DNA from: Quisquiliibacterium transsilvanicum
GTDB lineage: Bacteria > Pseudomonadota > Gammaproteobacteria > Burkholderiales > Burkholderiaceae_E
Reading direction: 5' to 3'
DNA length: 64,000 nucleotides
NCBI RefSeq assembly: GCF_014202215.1
Contig: NZ_JACHGB010000006.1
Location: 310,001-374,000, forward strand
The notes beneath the pieces were generated by a model. It had not been told where the DNA came from. It did no database searches and saw nothing but the letters and a program-made list of their open reading frames with translations. The position numbers were made by a program, and so were the translations under genes. This document shows, piece after piece, positions 1 through 64,000 of the stretch. Within the stretch, counting starts at the first letter, position 1. Each line of letters opens with the position of its first letter.

Positions 1-439
1 AGAGCGCCAGGAAGCGCGCGAGCTCGGAGGGCGCGGAGCGCGGATCGGCAGGCTCGGAATGCAGCCCGGAGCGCACCGCGCCCAGCCCCGGGCCTTCGGC
101 GGGCAGGCCGGGAATGCGCGCCCGGGCGGTGTCGAGCGAGAAGGCGAAGCTGCCGTTCTCCAGGTAACCGAGCTGGTGCAGCACCGCCACGCGGTAGGCG
201 CCGTAGTTGTGCCGCCGCACCGGGAAGTCGGCGATGGTTACGGGCAGGACCAGCGCCGAGCCATCGGCGACCAGGCCGATGCGGCGCGCCTCGCGCAGCG
301 CGGCCGGCCCGGCGGGCGCGTCCGGCCCCACGTGGCCGGCGGGCCGCAGGTGCAGGTAGCGCCCGGCGAGCCCCTGCGCGAACAGCGACAGCAGGCGCTG
401 GACGTCGGCGAGCCCAACGGCGCCGGCCGGCGCGTTCAC
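1..439 (-). CDS. CbbO/NorD-like VWA-domain protein, N-terminal part (runs off window)
   Basis: About 146 residues of an open frame that continues past the left edge. The GTG start (439..437) overlaps the TGA of the CbbQ-like gene in a GTGA junction, so the two are translationally coupled. The visible part contains the phrase [18 protein letters not shown], which resembles the N-terminal region of CbbO/NorD proteins. The metal-binding VWA domain expected at the C-terminus lies outside the window. These proteins partner a CbbQ/NirQ/NorQ MoxR-type ATPase as an activation or remodelling chaperone for RuBisCO or nitric oxide reductase. The client cannot be told from this fragment. Confidence 0.7.
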
Positions 440-1290
440 GGCAGCAGCACGTCGACGATGTCGGCCACCGCCTGCTGCACCTCGCGGTCGTCGGTCACGG
501 CCCGCGCGATCGCGACGTCGCAGGCGCGCCGTGGCGAGATGCCGCCGGCAATCAGTTGCCCGGTATAGACCAGCAGCCGCGTGCTGACGCCCTCCTCGAA
601 GCCGTGCTCGCGCAGGTTGCGCACCTTCGCGCCGATCAGCGCCAGGCGCTGCGCGTCCTGCGCACCCACGCCGCTCTCGTGGCCAATGATCTGCGCCTCC
701 AGTTCCACCGACGGATAGTCGAACTCCAGGCTGACGAAGCGCTGCCGCGTCGAAGGCTTGAGGTCCTTGAGCACGCTCTGGTAGCCGGGGTTGTAGGAGA
801 TCACCAGCTGGAAGTCCGGATGCGCGTCCAGCAACTCGCCGGTCTTCTCGATCGGCAGCAGCCGCCGGTGATCGGTCAGCGAGTGAACCACCACGGTGGT
901 GTCCTTGCGCGCCTCCACCACCTCGTCCAGGTAGCAGATGGCGCCGGAGCGCACCGCCCGGGTCAGAGGTCCGTCGGTCCAGACCGTCTCGTCGCCGGAC
1001 AGCAGGAAGCGGCCGACCAGGTCGGTGGCGGTCAGGTCCTCGTGGCAGGCCACGGTGATCAGTGGCGTCTCCAGCGTGCGCCGCTCCGTGTCCGCCTGCC
1101 GGTACAGGCGCCAGGCCATGTGCTCGACGAAGCGCGTCTTGCCGCAGCCGGTGGGCCCCTTCAGCAGCACCGGCAGGCGCGCCGCATAGGCCGCCTCGAA
1201 GATCTCGATCTCGTCGCCGAGCGGCAGGTACCAGGGTTCGGCGCGAAGCCGGTGGCCGGCGGCATCGCCGGGCTTCTTCGGAGGGGTCAT
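436..1290 (-). CDS. cbbQ: CbbQ/NirQ/NorQ-family MoxR AAA+ ATPase
   Basis: A 284-residue AAA+ ATPase of the MoxR class. It has a Walker A motif (GPTGCGKT), a Walker B region (AICYLDEV), and the family signatures TDLVGRFLL and [12 protein letters not shown]. Such ATPases work with a VWA protein, the next gene here, to activate a metal enzyme or RuBisCO. I chose the ATG at 1290; a GTG at 1320 would add ten residues. Length and motifs match CbbQ, but NirQ/NorQ is nearly indistinguishable, and no RuBisCO or nitric oxide reductase gene lies upstream. The upstream gene is the broken torA-like reductase, so the client enzyme is unknown and the symbol is provisional. Confidence 0.8.
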
Positions 1291-1345
1291 GGCGATCGCT
1301 TCGGGTTCGTCAACCCGCACGATCTTAGCCGACCGGCTGCAATCC

Positions 1346-1376
1346 CCGGACGCCCGCGCGAAGCGCTGGCGTCCGG
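1346..1376 (-). terminator. Strong hairpin after the torA-like gene
   Basis: A perfect 9-bp inverted repeat (CCGGACGCC / GGCGTCCGG) with a 13-nt loop sits between the torA-like stop and the CbbQ start. There is no clear T-run. It could act as a terminator or attenuator on the minus strand. Confidence 0.45.
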
Positions 1377-1393
1377 CCCCATTCGCGGACTCG

Positions 1394-3948
1394 CTACTGC
1401 TTGGCGTTCTTCATCAGGAAGTCGAGCACGGTCTTCTGCTCTTCGGCGCTCAAGCCGGCGCGCTGGAACATGCTGGGGGTGATGCCCATCCACTGCTTCT
1501 CGGTGAACTGGCCCGGATCGCGTGGACCATGGCACACGGTGCAGCGCTGGTAGTAGATCTTCTCCGCCGGCGACAGCGATGCCATGGCCTTTTCGCGCAA
1601 CGCGGCTGCGCGCCCAAGTCCGTAGAAGGCCTCGTCGAACTTGACGTCGCTCTTGACGATTCTGGGCGGATCGAAGGCCTTCGTTCCACCCGGATCGGGG
1701 TTCGTGCATTTGCGGATCGAGGCGATGCAGGTGTTGGCGGTGGTCGCCTGCGTCAGCCCGCTCGCGCTTCGGCTCGAGGTCAGGAAATTGACCAGACCGT
1801 TGTTGCAGCGCCCCTTGCTGTCGAGCTGCGGCCAGGCGCCCTCGAAGAGACTCACCACGCCGGGCATGATCTTGTCCGACACTCGCGCGCCCACCACCAC
1901 CGCCCCGCGGTCGTTGTAGAGTTCGACCAGGTCACCGTCCCTGATGCCGTTGGCCTTGGCGTCCTCCACGCTGAGCGTCAGCGGCTCGCGAGTCTGGACC
2001 GTGTAGCGCTTGCGCAGCGTTGCGGAGTTGTTCAACTGCGAATGCAGGCGCCAGTACGGATGCGGGCTCACTACATGAACCTGCCCCTTGCGCGCGTTGC
2101 CGAGGTACTCGCCCGGCTCCTGCCACTTGGGCATGGGCGGCATGTCCGGGATGTTCATCTTCTCGATCGTGGATGAGTACATCTCGATCTTGCCGCTGGT
2201 GGTGTGCAGCGGATTCTTGACCGGGTCGGCACGGAAGTCGCCGTGGCGCACCCATTTGTGCGCTTCCGGCGGCACGGGAATGCGCGCCGTGCCATCGGCC
2301 CAGAACTTCTCGAAGGGCGTGTCCTTGGCCGCGCTGCAGGCTTCGTAGGCGGCCTTGACGTAGTCCATCTGCGTCTTGCCCTCGGTGAACGCGTACTCCA
2401 CGCCGCACAGCACCGACAGGCGGCGGAAGATCTCGAAGTCGTCGAGCGCGTCATGCTGGGGCGCGATGACCTGCTTCATCGCGTAGACCTTGTCGATGCT
2501 GTAGGTGCCGGCAGTCGATATGTCGTTGCGCTCCAGCGTGGTGGTGGCGGCCAGCACGATGTCGGCCCAGCGCGCCGAGCCGTTCCACCACGGCTCCTGG
2601 CAGACGATGGTGTCCACGGTTCCGATGGCACGCGCCAGCTCGTTCAGGTCCTGCTGGTGCGAAAAGGCGTTGTTGCCGGCGTTGTAGATCAGCTTGACCT
2701 TGGGGTAGGTGTACTTGCTGCCGTTGTAGGTGAACTCCTTGCCGGGGTTGAGCAGCATCTCGCTGATGCGCGACGCCGGGCAGATCTTCCTGACGGGATT
2801 GCGGCCCTGGGACAAGCCGGTGGGCGCCGTGCCGCCCGACTGCGGCATGCCGCCGCCGCCATCACCTCGGCCAGCGAGCGGATCCTGGCCGCCGGAATGC
2901 CTGTGATCCTCGCGGCCCATTCGGGCGTCTTGGGCGGCGTGCCGTCCTTGCCCTCCAGATAGGCGCGGTACTTGTCGAAACCCACCGTGTACTTGTCGAT
3001 GAAGGCCTGGTTGTGCTTGCCCTGGCTGAGCAGGTGCTGGCTCATCGCAAGGAACAGCGCGGTGTCGGTGTTGGGGACGATGCGAACCCAGTCAGCGCCC
3101 ATCTTCTCGTCGGTGGTGGTCACCTGCGGATTGATGGAAATGAACTTGCAGCCGGCCTTCCTGATGGCTTCCCAGCCACCGTACATCTCGTGGTCGGGCA
3201 CGGTGTACTCGATGCGGTTGTTCTTGTCCGGATCGCAGCCGATGAACACGACCAGCTCCGTGTTGTCGCGCAACTGCTCCCATGCGGTCTGGGCCGAGTA
3301 CACCTCCATGTCGCCGATCACCATCGGCATGATGATCTGTCCGGCGCCGGCCGAGTAGTCGCCCGTGGTGATCGATGACCCGCCCAGGAGGTTGAAGAAG
3401 CGCCCCTGGAGCACGTTGGGACGGAAGATTCCCGCGTGCGACCAGCCCCCGTAGGAACTGGAGAAGCATCCTTCGTTGCCTTGCTTCTCGATGGTGTCGA
3501 GAATGGCCTTGGCGGTCAGGCCCAGGGCAGTGTCCCAGCTCACCTGCACCCATGCGTCCTTGCCGCGCAATTCGGGCTTGTTGCTTCCCTTGCGGCCGGC
3601 CCTTTCCCACTCGAGGTAGGACTTGCGAACCATCGGGCCGACGACGCGGGTCTTGTCGTACGTGCGATCGAGCACGCCCTCGGTCAGCATGCCCGTGGGC
3701 ATCTTGTCGCTGCCCTGCGCCTCGATCTTGACGATCCGACCCTTCTCCACGGTGGCGATCAGCGGTCCGTAGTGGGTGGCATGCGACACCTTGCCGCTGA
3801 AGGCTCTGAGCGCTGCCAGCTGCGCCGCCTCGTCGGGGGCGGTGGCGGCGAGGGCCTGGGCAATCGGTGACAGTTTCAAGCCCGAGACGGCCGCGCCCAG
3901 CAGGCCCGTCGTACTCATGCCGATCCATTGACGTCGCGTGAGGTTCAT
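1394..3948 (-). pseudogene. TorA/BisC-type molybdopterin reductase fused to a TorC-like cytochrome c domain; internally deleted and frameshifted
   Basis: The N-terminal frame (3948 to about 2860) starts with a Tat signal (TRRQWIG followed by a hydrophobic stretch) and has the molybdenum-binding serine region GDYSAGAG. The C-terminal frame (about 2860 to 1394) carries the rest of a TorA/BisC catalytic subunit (ISEMLLNPGK, YRLHSQLNNS). It then ends in a single haem-c domain (CTVCH, complement of 1529..1543) that resembles the last domain of TorC. The frames change in a GGC run at about 2850..2862. About 40 residues present in homologues (the segment ending GQIGLPGG) are missing there, so this is a deletion with frame change rather than a one-base error. 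The start has a good GGAG site. An intact protein would be a periplasmic TMAO/S-oxide reductase with a fused electron-entry haem. It may be inactive, or the gap may be an assembly fault. Confidence 0.8.
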
Positions 3949-4039
3949 TTCGTCGCTCCCCGGATGCAGACGGCCGCGAGCAAGCCCGCAAATCAACGCT
4001 ACGCCGACGCATCGGCCATTGCAAGCGGCGGAAAAGTGA

Positions 4040-5092
4040 CTAGGCGCCGGACCGCCTCGAGGCCTGGAGGGCCTGCGCCGGGCTGATGTCCGTGCGGCCC
4101 AGCGCACGCGCCCGCAGCTGCCCGCAGCCGCCCTCCACGTCCTGCCCAGCGGAGTGGCGCAGCTTGGTGAGCACGCCGCGCCGGTGCAGCGCCCGCGCCA
4201 TCGCCGCCGCGCGCTCCCATGACGGCCGCCTGAACGGCAGCTCGTCCACCGCGTTGTAGGGGATCAGGTTCATCACCGCGTAGCGGCCGGCGAGCAGCCG
4301 TGCAATGCCTTCCACCTCGTCGTCGCCGTCGTTGATTCCCTCCAGCAGCGTCCACTGGAACTGGACCGGGTAGCCGGTGGCGCGCGAGTACGCATCGGCC
4401 AGCTCGACCAGCTCCGCGGGGTCGATGCGCGGCGCGCGCGGCAGCAGCTTCTCGCGCAATGCTGCGCGGGTCGTGTGCAGCGAGAGCGCCAGCGCGGGCC
4501 GCACCGGCCCCTCGGGCAGGCGCTCGAACACCCGCCGGTCGCCCACCGTGGAAAAGACCAGGTTCTTGTGGCCGATGCCGCCCTCGGTGCCCAGCAGCTC
4601 GATCGCCTCCATCACGTTGTCGAGGTTGTGCGCCGGCTCGCCCATGCCCATGAACACCACCTTCTTCACCGGACGCCGCGCACGGGCCAGCGCCACCTGC
4701 GCGACGATCTCGGCGCTGCCGACCTGGCGCAGCAGCCCGTCGCGGCCGGTCATGCAGAACACGCAGCCCACCGCGCAGCCGACCTGGGTGGACACGCAGA
4801 CCCCGTCGCGCGGCAGCAGCACGCTCTCGACCGCCTGCCCGTCGGCCAGCCCCACCAGCAGGCGCGCCGAGCCATCCTCGCCCGGGTGCTCCGAACGCAC
4901 GCGCGCCACCGCAGCGAGCGTCTGCGCAAGCGCGGGCAGCGCATCTCGCAGCCGCGCGGGCATGAAGTCCTCGGGGCGCTGGCGGCCGCGGCCCAGCGGC
5001 TCCGCGCGCGCCCAGTTGCGCAGCAGCAGCCGTCGATGGGCAGGGCCGGCGCCATGGGCGGCCATCGTCTCTGAGAGGTGGTCGATCTTCAT
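4040..5092 (-). CDS. RlmN-like radical SAM methyltransferase (short paralogue)
   Basis: A 350-residue radical SAM protein of the RlmN/Cfr family, which methylates C2 or C8 of adenosine in 23S rRNA or tRNA. The 4Fe-4S cysteines are C106, C110 and C113 (CAVGCVFC). The two extra catalytic cysteines of RlmN are also present, C99 in CVSTQVGC and C323 in GGCGQL. The GMGEP motif is present, followed by AHN where RlmN usually has LLN. The N-terminal domain is shorter than in housekeeping RlmN, and the usual ndk/ispG/hisS neighbours are absent, so this is more likely a second, specialised copy. It is the first gene upstream of the torA-like reductase on the same strand (91-bp gap). Confidence 0.8.
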   Translation of the reverse strand: MKIDHLSETMAAHGAGPAHRRLLLRNWARAEPLGRGRQRPEDFMPARLRDALPALAQTLAAVARVRSEHPGEDGSARLLVGLADGQAVESVLLPRDGVCVSTQVGCAVGCVFCMTGRDGLLRQVGSAEIVAQVALARARRPVKKVVFMGMGEPAHNLDNVMEAIELLGTEGGIGHKNLVFSTVGDRRVFERLPEGPVRPALALSLHTTRAALREKLLPRAPRIDPAELVELADAYSRATGYPVQFQWTLLEGINDGDDEVEGIARLLAGRYAVMNLIPYNAVDELPFRRPSWERAAAMARALHRRGVLTKLRHSAGQDVEGGCGQLRARALGRTDISPAQALQASRRSGA

Positions 5093-5309
5093 GGCCCAGA
5101 TCTGCGCGACCGGCGCGACCGGTTGTCGGCGTGCTTTACATCGTCACCGGAAATCCTGGTACGAGACTCGAACAATTTTTCGCAAGTCATTGAATGATTG
5201 AAACTTAAATGGCTATCGATGCAGGTCGGCGCGTTTCTTGCTTTCACTAGCAAGTTCGTCGGGCGCGATTCTTCTGCGCTCCGGCACGTGCCTACCCCGG
5301 AGATACTGC

Positions 5310-5939
5310 GTGAATTCGAGCTTCCTGAAAAATGCGGCGATCGGCCTCGTGGCCATGGCTGCAAGCGCGACGGCCAGCGCCGCCATCGTCATCTCGACCA
5401 ACCCCGCGGACTTCAACCTGACGGCGGTCGCTTTCCCGGACACTGCATTCACGACGGCGAACATCGTCAGCGCGGGCGGCAGCGTCACCCTCGACACGGC
5501 CTCCGGGACGGGCAATCCGGCAACCACCAACGCCACCTACACCAACTGGGCGGCGTCGCCCCTGGCGGGCATGGAATACGCCATCAGCGGCGACGAGAAC
5601 TTCGACATCCTCTTCGCGTCGCCGCAGACGGCGTTCGCGATGAACTACGCCGACGACAGCGCGATCAGCGTGTTCACGCTGACCTTCTTCAACGGCGCGA
5701 CGAATGTCGGCTCCACCCAGTTCACCAGCACCGCGCCCTTCGCCCAGGGCAAGTTCATCGGCTTCGCCAGCGACCTCGCCTTCAACAAGGTCACGGTGCG
5801 CGAGGAAGACGGGGCGACCAACACCAACGAATACTTCCAGTTCTACACGGCCACGGCCGTGCCGGAACCGGCCTCGCTGGCCCTGCTGGGCCTTGGGCTG
5901 GCCGGGCTCGGGATGATCAGGCGCCGTCGCGCCGGCTGA
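5310..5939 (+). CDS. PEP-CTERM sorted exported protein
   Basis: A 209-residue protein with a signal peptide (basic start, LVAMAASATASA, likely cleavage after SASA or TASA) and a classical PEP-CTERM tail (VPEPASLALLGLGLAGLGM then RRRR). This tail targets the protein to an exosortase (EpsH/XrtA type) for C-terminal processing at the envelope. The central part is rich in Thr, Ser and Asn with low-complexity beta-like sequence and no enzyme motif that I recognise. The GTG start at 5310 has a GGAG site seven bases upstream; an upstream start at 5238 would bury the signal peptide. The exosortase gene is not in this window. Confidence 0.88.
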   Translation: MNSSFLKNAAIGLVAMAASATASAAIVISTNPADFNLTAVAFPDTAFTTANIVSAGGSVTLDTASGTGNPATTNATYTNWAASPLAGMEYAISGDENFDILFASPQTAFAMNYADDSAISVFTLTFFNGATNVGSTQFTSTAPFAQGKFIGFASDLAFNKVTVREEDGATNTNEYFQFYTATAVPEPASLALLGLGLAGLGMIRRRRAG

Positions 5940-6017
5940 TCCCCGGCGACGGGGTTGCGCCACCGGCCGCAATCGCGGCGGCTGGCGCGGCGGATTCTCG
6001 CACCTCCCCGGGAAAAA

Positions 6018-6034
6018 CGGACCGAACCGGTCCG
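6018..6034. repeat. Short perfect inverted repeat after the PEP-CTERM gene
   Basis: CGGACCG, a 3-nt spacer, then CGGTCCG. It lies in the 177-bp gap between the PEP-CTERM gene and the CoA-transferase, next to an A-run (GGAAAAAC). It could be a terminator for minus-strand reading or a protein site; function is not shown. Confidence 0.35.
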
Positions 6035-6116
6035 GTCGCAAGCATGGCAGCGTTCCGCGCGGGCGGCGCTACGCACAGAATCGACGGCTTGATCATCCTT
6101 CCACGAGCCGTTCTCC

Positions 6117-7340
6117 ATGCCCAATCCCGCAACTGCTGCCGAGCCCCTCCTGTCCGGGATCACCGTGCTCGACTTCACCCGCGTGCTCGCGGGTCCCTAC
6201 AGCACCCGGCTGCTCGCGGACCTTGGCGCGGACGTCATCAAGATCGAGCGTCCGGGCGAAGGCGACGAGGTGCGCTACGTCGGCCAGCAGCTGCAGGAAG
6301 GCAGCACCGACCAGAGCGCGTACTTCTCCCGGATCAACGCCGGCAAGCGCGGCGTCGGCATCGACCTGGCCAACCCCGCCTCGCGCGAAGTGATTCTCGA
6401 TCTGCTCGCCAAAGCCGACATCGTGGTGGAGAACTTCGCCCCCGGCGTGATGACCAAGTACCAGCTCGACTACGCGAGCCTGTCGGCGATCAAGCCCGGC
6501 ATCGTCTACTGCTCCATCTCCGGCTTCGGCCAGAAGGGCCCGCTGTCCTCGATGCAGGCGTACGCGCACCTGATCAACGCCTTCTCGGGAATGATGGAGC
6601 TCGAGCGCGGCGGCATCTTCGAGCCGCGCGCCTCCAACCTGCAGGCCGCGGACGTGCTCGCAGGCGCCCACGCTTTTGGCGCGATCTGCGCAGCGATGAT
6701 CCGCAAGCTGCGCACCGGCCAGGGCGCATACGTGGACGTGTCGATGCTCGAATGCATGATCGCCGCGGACGACGTCAACTACGGCGCCATTCTCAACGGC
6801 GGCAGCGTCGATCGCCGGCCGCGCCGCGGCATGGTGGTGCACAAGATCGGCGAGCGCTACGTGGCCACCCAGCTGGGCAGCGGTGCGGCGATGTGGCCGC
6901 GCCTGCTCAAGCTGATGAACCGCCCCGAGCTGGCCGACGATCCGCGCTTCCAGACCCCCGGCGATCGCCGCGTGCACTGGGATGCGCTGGAGGAGATCAT
7001 CCGCGAGTGGCTGAGCGGCTACGCCAGCGTGGAAGAGGCGGTGGCGGCCATCAGCGCGGCCCGCATGCCCGCGGCTCCGGTGACCCTGGCCGAGGAGATG
7101 ATCGACCACCCGCACCTCGCGCAGCGTCAGTTCTTCCAGGACGTGCCGCACGGCGCCGGCGGCAAGGCGCGCATCACCGCGCAGCCCTTCCACCTGGACG
7201 GCGGGCCGGTGAAGCCGACCGGGCCGGCGCCCTGGCGGATCGGCGAGCACACGCGCGAGGTGCTGGGCGAGGTGCTGGGGTATTCCGCGGAACGGATCGC
7301 GGGGCTGCACGATAAGGGCGCAATCGCGTTCGGGAGCTGA
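6117..7340 (+). CDS. CaiB/BaiF family (class III) CoA-transferase
   Basis: A 407-residue family III CoA-transferase. These enzymes move CoA between carboxylic acids through an aspartyl-CoA thioester. Family signatures are VLDFTRVLAGPY at the N-terminus, LGADVIKIERP, and the catalytic aspartate in AYVDVSMLE. Length is typical and the frame is intact. The acids cannot be predicted from sequence alone. It sits upstream of acyl-CoA ligases, a MaoC hydratase and an acyl-CoA dehydrogenase, which suggests a role in activating a carboxylic acid for beta-oxidation-like breakdown. The ATG at 6117 has only a weak ribosome site. Confidence 0.9.
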   Translation: MPNPATAAEPLLSGITVLDFTRVLAGPYSTRLLADLGADVIKIERPGEGDEVRYVGQQLQEGSTDQSAYFSRINAGKRGVGIDLANPASREVILDLLAKADIVVENFAPGVMTKYQLDYASLSAIKPGIVYCSISGFGQKGPLSSMQAYAHLINAFSGMMELERGGIFEPRASNLQAADVLAGAHAFGAICAAMIRKLRTGQGAYVDVSMLECMIAADDVNYGAILNGGSVDRRPRRGMVVHKIGERYVATQLGSGAAMWPRLLKLMNRPELADDPRFQTPGDRRVHWDALEEIIREWLSGYASVEEAVAAISAARMPAAPVTLAEEMIDHPHLAQRQFFQDVPHGAGGKARITAQPFHLDGGPVKPTGPAPWRIGEHTREVLGEVLGYSAERIAGLHDKGAIAFGS

Positions 7341-7363
7341 GGCCGGGCGCGCCTGAGACGCAC

Positions 7364-7891
7364 GTGACGGCGAACTGTTGCCCGCGCGGGATCACCCTGC
7401 GTGACGGCCGCGAGGTGACCTTGCGCGCGATCGTCGAAGCCGACGCAGCCGCGATCGTCCAGGCCTTCGCGCGACTCTCAGCCCAATCGCGTTACTTCCG
7501 CTTCATGAGGTACAAGAAGCGGCTCGACGAGGCCGCCCTCCAGCGCGGGGTGCATCCGCGGCCCGGGCTCGATTTCGTGTTCGTGGCCACGACGCCGGCG
7601 GCCGACGCGATCGACATCGTGGGTGCCGCGCAATACGTGCAGGCAGGCGAACCCAGGGACAGGACGTGTGAGTTCGCGATCACCGTGGCCGAGGACTGGC
7701 GCGACAGCGGTCTTGGCAGGGAGCTGCTGACCAGCCTGGTGGACCGGGCGAAAAGCGATGGCTACGCGTTCATGGAGGGCTTCGTGATCGCCGAGAACAC
7801 CGCGATGCTCGCGCTGGCGCAGGAGCTCGGATTCAAGACCGAACCGGTTCCTGACGACGCCACCGTGCTGCGCGTTCTGCGCGCGCTCTGA
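7364..7891 (+). CDS. GNAT-family N-acetyltransferase
   Basis: A 175-residue GNAT protein with a GTG start. The opening (LRDGREVTLRAI, then AQSRYFRFM) resembles the acetyltransferase domain found at the C-terminus of Pat/PatZ protein acetyltransferases. Motif A (ITVAEDWRDSGLGRELL) provides the acetyl-CoA pyrophosphate loop. As a stand-alone domain next to acyl-CoA ligase genes, it might acetylate lysines on those enzymes, which is known for Pat proteins. That link is inference. It follows the CoA-transferase by 23 bp and may share its transcript. Confidence 0.8.
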   Translation: MTANCCPRGITLRDGREVTLRAIVEADAAAIVQAFARLSAQSRYFRFMRYKKRLDEAALQRGVHPRPGLDFVFVATTPAADAIDIVGAAQYVQAGEPRDRTCEFAITVAEDWRDSGLGRELLTSLVDRAKSDGYAFMEGFVIAENTAMLALAQELGFKTEPVPDDATVLRVLRAL

Positions 7892-8029
7892 TTCCGCTCT
7901 GTTTCATCGGCAGGCGCCGATGCTCGCCCGCCGCGCACCCGGCCGGCCCGGGCAGATGCCGCGGCGGCCGGCGTTGGCGTATCTTCGACCTGCCGCCCCC
8001 CTGCGCACCGCACCCCTGGAGGAAATCCG

Positions 8030-8902
8030 ATGGGAGTCACGCACCGAACCCACGTCAGCTACATCGACCGGACGCGGGCCTACTACGCCGCGCTCGGCTA
8101 TGAGCGACCGTACCAGTACGCGCACCACACCGACGCGCCGTTCGCCCGGCTCGCCAGGCCGCTGTCCGAGTGCCGGGCAGCGCTGGTCACCACCACGAGC
8201 CCCTGGAACGACGACCCGGCCGCGCTTCCGAAGCCCTTCGAGCGCAGCGGGGTATGGGCGGGCGACGCCTCCAGCGTCCCTGAACGCCTGCTCACCGAAA
8301 ACCGTTCCTGGGACAAGGAGAGCACGCACACCCGCGACGTGCAGTCCTTCCTGCCGATCGGGCACCTGAAGGCGCATGCCGAGGCGGGCCGGATCGCCGA
8401 CGCCGGCCCGCGCTTCTACGGCGTGCCGACCGAATACTCGCAGTCGCGCACGCTGCGCGAGGACGCCCCCGCCATCGAGGCGATGTGCCGCGAGGACCGG
8501 GTCGACGTCGTCCTGCTCGCAGCGCTCTGACCCGTCTGCCACCAGACCGTGAGTCTGGTCAGCCGGTACCTGGAGTCGCGCGGCATCCCGACCGTCGTCA
8601 TGGGCAGTGCGCGCGACATCGTCGAGGAGTGCGGGGTTGCCCGCTTCCTGTTCACGGACTTTCCGCTCGGAAATCCGGTCGGCAAACCGTACGACGCGGC
8701 GATGCAGCACGCCACCGTGGGGTTTGCGCTGGACCTCCTCGAGCACGCCTTCCTGCCCCGCACGACGGTGCAGACGCCCTGGCGCTGGAGCGACGACGAG
8801 TCGTGGCGCGAGGTGTACGCGCGAATCGACCCCGAGCGCATCGAGGCGCTGAGACGCGAAGGCGAGGCTAGACGGGCGCTGCAGGCTGGCGCGCGGAAGT
8901 GA
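8030..8902 (+). CDS. Selenoprotein of the GrdB/PrdB (glycine/proline reductase B) family, UGA = Sec167
   Basis: Two adjacent frames (8030..8530 and 8549..8902) are in the same phase, separated only by TGA at 8528..8530. Read through, they give one 290-residue protein with the redox motif U-P-V-C-H (Sec167, Cys170), as in selenoprotein-B-like members of the glycine/sarcosine/betaine/D-proline reductase family. The N-terminal phrase SYIDRTRAYYAALGYERPY and the C-terminal FLFTDFPLGNPVGKPYD are family-like, and protein similarity runs evenly across the UGA. A perfect stem-loop starts 11 nt after the UGA (see SECIS entry). The start has a strong GGAGGAAA site. No grdA/grdE partners are nearby, so substrate and reaction are unknown. 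The host must also encode selA, selB, selC and selD elsewhere. Confidence 0.88.
8531..8562 (+). promoter_or_regulatory. Bacterial SECIS element (stem-loop in coding region)
   Basis: Directly after the UGA, ACCAGAC (8541..8547) pairs perfectly with GTCTGGT (8553..8559) around the 5-nt loop CGTGA. CTG (8536..8538) and CAG (8560..8562) can extend the stem past a small bulge. The apical loop begins 17 nt after the UGA and has G among its first two bases. Both features agree with the known rules for SelB-binding bacterial SECIS elements. Confidence 0.8.
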
Positions 8903-8936
8903 GCACAGGCGTGCGGGGGCGCGGCCCGCCCGCGCG

Positions 8937-9092
8937 CGACTCCAACGCATCGTCGGTGACGAGCACAGCGCGAGCAAATGGCTCAACAGTGAGAACCGGC
9001 GCATAAACGGCCGCCCGGTCGACCTGATCCGTCAGACCGAAGGGCTCGTTCGTGTCGTTCACTACCTGGACGCCTCCCGCGGTCTCGTCTGA
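8937..9092 (+). pseudogene. Remnant of an Xre/MbcA/ParS-type antitoxin (toxin-binding C-terminus only)
   Basis: A frame ending in TGA at 9090..9092 encodes ASKWLNSENRRINGRPVDLI and then a tail ending YLDASRGLV. This matches the DUF2384 toxin-binding domain of antitoxins that pair with RES toxins. Upstream in the same frame I find no start codon and no helix-turn-helix region, only sequence leading back to the end of the selenoprotein gene. The N-terminal DNA-binding half is therefore lost, probably through the rearrangement that placed the selenoprotein gene next to it. Its 3' end overlaps the RES toxin start by 41 nt. Confidence 0.7.
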
Positions 9093-9768
9093 GGCGTTTG
9101 CCTGGCGCGGCCAGGTCTGGCGCATGGTGGAGTCGCAGCACATTGCCGCCACCATGAAGCTGGTCGACAACCGCGAGGAACAGGACCTGCTCGAGTCCCT
9201 GCTGGAATCTGGCAAGCCGGCGCAGCCAGGCGGTACGGCAGGCCTCGACTACCTGTTGGCCACGCCCTTTCGCTATCCCCCAAGGCGGGGCGGGTCACGC
9301 TTTCGAGCGGCCACCGATCCCGGCGTCTTCTACGGCGCGGAATCGGTCCGGACTGCTGGCGCAGAACTGGGCTACTGGCGCTGGCGATTCCTGCAGGACG
9401 CCGTCGACCTCGAGCGGATCGAGCCGGTGGCGCACACGGCTTTCCGGGTGGAGGTTGCGGCCCCGGTGGTGGATCTGCAGCGCACGCCGTTCAGCGCCGA
9501 TGCAGCGATCTGGCAGCATCCGACCGAGTACGGGCCGACGCAGCAGTTCGCGCGCGTGACCCGCGAGGCCGATGCCGGCGGCATCCTCTATCGGTCGGTG
9601 CGCAATCCGCAGCCGTCCTGGTGCCTGGCGCTGCTCACGCCCGCAGGCTTTGCCCGGCCCAGGCCCCATGCCGAGCGGCAGACCTGGTTCTTGGCTGTGT
9701 CGCAGAACAAGGTGACCCTGCGGCGCGATACGGAATCGATGCAGTTTTCTGCGGCGGGGTGGCGCTGA
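9052..9768 (+). CDS. RES-domain toxin (NAD+ phosphorylase/glycohydrolase family)
   Basis: A 238-residue protein with the RES-domain pattern: WRMVESQH near the N-terminus, then FRAATDPGVFYGAES and AELGYWRWRF, which contain the conserved Arg, Tyr, Glu region. RES toxins such as MbcT, ParT and Res degrade or modify NAD+ and are normally held by an Xre/DUF2384 antitoxin encoded just upstream. Here that antitoxin survives only as a C-terminal remnant. The frame looks full length, although the GTG start inside the antitoxin frame is uncertain. The toxin may be attenuated, silent, or neutralised by a distant antitoxin. It is followed by a 161-bp gap before the acyl-CoA ligases. Confidence 0.8.
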   Translation: MSFTTWTPPAVSSEAFAWRGQVWRMVESQHIAATMKLVDNREEQDLLESLLESGKPAQPGGTAGLDYLLATPFRYPPRRGGSRFRAATDPGVFYGAESVRTAGAELGYWRWRFLQDAVDLERIEPVAHTAFRVEVAAPVVDLQRTPFSADAAIWQHPTEYGPTQQFARVTREADAGGILYRSVRNPQPSWCLALLTPAGFARPRPHAERQTWFLAVSQNKVTLRRDTESMQFSAAGWR

Positions 9769-9929
9769 GCACGAAGTCATGACGGAAGCCGGGTCCGCTC
9801 TGGCCACTCGGCAGATGCACGACTCGGTGCAGCCGGCCGCGCCTCCTTCGACACTTGGCTTTCCGGAACCCCTCGACCGGCCAGCTATCGGAGAATCCCG
9901 GCAGACGCTCTGCCCAGGAGAGAACCCCG

Positions 9930-11504
9930 ATGACCGCCCCAGACCCCTTCCACCAGCCCTGCAACATGGGCGACCTGCTGATCCGCGCCATCCAGCGCGG
10001 CGGCGACCGGGTGGCCTTCATCCTGGACGAACAGCAGTTCACCTACCGCGAGTTCGGCGCGCTGCTCAGCCGCTTCGTGCAGGCGCTCAAGGCCCGTGGC
10101 CTGGGCCGGGGCGACGCCATCGCGGTGCTGTCGTCGAACCGGCCCGAGGCCTTCCTGGGCACGGCGGCGTCCTACCTGATGGGAATGCGCATCACCTGGA
10201 TGCACCCGCTGGGCTCCGAGGACGACCATGCCTACCTGCTCGAGGACTCCGGCGTCACCACGCTGGTCGCCGACCCTGGCACCTTTTCCGAACGCGCCCA
10301 TGCGCTGAAGGCGCGGCTGCCTGCGCTGCGGACGGTGGTCGGCCTGGGACCCAACGACTTCGGCGACGACATCCTGGCCGAGGCCGCGCGTTTCGAGCCC
10401 CTGCCGCTGGTGGCCGAGGCGAGCCCCGAAGACCTCTGCACGCTGATCTACACTGGCGGCACCACCGGCAAGCCCAAGGGCGTGATCCACACGCAGCGGG
10501 TGCACGTGTCGATGGTGATGGCCGAGCTCTCCGAGTGGGACTGGCCGCAGGAAGTACGCTTCCTGGCGATGACGCCGATCACGCACGCGGCGGGCGCGAT
10601 GATCGTCGCGGTGATGATGCGCTCGGGCACCTTCGTGATGAACAAGGGCTTCGATGCCGACAAGTTCTTCGCGCTGGTGAAGAAGCACCGGATCACCGCC
10701 ACCTTCCTGGTGCCGACGATGATCTACGTGCTGCTCGACCACCCGGGGCTTGCGGGCGCGGAGCTCTCGTCGCTGCAGACCATCATCTACGGCGCGTCGC
10801 CGATGTCGCCGGCCCGCCTGATCGAGGGAATGAAGGTGTTCGGGCCGGTGTTCATGCAGCTCTACGGACAGTCCGAGGCGCCCAATGCGGTGACGGTGCT
10901 GCGCCGGATCGACCACGACCCGGAGCGCTTCCCGCAGCGGCTCGCGTCCTGCGGGCGCCCCATCTACGACAGCCAGGTGAGGCTGCTCGACGACGACGGC
11001 AAGGAAGTGCCCACCGGCGAGGTCGGCGAGATCTGCGTGCGCGGCCCGCTGGTGATGAAGGGCTACTGGAACAAGCCGGAGGAGACCGCGAAGGCGATGC
11101 GCCATGGCTGGCTCTACACCGGCGACCTGGCCCGCGCTGACGAGGACGGCTTCCTCTACATCGTCGACCGCTCCAAGGACATGATCATCAGCGGCGGCTT
11201 CAACGTCTACCCGAAGGAAGTGGAGGACGTGCTGACCACGCACCCGGCGGTGGCTGCCGCGGCGGTGATCGGCGTGCCCGACGACAAGTGGGGCGAGGCG
11301 GTGAAGGCGGTGGTGGTGCTGCGCGCCGGGGCCAGCGTGAGCGCCGAGGAGCTGATCGCGCTGGTGCGCGACGCCAAGGGCGCGGTGCAGGCGCCCAAGA
11401 CCATCGATTTCGCCGACGGCCTGCCGGTCACCGGCCTGGGCAAGCCAGACAAGAAGGCGCTGCGCGCGAAGTACTGGGGCGGCCAGGGTCGCGCGGTTGC
11501 CTGA
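9930..11504 (+). CDS. Acyl-CoA synthetase (AMP-forming), copy 1
   Basis: A 524-residue ANL-superfamily ligase that activates a carboxylic acid to acyl-AMP and then acyl-CoA. Motifs are the phosphate loop YTGGTTGKPKG, YGQSEA, YTGDLARADEDGF, and the C-terminal lysine region GLGKPDKKALR. I chose the ATG at 9930, preceded by CAGGAGAG; a longer frame from 9855 has no such site. The next gene is a close paralogue. Together with the CoA-transferase, MaoC hydratase and acyl-CoA dehydrogenase it suggests breakdown of an organic or fatty acid. The substrate cannot be read from sequence. Confidence 0.92.
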   Translation: MTAPDPFHQPCNMGDLLIRAIQRGGDRVAFILDEQQFTYREFGALLSRFVQALKARGLGRGDAIAVLSSNRPEAFLGTAASYLMGMRITWMHPLGSEDDHAYLLEDSGVTTLVADPGTFSERAHALKARLPALRTVVGLGPNDFGDDILAEAARFEPLPLVAEASPEDLCTLIYTGGTTGKPKGVIHTQRVHVSMVMAELSEWDWPQEVRFLAMTPITHAAGAMIVAVMMRSGTFVMNKGFDADKFFALVKKHRITATFLVPTMIYVLLDHPGLAGAELSSLQTIIYGASPMSPARLIEGMKVFGPVFMQLYGQSEAPNAVTVLRRIDHDPERFPQRLASCGRPIYDSQVRLLDDDGKEVPTGEVGEICVRGPLVMKGYWNKPEETAKAMRHGWLYTGDLARADEDGFLYIVDRSKDMIISGGFNVYPKEVEDVLTTHPAVAAAAVIGVPDDKWGEAVKAVVVLRAGASVSAEELIALVRDAKGAVQAPKTIDFADGLPVTGLGKPDKKALRAKYWGGQGRAVA

Positions 11505-11580
11505 CCCGTCGGCGCGCCCCGCCCGGCCACGATCAACCGACGTTCCGCGCGGCCTGGCGCCGCGCCCCCTGGAGTCCACG

Positions 11581-13149
11581 ATGACCGCACCCCTGCCCGG
11601 CCCCACCTATCCGTCGATCGCGCTGCGCGCGCTGGCGCGCTTCCCCGATCGCGTCGCCTTCCGTTCCGGCGACACCGACGTCCGCTACGCCGCGGCGCTG
11701 GACACCGTCGCCCGCATGCAGGCGGCGATGAGCGCCCGCGGCGTGGGCCGCGGCAGCGTGGTGGCGCTGCTCAGCGCAAACCGCTGGGACAGCTGGTGCG
11801 CAGGCCTGGCCTCGCAGTCGCTCGGCGCAGCGGTGACGCCGCTGCACCCGATCGGCTCGCTGGAGAGCCATGAGTTCCAGCTGCTGGACGCCGGGGTCGA
11901 CACCCTGGTGGCGGACGTGAGCGTCTATCGCGACCGGGCCGGCGATCTTGCCGCGCGCCTGCCGCAGCTCAAGGTGTTCACCGTCGGCGGCGCGCTTGAC
12001 CTCGGCGCGCGCGGCGGCGACCTGCTGGCGCTGGCCCGCGACGCCGGCGCGCAGACCGCGCGCGACCTGGCACGCCCCGACGACCTCGCGTCGCTCAACT
12101 ACACCGGCGGCACCACCGGACGCTCCAAGGGCGCCTACCGCGACAGCGCGACGCTGGCGCTGTCGAACCTCGCGGTGCTGGCAGAGTTCGAGTTCCCCAG
12201 GCGGCCCGCCTACCTGGCGGTGGCGCCGATCAGCCACGTGGCCGGCAGCAACGTGATGCCCACGCTGATCAAGGGCGGCACCGTGCACCTGATGAGCGGC
12301 TTCGACCCCGAGCGGGTGCTGGCCACCATCGAGCGCGAGCGCATCGATTTCACGCTGATGGTGCCGACCATGGTCTATGCGCTGCTCGACCACCCGAAGC
12401 TGAAGTCCTTCGACCTGTCCTCGCTGGAGCTGCTGCTGTACGGCGCCTCGCCGATGTCGCCAACGCGGCTGGCCGAGGCGCTGGAGAACATCGGCCCGGT
12501 GTTCTCGCAGCTCTACGGCCAGAGCGAGTGCTATCCGATCGCTTCGCTGCCCAAGGCCGACCACGATGTGAAGCGCCCGGAGCTGCTGGCGGCCTGCGGC
12601 TTCCCCACCGCCGCCTGCCAGGTGAAGCTGCTCGACGACGCCGGCAACGAGGTGAAGCAGGGCGAGCCCGGCGAGATCTGCGTGCGCGCCGGCCATGCGA
12701 TGGCCGGCTACTGGAAGCAGCCCGAGCTCACCGCCGAAGCCATGGCCGGCGGCTGGCTGCACACCGGCGACGTGGCCCGCGCCGACGAGCAGGGCCGCCT
12801 GTACATCGTCGACCGCAAGAAGGACATGATCATCAGCGGCGGCTTCAACGTCTTCCCGAAGGAAGTCGAGGACGTGCTGACCATGCACCCGGCGGTGTCT
12901 TCCGCGGCGGTGATCGGCGTGCCCGACGACAAGTGGGGCGAGGCGGTGAAAGCGGTGGTGGTGCTGCGCCCGGGGGCCAGCGTGCAGGCCGAGGAACTGA
13001 CCGCGCTGGTGCGCGAGCACAAGGGCTCGGTCTACACGCCCAAGACGGTGGACTTCGCCGAGAGCCTGCCGGTGACCGCGCTGGGCAAGCCCGACAAGAA
13101 GGCGCTGCGGGCGAAGTACTGGGCAGGCGAGGGCCGCGGGGTCCACTGA
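11581..13149 (+). CDS. Acyl-CoA synthetase (AMP-forming), copy 2
   Basis: A 522-residue ANL-superfamily ligase with YTGGTTGRSKG, YGQSEC, HTGDVARADEQGR and the lysine motif ALGKPDKKALR. It is a tandem duplicate of the gene 76 bp upstream. The N-terminal substrate-binding half has diverged strongly, while the last 120 residues or so are nearly identical, including long shared runs such as VIGVPDDKWGEAVKAVVVLR. This suggests recent exchange between copies or strong constraint on the mobile C-terminal domain. The ATG at 11581 gives MTAPLPGP, parallel to MTAPDPF in copy 1. The two probably act on different acids. Confidence 0.92.
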   Translation: MTAPLPGPTYPSIALRALARFPDRVAFRSGDTDVRYAAALDTVARMQAAMSARGVGRGSVVALLSANRWDSWCAGLASQSLGAAVTPLHPIGSLESHEFQLLDAGVDTLVADVSVYRDRAGDLAARLPQLKVFTVGGALDLGARGGDLLALARDAGAQTARDLARPDDLASLNYTGGTTGRSKGAYRDSATLALSNLAVLAEFEFPRRPAYLAVAPISHVAGSNVMPTLIKGGTVHLMSGFDPERVLATIERERIDFTLMVPTMVYALLDHPKLKSFDLSSLELLLYGASPMSPTRLAEALENIGPVFSQLYGQSECYPIASLPKADHDVKRPELLAACGFPTAACQVKLLDDAGNEVKQGEPGEICVRAGHAMAGYWKQPELTAEAMAGGWLHTGDVARADEQGRLYIVDRKKDMIISGGFNVFPKEVEDVLTMHPAVSSAAVIGVPDDKWGEAVKAVVVLRPGASVQAEELTALVREHKGSVYTPKTVDFAESLPVTALGKPDKKALRAKYWAGEGRGVH

Positions 13150-13156
13150 GCCCGGT

Positions 13157-13918
13157 TCACACCTCCAGCACCAGCTCCGGATCGAAGGCCTTGTTCTCGA
13201 TCTCGCCCTTGGGCGCGTAGCCGCGCGGATTGGCCACCACGCGGGTGGCGCCGACGCGGTAGTCGGAGCTGTCGTGCATGTGGCCATGCAGCCAGAGCGC
13301 AGGCTGCCAGCGCAGGATTTGCGCCTCGAGATCGGACACGAAGCAGGCGTTGATCGGCGAGCCCGCGAAGCGCGGGTTGATGCTGCCGCGCGCCGGCGCG
13401 AAGTGGGTAACCACCACCGTCGGTCCCGCGTGCGGCTGCGCGAACTGCTCCTCCAGCCAGGCCACCGAGGCGTCGAACAGCAGCTGCGATGCGGCCGGCG
13501 AGAAGGGCTGGTCGAAGTCCGGCGCGAGCCGGATGCGGGAGTAGTCGCGGTTGAAGGCCAGCGCCTGCTGCAGGCCGGTTTCCTTGTGCTCGGGCGACTC
13601 GTAGAGCCGGTGGTCGGACCACAGCGTGCAGCCCAGGAAGCGCACCCCCTGGTGCACCCAGACGTTGCGCTCGAGCACGCGCACCGTGCTGCCCTGCGCA
13701 TGTTCGCGCAGCAGCGCGTGCGTGGTGACCAGGTCGCTGCCGTAGAACTCGTGGTTGCCGGCGACGAACAGCGTGGGCTGCTCGTAGTGCCGTGCCCAGG
13801 CCATCGCGGCGGCCGGGCGGGCCAGATCGCCGGCCAGCACCACCACGTCCGCATCGGTGCGCGGATGCTCGAGCCCCTGCACCGACAGGTGCAGGTCCGA
13901 CAGCAGCGCGATCCTCAT
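13157..13918 (-). CDS. Calcineurin-like metallophosphoesterase
   Basis: A 253-residue phosphoesterase. The five metal-binding blocks can be followed: SDLHLS, AGDLARP, GNHEFYG, THFAPA and GHMHDSS. The family hydrolyses phosphomono- or diesters with a two-metal centre, and the substrate is unknown here. The start overlaps the stop of the MaoC gene (ATGA), so the two are coupled on the minus strand. The gene converges on acyl-CoA synthetase copy 2 with only 7 bp between. Confidence 0.88.
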   Translation of the reverse strand: MRIALLSDLHLSVQGLEHPRTDADVVVLAGDLARPAAAMAWARHYEQPTLFVAGNHEFYGSDLVTTHALLREHAQGSTVRVLERNVWVHQGVRFLGCTLWSDHRLYESPEHKETGLQQALAFNRDYSRIRLAPDFDQPFSPAASQLLFDASVAWLEEQFAQPHAGPTVVVTHFAPARGSINPRFAGSPINACFVSDLEAQILRWQPALWLHGHMHDSSDYRVGATRVVANPRGYAPKGEIENKAFDPELVLEV

Positions 13919-14769
13919 GGCGCCAGCCCGATCAGCCCCTGGTCGAGCACCGGCTGGCCGTTCTCGGCCAGCGTGCGGAAGCGGATTCCGTCCGCCTCCT
14001 GCCAGGCCTGCACCTTGAGCGTGTCGCCGGGGAGCACCGGACGGGTGAAGCGGCCCTGCATCGAACGCAGCCGGTCGGGGTCGCCGTCGCAGAACCGGTT
14101 GAGCAGGATGCGGCCGGTGATGCCGTAGGTGCACATGCCGTGCAGGATGGGCCGGGAGAACCCGCCGCGCGCGGCGAAGTCGGGGTCGCTGTGCAGCGGG
14201 TTGCGGTCGCCACTGAGACGGTAGAGCAGCGCCTGGTCGGGCCGCGTGGCGACCACGCGCTCGAAGTCCGGCGCGCGCTCGGGGATCCGCGACGGCGGCG
14301 ACGGGGTGCGCTCGCCGCCGAAGCCGCCCTCGCCGCGGATGAACACCGACGAGGTGGCGGTGGCCAGCGGTGCGCCGGTGGCGGCGTCGACCACTTCGGC
14401 GTCCATCGTGACCAGCGCGCCGGAGCCCTTGTCCTGGATGGCGGTGACCTTGCCGGTGACCCGTGCGCGGCCCTCCACCGGCAGCGGCCGGTGCAGCACG
14501 AAGCCCTGCTCCGCGTGGACCAGTTTCGTGCGGTCGATGTCGCCGAAGGCGGGCCGCGCGGTGACCGCGTTCTGCACCACCACCACCGCATAGGCCGGCA
14601 GCATGCGCAAGGCGACGCCGGCCGTGTTCTCGGTGGTGAAGGCCAACTCGGCGAACGCATCGTCCTGCCCCGCACCCACGCCGATCGCGTAGAGCATCGC
14701 GTCGCGCGAGGTCCAGGCCACTTCGGCGGGTCCGGCCTCGCGGCCAATGCAGTCGAGATCGATCGGCAT
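13915..14769 (-). CDS. MaoC-family (R)-specific enoyl-CoA hydratase
   Basis: A 284-residue double hotdog-fold protein of the hydratase-2 (PhaJ/MFE-2/MaoC) type, which adds water to trans-2-enoyl-CoA to give (R)-3-hydroxyacyl-CoA. The hydratase-2 motif is in the C-terminal hotdog: YRLSGDRNPLHSDPDFA, with the catalytic Asp and His. Length agrees with the eukaryotic-type two-hotdog form. ATG at 14769. It fits the surrounding acyl-CoA metabolic set and is divergent from the LuxR-type regulator gene (259-bp gap). Confidence 0.9.
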   Translation of the reverse strand: MPIDLDCIGREAGPAEVAWTSRDAMLYAIGVGAGQDDAFAELAFTTENTAGVALRMLPAYAVVVVQNAVTARPAFGDIDRTKLVHAEQGFVLHRPLPVEGRARVTGKVTAIQDKGSGALVTMDAEVVDAATGAPLATATSSVFIRGEGGFGGERTPSPPSRIPERAPDFERVVATRPDQALLYRLSGDRNPLHSDPDFAARGGFSRPILHGMCTYGITGRILLNRFCDGDPDRLRSMQGRFTRPVLPGDTLKVQAWQEADGIRFRTLAENGQPVLDQGLIGLAP

Positions 14770-15028
14770 GTGGGTTGCTCCTTGTTTGCGTTGGTTGGCG
14801 CGCCCCTGGCCTGCGCTGCGCGAGCGGCGGCCGGTGGCGTCGATGTCGATGTCGATGCGTCCGATGGTAACCAAGCGAGGCGGCGCATGCCGCCGCTTCC
14901 GGACCCGCGGGCGGCGGGCGCCGCTGGCGGCGATGCGAAAATGGACCGGTCGTCCCCGCCTGCGCGCCCGGCATGCGCGCATCCTGCCCTGCCCGTCACC
15001 GCCCGCGGCGGCGTCCGCGACAGCACCG

Positions 15029-17743
15029 ATGAATCCAATGCGCCCGCCGGCCGGCCCCCTGCTGTCGGCAAAGCTCGACCCGCCTTCGCTGCCCGTGCAG
15101 GTGCGGCGCGACGGCCTGCGCGAGCTGTTCGAGGGCGCCGCCGCCGCGCGGCTGATCCTGGTGCGCGCGCCGGCAGGCTTCGGCAAGACCACCGCGCTGG
15201 CCCAGTACCACGCGCTGCTGCGCAGCCGCGACGTGGCCACCGCCTGGCTCACGCTGGACAGCAGCGACAACGACGTCTCCCGCTTCCTGCAGTACCTGGT
15301 GGCGGCCGTCGGCCAGATCGCCCAGGACGACCCCGCGCCCGACGCCGGCGGCCGCATCGACTCCGGCCCGCCCGCCAGCGACGCGGCGCTGCAGGCGATC
15401 GATCGCCTCACCGCGCTCGATGTGCCCTTCGCGCTGTTCCTCGACGAATTTGAGACGATCCAGGAGACCGCGGTCCTGCGGCTGGTGCGCAAGATCGTCG
15501 AGCAACTGCCGCGGCGCGGACAGCTGGTGATCGCCGCGCGCGACCTCCCCGACCTGCAGCTCGGCCGGCTGCGCGCCCAGGGCCATCTGCTCGAGGTCGA
15601 TGCCGAAGGGCTGCGCTTCACGCTGGAGGAGACCGCCGAGTTCCTGAGCCTGCAGCGCGGCGCGCCGCTGCCGCCGGAGCAGCTGTTCTCGCTGCACCGC
15701 AAGACCGAAGGCTGGCCCGCTGCTCTGCGCCTGGCGTCGATTGCGATCGGCCGCGGCGCCGGCAGCGAGGCCTTCATCGAGCGCTTCTCGGGCAGCGACC
15801 GCGCGCTGGCCGACTACCTCGCCGACGACGTGCTGGCGCGGCAGCCGGCGGCGGTGCGGGATTTCCTGCTGCGCACCAGCGTGCTGCGCCACCTCGGCGC
15901 GCCGGTCTGCGACGCGCTGGTGCCCGGAATCGACAGCGACGCGATGCTGCGCGCGCTGGAGTCGGCGGACATCCCGCTCACCCGGCTGGAGCGCCCCGAG
16001 CGCTGGTACCGTTACCACAGCCTGTTCGCCGACTTCCTGCGCGACCGGCTCGCGCGCGAGCTGCCGGACGAGGCGCCGCGGATGCACGACGCGGCCTCGC
16101 GCTGGTACGAAGCCAATGGCCGCTTCGTCGCCGCGATCGACCATGCGCTCGAAGGCGGCGAGCATTCGCGCGCAGCGGCGCTGCTGTCCCGGCATGCGCA
16201 GGATCTGCTGGGCCAGGGCCGCATGCGGCTGCTGTCGCGCTGGTTCGATGCGCTGCCGGAGGAGCAGCTGCGCGGGCGGGCCGATCTGCAGCTGGCGCGC
16301 GCCTGGGCGCAGGCCTTCACGCGCAGCCCCACCGAGGCCTTCGCGCTGCTCGACCGGATCGACCCCGCCGATGCCACCGACCCCGGGATCGCCGCCCAGC
16401 TCGCGGTGCTGCGGCCGGTGCTGCTGGCGAACATGGACGAGATGGAGCAGGCGCGCGACGTTGGGCAGGCCTGCCTGGCCCGGCTGCCCTCGTCGAGCCC
16501 CTTCGCGGACGGCGTGCTGATCAACACGATGGCATCGGTGCTGTCGGTCACCGGGCCCCAGGAGGAAGCGCGCCGCCTGCTCGACCGGGCCCGCGCAGCG
16601 CAGGGACGCGAAGCCAGCGCGTTCGGGATGATGTACTCGGAGTCGGTGGAGGGGATCATCGACCTGATGGAGGGGCGGCTGCGCCAGGCGACGGCGCGCT
16701 TCCACCTCGCAGTGACCGGGACGCGCAGGCTGCCGGGCACCCACGCCAACAGCAACGCGATGGCCAGCGTGCTGTACGCGAGCACGCTTTACGAGGCCGG
16801 CGAGCTGGACCAGGCTGCGCACCTGCTGCACATCTACGTGCCGCTGATCCGCGACATCGCTCTGCCCGACCAGATGATCCTCGGACACGTGCTGCTGTCG
16901 CGTCTGCTGTTCCATCGCGGCGACGTCGACCAGGCGCTGCACCTGCTCACCGAACTGGAGTACCTGGGGCACCGCAAGACGCTGCCGCGCGTGGTCGCCA
17001 GCGCGCGGCTGGAGCGGGCGCGGATGCTGATGCTGCAGGGGAACGCCAGCGCCGCGGGGATGGAGCTGGACCGGGCCGGCACGCCCGGGCTGTGGGAGCG
17101 GGTGGACCGGATGCGGCTGCTGGCGCACGACACCGACTACCTGGCGCTCGCGCGGCTGCGCCAGGCGGTGGCGGGCTCGGGCGCGGAGGCCGAGCGCGCG
17201 CTGGCCGGGCTCGAGCGGGAGATCGCCACCGCGCTGTCGGCAAACCGGCTGCGCCGCGTGCTGAAGCTGCGGCTGCTGCGCGCCATGGCGCTGCTGCGCT
17301 CGGGAAGCGAGGCGGCGGCACTGGCCGCCATCGGCGAGGTCCTGGCGCAGGCGGCGCCCGAAGGATTCATCCGGCTGGTGGTCGACGAAGGCCCGGGCGC
17401 CGGGCTGCTGGTGCAGCGTCATGCGCAGTCCGTCGCTGGCCGGGCGCAGGGCGCATCGCCCCTCTTCGGGCAGTACCTGGACCGGCTGCTGCAGGCCTTC
17501 GGGCCGCTGCCGGAAGAAGAGCCGCCAGCTGCGCAGGCGCCGCCCGCGGATCCGCTCACCCGGGGCGAGATCCGCGTGTTGCAGCTGCTGGCCGAGGGCT
17601 ACTCCAACAACGCGATGGCCGAGAAGCTGTTCGTGTCCGAGAACACGGTGCGCTCGCACCTGCGCAACATCAACGCCAAGCTGGGCGCGCGCAGCCGCAC
17701 CCAGGCGGTGGCGATCGGACGGCGGCTGGGACTGGTGCGCTGA
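15029..17743 (+). CDS. MalT-like large LuxR-family ATP-binding transcription regulator (LAL)
   Basis: A 904-residue LAL regulator. It has a P-loop (APAGFGKTT, residues 47-55) in a STAND-type NTPase domain, a long helical TPR-like middle, and a C-terminal LuxR helix-turn-helix (SNNAMAEKLFVSENTVRSHL). Such proteins bind an inducer and ATP, oligomerise and activate transcription. The gene is divergent from maoC and convergent with the acyl-CoA dehydrogenase, so it is a reasonable local activator of the acyl-CoA genes, though this is inference. The ATG at 15029 gives the P-loop position typical of the family; ATG 15038 is an alternative. Confidence 0.9.
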   Translation: MNPMRPPAGPLLSAKLDPPSLPVQVRRDGLRELFEGAAAARLILVRAPAGFGKTTALAQYHALLRSRDVATAWLTLDSSDNDVSRFLQYLVAAVGQIAQDDPAPDAGGRIDSGPPASDAALQAIDRLTALDVPFALFLDEFETIQETAVLRLVRKIVEQLPRRGQLVIAARDLPDLQLGRLRAQGHLLEVDAEGLRFTLEETAEFLSLQRGAPLPPEQLFSLHRKTEGWPAALRLASIAIGRGAGSEAFIERFSGSDRALADYLADDVLARQPAAVRDFLLRTSVLRHLGAPVCDALVPGIDSDAMLRALESADIPLTRLERPERWYRYHSLFADFLRDRLARELPDEAPRMHDAASRWYEANGRFVAAIDHALEGGEHSRAAALLSRHAQDLLGQGRMRLLSRWFDALPEEQLRGRADLQLARAWAQAFTRSPTEAFALLDRIDPADATDPGIAAQLAVLRPVLLANMDEMEQARDVGQACLARLPSSSPFADGVLINTMASVLSVTGPQEEARRLLDRARAAQGREASAFGMMYSESVEGIIDLMEGRLRQATARFHLAVTGTRRLPGTHANSNAMASVLYASTLYEAGELDQAAHLLHIYVPLIRDIALPDQMILGHVLLSRLLFHRGDVDQALHLLTELEYLGHRKTLPRVVASARLERARMLMLQGNASAAGMELDRAGTPGLWERVDRMRLLAHDTDYLALARLRQAVAGSGAEAERALAGLEREIATALSANRLRRVLKLRLLRAMALLRSGSEAAALAAIGEVLAQAAPEGFIRLVVDEGPGAGLLVQRHAQSVAGRAQGASPLFGQYLDRLLQAFGPLPEEEPPAAQAPPADPLTRGEIRVLQLLAEGYSNNAMAEKLFVSENTVRSHLRNINAKLGARSRTQAVAIGRRLGLVR

Positions 17744-17793
17744 CGACTGCGCTGACGACTGCGCGGAGACTGCGCGGAGACTGCGCGGAGACT
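17737..17793. repeat. Short tandem repeat across the stop codon of the LAL regulator
   Basis: Two copies of GCGCTGACGACT (12 bp) are followed directly by three copies of the related GCGCGGAGACT (11 bp). The stop codon of the LAL gene (17741..17743) lies in the first unit, so changes in repeat number would affect only the 3' untranslated region. Confidence 0.9.
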
Positions 17794-17819
17794 GCGGGGC
17801 GACCAGGGGCGCAGAAACG

Positions 17820-17845
17820 GCGCGGGCGCCCGAAGGCGCCCGCGC
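17820..17845. terminator. Hairpin between convergent LAL regulator and acyl-CoA dehydrogenase genes
   Basis: An 11-bp perfect stem (GCGCGGGCGCC / GGCGCCCGCGC) around a CGAA tetraloop lies between two converging genes. It has no T-run, but position and strength suggest a bidirectional transcription barrier. Confidence 0.55.
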
Positions 17846-17865
17846 ACGCATCAGTCAGCCAAGGC

Positions 17866-19143
17866 TCAGAACTTGTTCGGGCCCATGTAGCCGAACAGGA
17901 AGCCCGCGACCTTGCGCATCTGGATCTCCTCGGAGCCCTCGGTGATCCGGTAGCGGCGATGGTGACGGTAGATGTGCTCGAAGGGCTTGTGACGCGAGTA
18001 GCCGATGCCGCCGTGGACCTGCATCGCGCGGTCGGCCGCCTCGCACACCAGGCGGTTGGCCCAGTAGTTGCACATCGACACCTTGTCCGAGAGCTTCTTG
18101 GCGACCTCGGGGTGCGGCATCTGGTCCATTTCCCAGGCGGTCTTGCGGATCAGCAGGCGCAGCATCTCGCACTGCGTGGCCAGCTCGACCAGCGGGAACT
18201 GGATGCCCTGGTTGCGGGCCAGCTCCTCGCCGAAGGGCTTGCGCTCACGGGCGTACTTCACGCTCTCGTTGACGCAGAACTGCGCTGCGCCCAGCGAGCT
18301 GGCAGCCTGGCGGATGCGGTTCTCGTGAACGAAGGACTGCGCCAGCGGCAGGCCGTGGCCTTCCTTGCCGAACATGGTGGTGTCCGGCACCCAGACGCCG
18401 GTGAAGCTCACGCGCGGGTGATCGGTGGGCATGTTGAAGGTCCACATGTACTCCTCGATCTTCACCCCCGGGGTTTCGGTGGGCACCAGGAAGCAGGTGA
18501 TGCCCAGCGCGTCGCCGGCCTTGCCAGAGGTGCGTGCGAACAGCGCGCAATGCGTCGCCGTGTGCATGCCCGTGGTCCACATCTTCTCGCCGTTGATCAG
18601 CCAGCCGGACACGCCGTTGCGGGTCTCGCGGACCGCCTTCGTCTCCATGTGGGTGGCGTCCGAGCCGTGGTTCGGCTCGGTCAGGCCGAAGGTGATGCGG
18701 GTCTCGAAGTTCAGCTGGCCGGTGATGAACTTGTCCTTCTGCTCCTGCGTGCCGAAGTCGCGCAGCATCACGATGATCGGGAAGTTGCCGACCACGGAGT
18801 GCTCGTTCTGCAGGTCGTTGAACAGGCCCAGTCCCTTCGACGCGAGGTGGTCGCGGATCACCGACATCCACAGGTTGCCGATCTCCTGGCCGCCGAATTC
18901 CTTGGGCAGCGGCAGGCGCCAGAAGCCGGCCTTGTCGGCGAGCTTCTTGCACTCGACCAGCAGCGCTTCCCACTCGGGGCGCGGCAGGCCGTCATTGTCG
19001 AAGTCGGTGCGCGCCCACTCCCGGCGATGGTCGAAGAAGCGCTCGTTGTCGTCCTTGGCCTGCAAGGGCCGGATTTCCTGGTCGATGAACCGGTCGAGGT
19101 TCTTCAGGAACTCGGTGAGCTCGGTGGGAAGGTTGAAATCCAT
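17866..19143 (-). CDS. Acyl-CoA dehydrogenase
   Basis: A 425-residue FAD-dependent acyl-CoA dehydrogenase that introduces the 2,3 double bond into acyl-CoA thioesters and passes electrons to ETF. Recognisable blocks are FGLTEPNHGSDAT, WLINGEKMWTTG, HENRIRQAAS, YARERKPFGEELA, VHGGIGYSRHKPFE and YRITEGSEEIQ near the C-terminus. Length and an N-terminal extension resemble the longer ACAD10/11-like or CaiA-like members. Substrate is unknown. The start at 19143 gives MDFNLPTEL, typical of the family. It stands alone, convergent with the LAL regulator. Confidence 0.92.
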   Translation of the reverse strand: MDFNLPTELTEFLKNLDRFIDQEIRPLQAKDDNERFFDHRREWARTDFDNDGLPRPEWEALLVECKKLADKAGFWRLPLPKEFGGQEIGNLWMSVIRDHLASKGLGLFNDLQNEHSVVGNFPIIVMLRDFGTQEQKDKFITGQLNFETRITFGLTEPNHGSDATHMETKAVRETRNGVSGWLINGEKMWTTGMHTATHCALFARTSGKAGDALGITCFLVPTETPGVKIEEYMWTFNMPTDHPRVSFTGVWVPDTTMFGKEGHGLPLAQSFVHENRIRQAASSLGAAQFCVNESVKYARERKPFGEELARNQGIQFPLVELATQCEMLRLLIRKTAWEMDQMPHPEVAKKLSDKVSMCNYWANRLVCEAADRAMQVHGGIGYSRHKPFEHIYRHHRRYRITEGSEEIQMRKVAGFLFGYMGPNKF

Positions 19144-19307
19144 CGGTGTTCGGCTCTCGTTGATGGCGGGATCGAACCGCCAGTGGGTGGAAGGATTGGA
19201 CGGGCATTGTCCGGCAGAGCCCCGCCCCGGTCATCGTCCATAGCGATGATTTTCGACACGTGCCGCGGCGCCGTGAGCCGCGCAGGGTTCGATCCGCTCC
19301 CGGGCGG

Positions 19308-20603
19308 TCAGGCCCAGGCCACCCGGAGCCAGCCGAGCAGCGCGCTGCCCAGCACCACCGCCCAGGGCGGCGCCCGCCACCAGGCCAGCGCGACGAAGGC
19401 GCCCAGCGCCTGCGCGAAATCCCCCGGGCCGCGCACCGCGCCGGTCCAGACAGGGTCGTAGAGCGCCGCCAGCAGCAGGCCGACCACCGCCGCGTTCACC
19501 CCGGCAAGCGCCGCGCGCGCCCCCGGACGGCGGCGCAGCCCTTCCCAGAAAGGCAGCACGCCGAACACCAGCAGGAAGGAGGGCAGGAAGATGCCGATCA
19601 GCGCCACGGCTGCCCCGGCCCAGCCGTGGGCGACAGCCCCCAGGTAGGAGGCAAAGGTGAACAGTGGACCGGGCACCGCCTGGGCGGCGCCGTAGCCGGC
19701 CAGGAAGTCCTCGGCGCCGACCCAGCCCGTCGGCACCACCTCCGCCTGCAGCAGCGGAAGCACCACGTGGCCGCCGCCGAACACCAGCGCGCCGCTGCGG
19801 TAGAAGGCGTCGAGCATCTCGATCGCCCAGCCGGGGCGCGCCGCCGCCAGCAGCGGCAGCCCGAACAGCAGCGCGGCGAACAGCGCGAGCGACGCCAGTG
19901 CCAGCCCGCGGCCCACGCTGACCGGCAGCTCATGGCCGGAATCCTCCGCGGCCGGCTGGCGGAACAGCAGCAGCCCCAGCGCGGCCGCCAGGACGATCAC
20001 GCCAACCTGCGCCATCGGGCCCGGCCAGGCGAGCGTTGCCGCCGCCGCCGCGGCAGCCAGCGTGGCGCGCGGCGCATCCGGGCACAGCGTGCGCCCCATC
20101 GCCCAGACCGCCAGCGCGACCACCGCGACGGCCGCGAGCTCCAGTCCCTGGAGCAGGCCGGGCGCCGGCCCCCCGCCCCAGGCCGCGATGCCCAGCGCGA
20201 ACAGCGCCAGCGCGATCGCCGACGGCAGCGTGAAGCCGGCCCAGGCGGCCAACGCGCCGGGAACTCCGGCTCGCGACAGGCCCAGCGCGATGCCCACCTG
20301 GCTGCTCGCCGGACCGGGCAGGAACTGGCACAGCGCGACCAGGTCAGCGTAGGCCTGCGCGGACAGCCAGCGGCGGCGCTCGACGAAGGCTTCCCGGAAG
20401 TAGCCCAGGTGCGCCACCGGACCGCCGAAGGAGACCAGCCCCAGCCGCAGGAAGGCGAGGAACACCTCGGCGACGCTGCCCCGCGGCGGGGCGCTGGATG
20501 GGCTCGTCGGCGCGGGGGCTGCGTCGGGCATGGCCTGGCTCGAGGTCGGCACGGGAGTCTCGGGCTCGCCCTGGTTCGCTGGCGCAATGGTGGCGTCGGG
20601 CAT
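19308..20603 (-). CDS. chrA: ChrA-type chromate transporter
   Basis: A 431-residue CHR-family membrane protein with two homologous halves of about six helices each. Each half carries a family signature: FGGPVAHLGYFR and QFLPGPASSQ in the first, FGGGHVVLPLL and QAVPGPLFTFASYLG in the second. ChrA exports chromate using the proton gradient. It lies 30 bp downstream of a TetR regulator on the same strand and is probably co-transcribed with it. The start is uncertain: ATG 20603 and ATG 20531 lie in identical 22-bp sequence (see repeat), and the first adds a 24-residue Pro/Ala-rich leader. Confidence 0.9.
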   Translation of the reverse strand: MPDATIAPANQGEPETPVPTSSQAMPDAAPAPTSPSSAPPRGSVAEVFLAFLRLGLVSFGGPVAHLGYFREAFVERRRWLSAQAYADLVALCQFLPGPASSQVGIALGLSRAGVPGALAAWAGFTLPSAIALALFALGIAAWGGGPAPGLLQGLELAAVAVVALAVWAMGRTLCPDAPRATLAAAAAAATLAWPGPMAQVGVIVLAAALGLLLFRQPAAEDSGHELPVSVGRGLALASLALFAALLFGLPLLAAARPGWAIEMLDAFYRSGALVFGGGHVVLPLLQAEVVPTGWVGAEDFLAGYGAAQAVPGPLFTFASYLGAVAHGWAGAAVALIGIFLPSFLLVFGVLPFWEGLRRRPGARAALAGVNAAVVGLLLAALYDPVWTGAVRGPGDFAQALGAFVALAWWRAPPWAVVLGSALLGWLRVAWA

Positions 20604-20614
20604 GGCCTGGCTCG
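20521..20614. repeat. 22-bp direct repeat at the chrA start
   Basis: GCGTCGGGCATGGCCTGGCTCG occurs at 20521..20542 and 20593..20614, offset by 72 bp (24 codons). Each copy includes a possible chrA ATG (complement of CAT), so the translation start region seems to have been duplicated in frame. Confidence 0.85.
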
Positions 20615-20633
20615 GGGTCCGGCGGGCGCCGGC

Positions 20634-21230
20634 CTAGCGGCCGGCGGCCTCGTGATCGGCCACCGGGCCCGCGTGCCCCCTGCGCCGCGCAGCGAGGGTC
20701 TCGATTCCCGCGATCATCAGGTCGATGCTGAACTCGAGGTCGGCCGCGGGCTCGCGGGCCGACACGCCGGCCAGCCCGGTGGCATAGGTGTAGATCGACC
20801 AGGCGAGCCGGGTACGGTCGTCGACCTCGAACCCGGCCTCGGCCAGGCAGGCGTCGATGACGGCGTGGATTTCGCGCTCGCGCGCGGTGGCCTGCGCGCT
20901 GGATAGCAGCGCGCGCACCACCCGCGGATGGCGGCGGGCCAGCGCGTGGAATCGCCTGGCGAGCTGCCGAAGCACGGACTGCCATCCCCCCGCACCGCGG
21001 CGCGGGATCGCCAGTTCCTCCAGCACCGCCTGGAACACGCCCTGCAGCAGCGCCTGCTTGCCCGGGACGTGGTGGTAGATCGACATCGGGTCGACGCCCA
21101 GCGCCGCGGCCAGGCGCCGCATGCTGAGCCCCTCGATGCCGTGCGCGTCGATCAGCGCCAGCGCCGCCTCGTGGATGCGCGCCGGGGTGAGCGGGGCGCG
21201 GGGCGCGGGGATGGGGTCGGGCGGATTCAT
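20634..21230 (-). CDS. TetR-family transcription regulator
   Basis: A 198-residue repressor with an N-terminal helix-turn-helix (MRRLAAALGVDPMSIYHHV) and a ligand-binding C-terminal domain of the TetR_C type. It is upstream of chrA on the same strand and divergent from the P450 gene. The 126-bp shared region carries two inverted repeats (see 21264..21291), so it may control both itself and the P450. It is not obviously a BM3R1-type regulator, which is the usual partner of Bacillus CYP102 genes. The ligand is unknown. Confidence 0.9.
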   Translation of the reverse strand: MNPPDPIPAPRAPLTPARIHEAALALIDAHGIEGLSMRRLAAALGVDPMSIYHHVPGKQALLQGVFQAVLEELAIPRRGAGGWQSVLRQLARRFHALARRHPRVVRALLSSAQATAREREIHAVIDACLAEAGFEVDDRTRLAWSIYTYATGLAGVSAREPAADLEFSIDLMIAGIETLAARRRGHAGPVADHEAAGR

Positions 21231-21263
21231 GTCGGCCAGAATTGTGCCACCGTGGCCTTTGCG

Positions 21264-21291
21264 GGTCGATTGACCACCCCTACACCGTAGG
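21264..21291. promoter_or_regulatory. Candidate TetR operators in the tetR/P450 divergent region
   Basis: Two inverted repeats lie close together: GGTC-gatt-GACC (21264..21275) and CCTAC-acc-GTAGG (21279..21291). They are midway between the divergent tetR and P450 starts, where a TetR dimer would be expected to bind. No binding data are available, and the arms are short. Confidence 0.45.
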
Positions 21292-21356
21292 ATAGATTCC
21301 ATCGCGTCGAGCGCTGCCCGGCCGCTCCCCCAACACCGCACGCCAAGAGCCAATCG

Positions 21357-22790
21357 ATGCAATCGAGCACTTCCGGGGCCACGCCCTCCCTGCACGTCGC
21401 CGCCGAGCCCATCCCCACCCCGCCGCGCCTGCCGGTGCTGGGCAACCTGCTGCAGCTGCCGCGCGGACGGCTCACCCAGCACCTGATGGGCGTGGCGCCG
21501 GACTTCGACGGCATCTTCGAGATCGACTTCGCCGGCTTCCGGGTGCCCTTCGTCACTTCCGCTGCATTGGCCGCCGAACTCTGCGACGAGAAGCGCTTCC
21601 GCAAGATCGTCAAGCCGCCGCTGTCCATCCTGCGCGCGCTGGCCGGCGATGGCCTGTTCACCGCCCACCAGGACGAGCCGAACTGGGGCAAGGCGCACCG
21701 CATCCTGGTGCCGGCCTTCGCGCAGCGGGCGCGGCGCGCCTACTTCGACGCGATGCTCGACGTCGCGGGCCAGCTGGTCGCGAAGTGGGAGGCGAGCGCC
21801 GGCGCGCCGATCGAGGTCTCGGAGGACATGACCCGGCTGACGCTGGACACGATCGCGCTGTGCGGCTTCGGCTACCGCTTCGAGTCCTTCGCCAGCGCGG
21901 AGCTGCATCCCTTCCTGCAGGCGATGGGGCGGGTGCTCGACGAGACCATGGGCCGGCTCACCCGCCACCGGTGGCTGACGCGCGCGCGCTTCATGAGCAA
22001 TCGCCGCTACGACCGCGACATCGCCGAGATGCACGCGCTGGTCGACGAAGTGATCCGCGAGCGCCGCGCGCATCCGGTGCAGTCGCGCGACCTGCTGGGA
22101 CTGATGCTCGAAGCGGTGGACCCGGTGAGCAAGGAAGGGCTGGACGACGCCAACATCCGCTACCAGGTGATCACCTTCCTGATCGCCGGCCACGAGACCA
22201 CCAGCGGCCTGCTGTCCTTCGTGCTGCGCCTGCTGCTCGAGCACCCCGAAGTGCTCGCGCAGGCGCGCGACGAGGTGGACGCGGTGCTGGCCGGCGGGCG
22301 GACTCCGGAGTACGACGACCTGGGCCGCCTCGACGTGATCGACCGCATCCTGAAGGAGACGCTGCGGCTGTGGCCGACCGCGCCCGCCTTCGCGGTGGCG
22401 CCCTTCGAGGACACGCTGCTGGGCGGCCGCTACCCGATCGCGCGCAACCGCCAGGTGACCGTGCTGCTGCCGTCGCTGCATCGCGACCCCAAGGTCTGGA
22501 CGGACCCGGAGCGCTTCGACATCGACCGTTTCCTGCCGGAGAACGAGGCGAAGATCCCGTCGGCGGCCTACAAGCCCTTCGGCAACGGCCAACGCTCCTG
22601 CATCGGACGGCAGTTCGCGATCATGGAGGCCAAGCTCGCGCTGGCGCTGATCCTGCAGAGGCTGGAATTCGAGTGCGCGGACGGCCGGCCGACGGCAGCG
22701 ATCCGCGAAACCCTGACGCTGAAGCCGGACGGCTTCAGGCTGCGGGTGCGCCGCCGCGCGCCCGGCCGGGCGGCGGCGGCGGCGGCCTGA
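21357..22790 (+). CDS. Cytochrome P450 resembling the haem domain of CYP102 (P450 BM3), without reductase
   Basis: A 477-residue P450. It follows Bacillus CYP102A1 across the haem domain: AGDGLFTA then W-x-KAH, DMTRLTLDTIALCGFGYRF, YQVITFLIAGHETTSGLLSF (I-helix, from about residue 265), LKETLRLWPTAPAF, and the haem loop PFGNGQRSCIG with Cys415 as ligand. The phenylalanine of AGDGLF matches BM3 Phe87, which gates the haem pocket. The protein stops just after ETLTLKPDGF, exactly where CYP102 continues into its FMN/FAD reductase, and ends in an alanine run. CYP102 enzymes hydroxylate long-chain fatty acids. Here separate redox partners would be needed, and none is adjacent. ATG at 21357. Confidence 0.9.
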   Translation: MQSSTSGATPSLHVAAEPIPTPPRLPVLGNLLQLPRGRLTQHLMGVAPDFDGIFEIDFAGFRVPFVTSAALAAELCDEKRFRKIVKPPLSILRALAGDGLFTAHQDEPNWGKAHRILVPAFAQRARRAYFDAMLDVAGQLVAKWEASAGAPIEVSEDMTRLTLDTIALCGFGYRFESFASAELHPFLQAMGRVLDETMGRLTRHRWLTRARFMSNRRYDRDIAEMHALVDEVIRERRAHPVQSRDLLGLMLEAVDPVSKEGLDDANIRYQVITFLIAGHETTSGLLSFVLRLLLEHPEVLAQARDEVDAVLAGGRTPEYDDLGRLDVIDRILKETLRLWPTAPAFAVAPFEDTLLGGRYPIARNRQVTVLLPSLHRDPKVWTDPERFDIDRFLPENEAKIPSAAYKPFGNGQRSCIGRQFAIMEAKLALALILQRLEFECADGRPTAAIRETLTLKPDGFRLRVRRRAPGRAAAAAA

Positions 22791-22793
22791 GGC

Positions 22794-23378
22794 TCAGGCC
22801 GGCTTGCCCAGCCCGATGGGGGCCGGCGCGCGCTCGAGGATCTTCTCGAACAGCGCCTGGTACTCCTCGGAGGGCTTGTGCCCGGTGAGAGGATCGCGGT
22901 GCTCCTCGAAGGCCGCGTTGACGGCATCCCAGTCGTCGCCATTGAGCAGACGGTCCGCCAGCGGCAGCACTTCCGTCTCCTCGACCTGCATGTGGTGCGC
23001 GTAGAACTCGATGAAGTGCTCGAGCGCGTCCGAGAAGGCCTTGTGACGGGACTCGCCCATCTGCTCGAACGCCAGCAGCAGGTGCTCGATCTCGCGCACC
23101 GAGGCCTGGCTATGGGAGTGCTCCCTTTCAAGGCGGTCGAGCACCTCGGCCGCCTCCGGCGAGCGCAAGCGCAGGCGGGGGAACAGCGCATTGGTCTCGT
23201 TGGCGTGATGCCGCTTCTCGGGGAACTCGTCGATGTAGAAGAGGATCGCCCGGACCAGCTCGAAATCCTCGGCCTTCGCCTTCTCGCTCAGCCGCGAGCT
23301 GAGGATCCGCAAGGTCTGGAGCATGGCCCCGATGGCCTGGTGCTCGTCGTGAACGATCTTCAACGCCTTGTGCTTCAT
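22794..23378 (-). CDS. Hemerythrin-like (HHE) domain protein
   Basis: A 194-residue four-helix HHE protein with spaced iron-ligand candidates: [32 protein letters not shown] and [15 protein letters not shown], followed by a 40-residue extension. Such proteins bind a non-haem diiron centre and take part in O2, NO or redox handling. The start overlaps the stop of copA (ATGA), so it is translationally coupled to the copper pump. It converges with the P450 gene (3-bp gap). Confidence 0.88.
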
Positions 23379-25756
23379 CGAGTGTCCCCCACCGTGTTCT
23401 CCTTGTCTGTCATCGAGCCTGATTGCCGCGCCCCCGCGCCTGCGGTGCCGCCCGGCTTCCACCTTCTGAGCAGCAGCGCGTTGCTCACGACGCTGACGCT
23501 CGAGAACGCCATCGCTGCGCCCGCCAGCACCGGATCGAGCTTGCCGAACGCGGCAAGCGGGATACCGATCACGTTGTAGACGAACGCCCAGAAGAGATTC
23601 TGGCGGATTTTAGAGTAGGTTCGCTGTGAAATCGCAATCGCATCTTCCACAAGCGAAGGGTCGCCGCGCATCAGGGTGATGCCCGCGGTGTGCATCGCAA
23701 CGTCGGTGCCGGTGGACATGGCGATGCCGACGTCGGCGGCAGCCAGCGCGGGCGCATCGTTGACGCCGTCGCCAACCATCGCGACCACCGCCGGCCGGCC
23801 GCCGTGCGCGCCGACACGCAGCGCAGCCACCGCCTCGGCCTTCTGCTCCGGCAGCACCTGCGCGCGCACCTCGTCGAGGCCCAGTTCCTTCGCCACCGCT
23901 GCTGCAGCGCCGGGGTTGTCGCCAGTGAGCATCACGGTGCGGATGCCGCGCCGGCGCAGCCGCTCGATCGCAAGCCGCGCACCGGGCTTGAGCGCGTCGC
24001 CGAAGGCGAGCAGGCCCGCCGGGGCGGCCTCGCCGTCACCCTGGGCGGCCCGCCAGGCGACAAAGGAGACGGTCCGGCCCTCGGCCTCGAGCACCCGGGC
24101 CGCCTCCTCCAGCGGTCCGACCGCCACGCCTATCTCATCCATCAGGCGCCGGCTGCCCACCCAGGCCTCGACGCCCTGCACCTCGCCACGCACGCCGCGC
24201 CCCGGGATCGCGCGGATCTCGCGCGCCGCCAGCGCCCCGCCCGCCCCGGCCCCCGCGCCTGCCCCCTGCGCCGTGGCCGCGGCCTCCAGCACTGCGCGCG
24301 CCAGCGGATGCTCGCTGCCGGCCTGGATCGCCGCCGCCAGGCGGAGCACGCCGATCTCGTCGATCCCCTGCGCCGGCACCAGCGCCACCAGGGACGGACG
24401 GCCCACGGTCAGCGTGCCGGTCTTGTCGAATGCCACCACCGACACCGCGTGCGCGGTTTCCAGCGCCTGCGCGTCCTTGATCAGGATGCCGTGCTTGGCG
24501 GCCACGCCGGTGCCGGCCATGATCGCGGTGGGCGTCGCCAGGCCGAGCGCGCAGGGGCAGGCGATGACCAGCACTGCCACCGCGTTGAGGATCGCGCGGG
24601 TCCAGTCGCCGCCGCCCAGGCCCCAGCCCAGCAGCGTGACCAGCGCCACCAGCACGACCGCCGGCACGAAGACCTCGCTCACGCGATCGACCAGGCGCTG
24701 GATCGGCGCCTTGTTCGCCTGCGCCTCCTCCACCATGTGGATGATCCGCGCGAGCACCGACTCCGCGCCCACCGCGGTGGTGCGCAGCAGCAGCAGACCG
24801 TCGGCGTTGATCGAACCGCCGGTGACGCGGTCGCCGGGCGACTTCGCCACCGGGTTGCTTTCGCCGGTGATGAAGGATTCGTCGACGTGGGTGCTGCCAT
24901 CGAGCACCTCGCCGTCGACCGGAATCCGCTCGCCGGGCCGCACGACGACCGAGTCGCCGACCATCACCACCGCCACCGGCACGGCCTGCTCGACGCCGTC
25001 GCGCAGCAGCGTCGCGCGGTCCGGGCGCAGCGCCTGCAATGCGCGGATCGCCTCGGTGGTCTTGCGCTTGGCGCGCGCCTCCAGCCACTTGCCGAACATC
25101 ACCAGCGTGATGACGACCGCCGAGGCCTCGAAGTAGTAGTGGGGCGCCATTGCGCTGTGCGCCGCGTGTGCGCTCGGGAATGTCCACTGGAGCAGGTGGT
25201 AGACCGAGAGCCCGTAGGCGGCGGTGGTGCCGATGGCCACCAGCAGGTCCATGTTCCCGGAGCCGGCCCGCAGCGCCTTCCAGCCGGCCGAATAGAAGCG
25301 TGCACCGAGCACGAACTGCACCGGGGTGGCGAGCAGCAGCTGCCACCAGCCGGGCAGCATCGCGTGGATTCCGAAGGGTTGCAGCAGCATCGGCAGCACC
25401 AGCGGCGCCGATAGCAGCGCGGCCACCAGCACCGCGAGGCCGCCGCGTCCGCCCTCCTGCGCTGAGGGCTTCGCATTCTCGTCGCGCAGCGCTGCGCCAT
25501 AACCGGCCTTTTCGACCGCGGCGACCAGCGCGGCCGCATCGACCGTACCGGCGCCAAAGCGCACGGTGGCCACTTCGGTGGCCAGGTTCACCGCGGCGTC
25601 GCTCACGCCGGGCACCTTCTTCAGCGATTTTTCGACCCGGCCCGCGCAGGCCGCGCAGGTCATTCCGGTGATCGACAGGGCGACCGCTTCCAGCGGCGGC
25701 GGAAGCGGCGCGCCGGGCGAGGCATGCGCCTCTTGCCTCAGGGTGGCTGCGCTCAT
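23375..25756 (-). CDS. copA: Copper-exporting P1B-type ATPase
   Basis: A 793-residue P-type ATPase. It has one N-terminal heavy-metal-associated domain (GMTCAAC, Cys34 and Cys37), the CPC motif in the transmembrane ion path ([13 protein letters not shown]), the phosphorylated Asp in DKTGTLTVG, the HP motif in GSEHPLA, and [16 protein letters not shown]. The late helices carry [11 protein letters not shown] and [13 protein letters not shown], typical of Cu+ exporters. A Gly/Ala-rich insertion (GAGAGAGAGG) lies in the nucleotide-binding domain. It pumps Cu+ out of the cytoplasm and is coupled by overlap to a hemerythrin gene. I see no CueR-type regulator nearby. Confidence 0.93.
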
Positions 25757-25861
25757 GGTCGGGGCTTCCTCTGCAGGCTGGTGGCGCCCGACTTTACTCC
25801 CGATGCGCGAAAGCGGCGGAACGGGGCCGCCGCCAGGATCGTCGGCGGCCCCCGCCCGGGA

Positions 25862-26281
25862 TCAGCTGATCGAGAGCTTGCGGCCGCCGGCGGCCGCCTT
25901 CTTGGGCAGCTTCAGCGTGAGGACGCCGTTGTCGAACTTCGCCTCGGACTTGGACTCGTCGATCTCGTTGGCCAGCGAAAAGCTGCGCGCCACCGAGCCG
26001 TAGTAGCGCTCGCTGCGCAGCACGCGCTCGCCTTCCTTCTGCTCGCTCTCGCGCTTGACCTCGCCGCTGATCGACACCCGGTTGCCGTCGATCTCGACGT
26101 GGATGTCCTCCTTGGCGACGCCCGGCAGCTCGGCGCTGACGTTGTACTCGGAGGGGGACTCCTTCACCTCGACCCTGACCTCCAGGGCCTGGCCGGCTGC
26201 GGCCTTGGCAGGGGCCACGAGACCACGGAACAGCTCGGGGAACACTTCGGCGAACGGATCGTAGACGGACAGGCGGCTCAT
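25862..26281 (-). CDS. Hsp20/alpha-crystallin small heat-shock protein
   Basis: A 139-residue small heat-shock protein with a central alpha-crystallin domain: YNVSAELPGVAKEDIHVEI, then RVSISGE, ending FDNGVLTLKLPKK. It holds unfolding proteins in a refoldable state. Two ATGs are close (26287 and 26281); I chose 26281 because the AGGAGAG site is eight bases before it, while it touches the first. The gene stands alone between copA and the nitroreductase. No sigma-32 promoter could be firmly identified. Confidence 0.92.
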   Translation of the reverse strand: MSRLSVYDPFAEVFPELFRGLVAPAKAAAGQALEVRVEVKESPSEYNVSAELPGVAKEDIHVEIDGNRVSISGEVKRESEQKEGERVLRSERYYGSVARSFSLANEIDESKSEAKFDNGVLTLKLPKKAAAGGRKLSIS

Positions 26282-26396
26282 CTTCATCTCTCCTTCAGGA
26301 TTACGGTTGCACGAACCGATGACCTCAATCTTGGAGCGATGGCGCGAGCTTTCAAGAGGGGACGCGCAGGCCGCGGCGCGGGCGCCCCTCCGGGGC

Positions 26397-26987
26397 CTAC
26401 AGGACCTGGCAGATCTCGTCGAACGCGAAGCGGGGGCTGCGCGGGAAGGTCTTCGAGTGGTCGGCCTGGCCGAGGTTGCAGAGGAAGTTCGACCGGAAGC
26501 GGCCGTCCGGAAAGAACTCGGCGTCGACCACGGCATTGTCGAAGCCGGACATCGGCCCGCAGTCCAGGCCGACCGCGCGCGCGGCAAGCATGAAGTAGGC
26601 CGCCTGCAGGGTGCCGTTGCGGAACGCGGTGAGCTCTCGCCCGGCCTTCTTCGCGTCGCCGTCGAACCAGGACTTGGCGGTCTGGTCGTGCGGGAACAGC
26701 TTCGGCAGGTGCTCCTGGAACTGCATGTCGTGCGCGATGATCGCGGTCACCGGCGCCGACATGGTCTTGGCAAGATTGCCGGCCGACAGCGCCGGGCGCA
26801 GGCGCTCCCTGGCGGCGGCGCTGCGCAGGAACACGAAGCGCGCCGGCTGGCAGTTGGCGGAGGTGGGCGCCATCTTCATCAGGTCGAAGGCCTGGCGAAG
26901 CTGGGCGTCGGTGACCGGGGTGTCGAGGAAGGAATTGGCGGTGCGTGCGTTGCGGAAGAGGACGTCGAGCGCCCGGTCATCGATCAT
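26397..26987 (-). CDS. RutE/HadB-like nitroreductase-family reductase (malonic semialdehyde reductase type)
   Basis: A 196-residue FMN-dependent nitroreductase-fold protein, the same length as E. coli RutE. Family features are [31 protein letters not shown] and FLCNLGQAD. RutE-type enzymes reduce malonic semialdehyde to 3-hydroxypropionate. The gene directly upstream on the same strand is an omega-amino-acid aminotransferase of the kind that makes malonic semialdehyde from beta-alanine. The pair therefore suggests removal of this toxic aldehyde. Other rut genes are absent. Confidence 0.85.
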
Positions 26988-27028
26988 GGAAAAGCTTGCC
27001 TCGTTCAGGGAAACGGATTGGTGGATGT

Positions 27029-28381
27029 TCAGTCGATGCGCTCGAGGACGCTGCGCAGTCCCGCCGCGATCCGGTCGATCTGCTCGCGGCTGACGATCAG
27101 CGGCGGCGAGAGCGCGACGATGTCGCCGGTGTAGCGCACCAGCAGGTCTTCCTCGAAGAAGGCCTTCACGTGCGCCTCGTAGGCACGCGCGCCCGGCGCG
27201 CCGGGCCGCGGGGCGAGTTCGACCGCGCCCATCAGGCCGATGTTGCGGATGTCGATCACGTTGCGCACGTCCTTGAGCGAGTGCAGCGCGTCCTCCCAGC
27301 AGGTCTCGAGTTCGGCGGCCCGGGTCAGCAGGCCCTCGTCGCGGTAGACGTCCAGCGTGGCGAGCGCTGCAGCGCAGGCCAGCGGATGCGCCGAGTAGGT
27401 GTAGCCGTGGGCGAGTTCGATCGCCCCCTGCGGGCCCTGCATGAAGGCGTCGTAGATGCCCTCGCGCGCGAACACGGCACCAAGCGGCACCGTGCCGCTG
27501 TTGATGCCCTTGGCCGTGGTGACCAGGTCGGGGATCACGCCGAAACGCTGCCAGCCGAAGGGCTTGCCGATCCGGCCGAAGCCGGTGATGACCTCGTCGA
27601 AGATCAGCAGGATGCCGTGCTTCGAAGTGATCTCGCGCAGGCGCTCCAGATAGCCCACCGGCGGCACCAGCACGCCGGCCGAGCCCGCCACCGGCTCGAC
27701 GATGACCGCGGCGATGGTGGAGGCGTCGTGCAGCGCGATGATGCGCTCGAGCTCGTCGGCGAGGTGGGCGCCCCACTGCGGCTGGCCGCGCGAGAACGCC
27801 TGCTCCTTCAGGTTGAATGTGGCCGGCAGGTGGTCGACCCCTGGCAGCAGCGGGCCGAACATCTTGCGGTTGCCGACGATGCCACCGACCGAGATGCCGC
27901 CGAAGCCCACGCCGTGATAACCGCGCTCGCGGCCGATCAGGCGGGTGCGCTGGCCTTCGCCGCGCAGCCGGTGCCAGGCGAGCGCGATTTTCAGCGCGGA
28001 GTCGACCGCCTCGGAGCCGGAGTTGCAGAAGAACACGTGGTCGAAGGGCTTGCCGGCCAGCGCCACCAGCCGCTCGGCCAGCTCGAAGGCCATCGGATGG
28101 CCCATCTGGAAGGTGGGCGCGAAGTCGAGCGACGCGGCGGCCTGGGCGATGGCGTCGACGATCGGCTTGCGGCAGTGGCCGGCATTGACGCACCACAGGC
28201 CGGCCTGGGCGTCCAGGACCTGGCGCCCTTCGGGCGTGTAGTAGTGCATGCCCTCGGCGCGCGCCAGCAGCCGCGGCGCCGCCTTGAACTGGCGGTTGGC
28301 GGTGAAGGGCATCCAGAAGGCATCCATTCCGGCCGATGCCTGTTCGGGGGCGAGCGCTGCGCCCCGGGTCAGATCGTTCAT
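27029..28381 (-). CDS. Class III aminotransferase, beta-alanine/omega-amino acid--pyruvate type
   Basis: A 450-residue PLP-dependent class III aminotransferase. The opening ([20 protein letters not shown]), the [11 protein letters not shown] block, the cofactor aspartate in [12 protein letters not shown] and the PLP lysine in TTAKGINSG match beta-alanine--pyruvate transaminases, which convert beta-alanine plus pyruvate to malonic semialdehyde plus alanine. The start at 28381 overlaps the stop of the AmpG-like gene (ATGA), and a RutE-like reductase follows 41 bp downstream. An omega-transaminase with broader amine range is possible. Confidence 0.9.
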
Positions 28382-29871
28382 GTCGTCTCCTCCGACGACC
28401 CGGCGGGTCGTGACAGCGTGTCGATTGTGCGGCGAAGCCACCGCAGCAGCAACAGACCGGGGAGCGCGGCCACCACGGTCCACATGAAGAAGGTGGGCCA
28501 GCCGAGCGCCTCCACCATCACGCCGGCGGCCGGGCCCACGTACACGCGCCCCACGGCCGCGAGCGCGGAGAGCAACGCGAACTGCGCCGCCGAGAAACGC
28601 CGGTCGGTGAGCGCCATCAGGAAGGCGACGAAGGCTGCGGTGCCCATGCCGCCGCAGAGGTTCTCCAGGCCGATCGCCGCCGCCATCAGCGTGAAGTTCT
28701 TGGGCGCCACCGACAGCAGCCAGTAACCGAGGTTGGATACCGCCTGCAGCACGCCGAAGACCATCAGCGCGGTGTAGAGCGGGTGCCGGGCCAGCCAGGC
28801 GCCGCCGGCGAGCGCGCCGACGATGGTCGCGCCCAGCCCGAGCACCTTGTTCACTGCGCCCACCTCGGTCTGGCTGAAGCCGGCGCCGCGGATCAGGAAG
28901 GCGGTGGACAGCGTGCCCGCGAACGCGTCGCCCAGCTTGTAGAGGACGATCAGCGCAAGCAGCGCCACAGCGCGATCGCGGGAGAAGAACGCATCCCAGG
29001 GCGCGATGAACGAGGGGAAGCCGGCCCAGCGCGCGGCCTTCAGCGCGGCCGCGAACGACGCGAGCAGACAGAACGACAGCACTGCGAGGCGGCCGAAGCG
29101 ATCCGCCTCGAGCGCCCCCCAGGGCAGGGCGCGCAGCGCGAACCAGACCACGCCGCCAGCGACCAGCATCGAGACGAAGCCGACGAGCTCGCGGCGCACG
29201 TCGCTCGCCACGCCCTGCGCAGGCGCGACCCGCGGCGAGAACGCGCTGACCACCGCCATCAGCGCGAAGAGCGCCGCCATCAGCCGATAGGTGCCCGGCC
29301 AGCCCAGCCACTGATCGGCCAGGATCAGCGCCAACCCGCCGGACACCAGCATCGCGAGCCGGTAGCCGAGCACCGACACCGCCGCGCCCGCGCCGCGCTC
29401 GCGATCGCCGAGCAGGTCGCTGCGGTAGGCGTCGAAGGCGACGTCCTGGGAGGCGGACAGGAAGGCGATCGCCACTGCGCAGACACCCATCGCCATCACC
29501 GACCGGCCCGGATCCAGCCCCGACATCACCAGGCAGGCCAGCGCGAGCCCGATCTGCGTGAGCACCAGCCAGCCGCGGCGGCGCCCCAGCCCCGGCGGCT
29601 CGAAACGGTCGACCAGCGGCGCCCAGACGAACTTGAAGGTGTAGGGCAGTCCGGCCAGCGCGAAGAAGCCGATGGTGGCGATGTCGACGCCCTCCACCGT
29701 GAGCCAGGCCTGCAGGCTGCCCGCCGACAGCGCCAGCGGCAGGCCGCTGGCGAAGCCCAGCAGCAGCATCGCCGCGATGCGCCGGTTCGCGAAGACGTCC
29801 AGGTAGGGGTTGCGCGGGGCGCGCGGCTGCGGGGACGGTGTGGCGGACGGGTTGGTCGTCGGGGGCGGCAT
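28378..29871 (-). CDS. ampG: AmpG-family MFS permease (muropeptide transporter)
   Basis: A 497-residue major facilitator protein with about 12 to 14 helices. The AmpG signatures are [22 protein letters not shown]-x-KF-x-WAPLVDR and [16 protein letters not shown]. AmpG imports GlcNAc-anhydroMurNAc peptides from the periplasm for cell-wall recycling. It is the first gene of an overlapping minus-strand group with the aminotransferase and reductase, a metabolically odd combination. It is divergent from the M48 protease (82-bp gap). Confidence 0.88.
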
Positions 29872-29953
29872 CCGGGCCAGTTTAGCAGCGGCCCTGAGCC
29901 GGCCGATCCGCTACCATCGGGCCAATGCCCTCCCCATTGCAGGCCCCGGCAGG

Positions 29954-30853
29954 ATGATCCGCAAAGCCCTCCGAATCCGCGTCGCCGCACTCGCGCTCGC
30001 CTCTCTGGTGTCGGTCGCGCCGGTGGCGCGCGCGCAGGCCGGCGCCGAGACCCGCGACGGCATCGCGGTGGGCGGGCAGAGCACGGTCTCTCGCCTCGTT
30101 TCCGCCGAACGGCTCGAGCGCGAAGCGGCCACGCAGTACCGCAGCCTGCTCTCGGAAGCGGCCTCCCAGGGAGCGCTTGCGCCCGACGGCCATGCGCAGC
30201 TGCAGCGGCTGCGCCGGATCGCCGCCAGGATCACGCCGCACGCAGCGCGCTTCAACGAGCGGGCGCCGCAGTGGAAGTGGGAGGTCAACCTGATCGGCTC
30301 GAAGCAGGTGAACGCCTTCTGCATGCCAGGCGGCAAGATCGCCTTCTTCACCGGCATCCTCGACACGCTCAAGCTCACCGACGACGAGGTGGGCATGGTG
30401 ATGGCCCACGAGGTGGCCCACGCGCTGCGCGAGCACGGCCGCGAGCGCGCGGCCAAGTCCGCGATCGCGCAGGGGGTGACGATCGGCGCCTCGATCCTGT
30501 CGCAATGGCTGGGCTACGGTGACCTCGGCGGCATGGTGGCGCAGACCGGCGCCAAGTACACGATGCTCAAGTTCTCGCGCGGGGACGAGACCGAAGCCGA
30601 CCTGGTCGGCATGGACCTGGCGGCCCGCGCCGGCTTCGATCCGCGCGCCGGCGTCACGCTCTGGGAGAAGATGGCCGCGGCCGGCAAGAGCCAGCCGCCC
30701 CAGTGGATGTCCACCCACCCGGCGCACGATACCCGGATCGAGGAGATCCGCCGCAACCTCGACAAGGTGATGCCGCTCTACGCCAAGGCCACCGGGCGCG
30801 CGCTGGGGTCGCTGCCGCCATACCGATCCAACATGGGGCAGGCGGTGCGCTGA
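29954..30853 (+). CDS. Periplasmic M48-family metalloprotease
   Basis: A 299-residue secreted peptidase with a signal peptide (ALRIRVAALALASLVSVAPV, cleavage near ARAQA), the zinc motif HEVAH (residues 152-156) and the third ligand region DETEADLVGMDL. The ending MSTHPAHDTRIEEIRR is typical of the BepA/LoiP/YcaL group, which degrades misassembled outer-membrane proteins. It has no TPR domain, so it is closer to LoiP or YcaL than to BepA. ATG at 29954 with AGG just upstream. Confidence 0.9.
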   Translation: MIRKALRIRVAALALASLVSVAPVARAQAGAETRDGIAVGGQSTVSRLVSAERLEREAATQYRSLLSEAASQGALAPDGHAQLQRLRRIAARITPHAARFNERAPQWKWEVNLIGSKQVNAFCMPGGKIAFFTGILDTLKLTDDEVGMVMAHEVAHALREHGRERAAKSAIAQGVTIGASILSQWLGYGDLGGMVAQTGAKYTMLKFSRGDETEADLVGMDLAARAGFDPRAGVTLWEKMAAAGKSQPPQWMSTHPAHDTRIEEIRRNLDKVMPLYAKATGRALGSLPPYRSNMGQAVR

Positions 30854-30861
30854 ACCGGCAG

Positions 30862-30888
30862 GCGCCAGTAAGGTCGCGCCGCTGGCGC
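30862..30888 (+). terminator. Hairpin after the M48 protease gene
   Basis: GCGCCAG (30862..30868) and CTGGCGC (30882..30888) form a 7-bp stem nine bases after the stop codon, with no clear T-run. The remaining 230 bp up to the hydrolase gene show no other feature that I can support. Confidence 0.4.
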
Positions 30889-31122
30889 GCACGAAACAAG
30901 CCGCGTCGAAAGGCGTCCAGCGCCCCTGGCCGACCGCCTCGGACACCGGCACCGACACGCCAGGCAGCAACCGCGGTGACGTAGTCGTGGGTGGCCGCGG
31001 ACACCATCCGCCCTTCGGGGCGGCTGTTCATGGACGCCCTGTCCCAGTCTAGCGCCGCCGGATCGGAACGGCATGGCGGGGGGCGCCGCGCTCCGGCGCC
31101 GGGTTCGCGGGAGAATCCCCGG

Positions 31123-32295
31123 ATGCCCGAACCGACCCCCTCCCCTGCCTTGCCGCCGCTTCCGCTTCCCACGGGCATCCGCTCGCGCCATGTGCACGGC
31201 GTCAACGGCCTGACGATGCACCTGCTCGAGGCCGGTCACGAGGAGCCCGGCCGGCCATGCCTGCTGCTGCTGCACGGCTTCCCGGAGCTGGCCTGGAGCT
31301 GGCGCCAGGTCATGCTGCCGCTGGCCGCCGCCGGCTACCGCGTGATCGCCCCCGACCAGCGCGGCTACGGACGAACCACCGGCTGGGACGGACGCTACGA
31401 CGGTGACCTCGCGTCGTTCAGGACGCTGAACCTGGTGCGCGATGCGCTGGCGCTGGTCAGCGCGCTGGGGCTGCGCGAGGTGGCGGCGGTGATCGGCCAC
31501 GACTTCGGCTCGCCGGTGGCGGCCTGGTGCGCCCTGGTGCGCCCGGACGTGTTCCGCTCGGTGGCGCTGATGAGCGCGCCCTTCGCCGGCCCTCCGCCGT
31601 TGCCCTTCGACACCGCCGGGCGCGAAGACGCGGACATCCGGCCGCCGGCCACCCTCGCCGCGCTCGACCCTGCGCTGGCCGCGCTGCCACGGCCCCGCAA
31701 ACACTACCAGGCCTATTACTCGACGCGGGAGGCGGAGCGCGACATGCTCGACTGCCCGCAGGGCCTGCATGCCTTCCTGCGCGCCTACTACCACGTCAAG
31801 AGCGCCGACTGGCCGCACAACCGGCCGCATCCCCTGGCCTCGACCGGCGCCGAGGCCTATGCGCTGCTGCCCGACTACTACGTGATGGACCGGGCGCTGG
31901 ACATGGCGCAGACGGTGGCGCCGCACATGCCCACGCCCGAGGCGATCGCCGCGTGCCGCTGGCTGCCCGACGACGAGCTCGGGGTCTACGCCGATGAATA
32001 CGGTCGCACCGGCTTCCAGGGCGGGCTGCAGTGGTACCGGTGCTCGCTCGACCCCGCGCAAGCGACGGAGCTGCAGCTGTTCTCTGGCCGCAGCATCGAC
32101 GTGCCTTCAGTGTTCATCGCCGGGGCCAGCGACTGGGGCATCCACCAGCGCCCCGGCGGCCTGGAGCGGATGCAGCGCAGCGCGTGCTCGCGGATGCTCG
32201 GCTGCCATCTCATCGATGCCGCGGGGCACTGGGTGCAGCAGGAGCAGCCCGAGGCAGTGGTACGGCACCTGCTGGACTTCCTGGCAGCCGCCTGA
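31123..32295 (+). CDS. Alpha/beta hydrolase, epoxide-hydrolase-like
   Basis: A 390-residue alpha/beta hydrolase. It has the oxyanion-hole motif LLLHGFPELAWSWR, an aspartate nucleophile in VIGHDFGSPVA, and the catalytic histidine in GHWVQQEQPE. An Asp rather than Ser nucleophile in the HGFPE context points to epoxide hydrolases or related dehalogenases, which open epoxides or C-halogen bonds through an alkyl-enzyme ester. The cap domain is rather long. The ATG at 31123 follows a GGGAG site. No partner gene is adjacent. Confidence 0.82.
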   Translation: MPEPTPSPALPPLPLPTGIRSRHVHGVNGLTMHLLEAGHEEPGRPCLLLLHGFPELAWSWRQVMLPLAAAGYRVIAPDQRGYGRTTGWDGRYDGDLASFRTLNLVRDALALVSALGLREVAAVIGHDFGSPVAAWCALVRPDVFRSVALMSAPFAGPPPLPFDTAGREDADIRPPATLAALDPALAALPRPRKHYQAYYSTREAERDMLDCPQGLHAFLRAYYHVKSADWPHNRPHPLASTGAEAYALLPDYYVMDRALDMAQTVAPHMPTPEAIAACRWLPDDELGVYADEYGRTGFQGGLQWYRCSLDPAQATELQLFSGRSIDVPSVFIAGASDWGIHQRPGGLERMQRSACSRMLGCHLIDAAGHWVQQEQPEAVVRHLLDFLAAA

Positions 32296-32369
32296 GGTCA
32301 GCCGCCGATCGGCGCCGACCCGCCCCGCTCCCTGCCCTGGAGCGGGTCTTCTTCCGGCGAGGCCCGGGC

Positions 32370-33629
32370 TCAGCGGTACAGCGGCAGCGCCGCGATGCGC
32401 CGCTCGACGTCGTCCATCACGCCCCGGTACGCCGGGGAATCGACACCGCCGAAGAGCCGCTCGAAGGCGTCCTTCGGCATCGGCCCCGGCAGGTCGTCCA
32501 CCGGCGGCAGCAGGTCGGCGCCGCCCAGGCCCGCCGCGACCCGCCGCTGCAGTTCGGCTGCGGAGGCCCGGTCGCCGGCGGCGAGCTCGCCGAAACGCGT
32601 TCCCGCCCGGTCCGCCACGAGGTCGTCGAAGGCGAAGCCGCTGCCGTTGCGCGAGTCCTCCAGCTCCTTGTAGAGACCGATCGCGTCCGACAGGGGCACG
32701 CCGGCGTGCGCGGCGATCGCGGCGGACACCGCGAAGTGCTTCGCGAGATCCTCGCGGCCGGCCAGCGTCACCGCGCGCGCTGCGGACGGCCGCCAGCCGC
32801 GTGCGGCCGGCACGAGCACCTGCAGCCCGCGGCCGTTCGCGTAGAAGGCCGCCACGAGGAGCGCCGCCCGGTTCTCCGCCACCGCGTCGCCCGCCTCGCT
32901 GCGCTGCGCGGCGAAGCCCAGCAGGGGGCCCAGCAGCGCGTCGAGCCCGATGGGCCGCCCGCGCGGGCCGGCGCCGACGATGGCCGCGAGCCGCTCGTGG
33001 TGCGCGCGCAGCCGCGCCTGCTCGGCCGCCGGAACCAGCTCGGCCCGCAGGCGCGATGCCAGGCCTTCCTGCCACACGTAGGTCACGGCGAGCCCGCGGT
33101 CGGCGATCGCCACCTTGCGCACCGCCTCGACGGCGACCCGGTATCCCTCGGGCGTCACCAGGCGTCGCAGTGCCTCGTCGAACACCGGCCGGGCCAGCCT
33201 GGCGGGCACCGGCAGCCGGCCCAGGCGCATGGACTCGACCACCGGCAGCGTCGCGCCCTCGCGCAGCACCATGGTCACGTCGAGGAAGCGCCCCAGCGGA
33301 TTGGGCGGCACCGGCAGGGTGGCGGTGAGCACCGCCGTCCCTGCGCGCAGCACGACGCGCGCACTGGCACCGGCATGGCGATCCGCAAGGTAGTTAAGCG
33401 CCAGGTCGACGTCCTCCGCGGCGAGCCCGATCGTGCGCGGCACGCCGACCGGCAGCCAGCGCGGGTCGTGGCGACGAAGGATCTCCCGGGCGCGCTCGAC
33501 GTGCGCCGGCGTGAACGCGACCGGTCGGTCCACCGCCGGGCGATCGGACAGCACCGCCCAGGCGACGGCGGCGATCGCCAGCGGCAGGGCCAGCAGGAGG
33601 ACGAGGAGCGTGGTTCGGAGGATAGACAT
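32370..33629 (-). CDS. Conserved hypothetical protein with N-terminal membrane anchor
   Basis: A 419-residue protein of unknown function. It begins with one hydrophobic segment (TLLVLLLALPLAIAAVAWAV), so the bulk is probably periplasmic and anchored in the inner membrane. The rest is Ala/Arg/Leu-rich with acidic patches and no catalytic motif that I recognise. It looks genuinely coded: codon use matches its neighbours and the protein reads through without breaks. It faces the LuxR-hydrolase gene upstream on the same strand (109-bp gap) and converges with the epoxide-hydrolase-like gene. Confidence 0.75.
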   Translation of the reverse strand: MSILRTTLLVLLLALPLAIAAVAWAVLSDRPAVDRPVAFTPAHVERAREILRRHDPRWLPVGVPRTIGLAAEDVDLALNYLADRHAGASARVVLRAGTAVLTATLPVPPNPLGRFLDVTMVLREGATLPVVESMRLGRLPVPARLARPVFDEALRRLVTPEGYRVAVEAVRKVAIADRGLAVTYVWQEGLASRLRAELVPAAEQARLRAHHERLAAIVGAGPRGRPIGLDALLGPLLGFAAQRSEAGDAVAENRAALLVAAFYANGRGLQVLVPAARGWRPSAARAVTLAGREDLAKHFAVSAAIAAHAGVPLSDAIGLYKELEDSRNGSGFAFDDLVADRAGTRFGELAAGDRASAAELQRRVAAGLGGADLLPPVDDLPGPMPKDAFERLFGGVDSPAYRGVMDDVERRIAALPLYR

Positions 33630-33738
33630 GCCTGGATGTGGATCGTCGATGCCCGGAATGGCCGGCCCCATGGAATGGTGCGTCTGACTGCAGGTAGCGG
33701 CTGAACCGGGGACTGCCTGCATGCGGCCACCCGGCAAC

Positions 33739-34827
33739 TCAGGGCGCCCGGTCGCGAACGTACACGATCGCGCCGGCCCGCGTGTGCACGCCCAGCTTCT
33801 CGAGGATGCTCGACACCTGGTTGCGAACCGTCTTTTCGCTCTTGCCCAACTGCTGCGCGATGGCCGTGTTGTCTAGGCCGAGGGCCACGAGGTGCAGCAC
33901 TTCGCGTTCGGCCGGCGTCAGCGTCGCATCACCGGCGCCATCGGCGCCATCGGCCGTCACGGGGCCCAGGAACGACCGCATTTCGTCCAGGAAGACGGGC
34001 CACGCGGGCTCGGTGTCCAGCAGCACGTGGTTGTCGCTGTCGAGCGGCACGAAGCGCGCCTCAGGGATCAGTGCCGCCAGGCGCACCCCTTCGTCGAACG
34101 GCACGCGCGCGTCGCCGCGTGCGTGCAGCACCAGCGTGGGCACTCGAAGCCGGCGCGCCAGTTCGGTAACGTCGATGCGATGGAACGCCTCGAGCGTGCG
34201 CGCGGCGCTCTCCGGGCTCGCCGTCAGGCGCTCCAGGTCGTTCCACCACTGGTGCTGCGCCGGGGTGCCGCCGGGGATGAACTGGTTGGTGAACACCTGG
34301 CGGAAGGCGGCGTTGTCGCGCCCCCAGCCCAGGCGGATCAGGTTCACCAGGGTCTCGGCTTCCAGCCGGTGGGCGTCGCTGGTGGCGCGCCGCAGCGCGC
34401 CGCGCGCGTACGCGCCGAGCAGCACCAGGCGCGACACTTTGTCTGGGTTGAGCACCGCGTAGGCAATCGCCACCGCACCGCCTTGCGACATGCCGATCAA
34501 TGGGAAGCGTCGCAGGCCCAGGCTGCGGATCACGGCCTCGAGGTCGCCGACCCAGGCTTCGAGCGAGAAATCGGCCACCGCACTGTCGGACAGGCCGCAG
34601 CCGCGCTGGTCATAGCGGATGTAGCGGTGATCGCGCGCGAGTTCGGCCAGCCAGGGCCGCCATACCGGGCTGTTCAGGTCGTGCTCGACATGGCTCAGCC
34701 AGTGCGCGGCACGCAGCAGCGGCGGGCCGGATCCGATCGAAGCGATCGCGATGCGGACACCATCGGCCGCAGTGCAGAAGCGCAGGCTCTGATGCAGGTT
34801 ACGGAGTGGACTCCGTGTGGCAGCCAT
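33739..34827 (-). CDS. Alpha/beta hydrolase fused to LuxR-type DNA-binding domain
   Basis: A 362-residue two-domain protein. Residues 1 to about 285 form an alpha/beta hydrolase (YDQRGCGLSD, the nucleophile elbow IGMSQGGAVAIAYA, the acid in HARGDARVPFDEG and a His in DSDNHVLLD). The C-terminus is a LuxR helix-turn-helix (LTPAEREVLHLVALGLDNTA, then KTVRNQVSSILEKLGV). The hydrolase domain probably senses a small ligand or lactone, whether or not it turns it over. It is divergent from a diiron protein gene (157-bp gap), its likely target. ATG at 34827. Confidence 0.9.
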   Translation of the reverse strand: MAATRSPLRNLHQSLRFCTAADGVRIAIASIGSGPPLLRAAHWLSHVEHDLNSPVWRPWLAELARDHRYIRYDQRGCGLSDSAVADFSLEAWVGDLEAVIRSLGLRRFPLIGMSQGGAVAIAYAVLNPDKVSRLVLLGAYARGALRRATSDAHRLEAETLVNLIRLGWGRDNAAFRQVFTNQFIPGGTPAQHQWWNDLERLTASPESAARTLEAFHRIDVTELARRLRVPTLVLHARGDARVPFDEGVRLAALIPEARFVPLDSDNHVLLDTEPAWPVFLDEMRSFLGPVTADGADGAGDATLTPAEREVLHLVALGLDNTAIAQQLGKSEKTVRNQVSSILEKLGVHTRAGAIVYVRDRAP

Positions 34828-34984
34828 GCGCAATTGTCGCGCGCCTGGGTCGTCGGTCCCACGTTTTTTCGCCTGCGATCTCCGCCCGCCGGGCGCGTGG
34901 GGCATCCGCCTCATGCGCGGCCGCGCGCAAGGGTGAATCCTTGGAACACGTCGACGAGACGGATCCGACCAGAAAGGAGACACC

Positions 34985-36001
34985 ATGGAAGCCACCCCCT
35001 ACACCCTCGACGTCCCCCGCTACGCCAGGACCATCGAAGTCTCCAAGCGCATCCGGTGGGACATCGACCGCGACGTGATCCGAGGCCGCACCTTCGACCT
35101 GTCCCACGCCTTCCTTCCGGACGGCCTGTCGCTGGCCGACGAGCTGCCGTTCCTGAGCCCGGCCGAGCACCGCTTCCTGAGCCAGGTGCAGGGCCGCACC
35201 TACGCGAACATGTTCGGGCTGGTCGAGCGCTTCATCAGCGCGAAGATGCTGGACGTGAGCCGCGAGCACTGGCTCGGCGACCAGACCGCGCTGGAGGCCA
35301 TCGTTCGCTTCACCGACGAGGAGCTGAAGCACCAGGAGCTGTTCCGCCGCATCGAACTGCTGGCGGGCGCCGGCATGCCGCCGGGCTACCTCTTCGAAGT
35401 GCCGCCCAACGACGTGGCCGCGTTCGTGCTGGGCAAGTGCACCTGGGCCGTCCTGGCGCTGACCTGCAACATCGAGCTGTTCTCGCAGGCGCACTACCGC
35501 GCCAGCATCGACGCCGCCACGGACCTGTCGCCGCTGTTCAAGGACGTGTTCCTGTTCCACTGGAAGGAGGAGTCCCAGCACGCGATCATCGACGAGCTCG
35601 AGTGGGGACGTGAAGACGCCAGTCTGGACGATGCACAGCGAGACGCGGCGGTGGACGATCTCATTGCGCTGGTCGCCGGCGTCGACGGCATCCTGCAAGG
35701 GCAGGCCAAGGCCGATGCCGCGTACTTCCTGGATGTCTGCGGCATGGCCCGGGACGGCGCCCGCGCCGAGCAGGTGAACGCCACGCTGCTCAAGGCCTAC
35801 CGCTGGCAATACATCGTCTCCGGAACGCTGGAGCCGCGCTTCCAGAAGCTGCTGCGCGGGATGATCAGCGCGGCGCAGCTGACGCACATTGAGGCCGCGC
35901 TGGCGCCGCTGAGCTACGCGGTCCCGGCCCAGGCGCGGGTCGCAGACATCCCGGCAGCCCGGCAGCCCGGCAGCTCGCCCTCTCAAGTCCCGAAGTCGTA
36001 G
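34985..36001 (+). CDS. Ferritin-like diiron protein (AurF-type oxygenase candidate)
   Basis: A 338-residue, mostly helical protein with carboxylate/histidine pairs typical of diiron enzymes: FTDEELKHQELF and FLFHWKEESQHAIIDELE, each giving an E-x2-H pattern. Such four-helix diiron proteins include ferritins, AurF-like N-oxygenases and fatty-acid or aldehyde oxygenases. I cannot decide the reaction. A strong AGAAAGGAGA ribosome site precedes the ATG. Its divergent partner is a hydrolase-LuxR regulator, so expression may respond to a small molecule. Its 3' end overlaps xthA (convergent) by 19 bp. Confidence 0.65.
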   Translation: MEATPYTLDVPRYARTIEVSKRIRWDIDRDVIRGRTFDLSHAFLPDGLSLADELPFLSPAEHRFLSQVQGRTYANMFGLVERFISAKMLDVSREHWLGDQTALEAIVRFTDEELKHQELFRRIELLAGAGMPPGYLFEVPPNDVAAFVLGKCTWAVLALTCNIELFSQAHYRASIDAATDLSPLFKDVFLFHWKEESQHAIIDELEWGREDASLDDAQRDAAVDDLIALVAGVDGILQGQAKADAAYFLDVCGMARDGARAEQVNATLLKAYRWQYIVSGTLEPRFQKLLRGMISAAQLTHIEAALAPLSYAVPAQARVADIPAARQPGSSPSQVPKS

Positions 36002-36765
36002 TCGATCGTCAGCGGCGCGTGGTCGGAGAAGCGCTGGTCCTTGTAGACCGCCGCGCGCCGCGCCGCCGCCGCGAGGCCCGGCGTGGCGATCTGGTAGTCC
36101 AGCCGCCAGCCCACGTTCTTCGCCCAGGCCTGGCCGCGGTTGCTCCACCAGGTGTAGCTCTCGTCGGTGGCCTCCGGATGGAGGCGGCGGTAGACGTCGA
36201 CCCAGCCGACCTCGTCGAACAGACGCGTGAGCCAGGCCCGCTCCTCGGGCAGGAAGCCGGAGTTCTTCTGGTTGCTGCGCCAGTTCTTCAGGTCGCGCTC
36301 CATGTGCGCGATGTTCCAGTCGCCGCACAGCACGATCTCGCGCCCGCTCGCGGCAAGCTGCGCCATGTGCGGCAGGAAGGCGTCCATGAAGCGGAACTTC
36401 GCCTGCTGGCGCTCGTCGGAGCTCGACCCCGACGGCAGGTAAAGAGAGATCGCGGTGAACGCTCCCAGGTCGGCCTCGATGTAGCGCCCCTCGGCGTCGA
36501 ACTCCTCGTGGCCGAAGCCGTACCGCACCGCCAGCGGCGCGCGGCGCGCGTACAGCCCCACGCCGCTGTAGCCCTTCTTCTGCGCGAAGTGGAAAGCGCC
36601 GTGCATTCCGTCGACGACGCGCATCGAGTCGTCGAGGTCGGCGTCCTGCGCCTTGAGCTCCTGCACGCAGAGCACGTCGGCCTGCTGGGCCGCGGCCCAG
36701 TCCAGCCAGCCCTTGCGCCCGGCCGAGCGGATGCCGTTCAGGTTAAGCGAGATGATCCGTATCAT
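35983..36765 (-). CDS. xthA: Exodeoxyribonuclease III
   Basis: A 260-residue EEP-family nuclease, the main AP endonuclease and 3' exonuclease in base-excision repair. It has the N-terminal [11 protein letters not shown] (most homologues have NVNGIR), the metal-binding Glu in VQELKAQ, the catalytic block GDWNIAH, WRLDYQI and SDHAPL. Length is normal. It is divergent from pyrE with only 23 bp between starts, an arrangement I recall from Burkholderiales. Confidence 0.95.
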
Positions 36766-36788
36766 TGAGGATTCAGCGGAGAGATCGA

Positions 36789-37490
36789 GTGACCCAGGAA
36801 TTGCGGAGGGAGTTGCGCGCCGAGTTTATCCGGTTCGCGCACAGCGCCGGCGTGTTGCGCTTCGGCGAGTTCACCACCAAGGCGGGCCGCCTCAGCCCCT
36901 ACTTCTTCAACGCCGGGCTGTTCAACGACGGCGCCACGCTGGGCGCGCTCGCCGAGTTCTACGCTCGCACGCTGCTCGACGCGGAACGCCACGGGCACGT
37001 CCGGTTCGACATGCTCTACGGCCCCGCCTACAAGGGCATCACGCTGGCCAGCGCCACCGCGGTTGCGCTCGCCCGCAAGGAACGCAACGTGCCCTTCGCC
37101 TTCAATCGCAAGGAGGCCAAGGACCACGGCGAAGGCGGGGTGCTGATCGGCGCGCCGATGCGCGGCCGCGTGGTCATCGTCGACGACGTGATCTCCGCGG
37201 GAACCTCGGTGCGAGAATCGGTGGAGATGATCCGCGCCCACGGCGGCGAACCCGTCGGCGTACTGATCGCGCTCGACCGCCAGGAGCGCGGCGGCAACGC
37301 CGAGAACGTGAGCGAGCTGTCCGCGGTGCAGGAGGTCGAGCAGAAGTACGGCCTGCCGGTGTTCGCAATCGCCGGCCTGGACGACGTGCTCACCTTCCTC
37401 GACTCCGGCTCCGAGGCGGCTTCGGCGCTGGCGCCTTACAGGCAGCGCGTCGCAGAGTACCGGATGCGCTACGGCGCGAGCACTTCATAA
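36789..37490 (+). CDS. pyrE: Orotate phosphoribosyltransferase
   Basis: A 233-residue type I phosphoribosyltransferase that makes OMP from orotate and PRPP in pyrimidine synthesis. The PRPP loop is [26 protein letters not shown] is the flexible catalytic loop and YGPAYKGI an orotate-side block. I chose the GTG at 36789, which has a GGAGAG site and gives MTQELRRE, rather than the upstream in-frame start that would overlap xthA. The gene is followed closely by an AhpD-like gene (10-bp gap). Confidence 0.95.
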
Positions 37491-37500
37491 AGAGACAGCG

Positions 37501-37941
37501 ATGGCACTCTGGCCGAAGATCGAATACGGGCAAGCGAATGCGCGCGTGCGCGCCGTGTACGACGACATCCGCGCCGCCCGGAACACCGACTACGTCAACG
37601 ACATCTGGAAGGTGCCGGCCAACGACCCGGCCCTGCTCGAGCGCAGCTGGTCGCAGGTGAAGGCAGTGATGGGCCCGGGCGCGCTCGATCCGCTGACCAA
37701 GGAACTGGTCTACGTGGCGGTGTCGATGACCAACGACTGCGGCTACTGCGTGGGCACCCACACCGCATCGGCCCGCGCCAAGGGCATGACCGACGCCCAG
37801 TTCGGCGAGCTGCTGGCCGTGGTCGGCCTGGCCAACCAGCTCAACAAGGTCGCCGCCGGCGTGCAGGTGGAGCTGGACGAGAAGTACCGCAGCGGAGGGA
37901 ATCCGCTCACCCCTCCAGCTTCGACCGCAGCAGCTCGTTGA
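37501..37941 (+). CDS. Carboxymuconolactone decarboxylase/AhpD-like protein
   Basis: A 146-residue CMD-fold protein with the redox motif CGYCVGTHT (CxxC plus His) used by AhpD-type alkyl hydroperoxidases. N- and C-terminal parts are alpha-helical and the length is normal for the family. It probably has peroxidase or general redox activity rather than decarboxylase activity, because the CxxC is intact. It follows pyrE by 10 bp and its 3' end overlaps gatB (convergent) by 35 bp. A GAGACAG sequence precedes the ATG. Confidence 0.85.
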
Positions 37942-39370
37942 CCTGCTGCGGGTTCGCCTTGCCCTTGCTGGCCTTCATCACCTGGCCCACCAGCGCGTTG
38001 AAGGCCTTCTCCTTGCCGGCCCGGAACTCCTCGACCGACTTCGGGTTGGCCGCGAGCACCTCGTCGACAATCTTGCCGAGCGCGCCCGCATCGCTGATCT
38101 GGCGCAGTCCACGCGACTCGATCACCTGATCGACGTCGGCCGCGCCCTCCCACAGCGCCTGCAGCACCTCCCGGGCCTGCTTGCCCGAGACCGTGCCGTC
38201 CTGGATCCGGCGCAGCAGCGCCGCCAGGCGTTCGGCCGGCACCGGACAGGCCTCGATCTCGAGGCCGTCGCGGTTCAGCGCCGCGGCCACGTCGACCATC
38301 ACCCAGTTGGCGGCGAGCTTGGCCGCGGCCTTGTCCGCGCCGGCCGGCGCGAGCGCGCGCAGCACGTCTTCGAAGTAACTCGAGACCCCGCGCGAGACCG
38401 ACAGCGTGGCGGCGTCGTAGGCGGACAGGCCGTGGTCGGCCTCGAAGCGCGCGCGCAGCGCCGATGGCAGCTCGGGCAGCGATCCGCGCACCCGCTCGAT
38501 CCACTCCGGCCCGATGACCAGCGGCGGCAGGTCGGGATCGGGGAAGTAGCGGTAGTCATGCGCGTCTTCCTTGCTGCGCATCGAGCGGGTCTCGTCGCGG
38601 TCCGGGTCGTACAGCCGTGTCTCCTGGACCACGCGCCCGCCGTCCTCGATCAGCTCGATCTGGCGGCGCACCTCGAAGTCGATCGCGCGCTCGAGGAAGC
38701 GGAAGGAATTCAGGTTCTTGACCTCGCAGCGGGTGCCGTACTCGGCCTGGCCCAACGGGCGCACCGACACGTTGGCGTCGCAGCGGAACGAGCCCTCCTG
38801 CATGTTTCCGTCGCACACGCCCAGCCACATCACCAGCCCGTGCAGCGCCTTGGCGTAGGCCACCGCCTCCTTCGCCGAGCGCATGTCGGGCTCGGTGACC
38901 ACCTCCAGCAGCGGGGTGCCGGCGCGGTTGAGGTCGATGCCGCTCATGCCGTGGAAATCCTCGTGCAGCGACTTGCCGGCATCCTCCTCGAGGTGCGCGC
39001 GCGTCAGCTGCACCGCCTTCTCGCGCAGCTGGCCGTCCTGCTCCCAGGCGATCGGCACCGTGCCGCCCGCGACCACCGGGATTTCGTACTGGCTGATCTG
39101 GTAGCCCTTGGGCAGGTCCGGATAGAAGTAGTTCTTGCGCGCGAACACCGAGCGCGGCGCGATCTGCGCGCCCACCGCCAGGCCCAGCCGGATCGCGCAC
39201 TCGACCGCCGCGCGGTTCATCGCCGGCAGCACGCCGGGCAGCGCGAGATCCACCGCGCAGGCCTGGGTGTTGGGCGCTGCGCCGAAGGCCGTGGAAGCGC
39301 CCGAGAAGATCTTCGAGCGCGTGGCGAGCTGGACGTGGGTCTCGATCCCGATGACGACTTCCCACTGCAT
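37907..39370 (-). CDS. gatB: Aspartyl/glutamyl-tRNA amidotransferase subunit B
   Basis: A 487-residue GatB, the tRNA-binding and kinase subunit of GatCAB, which converts Glu-tRNA(Gln) or Asp-tRNA(Asn) to the amide. Typical blocks are [43 protein letters not shown] and [12 protein letters not shown], with a YqeY-like C-terminal domain. ATG at 39370. It is the last gene of gatC-gatA-(lipoprotein)-gatB, transcribed away from mreB. Confidence 0.96.
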
Positions 39371-39490
39371 GTCAGGTTCCCTTTGCATCCGGGGCGCGTC
39401 GCCCCTGAAAGCCGCGCCAGCGCGGCGATCCATTTGCCAGATCCATTTGCCCGACCCGGCGGTCAGCCGGGTGCGCCTGCGCCATCGCCC

Positions 39491-39952
39491 TCAGGGCCGG
39501 GCGCAGCCGCCGGTGGCGGGGTCGAACATCACCGGCCAGGCCTTGTCGTAGATTCCCGGCGTGCAGCGCCGCTCGCAGCCGGCATGCGCCAGCGTGACGC
39601 GGCGCGGATCCTGCCAGATCATCAGCCGGCAGCTGCCGCCGTCGCGCGCAGCCAGCTCCACGTGCGGGCGCCGGCGCGTCTGCTGGAACTCCGCGAGCTC
39701 GAAGCTGCAACTGCCCTGCCGGCCCACCCAGAGCTGCCAGGACAGCGCCTGCACGAGGTTGTCCCGGACCCGCAGCACGGCCCGCTCGCGAAAACCGTCG
39801 TCCTCGGCCTGCGCGCAGCTGCCGTCGAGGTGGATGGCGCGGTCGGCGATCGGCGCGGAAGGAACGCCGGGCCGCATCACCGGCGGCAGCATCGAGCAGC
39901 CCCCGGCCCAGGCCAGCGCGAGCAGCCAGAGCCAGCGCGCCCGGCGAATCAC
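39491..39952 (-). CDS. Small lipoprotein of unknown function between gatA and gatB
   Basis: A 153-residue protein with an N-terminal signal and a lipobox (LAWAGGC, acylated Cys at about residue 19). The rest holds several cysteines (at least five more) and no motif that I recognise. The GTG start overlaps the gatA stop (GTGA), so it is translationally coupled to gatA and part of the gat operon. Codon use resembles its neighbours. It is probably lipid-anchored in the outer or inner membrane. Confidence 0.75.
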
Positions 39953-41420
39953 GCCGCGGCCGCCGGCGAGCGGCGCGCATGCCAGTCGGTGACCGACTGG
40001 AAGCGATGGCCGACGTTGAGCAGCCGCGCCTCGTCGAAGTAGTTGCCGATCAGCTGAAGGCCGACCGGACGGCCGCCCTCGCCGAAACCCGCGGGCACCG
40101 ACATTCCCGGCAGCCCCGCCAGCGAGGCAGGCAGCGTGTAGATGTCGGAGAGGTAGTCGCGCACCGGGTCGTCGCCATGCTCGCCGAGCTTCCAGGCCAC
40201 GGTCGGCGAGACCGGGCCGGCGATCAGGTCGACCTGGCCGAAGGCCGCGGCGAAGTCGTCTGCGATCAGGCGGCGCAGCTTCTGCGCTTTCAGGTAGTAG
40301 GCGTCGTAGTAGCCGTGCGACAGCACGTAGGCGCCGACCATGATCCGCCTGCGCACCTCGGCGCCGAAGCCTTCGGCGCGGGTCTTCTCGTACATCTCGA
40401 GCAGGTCGCCGTACTGCTGCGCGCGATGGCCGTAGCGCACGCCATCGAACCGGCTCAGGTTGCTCGAGGCCTCGGCCGGCGCGATCACGTAGTACGCGGG
40501 GATGGCGAGCTCGGTGCGCGGCAGCGAGATTTCGACCAGCCGCGCGCCCTGCTCCCGCAGCACGCCGAGCGCCGCGTCGACCGCCGCGCGCACGTCAGCG
40601 GACAGGCCCGCACCGAAGAATTCACGCGGCAGGCCGATGCGCAGGCCGTCCAGCGGGCGCTCGAGCGAGGCCGAGAAGTCCTCGTCGGGACGGTCGAGGC
40701 TGGTGGAATCGCGGGAATCGAAGCCGGCCATCGCCGACAGCAGCACTGCGCAGTCTTCGGCCGAGCGCGCCATCGCGCCGCCCTGATCGAGACTGGATGC
40801 GTAGGCGATCATCCCGTAACGCGACACCCGGCCGTAGGTCGGCTTGATTCCGGTGATGCCGCACATGGCCGCCGGCTGGCGAACCGAGCCGCCGGTGTCC
40901 GTGCCGGTGGCCAGCGGCGCAAGCCCCGCGGCCACGGCCGCCGCGGCGCCACCCGAGGAGCCGCCCGGAATGGCCGACGGGTCCCAGGGGTTGCGCGCCG
41001 GGCCGAAATGCGAACTCTCGTTGGCGGAGCCCATCGCGAACTCGTCGCAGTTGGTCTTGCCCAGGCAGACCGCGCCGGCGCGCTCGAGCCGCTCGACCAC
41101 TGCGGCGTCGAAGGGGCTGACGTAGTCGGCGAGCATCCGCGAGCCGGCGGTCGAGCGCCAGCCGCGGGTGACGAAGATGTCCTTGTGGGCCACCGGCACC
41201 CCGAGCAGGGGCCCGCGCTCGCCCGCTGCGCGTCGCCGGTCCGCCTCGCGGGCCTGCGCCAGGGTGAGATCGGGGCGCACGTCGATGAATGCGTTCAGCT
41301 CGCTGGCCGCGATCCGTTCGAGATAGGCGGCCGCCAGCGCTTCGGCGCTGGTCTCGCCGGCGTCCAGCGCCTGGCGCAGCCGGGCGAGCCCAAGTCCCGC
41401 GACGTCCATCGGTGCGACGC

Positions 41421-41424
<4 letters not shown>
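39949..41424 (-). CDS. gatA: Aspartyl/glutamyl-tRNA amidotransferase subunit A
   Basis: A 491-residue amidase-signature enzyme that releases ammonia from glutamine for GatB. The Lys-cisSer-Ser triad is visible: Lys in PVAHKDIF, the serine pair in [15 protein letters not shown] and the nucleophile in [13 protein letters not shown] at 41424 overlaps the gatC stop (ATGA). Length and sequence are typical; the gene is intact. Confidence 0.96.
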
Positions 41425-42963
<1,539 letters not shown>

Positions 42964-42998
42964 ACGTGCCCGGGCCGTCCCGGACACCCGGCTGACCG

Positions 42999-43895
42999 AT
43001 GGACCGCAGCCCCCCGTCGTTCTTCAACCAGGGCCCCTCAGCGCACGCTCGCCTCGCCTTCTTCGCCCTGCTGGCGATCGCGCTGCTGGTGACCGATGCG
43101 CGGATGGGCACGCTGGGCGCGCTGCGCCAGGGCATCGGCACCGTCCTCTACCCGCTGCAGCGGACCCTCCTCGTGCCGCGCGACCTGCTCAGGCTGACCA
43201 GCGAATACTTCGGCGACGTCGATCGCATGCGCGTCGAGAACGCCGAACTGCGGCGGATCGAGATCGCTAACGCGCGGGCGCTGCTGCAGGCCGACCACCT
43301 CGCCGCGGAGAACGCACAGCTGCGGGCCCTGCTGGGCGCGCGCGAGCGTTCCGCCATCCCCTCCGTGATGGCCGAGGTGCTCTACGACGCCCGCGATCCC
43401 TACACCCGCCGCCTGATCGTCGACCGCGGCGTCCAGCATGGGGTGCTCGCCGGCCAGCCGGTGCTCGACGCCCTCGGCGTGGCCGGCCAGGTCACCCGCG
43501 CGCTGCCACTCTCTGCCGAGGTGACGCTGCTGACCGACCGCAACGCCGCGATCCCGGTCGAGATCGCCCGGACTGCCCAGCGCTCGATCGCCTTCGCGAG
43601 CGCAACGCCCGGCCTGCTCGAACTGCGCTTCCTCAGCGTCGACAGCGACGTCCAGGAGGGCGACGCCATCGTCACCTCGGGGCTTGACGGCGTCTATCCG
43701 CCCGGGCTGCCGGTGGGCAAGGTGCTGCGCGTGGAGCCGACCGGATCGTCTGCGACGCTGTCGCGGGTGCTGGTCGCCCCGCTGTCGCGGCTCGAGCGCA
43801 ATCGGGCGCTGCTGGTGCTGCAGGTCGACCGCAGCGCACTGCCCCCGCCGCCGCCCGAGCCGGCCGCCGACGCGCGCTCGCGCAAGGGCTCCTGA
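42999..43895 (+). CDS. mreC: Rod-shape-determining protein MreC
   Basis: A 298-residue inner-membrane protein. It has one N-terminal membrane segment (FFALLAIALLVTDA), a coiled coil (MRVENAELRRIEIANARALL), and a periplasmic beta-domain (YTRRLIVDRGVQHGV, GQVTRALPLSAEVTLLTD). MreC links MreB filaments to PBP2 and RodA. The C-terminal tail is Pro-rich and charged. The start is 35 bp after mreB. Confidence 0.95.
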   Translation: MDRSPPSFFNQGPSAHARLAFFALLAIALLVTDARMGTLGALRQGIGTVLYPLQRTLLVPRDLLRLTSEYFGDVDRMRVENAELRRIEIANARALLQADHLAAENAQLRALLGARERSAIPSVMAEVLYDARDPYTRRLIVDRGVQHGVLAGQPVLDALGVAGQVTRALPLSAEVTLLTDRNAAIPVEIARTAQRSIAFASATPGLLELRFLSVDSDVQEGDAIVTSGLDGVYPPGLPVGKVLRVEPTGSSATLSRVLVAPLSRLERNRALLVLQVDRSALPPPPPEPAADARSRKGS

Positions 43896-43898
43896 GGC

Positions 43899-44414
43899 AT
43901 GCGTCCCGATCCCGAATACCTGCTGCTGCCGGCGAACCGTGCGTTCATCGCGTTCTCGCTGGTGTTCGCGTTCATCCTCGACCTGCTCCCCTGGGGCAGG
44001 ATCGCCTGGGCGCCGGACTTCCTCGCGCTGGTGCTGGTGTTCTGGAACATCCACCAGCCGCGCAAGGTCGGCATCGGCATCGCCTTCCTCTTCGGCGTGC
44101 TGATGGACGTCCACGACGCGGCGCTGCTCGGCGAGCATGCGCTGGCGTACAGCCTGCTCTCCTACGGCGCGCTCAGCATGCACCGCCGCGTCCCCTGGTT
44201 CGGCCCCTTCGGCAAGATGCTGCACGTGCTGCCGCTTTTCCTGGCCGCGCAGCTCATCGCGATCCTGGTGCGTATCCTGGTCGGCAGCGGCCTGCCGGGC
44301 TGGCCGATCCTGCTGTCGAGCTTCACGACGACGCTGCTGTGGCCAATCGCCGAACTGCTGCTGCTGGCGCCGCAGCGCCGCGCCATCGAGCGCGACGAGA
44401 ACCGCCCGCTCTGA
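43899..44414 (+). CDS. mreD: Rod-shape-determining protein MreD
   Basis: A 171-residue membrane protein with about five helices, the usual length and place for MreD (three bases after mreC). The family-like phrase FGVLMDVHDAALLGEHALAY is conserved. It is a small integral component of the elongation complex. Confidence 0.93.
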   Translation: MRPDPEYLLLPANRAFIAFSLVFAFILDLLPWGRIAWAPDFLALVLVFWNIHQPRKVGIGIAFLFGVLMDVHDAALLGEHALAYSLLSYGALSMHRRVPWFGPFGKMLHVLPLFLAAQLIAILVRILVGSGLPGWPILLSSFTTTLLWPIAELLLLAPQRRAIERDENRPL

Positions 44415-44424
44415 AGCCACGCAC

Positions 44425-46434
44425 ATGGCGAACATCGAGGTGCGCAACCCCGAGCGCGACATCCACCGGCTGCGGATCCGGCTGGGTGTCGCGTGGGTGA
44501 TCGTACTGGTTTGCTTCGGCATCCTGGGCGCACGATTCTTCTACCTGCAGGTGGTGCGCTACCCGGACTTCCACGCGCAGGCCGAGGACAACCGCATTGC
44601 GCTGGTGCCGGTGCCGCCCCGGCGCGGACTGATCTATGACCGCAACGGCGTCCTGCTCGCCGACAACGTGCCGGACTACACGCTGGAGATCTCGCCGCGC
44701 CGGGTGGCCGACGTCGAGCGCACCATCGACGACCTCGCCCAGATCCTCGAGGTCACCGCCTTCGACCGGCGGCGCTTCAAGCGGCTGCTCGCCGAGGCGC
44801 GCAACCAGGACAGCGTCCCGATCCGCACGCGGCTCAGCGACGAGGAGCTCGCGCGCTTCGCCGCGATGCGCTATCGCTTCCCCGGCGTGGAGATCCGTGC
44901 CCGGCTCTTCCGCACCTATCCGATGGGCGAAACCGCCGCCCATGTGATCGGCTACATCGGGCGCATCTCGGTCGACGACAAGCGCCGCCTCGAGGAGAGC
45001 GAACGGCTCTCCGAGTACGCGGGCAGCACGCACATGGGCAAGATCGGCGTCGAGGCCTCCTACGAGCGCCAGCTGCACGGCCGCGCCGGCTTCGAGGAGA
45101 TCGAGGTATCCGCCGGCGGCCGCACGGTCCGCTCGCTGTCGCACACGCCGCCGGTGGCCGGCGCGAACCTGATCCTCTCGCTCGACATCCGCCTGCAGCA
45201 GCTGGCCGAAGAGTGGTTCGGCGACCGCCGCGGCGCGCTGGTGGCGATCGAGCCGCGCACCGGCGACGTGATCGCGATGGTGTCCAAGCCGGTGTTCGAC
45301 CCCAACCTGTTCGTCGACGGCATCGACGTGGCGACCTGGCAGGCGCTGAACGAGGACCCGGACAACCCGCTGCTGAACCGCCCGCTGCGCGGCACCTACC
45401 CGCCGGGCTCCACCTACAAGCCCTTCATGGCGCTGGCGGCGCTGACCACCGGCGCACGCACTCCCGAGTTCACGATCAGCGATCCCGGCTACTTCCTGCT
45501 CGGCAATCACCGCTTCCGGGACTCCCGCCCCTCGGGCCACGGAACCGTGAACCTGCACAAGTCGATCGTCGTCTCCAGCGACACTTACTACTACAAGCTG
45601 GCCTACGAGATGGGCGTGGACGCGATCCACGATTTCATGGCGCCCTGGGGCTTCGGCCAGCTCACCGGGATCGACCTGGAACACGAGGCCACCGGGATCC
45701 TGCCGTCGTCGCAGTGGAAGCTCAAGCGCTACAAGAAGAAGTGGCATCCGGGCGAGACGCCGTCGGTAGGCATCGGGCAGGGCTACAACGCCTTCACGAT
45801 CCTGCAGCTCGCCCACGCAACGGCCACCCTGGCCAACGACGGCGTGGTGATGCGGCCGCACGTCGTGCGCTCGATCGAGGACCCCGTCAGCCGCGAGCGC
45901 AACCTCACCGTGCGCGCGCCCAGCCGCAGCATCGGCCTCTCCCCGGAGCACCTGGCGCTGGTCAGGTCGGCGATGGTGGAGGTCAACCGGGTGGGCACCG
46001 GGCGGATCGCCTTCCGCGGCGCCGAGTACGTGGCCGCCGGCAAGACCGGCACCTCGCAGGTGATCGGCATCCGCCAGGGCGAGCGCTACGACGCCCGGCG
46101 GATCGCCGAGCGTCATCGCGACCACTCGCTGTTCATGGCCTTCGCGCCCGCCGAGGCGCCGCGGCTCGCGCTGGCGATCATCGTCGAGAACGGCGGCTTC
46201 GGCGCGCAGGCGGCGGCGCCGATCGCCCGCAAGGTCTTCGACTACTACCTGCTCGGCAAGCTGCCCGGCGACCCGCCGGGAGCCGCCACGAGCGCCGCGA
46301 GCGCCGCGGCAACGGGTGCGAAGCCCGGCGCGGCCGCTGCCCAGCCCGAGGGCGAGAACGAACAGGATCTGCGCGACGTGCCGGAGCGCATCGGCCCCGA
46401 GCCGATCTCGCCGACGGAGGTCAACCGCCAATGA
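44425..46434 (+). CDS. mrdA: Penicillin-binding protein 2 (elongation transpeptidase)
   Basis: A 669-residue class B PBP that crosslinks lateral-wall peptidoglycan. One N-terminal membrane segment is followed by a dimerisation domain (PPRRGLIYDRNGVLLADN) and a transpeptidase domain with the three active-site motifs: STYK in PPGSTYKPFM, SSD in VVSSDTYYYK and KTGT in AGKTGTSQV. A low-complexity Ala/Gly C-terminal tail carries acidic residues. The start at 44425 is 10 bp after mreD. Confidence 0.96.
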   Translation: MANIEVRNPERDIHRLRIRLGVAWVIVLVCFGILGARFFYLQVVRYPDFHAQAEDNRIALVPVPPRRGLIYDRNGVLLADNVPDYTLEISPRRVADVERTIDDLAQILEVTAFDRRRFKRLLAEARNQDSVPIRTRLSDEELARFAAMRYRFPGVEIRARLFRTYPMGETAAHVIGYIGRISVDDKRRLEESERLSEYAGSTHMGKIGVEASYERQLHGRAGFEEIEVSAGGRTVRSLSHTPPVAGANLILSLDIRLQQLAEEWFGDRRGALVAIEPRTGDVIAMVSKPVFDPNLFVDGIDVATWQALNEDPDNPLLNRPLRGTYPPGSTYKPFMALAALTTGARTPEFTISDPGYFLLGNHRFRDSRPSGHGTVNLHKSIVVSSDTYYYKLAYEMGVDAIHDFMAPWGFGQLTGIDLEHEATGILPSSQWKLKRYKKKWHPGETPSVGIGQGYNAFTILQLAHATATLANDGVVMRPHVVRSIEDPVSRERNLTVRAPSRSIGLSPEHLALVRSAMVEVNRVGTGRIAFRGAEYVAAGKTGTSQVIGIRQGERYDARRIAERHRDHSLFMAFAPAEAPRLALAIIVENGGFGAQAAAPIARKVFDYYLLGKLPGDPPGAATSAASAAATGAKPGAAAAQPEGENEQDLRDVPERIGPEPISPTEVNRQ

Positions 46435-47540
46435 CGGACACACTGGACCTGCGCAAGCACCTGCGCGCCTGGCTGACGGCGTTCGATCCCACCCTGACCG
46501 CGGTCCTGGCAGTCATCTTCGGGCTGAGCCTGGTCGCAATGTATTCGGCCTCGCTCGGCTTCCCCGGCCGCTTCGAAGGCCATGCGCGCAACCTCGCCGT
46601 GGCCTTCGTGGTGATGTGGGTGGCGTCGAACGTGCCGCCCGGCTGGCTGATGCGCTCGGCGGTGCCGCTGTACCTGCTGGGAGTGCTGCTGCTGATCGGG
46701 GTGGCCCTGTTCGGCGACATCTCCAAGGGCGCGCGGCGCTGGCTGGACCTGGGCTTCACCCGGATCCAGCCCTCGGAAGTGCTGAAGATCGCCGCGCCGC
46801 TGATGCTGGCCTGGTACTTCGAACGGCGCGAGGGCGTGAAGCGCTGGTACGACTTCGCGATCGCCACCGCGCTGCTCGCCGTCCCCGTCGCGCTGATCCT
46901 GCGCCAGCCGGATCTCGGCACCTCGCTGCTGGTGCTGGCCGCGGGCGGCGCGGTGATCTTCCTCGCCGGGCTCAGCTGGAAGGTGATTGCATCGCTGCTG
47001 CTGGGGGCCGCAGCCGCCGCGCCGGTGCTGTGGACGCTGCTGCACGACTACCAGCGCCAGCGCGTGCTGACCCTCATCGACCCGACCAGCGACCCGCTGG
47101 GCAAGGGCTTCCACATCATCCAGTCGACGATCGCGGTGGGCTCCGGCGGGGTCTGGGGCAAGGGCTGGATGCAGGGCACGCAGACCCACCTGGAGTTCAT
47201 CCCGGAGCGCACCACCGATTTCATCTTCGCCGTCTACTCCGAGGAGTTCGGGCTGGTGGGCAACGGCGTGCTGCTGGTGCTCTACCTGCTCCTGATTTCC
47301 CGCGGAATGGTGATCTCCGCGCAGGCTTCCACCGAGTTCTCGCGCCTGCTGGCCGGCTCGCTGACGCTGATCTTCTTCACCTACGCCTTCGTCAACATGG
47401 GAATGGTGTCCGGCATCCTCCCGGTGGTCGGCGTGCCGCTGCCGATGATGTCCTACGGCGGCACGGCGCAGGTCACGCTCGCGCTGGGCGCCGGCATGCT
47501 GATGAGCATTGCCAGGCATCGGCGGCTCGTGCAGACCTGA
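46431..47540 (+). CDS. rodA: Peptidoglycan glycosyltransferase RodA
   Basis: A 369-residue SEDS protein with about ten helices, which polymerises glycan strands with PBP2. Signatures are GARRWLDLGFTRIQPSE, RQPDLGTSLLV (Asp), HLEFIPERTTDFIFAVYSEE and VGVPLPMMSYGGTAQ. The start overlaps the mrdA stop (ATGA), which keeps the two partners at matched levels. Last gene of the cell-shape operon; a strong hairpin follows about 95 bp downstream. Confidence 0.96.
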   Translation: MTDTLDLRKHLRAWLTAFDPTLTAVLAVIFGLSLVAMYSASLGFPGRFEGHARNLAVAFVVMWVASNVPPGWLMRSAVPLYLLGVLLLIGVALFGDISKGARRWLDLGFTRIQPSEVLKIAAPLMLAWYFERREGVKRWYDFAIATALLAVPVALILRQPDLGTSLLVLAAGGAVIFLAGLSWKVIASLLLGAAAAAPVLWTLLHDYQRQRVLTLIDPTSDPLGKGFHIIQSTIAVGSGGVWGKGWMQGTQTHLEFIPERTTDFIFAVYSEEFGLVGNGVLLVLYLLLISRGMVISAQASTEFSRLLAGSLTLIFFTYAFVNMGMVSGILPVVGVPLPMMSYGGTAQVTLALGAGMLMSIARHRRLVQT

Positions 47541-47633
47541 CGACGCATCGATGACTGCGCCGGGGCCGGCCCCTTCGCGGGCCCATGTAAGCCGCTCCGC
47601 GGCGGCCCGACCGAGAACGCGCTGATCACTACC

Positions 47634-47671
47634 GCCGGCTGCAGCGGTCGCAAGAGCGACCGACGGCCGGC
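47634..47671 (+). terminator. Compound hairpin downstream of rodA
   Basis: An inner perfect 7-bp stem (CGGTCGC, loop AAGA, GCGACCG) is enclosed by GCCGGC arms at 47634 and 47666. It lies just before the riboswitch-like leader and probably ends the mre/rod transcript. No T-run is present. Confidence 0.5.
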
Positions 47672-47684
47672 GGCTGCGATCCGC

Positions 47685-47812
47685 GCCTCTCGGGGAGTAG
47701 CTTCGGCGGTTCATCCGCCCGCGTCTTCGTCGTCAATCCGGGCCAACGCCCCGGCGAAGCGGCAGGCCTGCAGGCCTGCAAGCAAGACCGTCAGCAAGCA
47801 CGGTCCTTGCTT
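47685..47812 (+). promoter_or_regulatory. yybP-ykoY-type (Mn2+) riboswitch candidate in the leader of the RND operon
   Basis: This leader contains GGGGAGTAGC (47692..47701), the hallmark first loop of yybP-ykoY riboswitches. It is followed by a P2-like hairpin (GGCGG 47705..47709 with CCGCC 47715..47719), then a stem CTTCG/CGAAG (47725 and 47755) holding CGTCAA, the start of the second conserved loop. Last is a 3' stem GCAAGACCGT/ACGGTCCTTGC (47782..47791 with 47800..47810, one bulged base). Known members sense Mn2+ and control Mn exporters or related membrane proteins. The second loop departs from the commonest form (CGTCAACATACT). No T-run follows, so control would be translational. The 320-bp gap before the first gene otherwise holds only the rodA hairpin and a TTCGAA-CC-TTCGAA repeat (47831..47844). 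Confidence 0.7.
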
Positions 47813-47860
47813 CGGTGAGTCCGTGTGTGATTCGAACCTTCGAAACAACGGACTGCTTCC

Positions 47861-49186
47861 ATGCCAGTTTCTCTATCGCCCCCGGGACGGCCAGCCCGCC
47901 CCGTCGCGCACCGGTGGATGCGTGCCGCGTCCGCCTCGGTCCTGCTGCTGGCCCTTGCAGCGCCTGGCCGCGCGGAACAGCCCTCGCCGAACTCCGCCGC
48001 CGCGGCAGCGGCAGCCGGATCGGCGCGTCAGTACACGCTGACCGAGCTGATCGAGGGCGCCCGCGCGGGCAGCCCGGCGACGGCCACGAGCCGGGCGGGG
48101 GAAGACCTCGCAAGCGCCGGCATCCGGACCGCGCGCGCCCGGCCCAACCCGGAACTGTCCCTCGAGCCCGGGCGGCTGCGCGCCAGAGGCGGGGCCGACG
48201 GCGACGGCAGCAGCACGCTGCTGTCGGTCGGGCTGCCAATCGAGAACCCCTGGCTGCGGACTTCCCGGATACAGGCGGCGGAGTCTGCCGTGGATGTCGC
48301 ACGCGCGCGCACCGAAGCAGTGCAGGCAGAGCTGATCGCCGCGATCCGCATCCGATTCTTCGAGATCGTCCGGCTCGAGGAGGCGGTCGCTGCCTTCCAG
48401 GAAGATCTGCAGCTGACCGAGCAGATCCTCGAGAGGATCCGCCTGCAGGTGCGCACCGGCGAGGCGCCCCGCTTCGACCTGGTGCGTGCCGAAGGAGAGA
48501 CCGCGGTCGCCCGCAAGAACCTCGAGAATGCGCAGATGCGGCGGCTCAGCGCGAAGGCCGACCTGCGCCGGCTCACAGGCCCCTGGGTCGCGCCGGAGTT
48601 CGAGATCCGGCTCGAGCCGGCGGACCAGCGGCCTCTCGACGAGGAGGACTACCGCGGGTACGCGCAGGCGATCGAGCGCGCCAACCCGCAGATCGCGCTG
48701 GCCAGGGCCGAGCTCGAGCAGGCGCAGCGGCGGGTCGAGCGGGAACGCAACGCGGTGCTCCCGCAGGTCACGCTGCGCGCGTCTCAGGAACGCGATCCTT
48801 CGTTCACCCTGAACCGGATCGGCGCGCAGCTCACGCTGCCGCTGATCGACCGCCGGCAGGGGCCGATCGCCGAGGCGCAGGCTCAGGTCACCGTCGCACG
48901 GCGGGCGCTCGAGCAGCGCCGCCACGAAGCCTCCGCCGAACTCGACGCCGCCTGGCGCGCCTACCGGGCCGCGCTGGTGCGCGTCGAGTCACTGGAGGGC
49001 GGAATCATCGAGGGTGCCCGCGCGACGGTCGGCATCGCCGAGGCAGCGTATCGCTTCGGCGAGCGCGGAATCCTCGAGTTCCTCGACGCCCAGCGCCAGT
49101 TCCGCCTTGTTCGGAACGAACTGATCTCCGCGCGCAACGAGCTGCAGCTCGCGCGCACCGACCTCGAACGCATTGTCGGCAGATGA
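47861..49186 (+). CDS. CzcC/CusC-like outer-membrane factor of a metal RND efflux system
   Basis: A 441-residue TolC-superfamily protein with a signal peptide (ASVLLLALAAPGRAEQ) and the two repeated outer-membrane-efflux domains (ARPNPELSLEPG; RFGERGILEFLDAQRQF). It forms the trimeric exit duct for an RND pump. It is the first gene of a three-gene operon with the lipoprotein adaptor and pump (4-bp and 18-bp gaps) and lies about 50 bp downstream of a Mn-type riboswitch. ATG at 47861 has no strong ribosome site, which would fit RNA-level control of translation. Confidence 0.9.
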   Translation: MPVSLSPPGRPARPVAHRWMRAASASVLLLALAAPGRAEQPSPNSAAAAAAAGSARQYTLTELIEGARAGSPATATSRAGEDLASAGIRTARARPNPELSLEPGRLRARGGADGDGSSTLLSVGLPIENPWLRTSRIQAAESAVDVARARTEAVQAELIAAIRIRFFEIVRLEEAVAAFQEDLQLTEQILERIRLQVRTGEAPRFDLVRAEGETAVARKNLENAQMRRLSAKADLRRLTGPWVAPEFEIRLEPADQRPLDEEDYRGYAQAIERANPQIALARAELEQAQRRVERERNAVLPQVTLRASQERDPSFTLNRIGAQLTLPLIDRRQGPIAEAQAQVTVARRALEQRRHEASAELDAAWRAYRAALVRVESLEGGIIEGARATVGIAEAAYRFGERGILEFLDAQRQFRLVRNELISARNELQLARTDLERIVGR

Positions 49187-49190
49187 CAAC

Positions 49191-50348
49191 ATGACGATCC
49201 AAGGAATTCGCCCCCTGCTTCTGGCCGCCGCCCTGCTCGGCCTCACCGCCTGCGGCGAGCGTGCAGCGCCGCCGAGCGCCGCCTCTGCCGCCAGACCCGA
49301 CCCGATGGAGATCGCGCTCGACGACTCCACGCGGTCGCGCGTCAGCACCGCGGCGGTCGGCACCAGCACGGTCATGGAGACCGTCCGGATCGCCGGCCGC
49401 ATCGAGGTCAACCAGTACCGCACCGCGCGGATCGGTGCGCCGATCACTGGACGCATCTCGCAGATCGACGCCGAGCTCGGCCAGCGCGTCCGCGCAGGCC
49501 AGGTGCTCGCCGAGATCAACAGCCCGGAGCTGGCCCAGGCCCAGCTCGCCTTCCTTCGCGCGAACTCGCAGCAGCAGCAGCTGACCAGGGCGGTCGAGCG
49601 GGCCCAGCTGCTGCTGGCCGCCGACGTGATCGGCTCGGCGGAGCTGCAGCGCCGCCAGACCGAGCTCACGGTGTTCTCGGCCGAGAAGCGCGCGGTCTCC
49701 GACCAGCTGCGCGCGCTCGGCCTGTCCCGGGAGCGGATCCGGCGCCTCGAGGAAACCGGGCAGATCCAGCAGACCGCCTCGATCACCGCGACGCTCTCGG
49801 GCACGCTGATCGACCGCCAAGTGGCGCAGGGCCAGGTCGTCAGCCCCTCCGATGTGCTGTTCGTGGTGTCCGACCTCGGCTCGGTCTGGGCGGTGGCCGA
49901 GGTGCCCGAGCAGGACGCCCGCTTCGTGACGCGCGGGCAGAAGGTGCGGCTGGAGGTGCCCGCGCTGGACAACCAGCAGCTCGAAGCCAGTGTCCAGTAC
50001 GTCGCCGACATCGTCGACCCGCAGACGCGCACTGTGCGCGTGGGCGCGGTGCTGGAGAACCGCGACCAGCGCCTAAAGCCCTCGATGCTGATGACCATGC
50101 TGGTGCAGGGCAGGTCGTCGGAACGGCAGGTGGTTCCCTCGAGCGCGGTCGTGCGCGAGAACGACGTCGACCACGTGTTCGTGCTGGTGCGCGACGATGC
50201 GTTCCGGCTGACGCCGGTGACGCTCGAGCCGGAGCGCGACGGTGTGCGGCCGCTGGCGCGGCCGCTGCCCGAGGGGGCGCGCATCGCGATCGACGGCGCC
50301 TTCCACCTGAACAACGCCCGCATGCAGCGCGCGCTGGCCGGCAACTGA
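49191..50348 (+). CDS. CzcB-like periplasmic adaptor lipoprotein (membrane fusion protein)
   Basis: A 385-residue HlyD/CzcB-family adaptor with a lipobox signal (LLLAAALLGLTAC), so it is anchored by lipid at Cys21. It has a barrel-sandwich lipoyl domain (IGAPITGRISQIDAELGQRV), a coiled hairpin (AQLAFLRANSQQQQLTRAVE) and beta-barrel domains. It joins the inner-membrane pump to the outer-membrane duct. It lacks the His-rich metal-binding N-terminal stretch seen in some CzcB proteins, and I see no Met cluster like that of CusB. ATG at 49191. Confidence 0.9.
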   Translation: MTIQGIRPLLLAAALLGLTACGERAAPPSAASAARPDPMEIALDDSTRSRVSTAAVGTSTVMETVRIAGRIEVNQYRTARIGAPITGRISQIDAELGQRVRAGQVLAEINSPELAQAQLAFLRANSQQQQLTRAVERAQLLLAADVIGSAELQRRQTELTVFSAEKRAVSDQLRALGLSRERIRRLEETGQIQQTASITATLSGTLIDRQVAQGQVVSPSDVLFVVSDLGSVWAVAEVPEQDARFVTRGQKVRLEVPALDNQQLEASVQYVADIVDPQTRTVRVGAVLENRDQRLKPSMLMTMLVQGRSSERQVVPSSAVVRENDVDHVFVLVRDDAFRLTPVTLEPERDGVRPLARPLPEGARIAIDGAFHLNNARMQRALAGN

Positions 50349-50366
50349 CGGAACGGAGCCTTCAAC

Positions 50367-53300
50367 ATGATCCGTTCCCTGATCGCGTGGGCGCTCAAGC
50401 AGCGCATCGTCGTTGCCGTCGTCGCGCTCGCCGTCGCCGCCTTCGGCGTGCTGGGCCTGCGCGGCCTGGCGGTGGACGCCTTCCCCGATGTCACCAACGT
50501 CCAGGTGCAGATCGGCACCGAATCTCCGGGCCGCGCTCCCGCGGAGGTCGAGCGCTTCGTCACCGTGCCGATCGAGAACGCGATGCGCGGCATGCCCGGC
50601 CTCGTGGAGATGCGCTCGCTCAACCGCAACGGACTGTCGCTGATCACGCTGGTGTTCACTGACGACACCGACGTCTACTTCGCCCGCCAGGTCGCGCTCG
50701 AGCGCCTGATCGAGGTCGCCGACCGCATGCCCGAGGGGGCGACGCCGGTGCTCGGCCCGGTCTCCAGCGGCCTCGGCGAGGTCTACCAGTACACCCTCGA
50801 GCATCCGTCCGACGGCGACCGGGAGCTGTCGGTGGACGAGCTGAAATCGCGGCGCGACCTCCAGGACTGGGTGGTCAGGCCGCTGCTGCGCTCGATCCCG
50901 GGGGTGGCCGAGGTCAACTCGCACGGCGGCTACGTCAGGCAGTACCAGGTGATCGCGAACCCCGAACGCCTGCGCCACTACGGCTTCACCATCCGGGACC
51001 TCTACGGGGCCCTGGCGCGCAACAACGCCAACTCCTCCGGCGGCGCGCTGCCCGTCCGCGCCGAGCAGTACCTGATCCGCGGCGAGGGCCTGATCGCGAG
51101 CCTGGACGACATCCGCAACATCGTGCTCAAGGAAGTCAACGGCACGCCGGTCTACGTGCGCGACGTGGCCGAGGTGCGCTTCGGCCAGGAGGTGCGCCGC
51201 GGCGCCATCCTGCGCGACGGCGTCACCGAATCCGTTGCCGGCATCGTTCAGATGCAGCGCGGCGGCAACGCGCGCGAGGTGGTGCAGCGGGTCAAGGCGC
51301 GCGTCGAGCAGATCAACGCGCAGAGCGAGATCCCCGGCGGGCTGCAGATCGTGCCCTTCTACGACCGCACCGACCTGGTCGATGCCGCGCTGCTGAACGT
51401 CTCCAAGGTGCTCGTCGAGGGAGTGGTGCTGGTGATCGCGGTGCTGTTCGTGTTCCTGGGCGACGTGCGCTCGAGCGTGATCGTCGTCGCGACGCTGCTG
51501 CTGACGCCGCTGATGACCTTCCTGGTGATGGGCCAGATCGGCCTGTCGGCGAACCTGATGTCGCTGGGCGGCCTGGCCATCGCGATCGGCCTGATGGTCG
51601 ACGGCGCGGTGGTCGTCGTCGAGAACGCGTATGCGCGCCTGGGCAAGGCGCGCACCAGCCTGGGATTGCGCAAGGAGCACTACATCCTCGAGGCGGCCAG
51701 CGAGGTCAGCAAGCCGGTGCTCTACGGCGTGGGCATCATCATCCTGGTGTTCCTGCCGCTGCTGTCGCTGCAGGGCATGGAAGGCAGGATGTTCGCGCCG
51801 CTGGCGCTCACCATCGCGATCGCGCTGACGATCTCGCTGGTGCTCTCGTTCACGCTCACGCCGGCGCTGTCCTCGTTCCTGCTCAAGGGGGGCAAGGAGG
51901 AGGACACCTGGCTGCTGCGCAAGATCAAGCACCCCTACCTGCGCGCGCTCGACTGGAGCCTGGGCAACGGACGCAAGGTGATCCTCGGCGCGCTCGGACT
52001 GATGGCCGCGGCGATCGCCTGCATCCCACTGCTGGGCACCGCCTTCATCCCGACGATGAAGGAAGGCTCGCTCACGCCGGTGATCGTGCGCGCGCCCAAC
52101 ATCTCGCTGGACGAGTCGCTGAAGCTCGAGCGCGAGGCGCTCGCCGCGATCGCCACCGTGCCCGGCGTGGCGCGGGTGGTCTCGCGCCTGGGCGGCGGCG
52201 AATCGTCCGCCGACCCCGGCCTGCCCCACGAGTCCGATCCCATCGCCACGCTGAAGCCGCGCGACCAATGGCCGGACGGGTGGACACAGGACGACATCGC
52301 CGACGCCATCCGCGAGAAGCTGCGGGTGCTGCCTGGCGTGGAGGTCGCCATCAGCCAGCCGATCGCGGCGCGCGTCGACGAGATGGTCTCCGGGGTGCGC
52401 TCGCAGGTGGCGATCAAGATCTTCGGCGACGACCTCGCGGTGCTGCGCGAGAAGGGCGACGCGATCGCCCGGGTCCTCTCCAGCCTGCAGGGCACGACCG
52501 ACCTGCGCGTCGAGCGGGTCACCGGGCAGAACTACCTGACCGTGCAGATCGACCGCAGCGCGATCGCCCGATACGGCATCAACGTCGAGGACGTCAACGA
52601 CCTGATCGAGTCCGCGGTGCGCGGCCGCGTCACCTCGACCGTGTTCGAGGGCGAGCGCCGCTACGACCTGTTCGTGCGCTACCCGGAGTCCAGCCGGAAC
52701 AACGTCGAGGCGGTCTCCAGCCTGCTGCTGCGCTCGCCCGGCGGGGCGCTGGTGCCGCTGAACGACGTCGCCGAAATCCGGCTGGTCGACGGCCCGCCGC
52801 AGATCGCCCGCGAGGACGGCCGGCGCCGCCTGGTGATCGGCGCCAACGTGGTCGGACGCGACCTCGGCGGCTACGTGGCCGAGGCGCAGGCGCGCATCGC
52901 GAGCGACGTCCCGCTGCCCGAGGGCTACCGGCTCGAGTGGGGCGGCCAGTTCGAGAACATGGAGCGGGCGCTCGAGCGGCTGTCGGTGATCATCCCGATG
53001 ACCATCGCGGCGATCTTCTTCCTGCTGTTCATGCTGTTCGACTCGGTGCGCCAGGCCGCGCTGATCATCACGGTGCTGCCGCTGGCCGCGATCGGCGGCG
53101 TTTTCGGGCTCCTGCTGTCCGGGGAATATCTGTCCGTGCCGGCGGCGGTGGGCTTCATCAACCTCTGGGGGATCGCGGTGCTCAACGGCGTGGTGCTGAT
53201 CAGCCAGATCCGCTCGCTGCTCGATCAGGGTCACCCGCTGGCCGAAGCGATCCGCGAGGGCTGCGAGCACCGCTTCAGGCCCGTGATGATGACCGCTACG

Positions 53301-53561
53301 GTGGCGATGCTCGCGCTGATCCCGATGCTGTTCTCGAGCGGCCCGGGCTCCGAGGTGACGCGGCCGCTGGCGGTGGTCGTCATCGGCGGCCTGATCACCT
53401 CGACCAGCCTTACCCTGCTGGTGCTGCCGGTGCTGTATTCGATGCTCGGAATGTCGAAGGAGTCCAGGCGACTGTCACGGATCGAGGCCGAAGAGCTCGA
53501 GCAGGCGAAGGCCCGGCGCGCCGCCGGTGCCGCGGGGCTTGCCGGCACGGGGGGCCGGTGA
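50367..53561 (+). CDS. Heavy-metal efflux RND pump, CzcA/CusA family
   Basis: A 1064-residue RND transporter with 12 helices and two large periplasmic loops. It begins MIRSLIAWALKQR and has the HME-type phrase FPDVTNVQVQIGTESPG. Helix 4 reads IAIGLMVDGAVVVVEN: the proton-path Asp and Glu are present, but the first Asp of the CzcA motif (DFG-x3-D) is replaced by an IAIG context like CusA. This places it outside the classical Co/Zn/Cd group. Export direction is periplasm or cytoplasm to outside, driven by protons. The Mn-type riboswitch upstream suggests that Mn2+ or a related cation is the signal and perhaps the substrate. Adaptor and duct genes precede it. Confidence 0.93.
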   Translation: MIRSLIAWALKQRIVVAVVALAVAAFGVLGLRGLAVDAFPDVTNVQVQIGTESPGRAPAEVERFVTVPIENAMRGMPGLVEMRSLNRNGLSLITLVFTDDTDVYFARQVALERLIEVADRMPEGATPVLGPVSSGLGEVYQYTLEHPSDGDRELSVDELKSRRDLQDWVVRPLLRSIPGVAEVNSHGGYVRQYQVIANPERLRHYGFTIRDLYGALARNNANSSGGALPVRAEQYLIRGEGLIASLDDIRNIVLKEVNGTPVYVRDVAEVRFGQEVRRGAILRDGVTESVAGIVQMQRGGNAREVVQRVKARVEQINAQSEIPGGLQIVPFYDRTDLVDAALLNVSKVLVEGVVLVIAVLFVFLGDVRSSVIVVATLLLTPLMTFLVMGQIGLSANLMSLGGLAIAIGLMVDGAVVVVENAYARLGKARTSLGLRKEHYILEAASEVSKPVLYGVGIIILVFLPLLSLQGMEGRMFAPLALTIAIALTISLVLSFTLTPALSSFLLKGGKEEDTWLLRKIKHPYLRALDWSLGNGRKVILGALGLMAAAIACIPLLGTAFIPTMKEGSLTPVIVRAPNISLDESLKLEREALAAIATVPGVARVVSRLGGGESSADPGLPHESDPIATLKPRDQWPDGWTQDDIADAIREKLRVLPGVEVAISQPIAARVDEMVSGVRSQVAIKIFGDDLAVLREKGDAIARVLSSLQGTTDLRVERVTGQNYLTVQIDRSAIARYGINVEDVNDLIESAVRGRVTSTVFEGERRYDLFVRYPESSRNNVEAVSSLLLRSPGGALVPLNDVAEIRLVDGPPQIAREDGRRRLVIGANVVGRDLGGYVAEAQARIASDVPLPEGYRLEWGGQFENMERALERLSVIIPMTIAAIFFLLFMLFDSVRQAALIITVLPLAAIGGVFGLLLSGEYLSVPAAVGFINLWGIAVLNGVVLISQIRSLLDQGHPLAEAIREGCEHRFRPVMMTATVAMLALIPMLFSSGPGSEVTRPLAVVVIGGLITSTSLTLLVLPVLYSMLGMSKESRRLSRIEAEELEQAKARRAAGAAGLAGTGGR

Positions 53562-53626
53562 AACGCCGGCCGGAGTCGAGGCGGTAGCATCGGGGGATCC
53601 GACGCCAAGGCGTCGCTTCCCCACGG

Positions 53627-54646
53627 ATGCCTCCGATGCACGCCTTGCTCGACTTCACGCCGCGACCACGACCCGACCACGACCCGATCAGCGCGGCGCT
53701 CGCCGCGCAGCCGACTGCCGTCGCGCCGATCGAAGACGTCGGACAGTGGTGGCCGGTCCACCGCGCCCTCGCCGCACGCCACCGCGCGCCCTTCGCCCTC
53801 TCGGTTGCCGGAGGGCTGGCCGCCGACCGGGCCGGCTGGGCGTTCGCCAGCGCCTACCAGGCGGCACTGCGCGCCCTGGTTCCGGGACTGGCGGACGACG
53901 TGGTCGCCGCGTTCTGCGTCACCGAGGCCACCGGCAACCGCCCGCGTGACATCCACACCACCTTCCGTGACGTAGGCAATGGCCGACTTGCCATCACGGG
54001 CGCCAAGCGCTGGTCCACGCTGGGCCCCGGCAGCACGCTGCTGCTGGTGGTCGGGCAGGCGAGCCCGGCGGCTGACGCGCCCGCCGCGCGCTCGAACCTG
54101 AAGGTGGTCCCGGTGCCGGCCGACGCCCCTGGCGTGATCGTGGAAGCCATGCCGCCGGCCGCCTTCGTACCTGAGGTGCCGCATGCCCGCATCCGGCTCG
54201 ACGAGGTGGAGGTTTCCGCAGGCAGCCTGCTCCCGGGTGACGGCTACGACCGCTACGTGAAGCCCTTCCGAACCATCGAGGACACGCACATCAATGCGGC
54301 GCTGATGGCCTGGCTGCTGCGCGAGACGCGCGTTCGCGGCTGGCCTGCAGCGTACGCCGAACGCCTGGTCGCAGCGCTTGCGGCGCTCGAGCATGTGAGC
54401 ACGATGGATCCCGCGTCGCCCGCCTGCCACCTGGCGCTCACCGGCGCGCTCGACTGGTGCCAGAACCTGTACGCGCAGGCCGGCCCGCTCTGGGAATCCT
54501 GTGGCGACGAGGCAGCGGCCGCGCGCTGGACGCGCGACGCGGCGCTGTTCGGCATGGCTTCGAAGGTGCGCGAGCTGCGCGCGCTGCGCGCCTGGGAGCG
54601 GCTCGCAGCCGGCGCGACTCAGCTCAGCCCGTCACGCGGAGCATGA
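53627..54646 (+). CDS. Acyl-CoA dehydrogenase-like protein, short form
   Basis: A 339-residue protein with the middle domain of acyl-CoA dehydrogenases: FCVTEATGNRPRDIHTT and LAITGAKRWSTLGPGS. It is about 50 to 80 residues shorter than normal. The usual catalytic-base and FAD-binding C-terminal motifs are not recognisable, so it may be a non-canonical or structural family member. Two near ATGs exist (53627 and 53636). Its 3' end overlaps the convergent quinone oxidoreductase by 23 bp. Confidence 0.75.
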   Translation: MPPMHALLDFTPRPRPDHDPISAALAAQPTAVAPIEDVGQWWPVHRALAARHRAPFALSVAGGLAADRAGWAFASAYQAALRALVPGLADDVVAAFCVTEATGNRPRDIHTTFRDVGNGRLAITGAKRWSTLGPGSTLLLVVGQASPAADAPAARSNLKVVPVPADAPGVIVEAMPPAAFVPEVPHARIRLDEVEVSAGSLLPGDGYDRYVKPFRTIEDTHINAALMAWLLRETRVRGWPAAYAERLVAALAALEHVSTMDPASPACHLALTGALDWCQNLYAQAGPLWESCGDEAAAARWTRDAALFGMASKVRELRALRAWERLAAGATQLSPSRGA

Positions 54647-55625
54647 TCTTGCCGATGTGCGCCGAGCTCTCCATCAACGCATGCGCGTCGGCCGCGTCCT
54701 CCATCGCGTACTCGCGGAAGACGTAGGGCAGGGCCCGCCCCGCCTCGAGCAGCGGCCACACCTCGCGCTGCAGCGCCTCGGCCAGGCGCGCCTTGTCCTG
54801 CGCCGAACGCGGTCTCAGCATGGAGCCGGTCCAGGTGATCCGACGGGCCATGATCGGCATCCAGTCCGCCTCGGCCTTCGAGCCGTTCAGGAAGGCGATC
54901 TGCACCAGCCGGCCGTCCATCGCCAGGCAGCGCAGGTTGCGCCCGATGTAGTCGCCGCCGACCATGTCGAGGATCACGTCGACGCCGCGCTTGCCGGTCG
55001 CCGCCGCCACCTCGGCGACGAAGTCCTGCTGCCGGTAGTCGATCGCGAGATCCGCGCCGAGCTCGACGCAGGCCTTCGCCTTCTCCGCGTTGCCCACGGT
55101 GACGAACACCTTCGCGCCGCGCGCCTTGGCGAGCTGGATCGCGGTCAGACCGATTCCGGACGAGCCGCCATGAACCAGCAGGGTCTCGCCGGCCGCCAGC
55201 CGCCCGTGCTCCATGACGTTGGCCCAGACCGTGAAGAAGGTTTCCGGCAGCGCTGCCGCCTGCAGCATCGACAGCCCCTTTGGCACCGGCATCACCTGGC
55301 CCGCGGGGACCGCGACATACTCGGCGTAGCCGCCGCCGTTGCACAGCGCGCAGACGGCGTCGCCCTGCCGCCACCGCTCGACGCCCGCGCCCACCGCGAC
55401 CACCTCGCCGGACACTTCCAGGCCGAGCAGCGGCGATGCTCCGGGCGGCGGCGGATAGCGTCCCTCGCGCTGGGCGACGTCCGGCCGGTTGACGCCGGCG
55501 AACGCGACCCGGACCAGCACCTCGCCCGCGCGCACCTCGGGGAGCGGCCCGGTCTTCACCGAAATCACCGAGGGCGGGCCGCCGGCACCGTGATCGACGT
55601 AGCGCATCGAGGAGGGAAGGGTCAT
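54624..55625 (-). CDS. NAD(P)H:quinone oxidoreductase (zinc-less MDR family)
   Basis: A 333-residue medium-chain dehydrogenase/reductase. It has FAGVNRPDVAQREG, the substrate-domain LLGLEVSGEVVAVGAG, the nucleotide-binding HGGSSGIGLTAIQLAKARG and ILDMVGGDYIGRNL, as in PIG3/QOR proteins. These reduce quinones or enones with NADPH and need no zinc. ATG at 55625, with a second possible start at 55607 (MRYVDH). It is divergent from the sterol-desaturase-family gene (115-bp gap). Confidence 0.9.
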   Translation of the reverse strand: MTLPSSMRYVDHGAGGPPSVISVKTGPLPEVRAGEVLVRVAFAGVNRPDVAQREGRYPPPPGASPLLGLEVSGEVVAVGAGVERWRQGDAVCALCNGGGYAEYVAVPAGQVMPVPKGLSMLQAAALPETFFTVWANVMEHGRLAAGETLLVHGGSSGIGLTAIQLAKARGAKVFVTVGNAEKAKACVELGADLAIDYRQQDFVAEVAAATGKRGVDVILDMVGGDYIGRNLRCLAMDGRLVQIAFLNGSKAEADWMPIMARRITWTGSMLRPRSAQDKARLAEALQREVWPLLEAGRALPYVFREYAMEDAADAHALMESSAHIGKIMLRVTG

Positions 55626-55740
55626 GTCGCGTACTCCTGGGTTCGTTGCGGAATCGGGGTCGCATCCTCGCACCTGGGCGCGGCCGCGTCCAGCGCAGGG
55701 GCGGCATGCCAGGAGGGTGAAACCGGACTATATTCGCGCG

Positions 55741-57060
55741 ATGCAGGAAACCGTGATCACCCTGGCCACTCCGGTGTTTCTCGCGCTGATCGCGTTCGAG
55801 TTCGCCTGGGGCTGGCGGCGGGGCCGCAACACCTACCGGCTCAACGACGCGATCACCTCGATCGGACTGGGCGCACTGTCGCAGGTCGCCGGGGTGTTCA
55901 CCCGGGTGCTGGGCCTGGGCATCTACGCGCTTGCCCATGAGTCCCTGGCGCTCGCGCAGTGGCCGGTGGAGGCATGGTGGGCGCTGCCGGCGGCGCTGCT
56001 CTTCTACGACTTCTGCTACTACTGGCACCACCGCTGGATGCACGAGGTGGCGGTGGCCTGGGCGGCGCATGTGGTGCACCACTCGAGCGAGGACTACAAC
56101 CTCTCGACCGCGCTGCGCCAGACCGCCACCGGGGAGTTCCTTGGCTGGATCCCCTACCTGCCGATGGCGATCGCGGGGGTTCCCCCCTCGCTGTTTGTCA
56201 CCGTGGCGCTGATCGACCTGCTCTACCAGTTCTGGATCCACACCGGCCAGGTCGGCCGCCTGGGCTGGTTCGACCGGGTCTTCGCCTCGCCGTCCAACCA
56301 TCGCGTGCACCACGCGGTGAACGACCGCTACCTCGATCGCAACTACGGCGGCATCCTCATCGTCTGGGACCGGATGTTCGGCAGCTTCCAGGAGGAGCTC
56401 GACGAAGATCCGCCGGTCTACGGAACCCGCAAGCCGTTGCGCAGCTTCGATCCGCTGCGCGCGAACCTCGGGGTCTACGCGCAACTGACGCGCGACAGCC
56501 TTCGCACGCGGCGCTGGCGCGACAAGCTGCAGCTCTGGGTGCGCCCGCCTGGCTGGCAGCCCGCGGACCTCGCGGCAGCGCCCGGCGCAGCCGCCTCCGC
56601 CGCGCCCGCCACCACTGCGCCCGCCACGGCCGGCATGCACGAAGCCGTCCGCGCCCGCTTCGACCCCGTCGTGCCGGCGGCCGTGCGCCTGCATGCGTCC
56701 TTCCAGTTCGCACTGCTGCTCGGCTGCTCGGTGTACTTCCTGCAGCTCGGTGCGACGGCGACCACCGCCGCGCTGCTGGCCTGGTTCGCCTTCATCGCGC
56801 TGTCGATGTCCGTCATCGGCGCGCTGCTCGAAGGCAGGGCCGGCGCCGCCCGGATGGAACTCGCCAGGACGCTCGTCATCCTCGCCCTCCTGGCCGTGTG
56901 GATCTCCTGGCCGGGCCCCGATGCGCTGCCGGCCTGGGCCGCGCTGGGGCTCGGCGGGCTGGCGGCGGCATCGGTCCTGAGCGCCTGGCGCGCGGCCCGC
57001 ACGGTGACGCCCACGCCCACGCCGACGCCGACGCCGACGCCGGCAGGGACGCCCCGATGA
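55741..57060 (+). CDS. Fatty-acid-hydroxylase superfamily enzyme resembling alkylglycerol monooxygenase (AGMO/TMEM195)
   Basis: A 439-residue integral membrane diiron enzyme with the histidine clusters HRWMH, HVVHH and HRVHH. The match to animal AGMO is more specific than the superfamily: HHSSEDYNLSTALRQ, LLYQFWIHT, P-S-NHRVHH, the GGILIVWDRMFGSF block, a PGW segment and a C-terminal multi-helix domain. AGMO cleaves the ether bond of alkylglycerols and needs tetrahydrobiopterin. The C-terminus ends in a (Thr-Pro)n tract coded by a 6-bp repeat. The stop overlaps the YhhN gene start (ATGA), so the pair is translationally coupled. Confidence 0.85.
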   Translation: MQETVITLATPVFLALIAFEFAWGWRRGRNTYRLNDAITSIGLGALSQVAGVFTRVLGLGIYALAHESLALAQWPVEAWWALPAALLFYDFCYYWHHRWMHEVAVAWAAHVVHHSSEDYNLSTALRQTATGEFLGWIPYLPMAIAGVPPSLFVTVALIDLLYQFWIHTGQVGRLGWFDRVFASPSNHRVHHAVNDRYLDRNYGGILIVWDRMFGSFQEELDEDPPVYGTRKPLRSFDPLRANLGVYAQLTRDSLRTRRWRDKLQLWVRPPGWQPADLAAAPGAAASAAPATTAPATAGMHEAVRARFDPVVPAAVRLHASFQFALLLGCSVYFLQLGATATTAALLAWFAFIALSMSVIGALLEGRAGAARMELARTLVILALLAVWISWPGPDALPAWAALGLGGLAAASVLSAWRAARTVTPTPTPTPTPTPAGTPR

Positions 57061-57791
57061 CGCCTCCTGACGCAGCACCCTATGGCCCGCCCTGCAGCGA
57101 TCCGTCCCGCACCCGCCTGCTCGTCCTTGCGATCGCGGCAAGCGCCGCGCTGGCGATCGCCGCCCGGCTGCTGACGATCGACTGGCTGTTGTGGGCGCTC
57201 AAGCCGCTGACGACCGTGCTGATCCTGCTGCTGGCGGCGCGCCGCGCTCGCGGCCCCTACGCCCGCGCAGTGCTCGCCGGGCTGCTGCTGTCGCTGGCCG
57301 GCGACGTGCTGCTGATTCCCGAGGGGCTGTTCGTCGGCGGGCTGGCGGCCTTCCTGCTCGCGCACGTCGCCTACCTGCGCGCCTTCACCCGCGATGCGCG
57401 CTTCGCGGCGCGCGCCGCACCGTTCGCGATCGTGGCTGCGATCGCGGCCGGCATCCTCGCGGTGCTCTGGCCCAGGCTGCCGCCCGGACTCGGCGTGCCG
57501 GTGCTCGCCTACGTCGCGATGCTGGGCGCGATGACCGCGCAGGCCTTCGCGCGCCATGCCGCGCTGCGCACTCCCGCGACCCGCCGCGCAGCGCTCGGCG
57601 GTGCGCTCTTCCTGGCGTCGGACGCGCTGCTCGCCATCGACCGCTTCCATACCGACCTGCCGCTGGCGCCGCTGCTGGTGCTGGGCCTCTACTGGCCGGC
57701 ACAGCTGCTGATCGCGCTGTCCATCGAGCCCGCGCCCCGCGCCGCGGGCCCGGCCGGCGGGAACCTCAGCTCGCCGCCATCACCGCGCTGA
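57057..57791 (+). CDS. YhhN/TMEM86-family protein (lysoplasmalogenase-like)
   Basis: A 244-residue membrane protein with about eight helices and the YhhN motifs KPLTTVLILLLA, LLSLAGDVLLI and ALFLASDALLAIDRF (two Asp-containing blocks thought to be catalytic). Characterised members (TMEM86B, LpYhhN) hydrolyse the vinyl-ether bond of lysoplasmalogen. It is coupled by overlap to an AGMO-like ether monooxygenase, which supports a shared role in ether-lipid breakdown. Its 3' end overlaps ehuA (convergent) by 26 bp. Confidence 0.85.
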   Translation: MTPPDAAPYGPPCSDPSRTRLLVLAIAASAALAIAARLLTIDWLLWALKPLTTVLILLLAARRARGPYARAVLAGLLLSLAGDVLLIPEGLFVGGLAAFLLAHVAYLRAFTRDARFAARAAPFAIVAAIAAGILAVLWPRLPPGLGVPVLAYVAMLGAMTAQAFARHAALRTPATRRAALGGALFLASDALLAIDRFHTDLPLAPLLVLGLYWPAQLLIALSIEPAPRAAGPAGGNLSSPPSPR

Positions 57792-58569
57792 GGAACTGCC
57801 GGGTGCGCTCGTTCTTCGGCGCCCCGAAGAGCTCCTGCGGGCTCCCCTGCTCGGCGATCCGGCCGTCGCAGAAGAAGCAGACCCTGTCGGCGAACTCCCG
57901 CGCGAAGCCCATCTGGTGGGTGACCATCAGCATCGTCAGGTCGTGCGCGTCGCCCAGCGCCCGGATCACCGCAAGCACCTCGCCGCACAGCTCGGGGTCC
58001 AGCGCCGAGGTCACCTCGTCGAAGAGCATCACCCGGGGCCGCATCGCGAGCGCCCGCGCGATCGCGACGCGCTGCTGCTGGCCGCCGGAGAGCTGCGCCG
58101 GGTAGTGGTCCAGCTTGTCCCCCAGGCCCACCATGCGCAGCAGCCCGGCGGCGCGTTCGCGGGCCTCGTCGCGGCCGAGCCCGAGCACGGTGACCGGGGC
58201 CTCCATGCAGTTCCTCACCGCGCTCATGTGCGGGAAGAGGTTGAAGTGCTGGAACACCATTCCGACGCGGCCGCGCATGCGGCGCAGGTGACGCTGGTCG
58301 GCGCGCACCAGGGAATCGCCGCGACGCATGTGGGTCAGCGGCTCGCCGCCGACGTGGATGACGCCCTCGTCGATCCGCTCCAGCGTCATCAGCGCGCGCA
58401 GCACGGTGGTCTTGCCGGAACCGGACGGTCCGATGATCGCCACCTTCTCGCCGGGCGCGAGCTCCAGGTCGAGCCGGTCCAGCACCGTCAGCGGACCATA
58501 GCGCTTGGTGACCCGATCGAAGCGCACCATGGGCTTCGCGGGCTGGGGGGAATCCTGCGGTCCGGTCAT
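57766..58569 (-). CDS. ehuA: Ectoine/hydroxyectoine ABC transporter, ATP-binding protein
   Basis: A 267-residue polar-amino-acid-type ABC ATPase. Walker A GPSGSGKTT, Q-loop FQHFNLFPHMSA, signature LSGGQQQRVAIARAL and Walker B VMLFDEVTSALDPE are all intact. It would power uptake of ectoines bound by EhuB. It is the last gene of the ect-ehu operon; its start overlaps the stop of the truncated permease (ATGA). Because the permease genes are broken here, the ATPase may lack a partner. Confidence 0.9.
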   Translation of the reverse strand: MTGPQDSPQPAKPMVRFDRVTKRYGPLTVLDRLDLELAPGEKVAIIGPSGSGKTTVLRALMTLERIDEGVIHVGGEPLTHMRRGDSLVRADQRHLRRMRGRVGMVFQHFNLFPHMSAVRNCMEAPVTVLGLGRDEARERAAGLLRMVGLGDKLDHYPAQLSGGQQQRVAIARALAMRPRVMLFDEVTSALDPELCGEVLAVIRALGDAHDLTMLMVTHQMGFAREFADRVCFFCDGRIAEQGSPQELFGAPKNERTRQFLSAVMAAS

Positions 58570-58988
58570 CGGCCCTGCCTCGTGCGTGCCTGCAGCCGGC
58601 GCTCCACCTGCCGGACGGCGGCGGCCGACAGCAGGCTGAACGCCAGGAAGAAGAGCCCCACCAGGGTGATGGGCTCGGTGTACTGGAAGCTCTCGGAGCC
58701 GAGGATCTTCGCGGTCTGCATCAGCTCCAGCACCGCGATCGCCGAGAGCAGCGGCGTCTCCTTGAAGAGCGCCACCAGGTAGTTGCCCAGCGCGGGCACC
58801 ACCGGCGGGATCGCCTGCGGCAGGATCACGTCGCGGAAGGCGGTCCATGGCGAGAGGTTGAGCGCGACCGATGCCTCCCACTGGCCCTTGGGGACGTTGT
58901 CCAGGCCGGCCCGCCACGGCACGCCCCGCCGCCCCTGCGCGCGCGACGGAACCGATCGCGCCGTCGCCGGAGGCCCCCAGGTCCTCAT
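58566..58988 (-). pseudogene. ehuD: Truncated EhuD-type permease; ehuC and the N-terminus of ehuD missing
   Basis: Only the C-terminal ~120 residues of an ABC amino-acid-type permease remain. The DNVPKGQWEASVALNLS block is the ATPase-coupling EAA loop, followed by PPVVPALGNYLVALFKETPL and one last helix. An ATG that overlaps the ehuB stop opens a frame through about 20 non-homologous residues into the fragment (140 codons in all). The standard order ehuA/B/C/D needs a complete ehuC and the first helices of ehuD, so roughly 0.9 kb is absent between ehuB and this point. This could be a deletion in the genome or a collapse in assembly. Confidence 0.8.
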
Positions 58989-59842
58989 TCGCCCGCGCAG
59001 TGCTGCTCGGCGGTCTTCTCCGGCAGGTTCGTTGCGTCGAAGCCGAACTCGGCGACCATCGCAAGGTGCTCTTCGGTGCCGATGAGCCCGGCGAGTTCCT
59101 CGTTGACCGCGTCGCGCAGCGCCGTGTCCTCGGGACGGAACCCGAAGGAGCCCTCGCCTCGGTAGCTGCGGCCCTCGTGGACGAAGGTGAAGGGCTCGGC
59201 GCGCTCCACGGCCTCGTCCTTCTGCGCGAGCACGCCCGCGGTCAGCGCGGTCAGCGCGGCCGCCGATGCGCGGCCGGCCTTGACCGCGGCGAAGGCCGAT
59301 GCGAAATCCGGGACGATCAGCTGCTGCCCGCGCGACAGCCCGGCCATCCGCGCATGCTCGATCTCCGCCGTGCCCGCGACGAAGGCGACCTTCGCCTCCT
59401 TTGCGACCGCGTCCGCGTAGTCGCGCAGGCCCTCCGGATTTCCGGCCGGCACCACCAGCGCCTCGCCGATCCCGTAGGTGGGATTGGCGAAGAGGATCTG
59501 CCGGCAGCGCCTGGGCGTGATGTACATCGAGGCAACGATGGCGTCGAAGCGCCCTGCCTTGAGCCCGGGGATCAGCGCGCCCCACTCGGTGAGCACGCCG
59601 TCGACCCGCGCCACGCCGAGGCGCTTCATCACATGCCTGAACACCGTGGGCGACTCGCCGGTGAGCTCGCCTCCGGCAGTGGCATACGCGTAGGGCGCCT
59701 CGTTGGCGAACCCGACCCGGATGACGCCCGACTCGCGGATCCGGTCCAGCGTCGTCGCTGCCCGGGCGAACCCCGCGGGCGCCAGGACGCCGACGCCGAG
59801 CAGCGCCAGCAGGCCCCTGCGGGTTCCGAAGCGCGTGCTCAT
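58985..59842 (-). CDS. ehuB: Ectoine/hydroxyectoine-binding periplasmic protein
   Basis: A 285-residue extracellular solute-binding protein (family 3). It has an N-terminal export signal with twin arginine (TRRGLLALLGVGVLAPAGFA), then IRVGFANEAPYAYA, LKAGRFDAIVASMYITP and RPEDTALRDAVNEEL. EhuB binds ectoine through aromatic residues and delivers it to EhuC/EhuD. Its start overlaps the ectD stop (ATGA), which joins synthesis and uptake genes in one transcript. Confidence 0.92.
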   Translation of the reverse strand: MSTRFGTRRGLLALLGVGVLAPAGFARAATTLDRIRESGVIRVGFANEAPYAYATAGGELTGESPTVFRHVMKRLGVARVDGVLTEWGALIPGLKAGRFDAIVASMYITPRRCRQILFANPTYGIGEALVVPAGNPEGLRDYADAVAKEAKVAFVAGTAEIEHARMAGLSRGQQLIVPDFASAFAAVKAGRASAAALTALTAGVLAQKDEAVERAEPFTFVHEGRSYRGEGSFGFRPEDTALRDAVNEELAGLIGTEEHLAMVAEFGFDATNLPEKTAEQHCAGE

Positions 59843-60810
59843 GAGCCCTCCCCGCAGGCCCTCATCGGACCGGGGGGGAACTCGCCGGCGGGCGTGAAGT
59901 CCCGGCGCTCCGCGATGAAATCCGGCCGCGGCGGCAGGCCGCAGAAGGGATCGACCGGCCTGTTCTCCAGGCTGTTGTAGACGATGAAGGCGTTGCTGCG
60001 CGGCAGCGGCGTGATGTTCGAGTTGGACCCGTGCATCAGGTTGCACTCGAAGAAGGTCACCGAGCCCACCGGGCCGACTGGCGCGACGATGCCGAACTCC
60101 TCGACCAGCCGCGTGAGGCTGGCGTCGTCCGGCACGCCCACCTCCTGCCGCTTCAGCGACGACCGGTAATTGTCGTCGGGCGTCTCGCCCACGCAGGACA
60201 CGTAGCGCTGCTGCGAGCCGGGAACGAGCATCAGCGGTCCGTTGTGCGGCGTGTTCGGCGTGAGCCCGATCGAGCAGCTCACCATGCGCATCGAGGGCAC
60301 GCCGTCCTCCACGTGCCAGGTCTCGAAGTCGGAGTGCCAGTAGAACTCCTTGCCGCGAAAACCGCCCTTGTAGTTGATGCGCGACTGGTGGATGTACACC
60401 TCGCTGCCGAGCAGCTGCCGGGCGATGGCCACCAGTTTCGGGTGGGCGCAGAGCCGGCGCAGGACCTCGCTGCGCCGGTGGATCGCGAAGACCGAGCGCA
60501 GCTCGCGGCTGCCGGGCTCGACCACCGCCTCGGGCGCGTCCTTCACGCCCTCGTCGCGGCGCAGGAAGTCCAGCTCGGCCAGGCAGGCCTCGAGCTCGTC
60601 CTGCCCGAGCAGCTGCTCGAAGCTCAGGTAGCCGTGATCCTCGTAGAACCGCAGCTCGGCCTCGCTCAACGGGCCGTCGCCGGCGCGGCCCCAGACCACC
60701 GGATCCTTGCGGTCGGTGATCTGCGCCTGCGCCGAAACGCGCGACGGATAGCGGTCCTCGGCGCGCGCCGTTGCAGGCGCGCGCATGGCGGAAGTGTCGG
60801 TCGTCTTCAT
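59839..60810 (-). CDS. ectD: Ectoine 5-hydroxylase
   Basis: A 323-residue Fe(II)/2-oxoglutarate dioxygenase that converts ectoine to 5-hydroxyectoine. The EctD signature YWHSDFETWHVEDG carries iron ligands His159 and Asp161, with the third at His260 (MHGSNSN). The substrate-binding QSRINYKGG and the NPHNGPL-like NTPHNGPLMLVPGS blocks are present. ATG at 60810 is preferred to the GTG one codon upstream. It follows ectC by 17 bp. Confidence 0.96.
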   Translation of the reverse strand: MKTTDTSAMRAPATARAEDRYPSRVSAQAQITDRKDPVVWGRAGDGPLSEAELRFYEDHGYLSFEQLLGQDELEACLAELDFLRRDEGVKDAPEAVVEPGSRELRSVFAIHRRSEVLRRLCAHPKLVAIARQLLGSEVYIHQSRINYKGGFRGKEFYWHSDFETWHVEDGVPSMRMVSCSIGLTPNTPHNGPLMLVPGSQQRYVSCVGETPDDNYRSSLKRQEVGVPDDASLTRLVEEFGIVAPVGPVGSVTFFECNLMHGSNSNITPLPRSNAFIVYNSLENRPVDPFCGLPPRPDFIAERRDFTPAGEFPPGPMRACGEGS

Positions 60811-60827
60811 CACTGGGACGTCCCCCC

Positions 60828-61217
<390 letters not shown>

Positions 61218-61269
61218 GCTTGCTCCTCTCCAGTTTTCGTCGAATGTCCGGTCTGCGTCGCGGAAGGCC

Positions 61270-62538
61270 TCAGGCCACCTTGCGCAGGCCTGCGTCCAGC
61301 ACGGCGGCGACGCTGGTCTCGATGATGTCCAGCCCCTTGGCGAGGTCCTCTTCGCCGATGGTCAGGCTGGGCAGAAGCTTGAGCACCTGGTCGTCGACGC
61401 CTGCGGTCTCGATCACCAGGCCGCGCTGGAAGCATTCCCTGGAGACCTTGCCCGCAAGCTCGGGATCGCCGAACTCGACGCCGTTGATCAGTCCGCGTCC
61501 GCGCACCACGCCCGCCAGGCCGCGGCTCTTGAGCATGCGGCCAAGACGCTCGCGGACCAGTTCGCCCTTGCGCTCGACGGCGCGCGCGAGCTTGTCGTCG
61601 CTCCAGAACTGCTCCATCGCCGCCACTGCGGTGACGAAGGCCGGGCAATGGCCGCGGAAGGTGCCGTTGTGCTCGCCGGGCGCCCACAGGTCGAGATCGG
61701 GCCTGATCAGCACCAGCGCCAGCGGCAGGCCGTAGCCGGACAGCGACTTCGACAGCGTGACGATGTCCGGCACGATGCCGGCTTCCTCGAAGCTGAAGAA
61801 GCTGCCGGTGCGCCCGCAGCCGACCTGGATGTCGTCGACGATCAGCACGATGCCGTGCGCCTCGGTGATCCTGCGCAGCCGCTGCAGCCACTCCACGCCG
61901 GCGACGTTGACGCCGCCCTCGGCCTGCACCGTCTCGACGATCACCGCGGCCGGGTCCTCCAGGCCGCTGCCCTTGTCCTGCAGCATCGCCTCGAAGTAGT
62001 CGAGCGTGTCGGTGTCCTGGCCCAGGTAGCCGTCGAAGGGCACCGAGGATGAGTGGCCGAGCGGCACGCCGGCGCCGGCGCGCTTGAAGCCGTTGCCGGT
62101 GACCGACAGCGAGCCCAGCGTCATCCCGTGGAAGGCGTTGGTGAAGCCCACCACGTCCTGGCGCCCGGTGACCTTGCGGGCCAGCTTCAGCGCGGCCTCC
62201 ACGGCATTGGTGCCGGTCGGGCCGGGGAACTGCAGCTTGTACTCGAGCTTGCGGGGCGCCAGGATGAGCTCCTGGAAGCGGCGGATGAAAGCCTCCTTGG
62301 CCTCGCTGTACATGTCGAGCGTGTGGGTGATGCCGTCGCGCATCACGTACTCGACCAGGGCCTGCTTGATCTGCTCTGGGTTGTGCCCGTAGTTGAGCAC
62401 GCCGGCGCCGCTGAAGAAGTCGAGGTGGCGCTGCCCCTTGTCGTCGGTCATCCACGCGCCCTTCGCAGTGGAGAACATGGCGGGGAAGCTGCGGCAGTAG
62501 CCGCGCACTTCCGATTCATGGCGTTCGAAGGTGTTCAT
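61270..62538 (-). CDS. ectB: Diaminobutyrate--2-oxoglutarate transaminase
   Basis: A 422-residue class III PLP aminotransferase that converts aspartate semialdehyde to L-2,4-diaminobutyrate. It starts [20 protein letters not shown], with [33 protein letters not shown] and the PLP lysine in [15 protein letters not shown], all EctB signatures. ATG at 62538; 87 bp after ectA. Confidence 0.97.
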
Positions 62539-62625
62539 GTCCTTGTTTCCTCTTCCTTTGGATTGCCGGAGTGGCCTCCAGCCGACGGATCGGGATCGCG
62601 CCGCCTGGGGGCGGGCGTCGACGCC

Positions 62626-63159
62626 TCAGCTGCGGGGCGTGCGACGCTCCACCGGGCCGATGCGGAACAGCGGCTCGGCGGGGTGATCGTGCGGAAACTG
62701 CCCGGGCCGGAAATGCGGCAGTTCTTCGCAGGCGGTGCCGTGCTCCCGCGCCAGGCGCCGGAACAGCGCCTGGGAGGCGGGGTTGTCGTCGGCCACCGTC
62801 GCGGTGACCCATCTGCAGGAGCGGTTGGCCGGAAGTTCCAGCCATTCCTGGAGCAGGCGCAGGCCCAGTCCGTGCCCGCGCATCTCCGGCAGCACGCCGA
62901 CCTGCCAAACGAAGGCGGTGTCCGGGTGCCGCGGGGGGTGGTAGCCGACCACCGCGCCGACCATGCGGCCGTCGCGCTCGGCAACCAGGCAGGTGTCGCC
63001 GAAGTCGGTGGCGAAGAGCAGGTAGAAGTAGGCTGAGTTCAGCTCCAGCGTTCCGGTGGCCTGCACCAGTCGCCAGATGGCCGCGCCGTCGTCGGGAGTG
63101 GCGGCTCGAAATCGGATGGAGGAATGGGTGTGCGGAGTACTTCGGTCCGTGTCGGTCAT
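62626..63159 (-). CDS. ectA: L-2,4-diaminobutyrate gamma-acetyltransferase
   Basis: A 177-residue GNAT acetyltransferase, the second step of ectoine synthesis. EctA signatures are FRAATPDDGAAIWRLVQ, LELNSAYFYLLFATDF and the acetyl-CoA loop GHGLGLRLL. First gene of the operon ectA-ectB-ectC-ectD-ehuB. No dedicated aspartokinase gene is in the operon. Confidence 0.96.
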   Translation of the reverse strand: MTDTDRSTPHTHSSIRFRAATPDDGAAIWRLVQATGTLELNSAYFYLLFATDFGDTCLVAERDGRMVGAVVGYHPPRHPDTAFVWQVGVLPEMRGHGLGLRLLQEWLELPANRSCRWVTATVADDNPASQALFRRLAREHGTACEELPHFRPGQFPHDHPAEPLFRIGPVERRTPRS

Positions 63160-63344
63160 GCGTTGGTTGTTTGTTGGCGGCGCGCCAGAGCGGCTTTTCT
63201 GCTGCTGGCCCGCCTGACCGGTCCGGACGCTTTCGGCGTCCGTCCGGCCTGCCCCACCAAGGGGACCACAAAGGAACTCAAGCGACTCTCAGGCCGTTGA
63301 ACGAAACGGTGCAGCGTGCGGCCTGCTGGCCATCGATCCGGGCA

Positions 63345-63374
63345 TCATTGCCAAGTAACGGCAATTGCTGTCAA
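63345..63374 (-). promoter_or_regulatory. Candidate ectA promoter with inverted-repeat operator
   Basis: On the minus strand a perfect -35 box TTGACA (complement of 63369..63374) is followed at 18 bp by a weak -10 (CAATGA). The spacer is filled by the inverted repeat ATTGCC-aagtaac-GGCAAT (63347..63365). This lies about 190 bases before ectA in a 356-bp gene-free region, which also holds a GGACGC-TTTCG-GCGTCC hairpin (63225..63241). It looks like a repressor-type site. Confidence 0.45.
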
Positions 63375-63515
63375 AACCACAGGATTTCACTGCATCAGGG
63401 TCGAATTTTAACACGCACCCCCGCCGATGACCACCCTTGCACCGATCTTGCCGGCAACGGCGCGCATCCGGCGCCCGCGCGCGGACCCGCCGCCGGCTCT
63501 CGTATGATCCCGGCC

Positions 63516-64000
63516 ATGCCCCCCGCCAACGCCCATGACGCCGCCCCGGACGGCGCGGTCGCCGACCGCCTCGTCGCCGCGGCGCGCACGCTCTCCGAGG
63601 CTTGCGAATCGCTGCGTTTCGCCCCGCCGGTCGCCCACGTCTACAACCCGCTGGCCTATGCCTGGGCGCCCTACGAGCGCTACCTGCGCCGCTTCGGCGC
63701 GGGCCGCAAGCGCGCGGTCTTCCTCGGCATGAACCCGGGCCCCTTCGGGATGATGCAGACCGGCATCCCCTTCGGCGAGATCGCCGCGGTGCGCGACTGG
63801 ATCGGCATCGAGGACGAGGTTCGCGCGCCCGCACTGCAGCACCCGAAGCGCCCGATCGAGGGCTTCGCCTGCCGGCGCTCCGAGGTCAGCGGCCGCCGCC
63901 TGTGGGGCTGGGCTGCGGCCCGCTTCGGCAGCGCGGAGGCCTTCTTCGCGGAATGCCTGGTGCTCAACTGGTGCCCCCTGGTCTTCCTCGAGGCATCGGG
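63516..64000 (+). CDS. SMUG1-like uracil-DNA glycosylase (5' part; runs off window)
   Basis: A 161-residue open fragment continuing past the right edge. The phrases YNPLAYAWAPYERYLRRFG and the active-site block FLGMNPGPFGMMQTGIPFGE match SMUG1-family glycosylases, where the Asn of GMNPGP helps position the catalytic water. The enzyme removes uracil and oxidised pyrimidines from DNA. The C-terminal His motif is outside the window. ATG at 63516 is divergent from the ect operon. Confidence 0.88.
   Translation, partial: MPPANAHDAAPDGAVADRLVAAARTLSEACESLRFAPPVAHVYNPLAYAWAPYERYLRRFGAGRKRAVFLGMNPGPFGMMQTGIPFGEIAAVRDWIGIEDEVRAPALQHPKRPIEGFACRRSEVSGRRLWGWAAARFGSAEAFFAECLVLNWCPLVFLEAS

Follow-up and report, generated by a model that had tools for sequence, protein, structure and literature searches.

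A Predicted Selenoprotein Distantly Related to PrdB, Encoded Without Detectable Reductase Partners in Quisquiliibacterium transsilvanicum

Introduction

We analyzed a window of 64,000 nucleotides from Quisquiliibacterium transsilvanicum (contig NZ_JACHGB010000006.1, positions 310,001 to 374,000 of the forward strand), in which a gene of the forward strand, at 8030-8902, is broken by a TGA codon. Two questions follow from this arrangement: is the TGA read as selenocysteine (Sec), and if so, what would the resulting protein do? A first-pass annotation, made from the letters alone, had proposed a selenoprotein of the GrdB/PrdB family. Here, we compare the locus with its relatives, search the host genome for the Sec machinery and for reductase partners, and weigh the remaining explanations of its function.

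Results and Discussion

An In-Frame TGA Shared Across Relatives

Translation of the frame at 8030-8902 (+) confirmed that the TGA at 8528-8530 is its sole internal interruption, the frame being otherwise continuous as had been claimed. Read through, the gene is predicted to encode 290 residues with Sec at residue 167 in the motif UPVCHQT, and to end at a second TGA (8900-8902). The window and two relatives (L050 and L051) are no longer alike 3' of this second TGA, and because the resemblance among the three ends there, we take it to be the true stop. A Shine-Dalgarno-like GGAGGA at 8018-8023 (+) lies 6 nt 5' of the ATG.

A search of the genome_contigs collection returned 29 loci, 28 of them with TGA at the matching codon and the motif UPVCHQ(T/S), and one with Cys (L063, Dehalococcoidia). 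With the window included, 44 rows could be aligned, comprising 34 with TGA and 10 with TGC or TGT; among these relatives, the proteins of L021 and L051 are identical. In the Sec rows, the motif is UPVCHQT or UPVCHQS; in the Cys rows, it is CPVCHQT or CPICHQS, with CPLDHQT in the remote L033. The UGA had been placed at the site where the family carries Sec or Cys, in the motif UPVCH, and this placement held: among the 43 aligned relatives, the codon is TGA in 33 and a Cys codon in 10. This comparison of the codon across relatives provides the main argument against a chance occurrence. In a 27-row alignment (A1, which omits L056, L057, and L078 of the 29 loci), 54 columns are invariant, many of which hold aromatic or polar residues at sites distant in sequence from the UxxC motif. 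Position 167 is likewise constant in A1 (U, or C in L063), as are C170 (codon 8537-8539, +), H171, and Q172, so the expected conservation of residues 3' of the UGA is present. Against L050, which is 90% identical, dN/dS was 0.22 before the UGA and 0.06 after it; by this measure, selection on the stretch 3' of the TGA is strong.

These data bear directly on the simplest alternative, in which a nonsense mutation or a sequencing error has split an ordinary Cys protein. A stop codon of the standard code does interrupt the frame, as this alternative would have it, but the same TGA recurs in three quarters of the aligned relatives, codon 167 is TAA or TAG in 0 of 44 rows, and the strong selection 3' of the TGA is joined by constraint on the selenocysteine insertion sequence (SECIS) described below. 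We regard a mutation or error as refuted on these three grounds, the shared TGA, the selection, and the SECIS constraint, and give it next to no credence.

The branch is found in records titled Burkholderiales, other proteobacteria, Acidimicrobiales, and Dehalococcoidia, and the titles of the TGA relatives in particular name alpha-, beta-, gamma-, and deltaproteobacteria, Acidimicrobiales/Actinomycetes, and Dehalococcoidia. A match at E <= 0.001 occurs in 29 of 300 genomes of the same order, and a match at E <= 1e-20 in 8 of 369 genomes of the class, of which 4 contain one internal TGA and 4 have no stop. When Sec and Cys were mapped onto a tree of 43 rows (L078 omitted), three changes were required. 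One supported side (95/95) unites 32 Sec rows with a single Cys row (L063), and the Sec row L028 falls outside it. The root was placed for drawing only, and it gives no direction of Sec/Cys change. One row among those titled Burkholderiales in this tree, L056, comes from a record titled Bordetella parapertussis, a title that may be a mislabel.

A second TGA-containing branch is present in the same order (L034-L048), with the motif UPNCTCA (UPVCTCA in L042). Its proteins resemble the one in the window in having TGA at the matching place, a UPxC motif, and 26-35% identity, but they differ in the remainder of the motif and, in the four that were printed, in a longer C-terminus. No protein of this type was found in the genome of the window at E <= 0.001.

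A Candidate SECIS Hairpin Downstream of the UGA

The first-pass annotation had also described a perfect 7-bp stem with a 5-nt, G-containing loop after the UGA, and this hairpin is present at 8541-8559 (+). The stem (ACCAGAC/GUCUGGU, 8541-8547 paired with 8553-8559) begins at the 11th nucleotide after the UGA and closes the loop CGUGA (8548-8552), which gives a UGA-to-loop spacing of 17 nt. Limits published for bacterial SECIS elements, in the excerpted text of a review, are a stem of 4-16 bp, a loop of 3-9 nt, a G in the first two loop positions, and a spacing of 16-37 nt (PMC13188914). Checked against these limits, as had been suggested, the UGA-hairpin region lies within all of them. An Rfam scan of 7900-9100 at E <= 1 gave no match.

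Folding, synonymous constraint, and pair counts were used to evaluate the element. The 43-nt stretch folds at -16.7 kcal/mol (z -2.1), and with longer flanks (73 nt) the hairpin reaches a z of only -1.1. Because the energy is only moderately unusual, the case for a SECIS rests on comparison. A search pattern for the UGA and hairpin, modeled on the sequence of the window itself, had a single match there when up to 3 mismatches were allowed, and it was present in 0 of 100 shuffles.

Once rows with at least 85% nucleotide identity had been removed, 26 of the 34 Sec rows and each of the 10 Cys rows remained for the computation of synonymous identity. Among the 26 nonredundant Sec rows, the highest synonymous identity of all 174 eight-codon windows belongs to codons 170-177, at 0.83 against a gene mean of 0.49. 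In the 10 Cys rows, the same codons are outside the eight windows listed, of 195; the overlapping codons 166-173 come sixth at 0.62, the best being 0.68. Since the Cys rows rank an overlapping window this high, part of the conservation at the SECIS codons is not specific to Sec.

Base pairing was counted in 25 of the 34 Sec rows (alignment A2; the omitted rows L050, L021, L023, L053-L056, L073, and L077 are mostly near copies), and the 7-bp helix was 94.3% paired. Two of the seven pairs have changed on both sides, a count that 6 of 500 shuffles reach; one slid control of the same count contained one such pair. The changes are pair 15-31, which is U-A in two Sec rows (L075 and L092 by alignment), and pair 18-28, which is A-U in one (L069). 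Pairs were lost at 14-32 and 19-27 in 3 of 25 rows each and at 15-31 and 16-30 in 2 of 25 each. The number of further pair types in the 25 rows did not exceed that in shuffles (500 of 500 reach it). When seven Sec relatives were folded freely, four kept the helix wholly or partly (L058, L062, L069, and L074), and L075 preferred a different hairpin. Taken as sequence comparisons, these results support a SECIS under selection. In the remaining two of the seven, the Dehalococcoidia loci L060:6487-6529 and L067:6484-6526, the TGA is kept and a shifted stem, CCGUGA/UCACGG with the loop GUC, replaces the usual SECIS helix.

Selenocysteine Machinery in the Host and in Related Genomes

A UGA can be read as Sec only in a suitable host, and a genome check for selA, selB, selC, and selD had been proposed for this reason. 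In the host genome (4.26 Mb, 99.27% complete), all four were found over cut-off, with SelA at 570, SelB at 357, SelC at 83.6, and SelD at 436 bits. The tRNA-Sec with anticodon UCA (C5:116296-116387), which ARAGORN also calls as tRNA-SeC (tca), lies beside selA (C5:116656-117999); SelB is encoded on C3 and SelD on C9. On the combined sequence evidence, it is almost certain that UGA 167 is decoded as Sec, directed by the hairpin at 8541-8559 together with the genome's SelA, SelB, SelC, and SelD.

We then compared SelA with the form of the protein in 46 genomes, namely all 29 that had matched at E <= 0.001, plus 17 of the 271 that had not. Of the 23 genomes with any TGA form, 22 have SelA over cut-off, as do 1 of the 6 with only non-TGA forms and 8 of the 17 without a match; the first two proportions differ at a Fisher P of 0.0003, uncorrected for relatedness. 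Most of the 23 TGA-form genomes carry the remoter UPNCTCA type, and among those whose TGA form matches at E < 1e-30, 7 of 7 have SelA over cut-off. The one genome with a TGA form and no SelA over cut-off, G144, is 84% complete.

Formate dehydrogenase is another place to look for Sec in the host. Its model gave 9 matches in the genome, none with an in-frame stop, and the best has Cys in LCHASSV, which we take to be the motif of the Sec/Cys site of formate dehydrogenases. Because these 9 matches lack an in-frame stop, the selenoprotein at 8030-8902 may be a main client of the host's Sec machinery.

A Distant Relative of PrdB

The family proposed by the first-pass annotation was only partly sustained. 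The best NCBIfam match of the read-through protein is TIGR04483 (PrdB), which places it in the superfamily as a distant branch, and its score of 78.9 bits against a cut-off of 300 falls short of membership in PrdB itself. It is also below the cut-offs for GrdB, with 23.4 against 65.45 bits for TIGR01918 and 18.9 against 602.2 for TIGR01917, and it scores 34.2 against 775 for GrdH. No Pfam match was found up to E 1 and no PHROGs match at E <= 0.1; two Cys relatives reach about 21 bits with PF07355, whose cut-off is 22. The UGSC family (NF041046) gave 13.7 bits (E 0.047, cut-off 125), and the motif here is UPVC instead of UGSC; on both counts the protein is not a member.

Aligned with the annotated PrdB of Peptoclostridium acidaminophilum (EAL2_RS15370), which scores 310.2 bits with TIGR04483, the read-through protein is 30% identical (65 of 219 positions). 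Both have a UGA at the matching place and a UxxCH motif, UGTCH there and UPVCH here. The window's protein differs in being longer at both ends and in having FYGVPTEY where PrdB has GFMGG. A Paraclostridium match (H16) was set aside because the frame examined for it contained numerous stops.

Known reductases of this superfamily work with partners, and the earlier observation that no grdA or grdE partner lies nearby proved correct and can be extended to the whole genome. PF09338 (PrdA/GrdE-type) had 0 matches in the host, compared with 3 in each of 2 control records, and it matches annotated PrdA at 79.2 bits. PF04723 (GrdA) was likewise not found in the whole host genome and was found in its 1 control record. 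Both models are also without matches in 14 standard genomes. Unlike D-proline reductase, then, in which PrdB occurs with PrdA, the window's genome has no detectable PrdA-type subunit.

Could the gene nevertheless encode a component of a true D-proline or glycine/betaine reductase, with its partners elsewhere in the genome? The PrdB model being the best family match, and the identity and UxxCH motif shared with the Peptoclostridium protein, would be consistent with this. Against it are the score, about a quarter of that of a real PrdB, the replacement of GFMGG, and above all the absence of PF09338 and PF04723 matches from a nearly complete genome in searches with positive controls; the missing subunits nearly exclude a true reductase, which we consider very improbable. 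PrdB or GrdB proper was accordingly rejected, on the sub-cut-off scores and the subunits not found. Because of the low TIGR04483 score, the 30% identity, and these missing subunits, the sequence data indicate that the gene product is a distant PrdB relative without known partners. A partner of unrelated sequence elsewhere in the genome is possible.

Among named proteins, two encoded by plasmid genes of Roseomonas and Haematobacter, called "glycine/sarcosine/betaine reductase selenoprotein B family protein" in RefSeq, are 47.8% and 41.7% identical to the window's protein over 89% of the length. They score 86.7 and 83.3 bits with TIGR04483 and read CPVCHQT and CPICHQT, respectively. They differ in being Cys forms with no internal stop, and their neighbors are SelO and cob genes. 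In Roseomonas, the Cys relative (L105:6965-9350) adjoins a gene annotated as protein adenylyltransferase SelO; SelO is a selenoprotein family in other organisms.

Predicted Structure and Proposed Function

An AlphaFold2 model built from 27 rows had a pLDDT of 89.1 and a pTM of 0.89, and it places residue 167 between a strand (160-164) and a helix (168-183). Foldseek against the PDB gave 1,195 matches at E <= 10 and none at E <= 0.001. The best 50 of the 1,195 contain no thioredoxin, and the best TMq among those listed was 0.32, although the lack of a match is no proof of a different fold. PDB sequence searches returned nothing convincing (best E 0.35 and 0.041). A fold like that of Asp/Glu racemases, which we had suspected, found no support among the best 50 Foldseek matches.

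Our overall explanation, to which we assign a probability of roughly 0.6, is that the gene encodes a stand-alone selenoprotein distantly related to PrdB. Its chemistry is very probably redox chemistry of some kind. Because the usual partner proteins are lacking, it probably does a job other than that of a known amino-acid reductase, and the PrdA/GrdE-type pyruvoyl subunit and GrdA not being found would rule out the clostridial proline or glycine reductase reaction as we know it. More tentatively, and at slightly less than even odds, we propose a partnerless, substrate-specific Sec reductase. In such an enzyme, the nucleophile would be Sec167, which in the predicted model follows a strand and opens a helix. 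C170, three residues on, would serve as the resolving residue by forming a Se-S bond, and this bond could then be re-reduced by thioredoxin or cell thiols. The substrate would most likely be a small, electrophilic or oxidized compound that the protein reduces on its own, and it may be held by the invariant FYGVPTEY and PLGNP motifs and by aromatic residues of the N-terminal segment. The setting would be a bacterium with genes for oxygen respiration: six host matches to the haem-copper oxidase family are over cut-off, five of them strong, and oxygen respiration is likely in the host because they are present. This family also includes nitric oxide reductases.

A less specific role should be weighed at this point. 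The protein might be a general thiol-disulfide or peroxide reductase of the UxxC type, to which Sec gives reactivity and which has no single small substrate. The UxxC at a helix start in the model fits such a role, and two metagenome papers, in their excerpted text, class PrdB among the thiol-based redox selenoproteins (GOS, PMC2398784; Sargasso, PMC1088965). On the other side, the invariant columns far from UxxC, so many of them aromatic or polar, suit a substrate pocket, and the structure searches returned neither a PDB match at E <= 0.001 nor a thioredoxin among the best 50. We judge a general reductase unlikely, though with an appreciable share of the probability.

Relation to Earlier Reports

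PrdB-type selenoproteins outside clostridia were reported between 2005 and 2008 (PMC1088965, PMC1794560, PMC2398784). As given in excerpts of these papers, the Sargasso Sea metagenome contained 42 PrdB selenoproteins (PMC1088965), the GOS metagenome contained 235 together with 110 Cys homologues and the motif UxxC (PMC2398784), and proline reductase selenoproteins were noted in Anaeromyxobacter and a Geobacter (PMC1794560). Another paper, likewise in excerpt, lists them in 110 organisms (PMC5029168). Because sea-metagenome PrdB selenoproteins have been known since 2005, the kind of protein described here is not new. The abundant "proline reductase PrdB" proteins of the two marine surveys are also UxxC selenoproteins, and we liken them to the window's protein by description, not by sequence (PMC1088965, PMC2398784).

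A GrdB-type protein has been proposed for C-F bond cleavage, according to partial texts of PMC10838667 and PMC12366334. This protein, FarB, resembles ours in being a GrdB-type Sec protein with a proposed non-amine substrate, in that case in fluoroacetate reduction; it differs in belonging to an operon with a GrdE-type partner (farE), a radical SAM gene, and a transporter, and its reaction was inferred from transcription and genome comparison (PMC10838667, in excerpt). Further excerpted literature includes two reviews (PMC13188914, PMC9312934) and a glycine reductase paper (PMC9751293). Judged by title and the start of the abstract, none of the openly licensed papers returned by our literature searches assigns a function to a stand-alone PrdB-like selenoprotein, which is weak evidence of absence.

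We therefore advance, as a tentative generalization, that a widespread branch of GrdB/PrdB without a pyruvoyl subunit consists of Se-dependent small-molecule reductases from several phyla, one of the hosts having genes for oxygen respiration, and that their predicted fold lacks a clear counterpart among solved structures. Current names for such proteins, as components of proline or glycine/betaine reductase, are contradicted here by the missing subunits, and their genes appear split under standard translation. Should the marine "PrdB" selenoproteins prove to belong to this branch, a selenoprotein family that is among the commonest in the sea would be misnamed functionally. A small, possibly single-subunit member, expressed in E. 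coli, would also open GrdB/PrdB chemistry to direct tests.

Genomic Neighborhood

Upstream of the gene, the window contains a family III CoA-transferase (6117-7340, +; PF02515, 327.7 bits) and a GNAT gene; downstream, there are a ParS C-terminal fragment, a RES protein, and two acyl-CoA synthetases, at 9855-11504 (+; PF00501) and 11497-13149. The fragment and the RES protein occupy 8928-9768 (+), beginning with a C-terminal antitoxin domain (Xre/MbcA/ParS, 51.6 bits) and continuing with the RES domain. In L050, the CoA-transferase, the selenoprotein gene, and the acyl-CoA synthetase at 9855-11504 align in the same order, and the GNAT and RES stretches do not align. The acyl-CoA and CoA-transferase neighbors that the first-pass annotation pointed to are thus present and kept in L050, but as a guide to the substrate they proved weak, being found in only a minority of loci.

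This count comes from open frames clustered around 30, then 46 loci of 3.5-17 kb. Near the gene, 9 of 46 loci have clusters of CoA-transferases, acyl-CoA synthetases, or enoyl-CoA hydratases, 5 loci each; the Pfam scans covered one or two members per cluster. Since many loci are short, 9 of 46 is an undercount. CoA-transferases occur in L050, L051, L086, and L093 besides the window (4 of 45 other loci), and all 5 share the strand of the gene, at distances from 0 to 3.6 kb. Clusters of acyl-CoA synthetases and of hydratases each extend beyond a single phylum, with varying strands, and distances overall range from 0 to 6 kb. The other 37 loci have no CoA-type clusters within the stretch examined, and some have housekeeping neighbors. 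No neighbor family occurs in more than 10 of the 46 loci. Apart from that of the gene itself, eight clusters are shared between at least two of four broad groups; the largest, in 10 loci, includes a member that resembles an ABC transporter ATPase by sequence, and the others are in 2 to 5 loci. Pfam scans covered a part of all the neighbor clusters.

One reading of this neighborhood is that the protein performs a step in an acyl-CoA pathway, for example one in which an acyl- or aryl-CoA loses a group by reduction. The genes flanking it in the window and L050, the recurrence of two cluster types across phyla, and the consistent strand of the CoA-transferases are what such a pathway might leave behind. 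CoA-transferases, acyl-CoA synthetases, and enoyl-CoA hydratases are very large families, however, and the 9 in 46 is a raw count, uncorrected for background. The loci without such clusters, the variable distances and strands of the synthetases and hydratases, and the housekeeping neighbors in L061, L064, and L065 and in L083 and L087 also count against it, and we hold an acyl-CoA pathway step to be improbable. A CoA-linked role stays possible because the clusters do recur in these 9 loci and all 5 CoA-transferases are on the same strand within 4 kb. We read the pattern as that of a gene without a fixed partner, which may have a CoA link in some lineages.

Smaller groups of loci share other neighbors. 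Upstream of the gene in L053-L056 are a 3-hydroxyisobutyrate-dehydrogenase-like gene and one with a metallo-beta-lactamase fold (Pfam scan on L054). ClpP, Ham1, and RNase PH are common to 3 of the 11 loci titled Acidimicrobi-, PrpF and aconitase to three gammaproteobacterial loci, and polyprenyl synthetase and Obg to two genomes of the same order with Cys forms. Elsewhere in the window, a molybdopterin oxidoreductase at 1394-4107 (-), with a weak match to the Fdh-alpha model, appears as two overlapping frames (1394-2920 and 2689-4107); because these are in different reading frames, the split is a frameshift, from error or decay, and not an in-frame stop.
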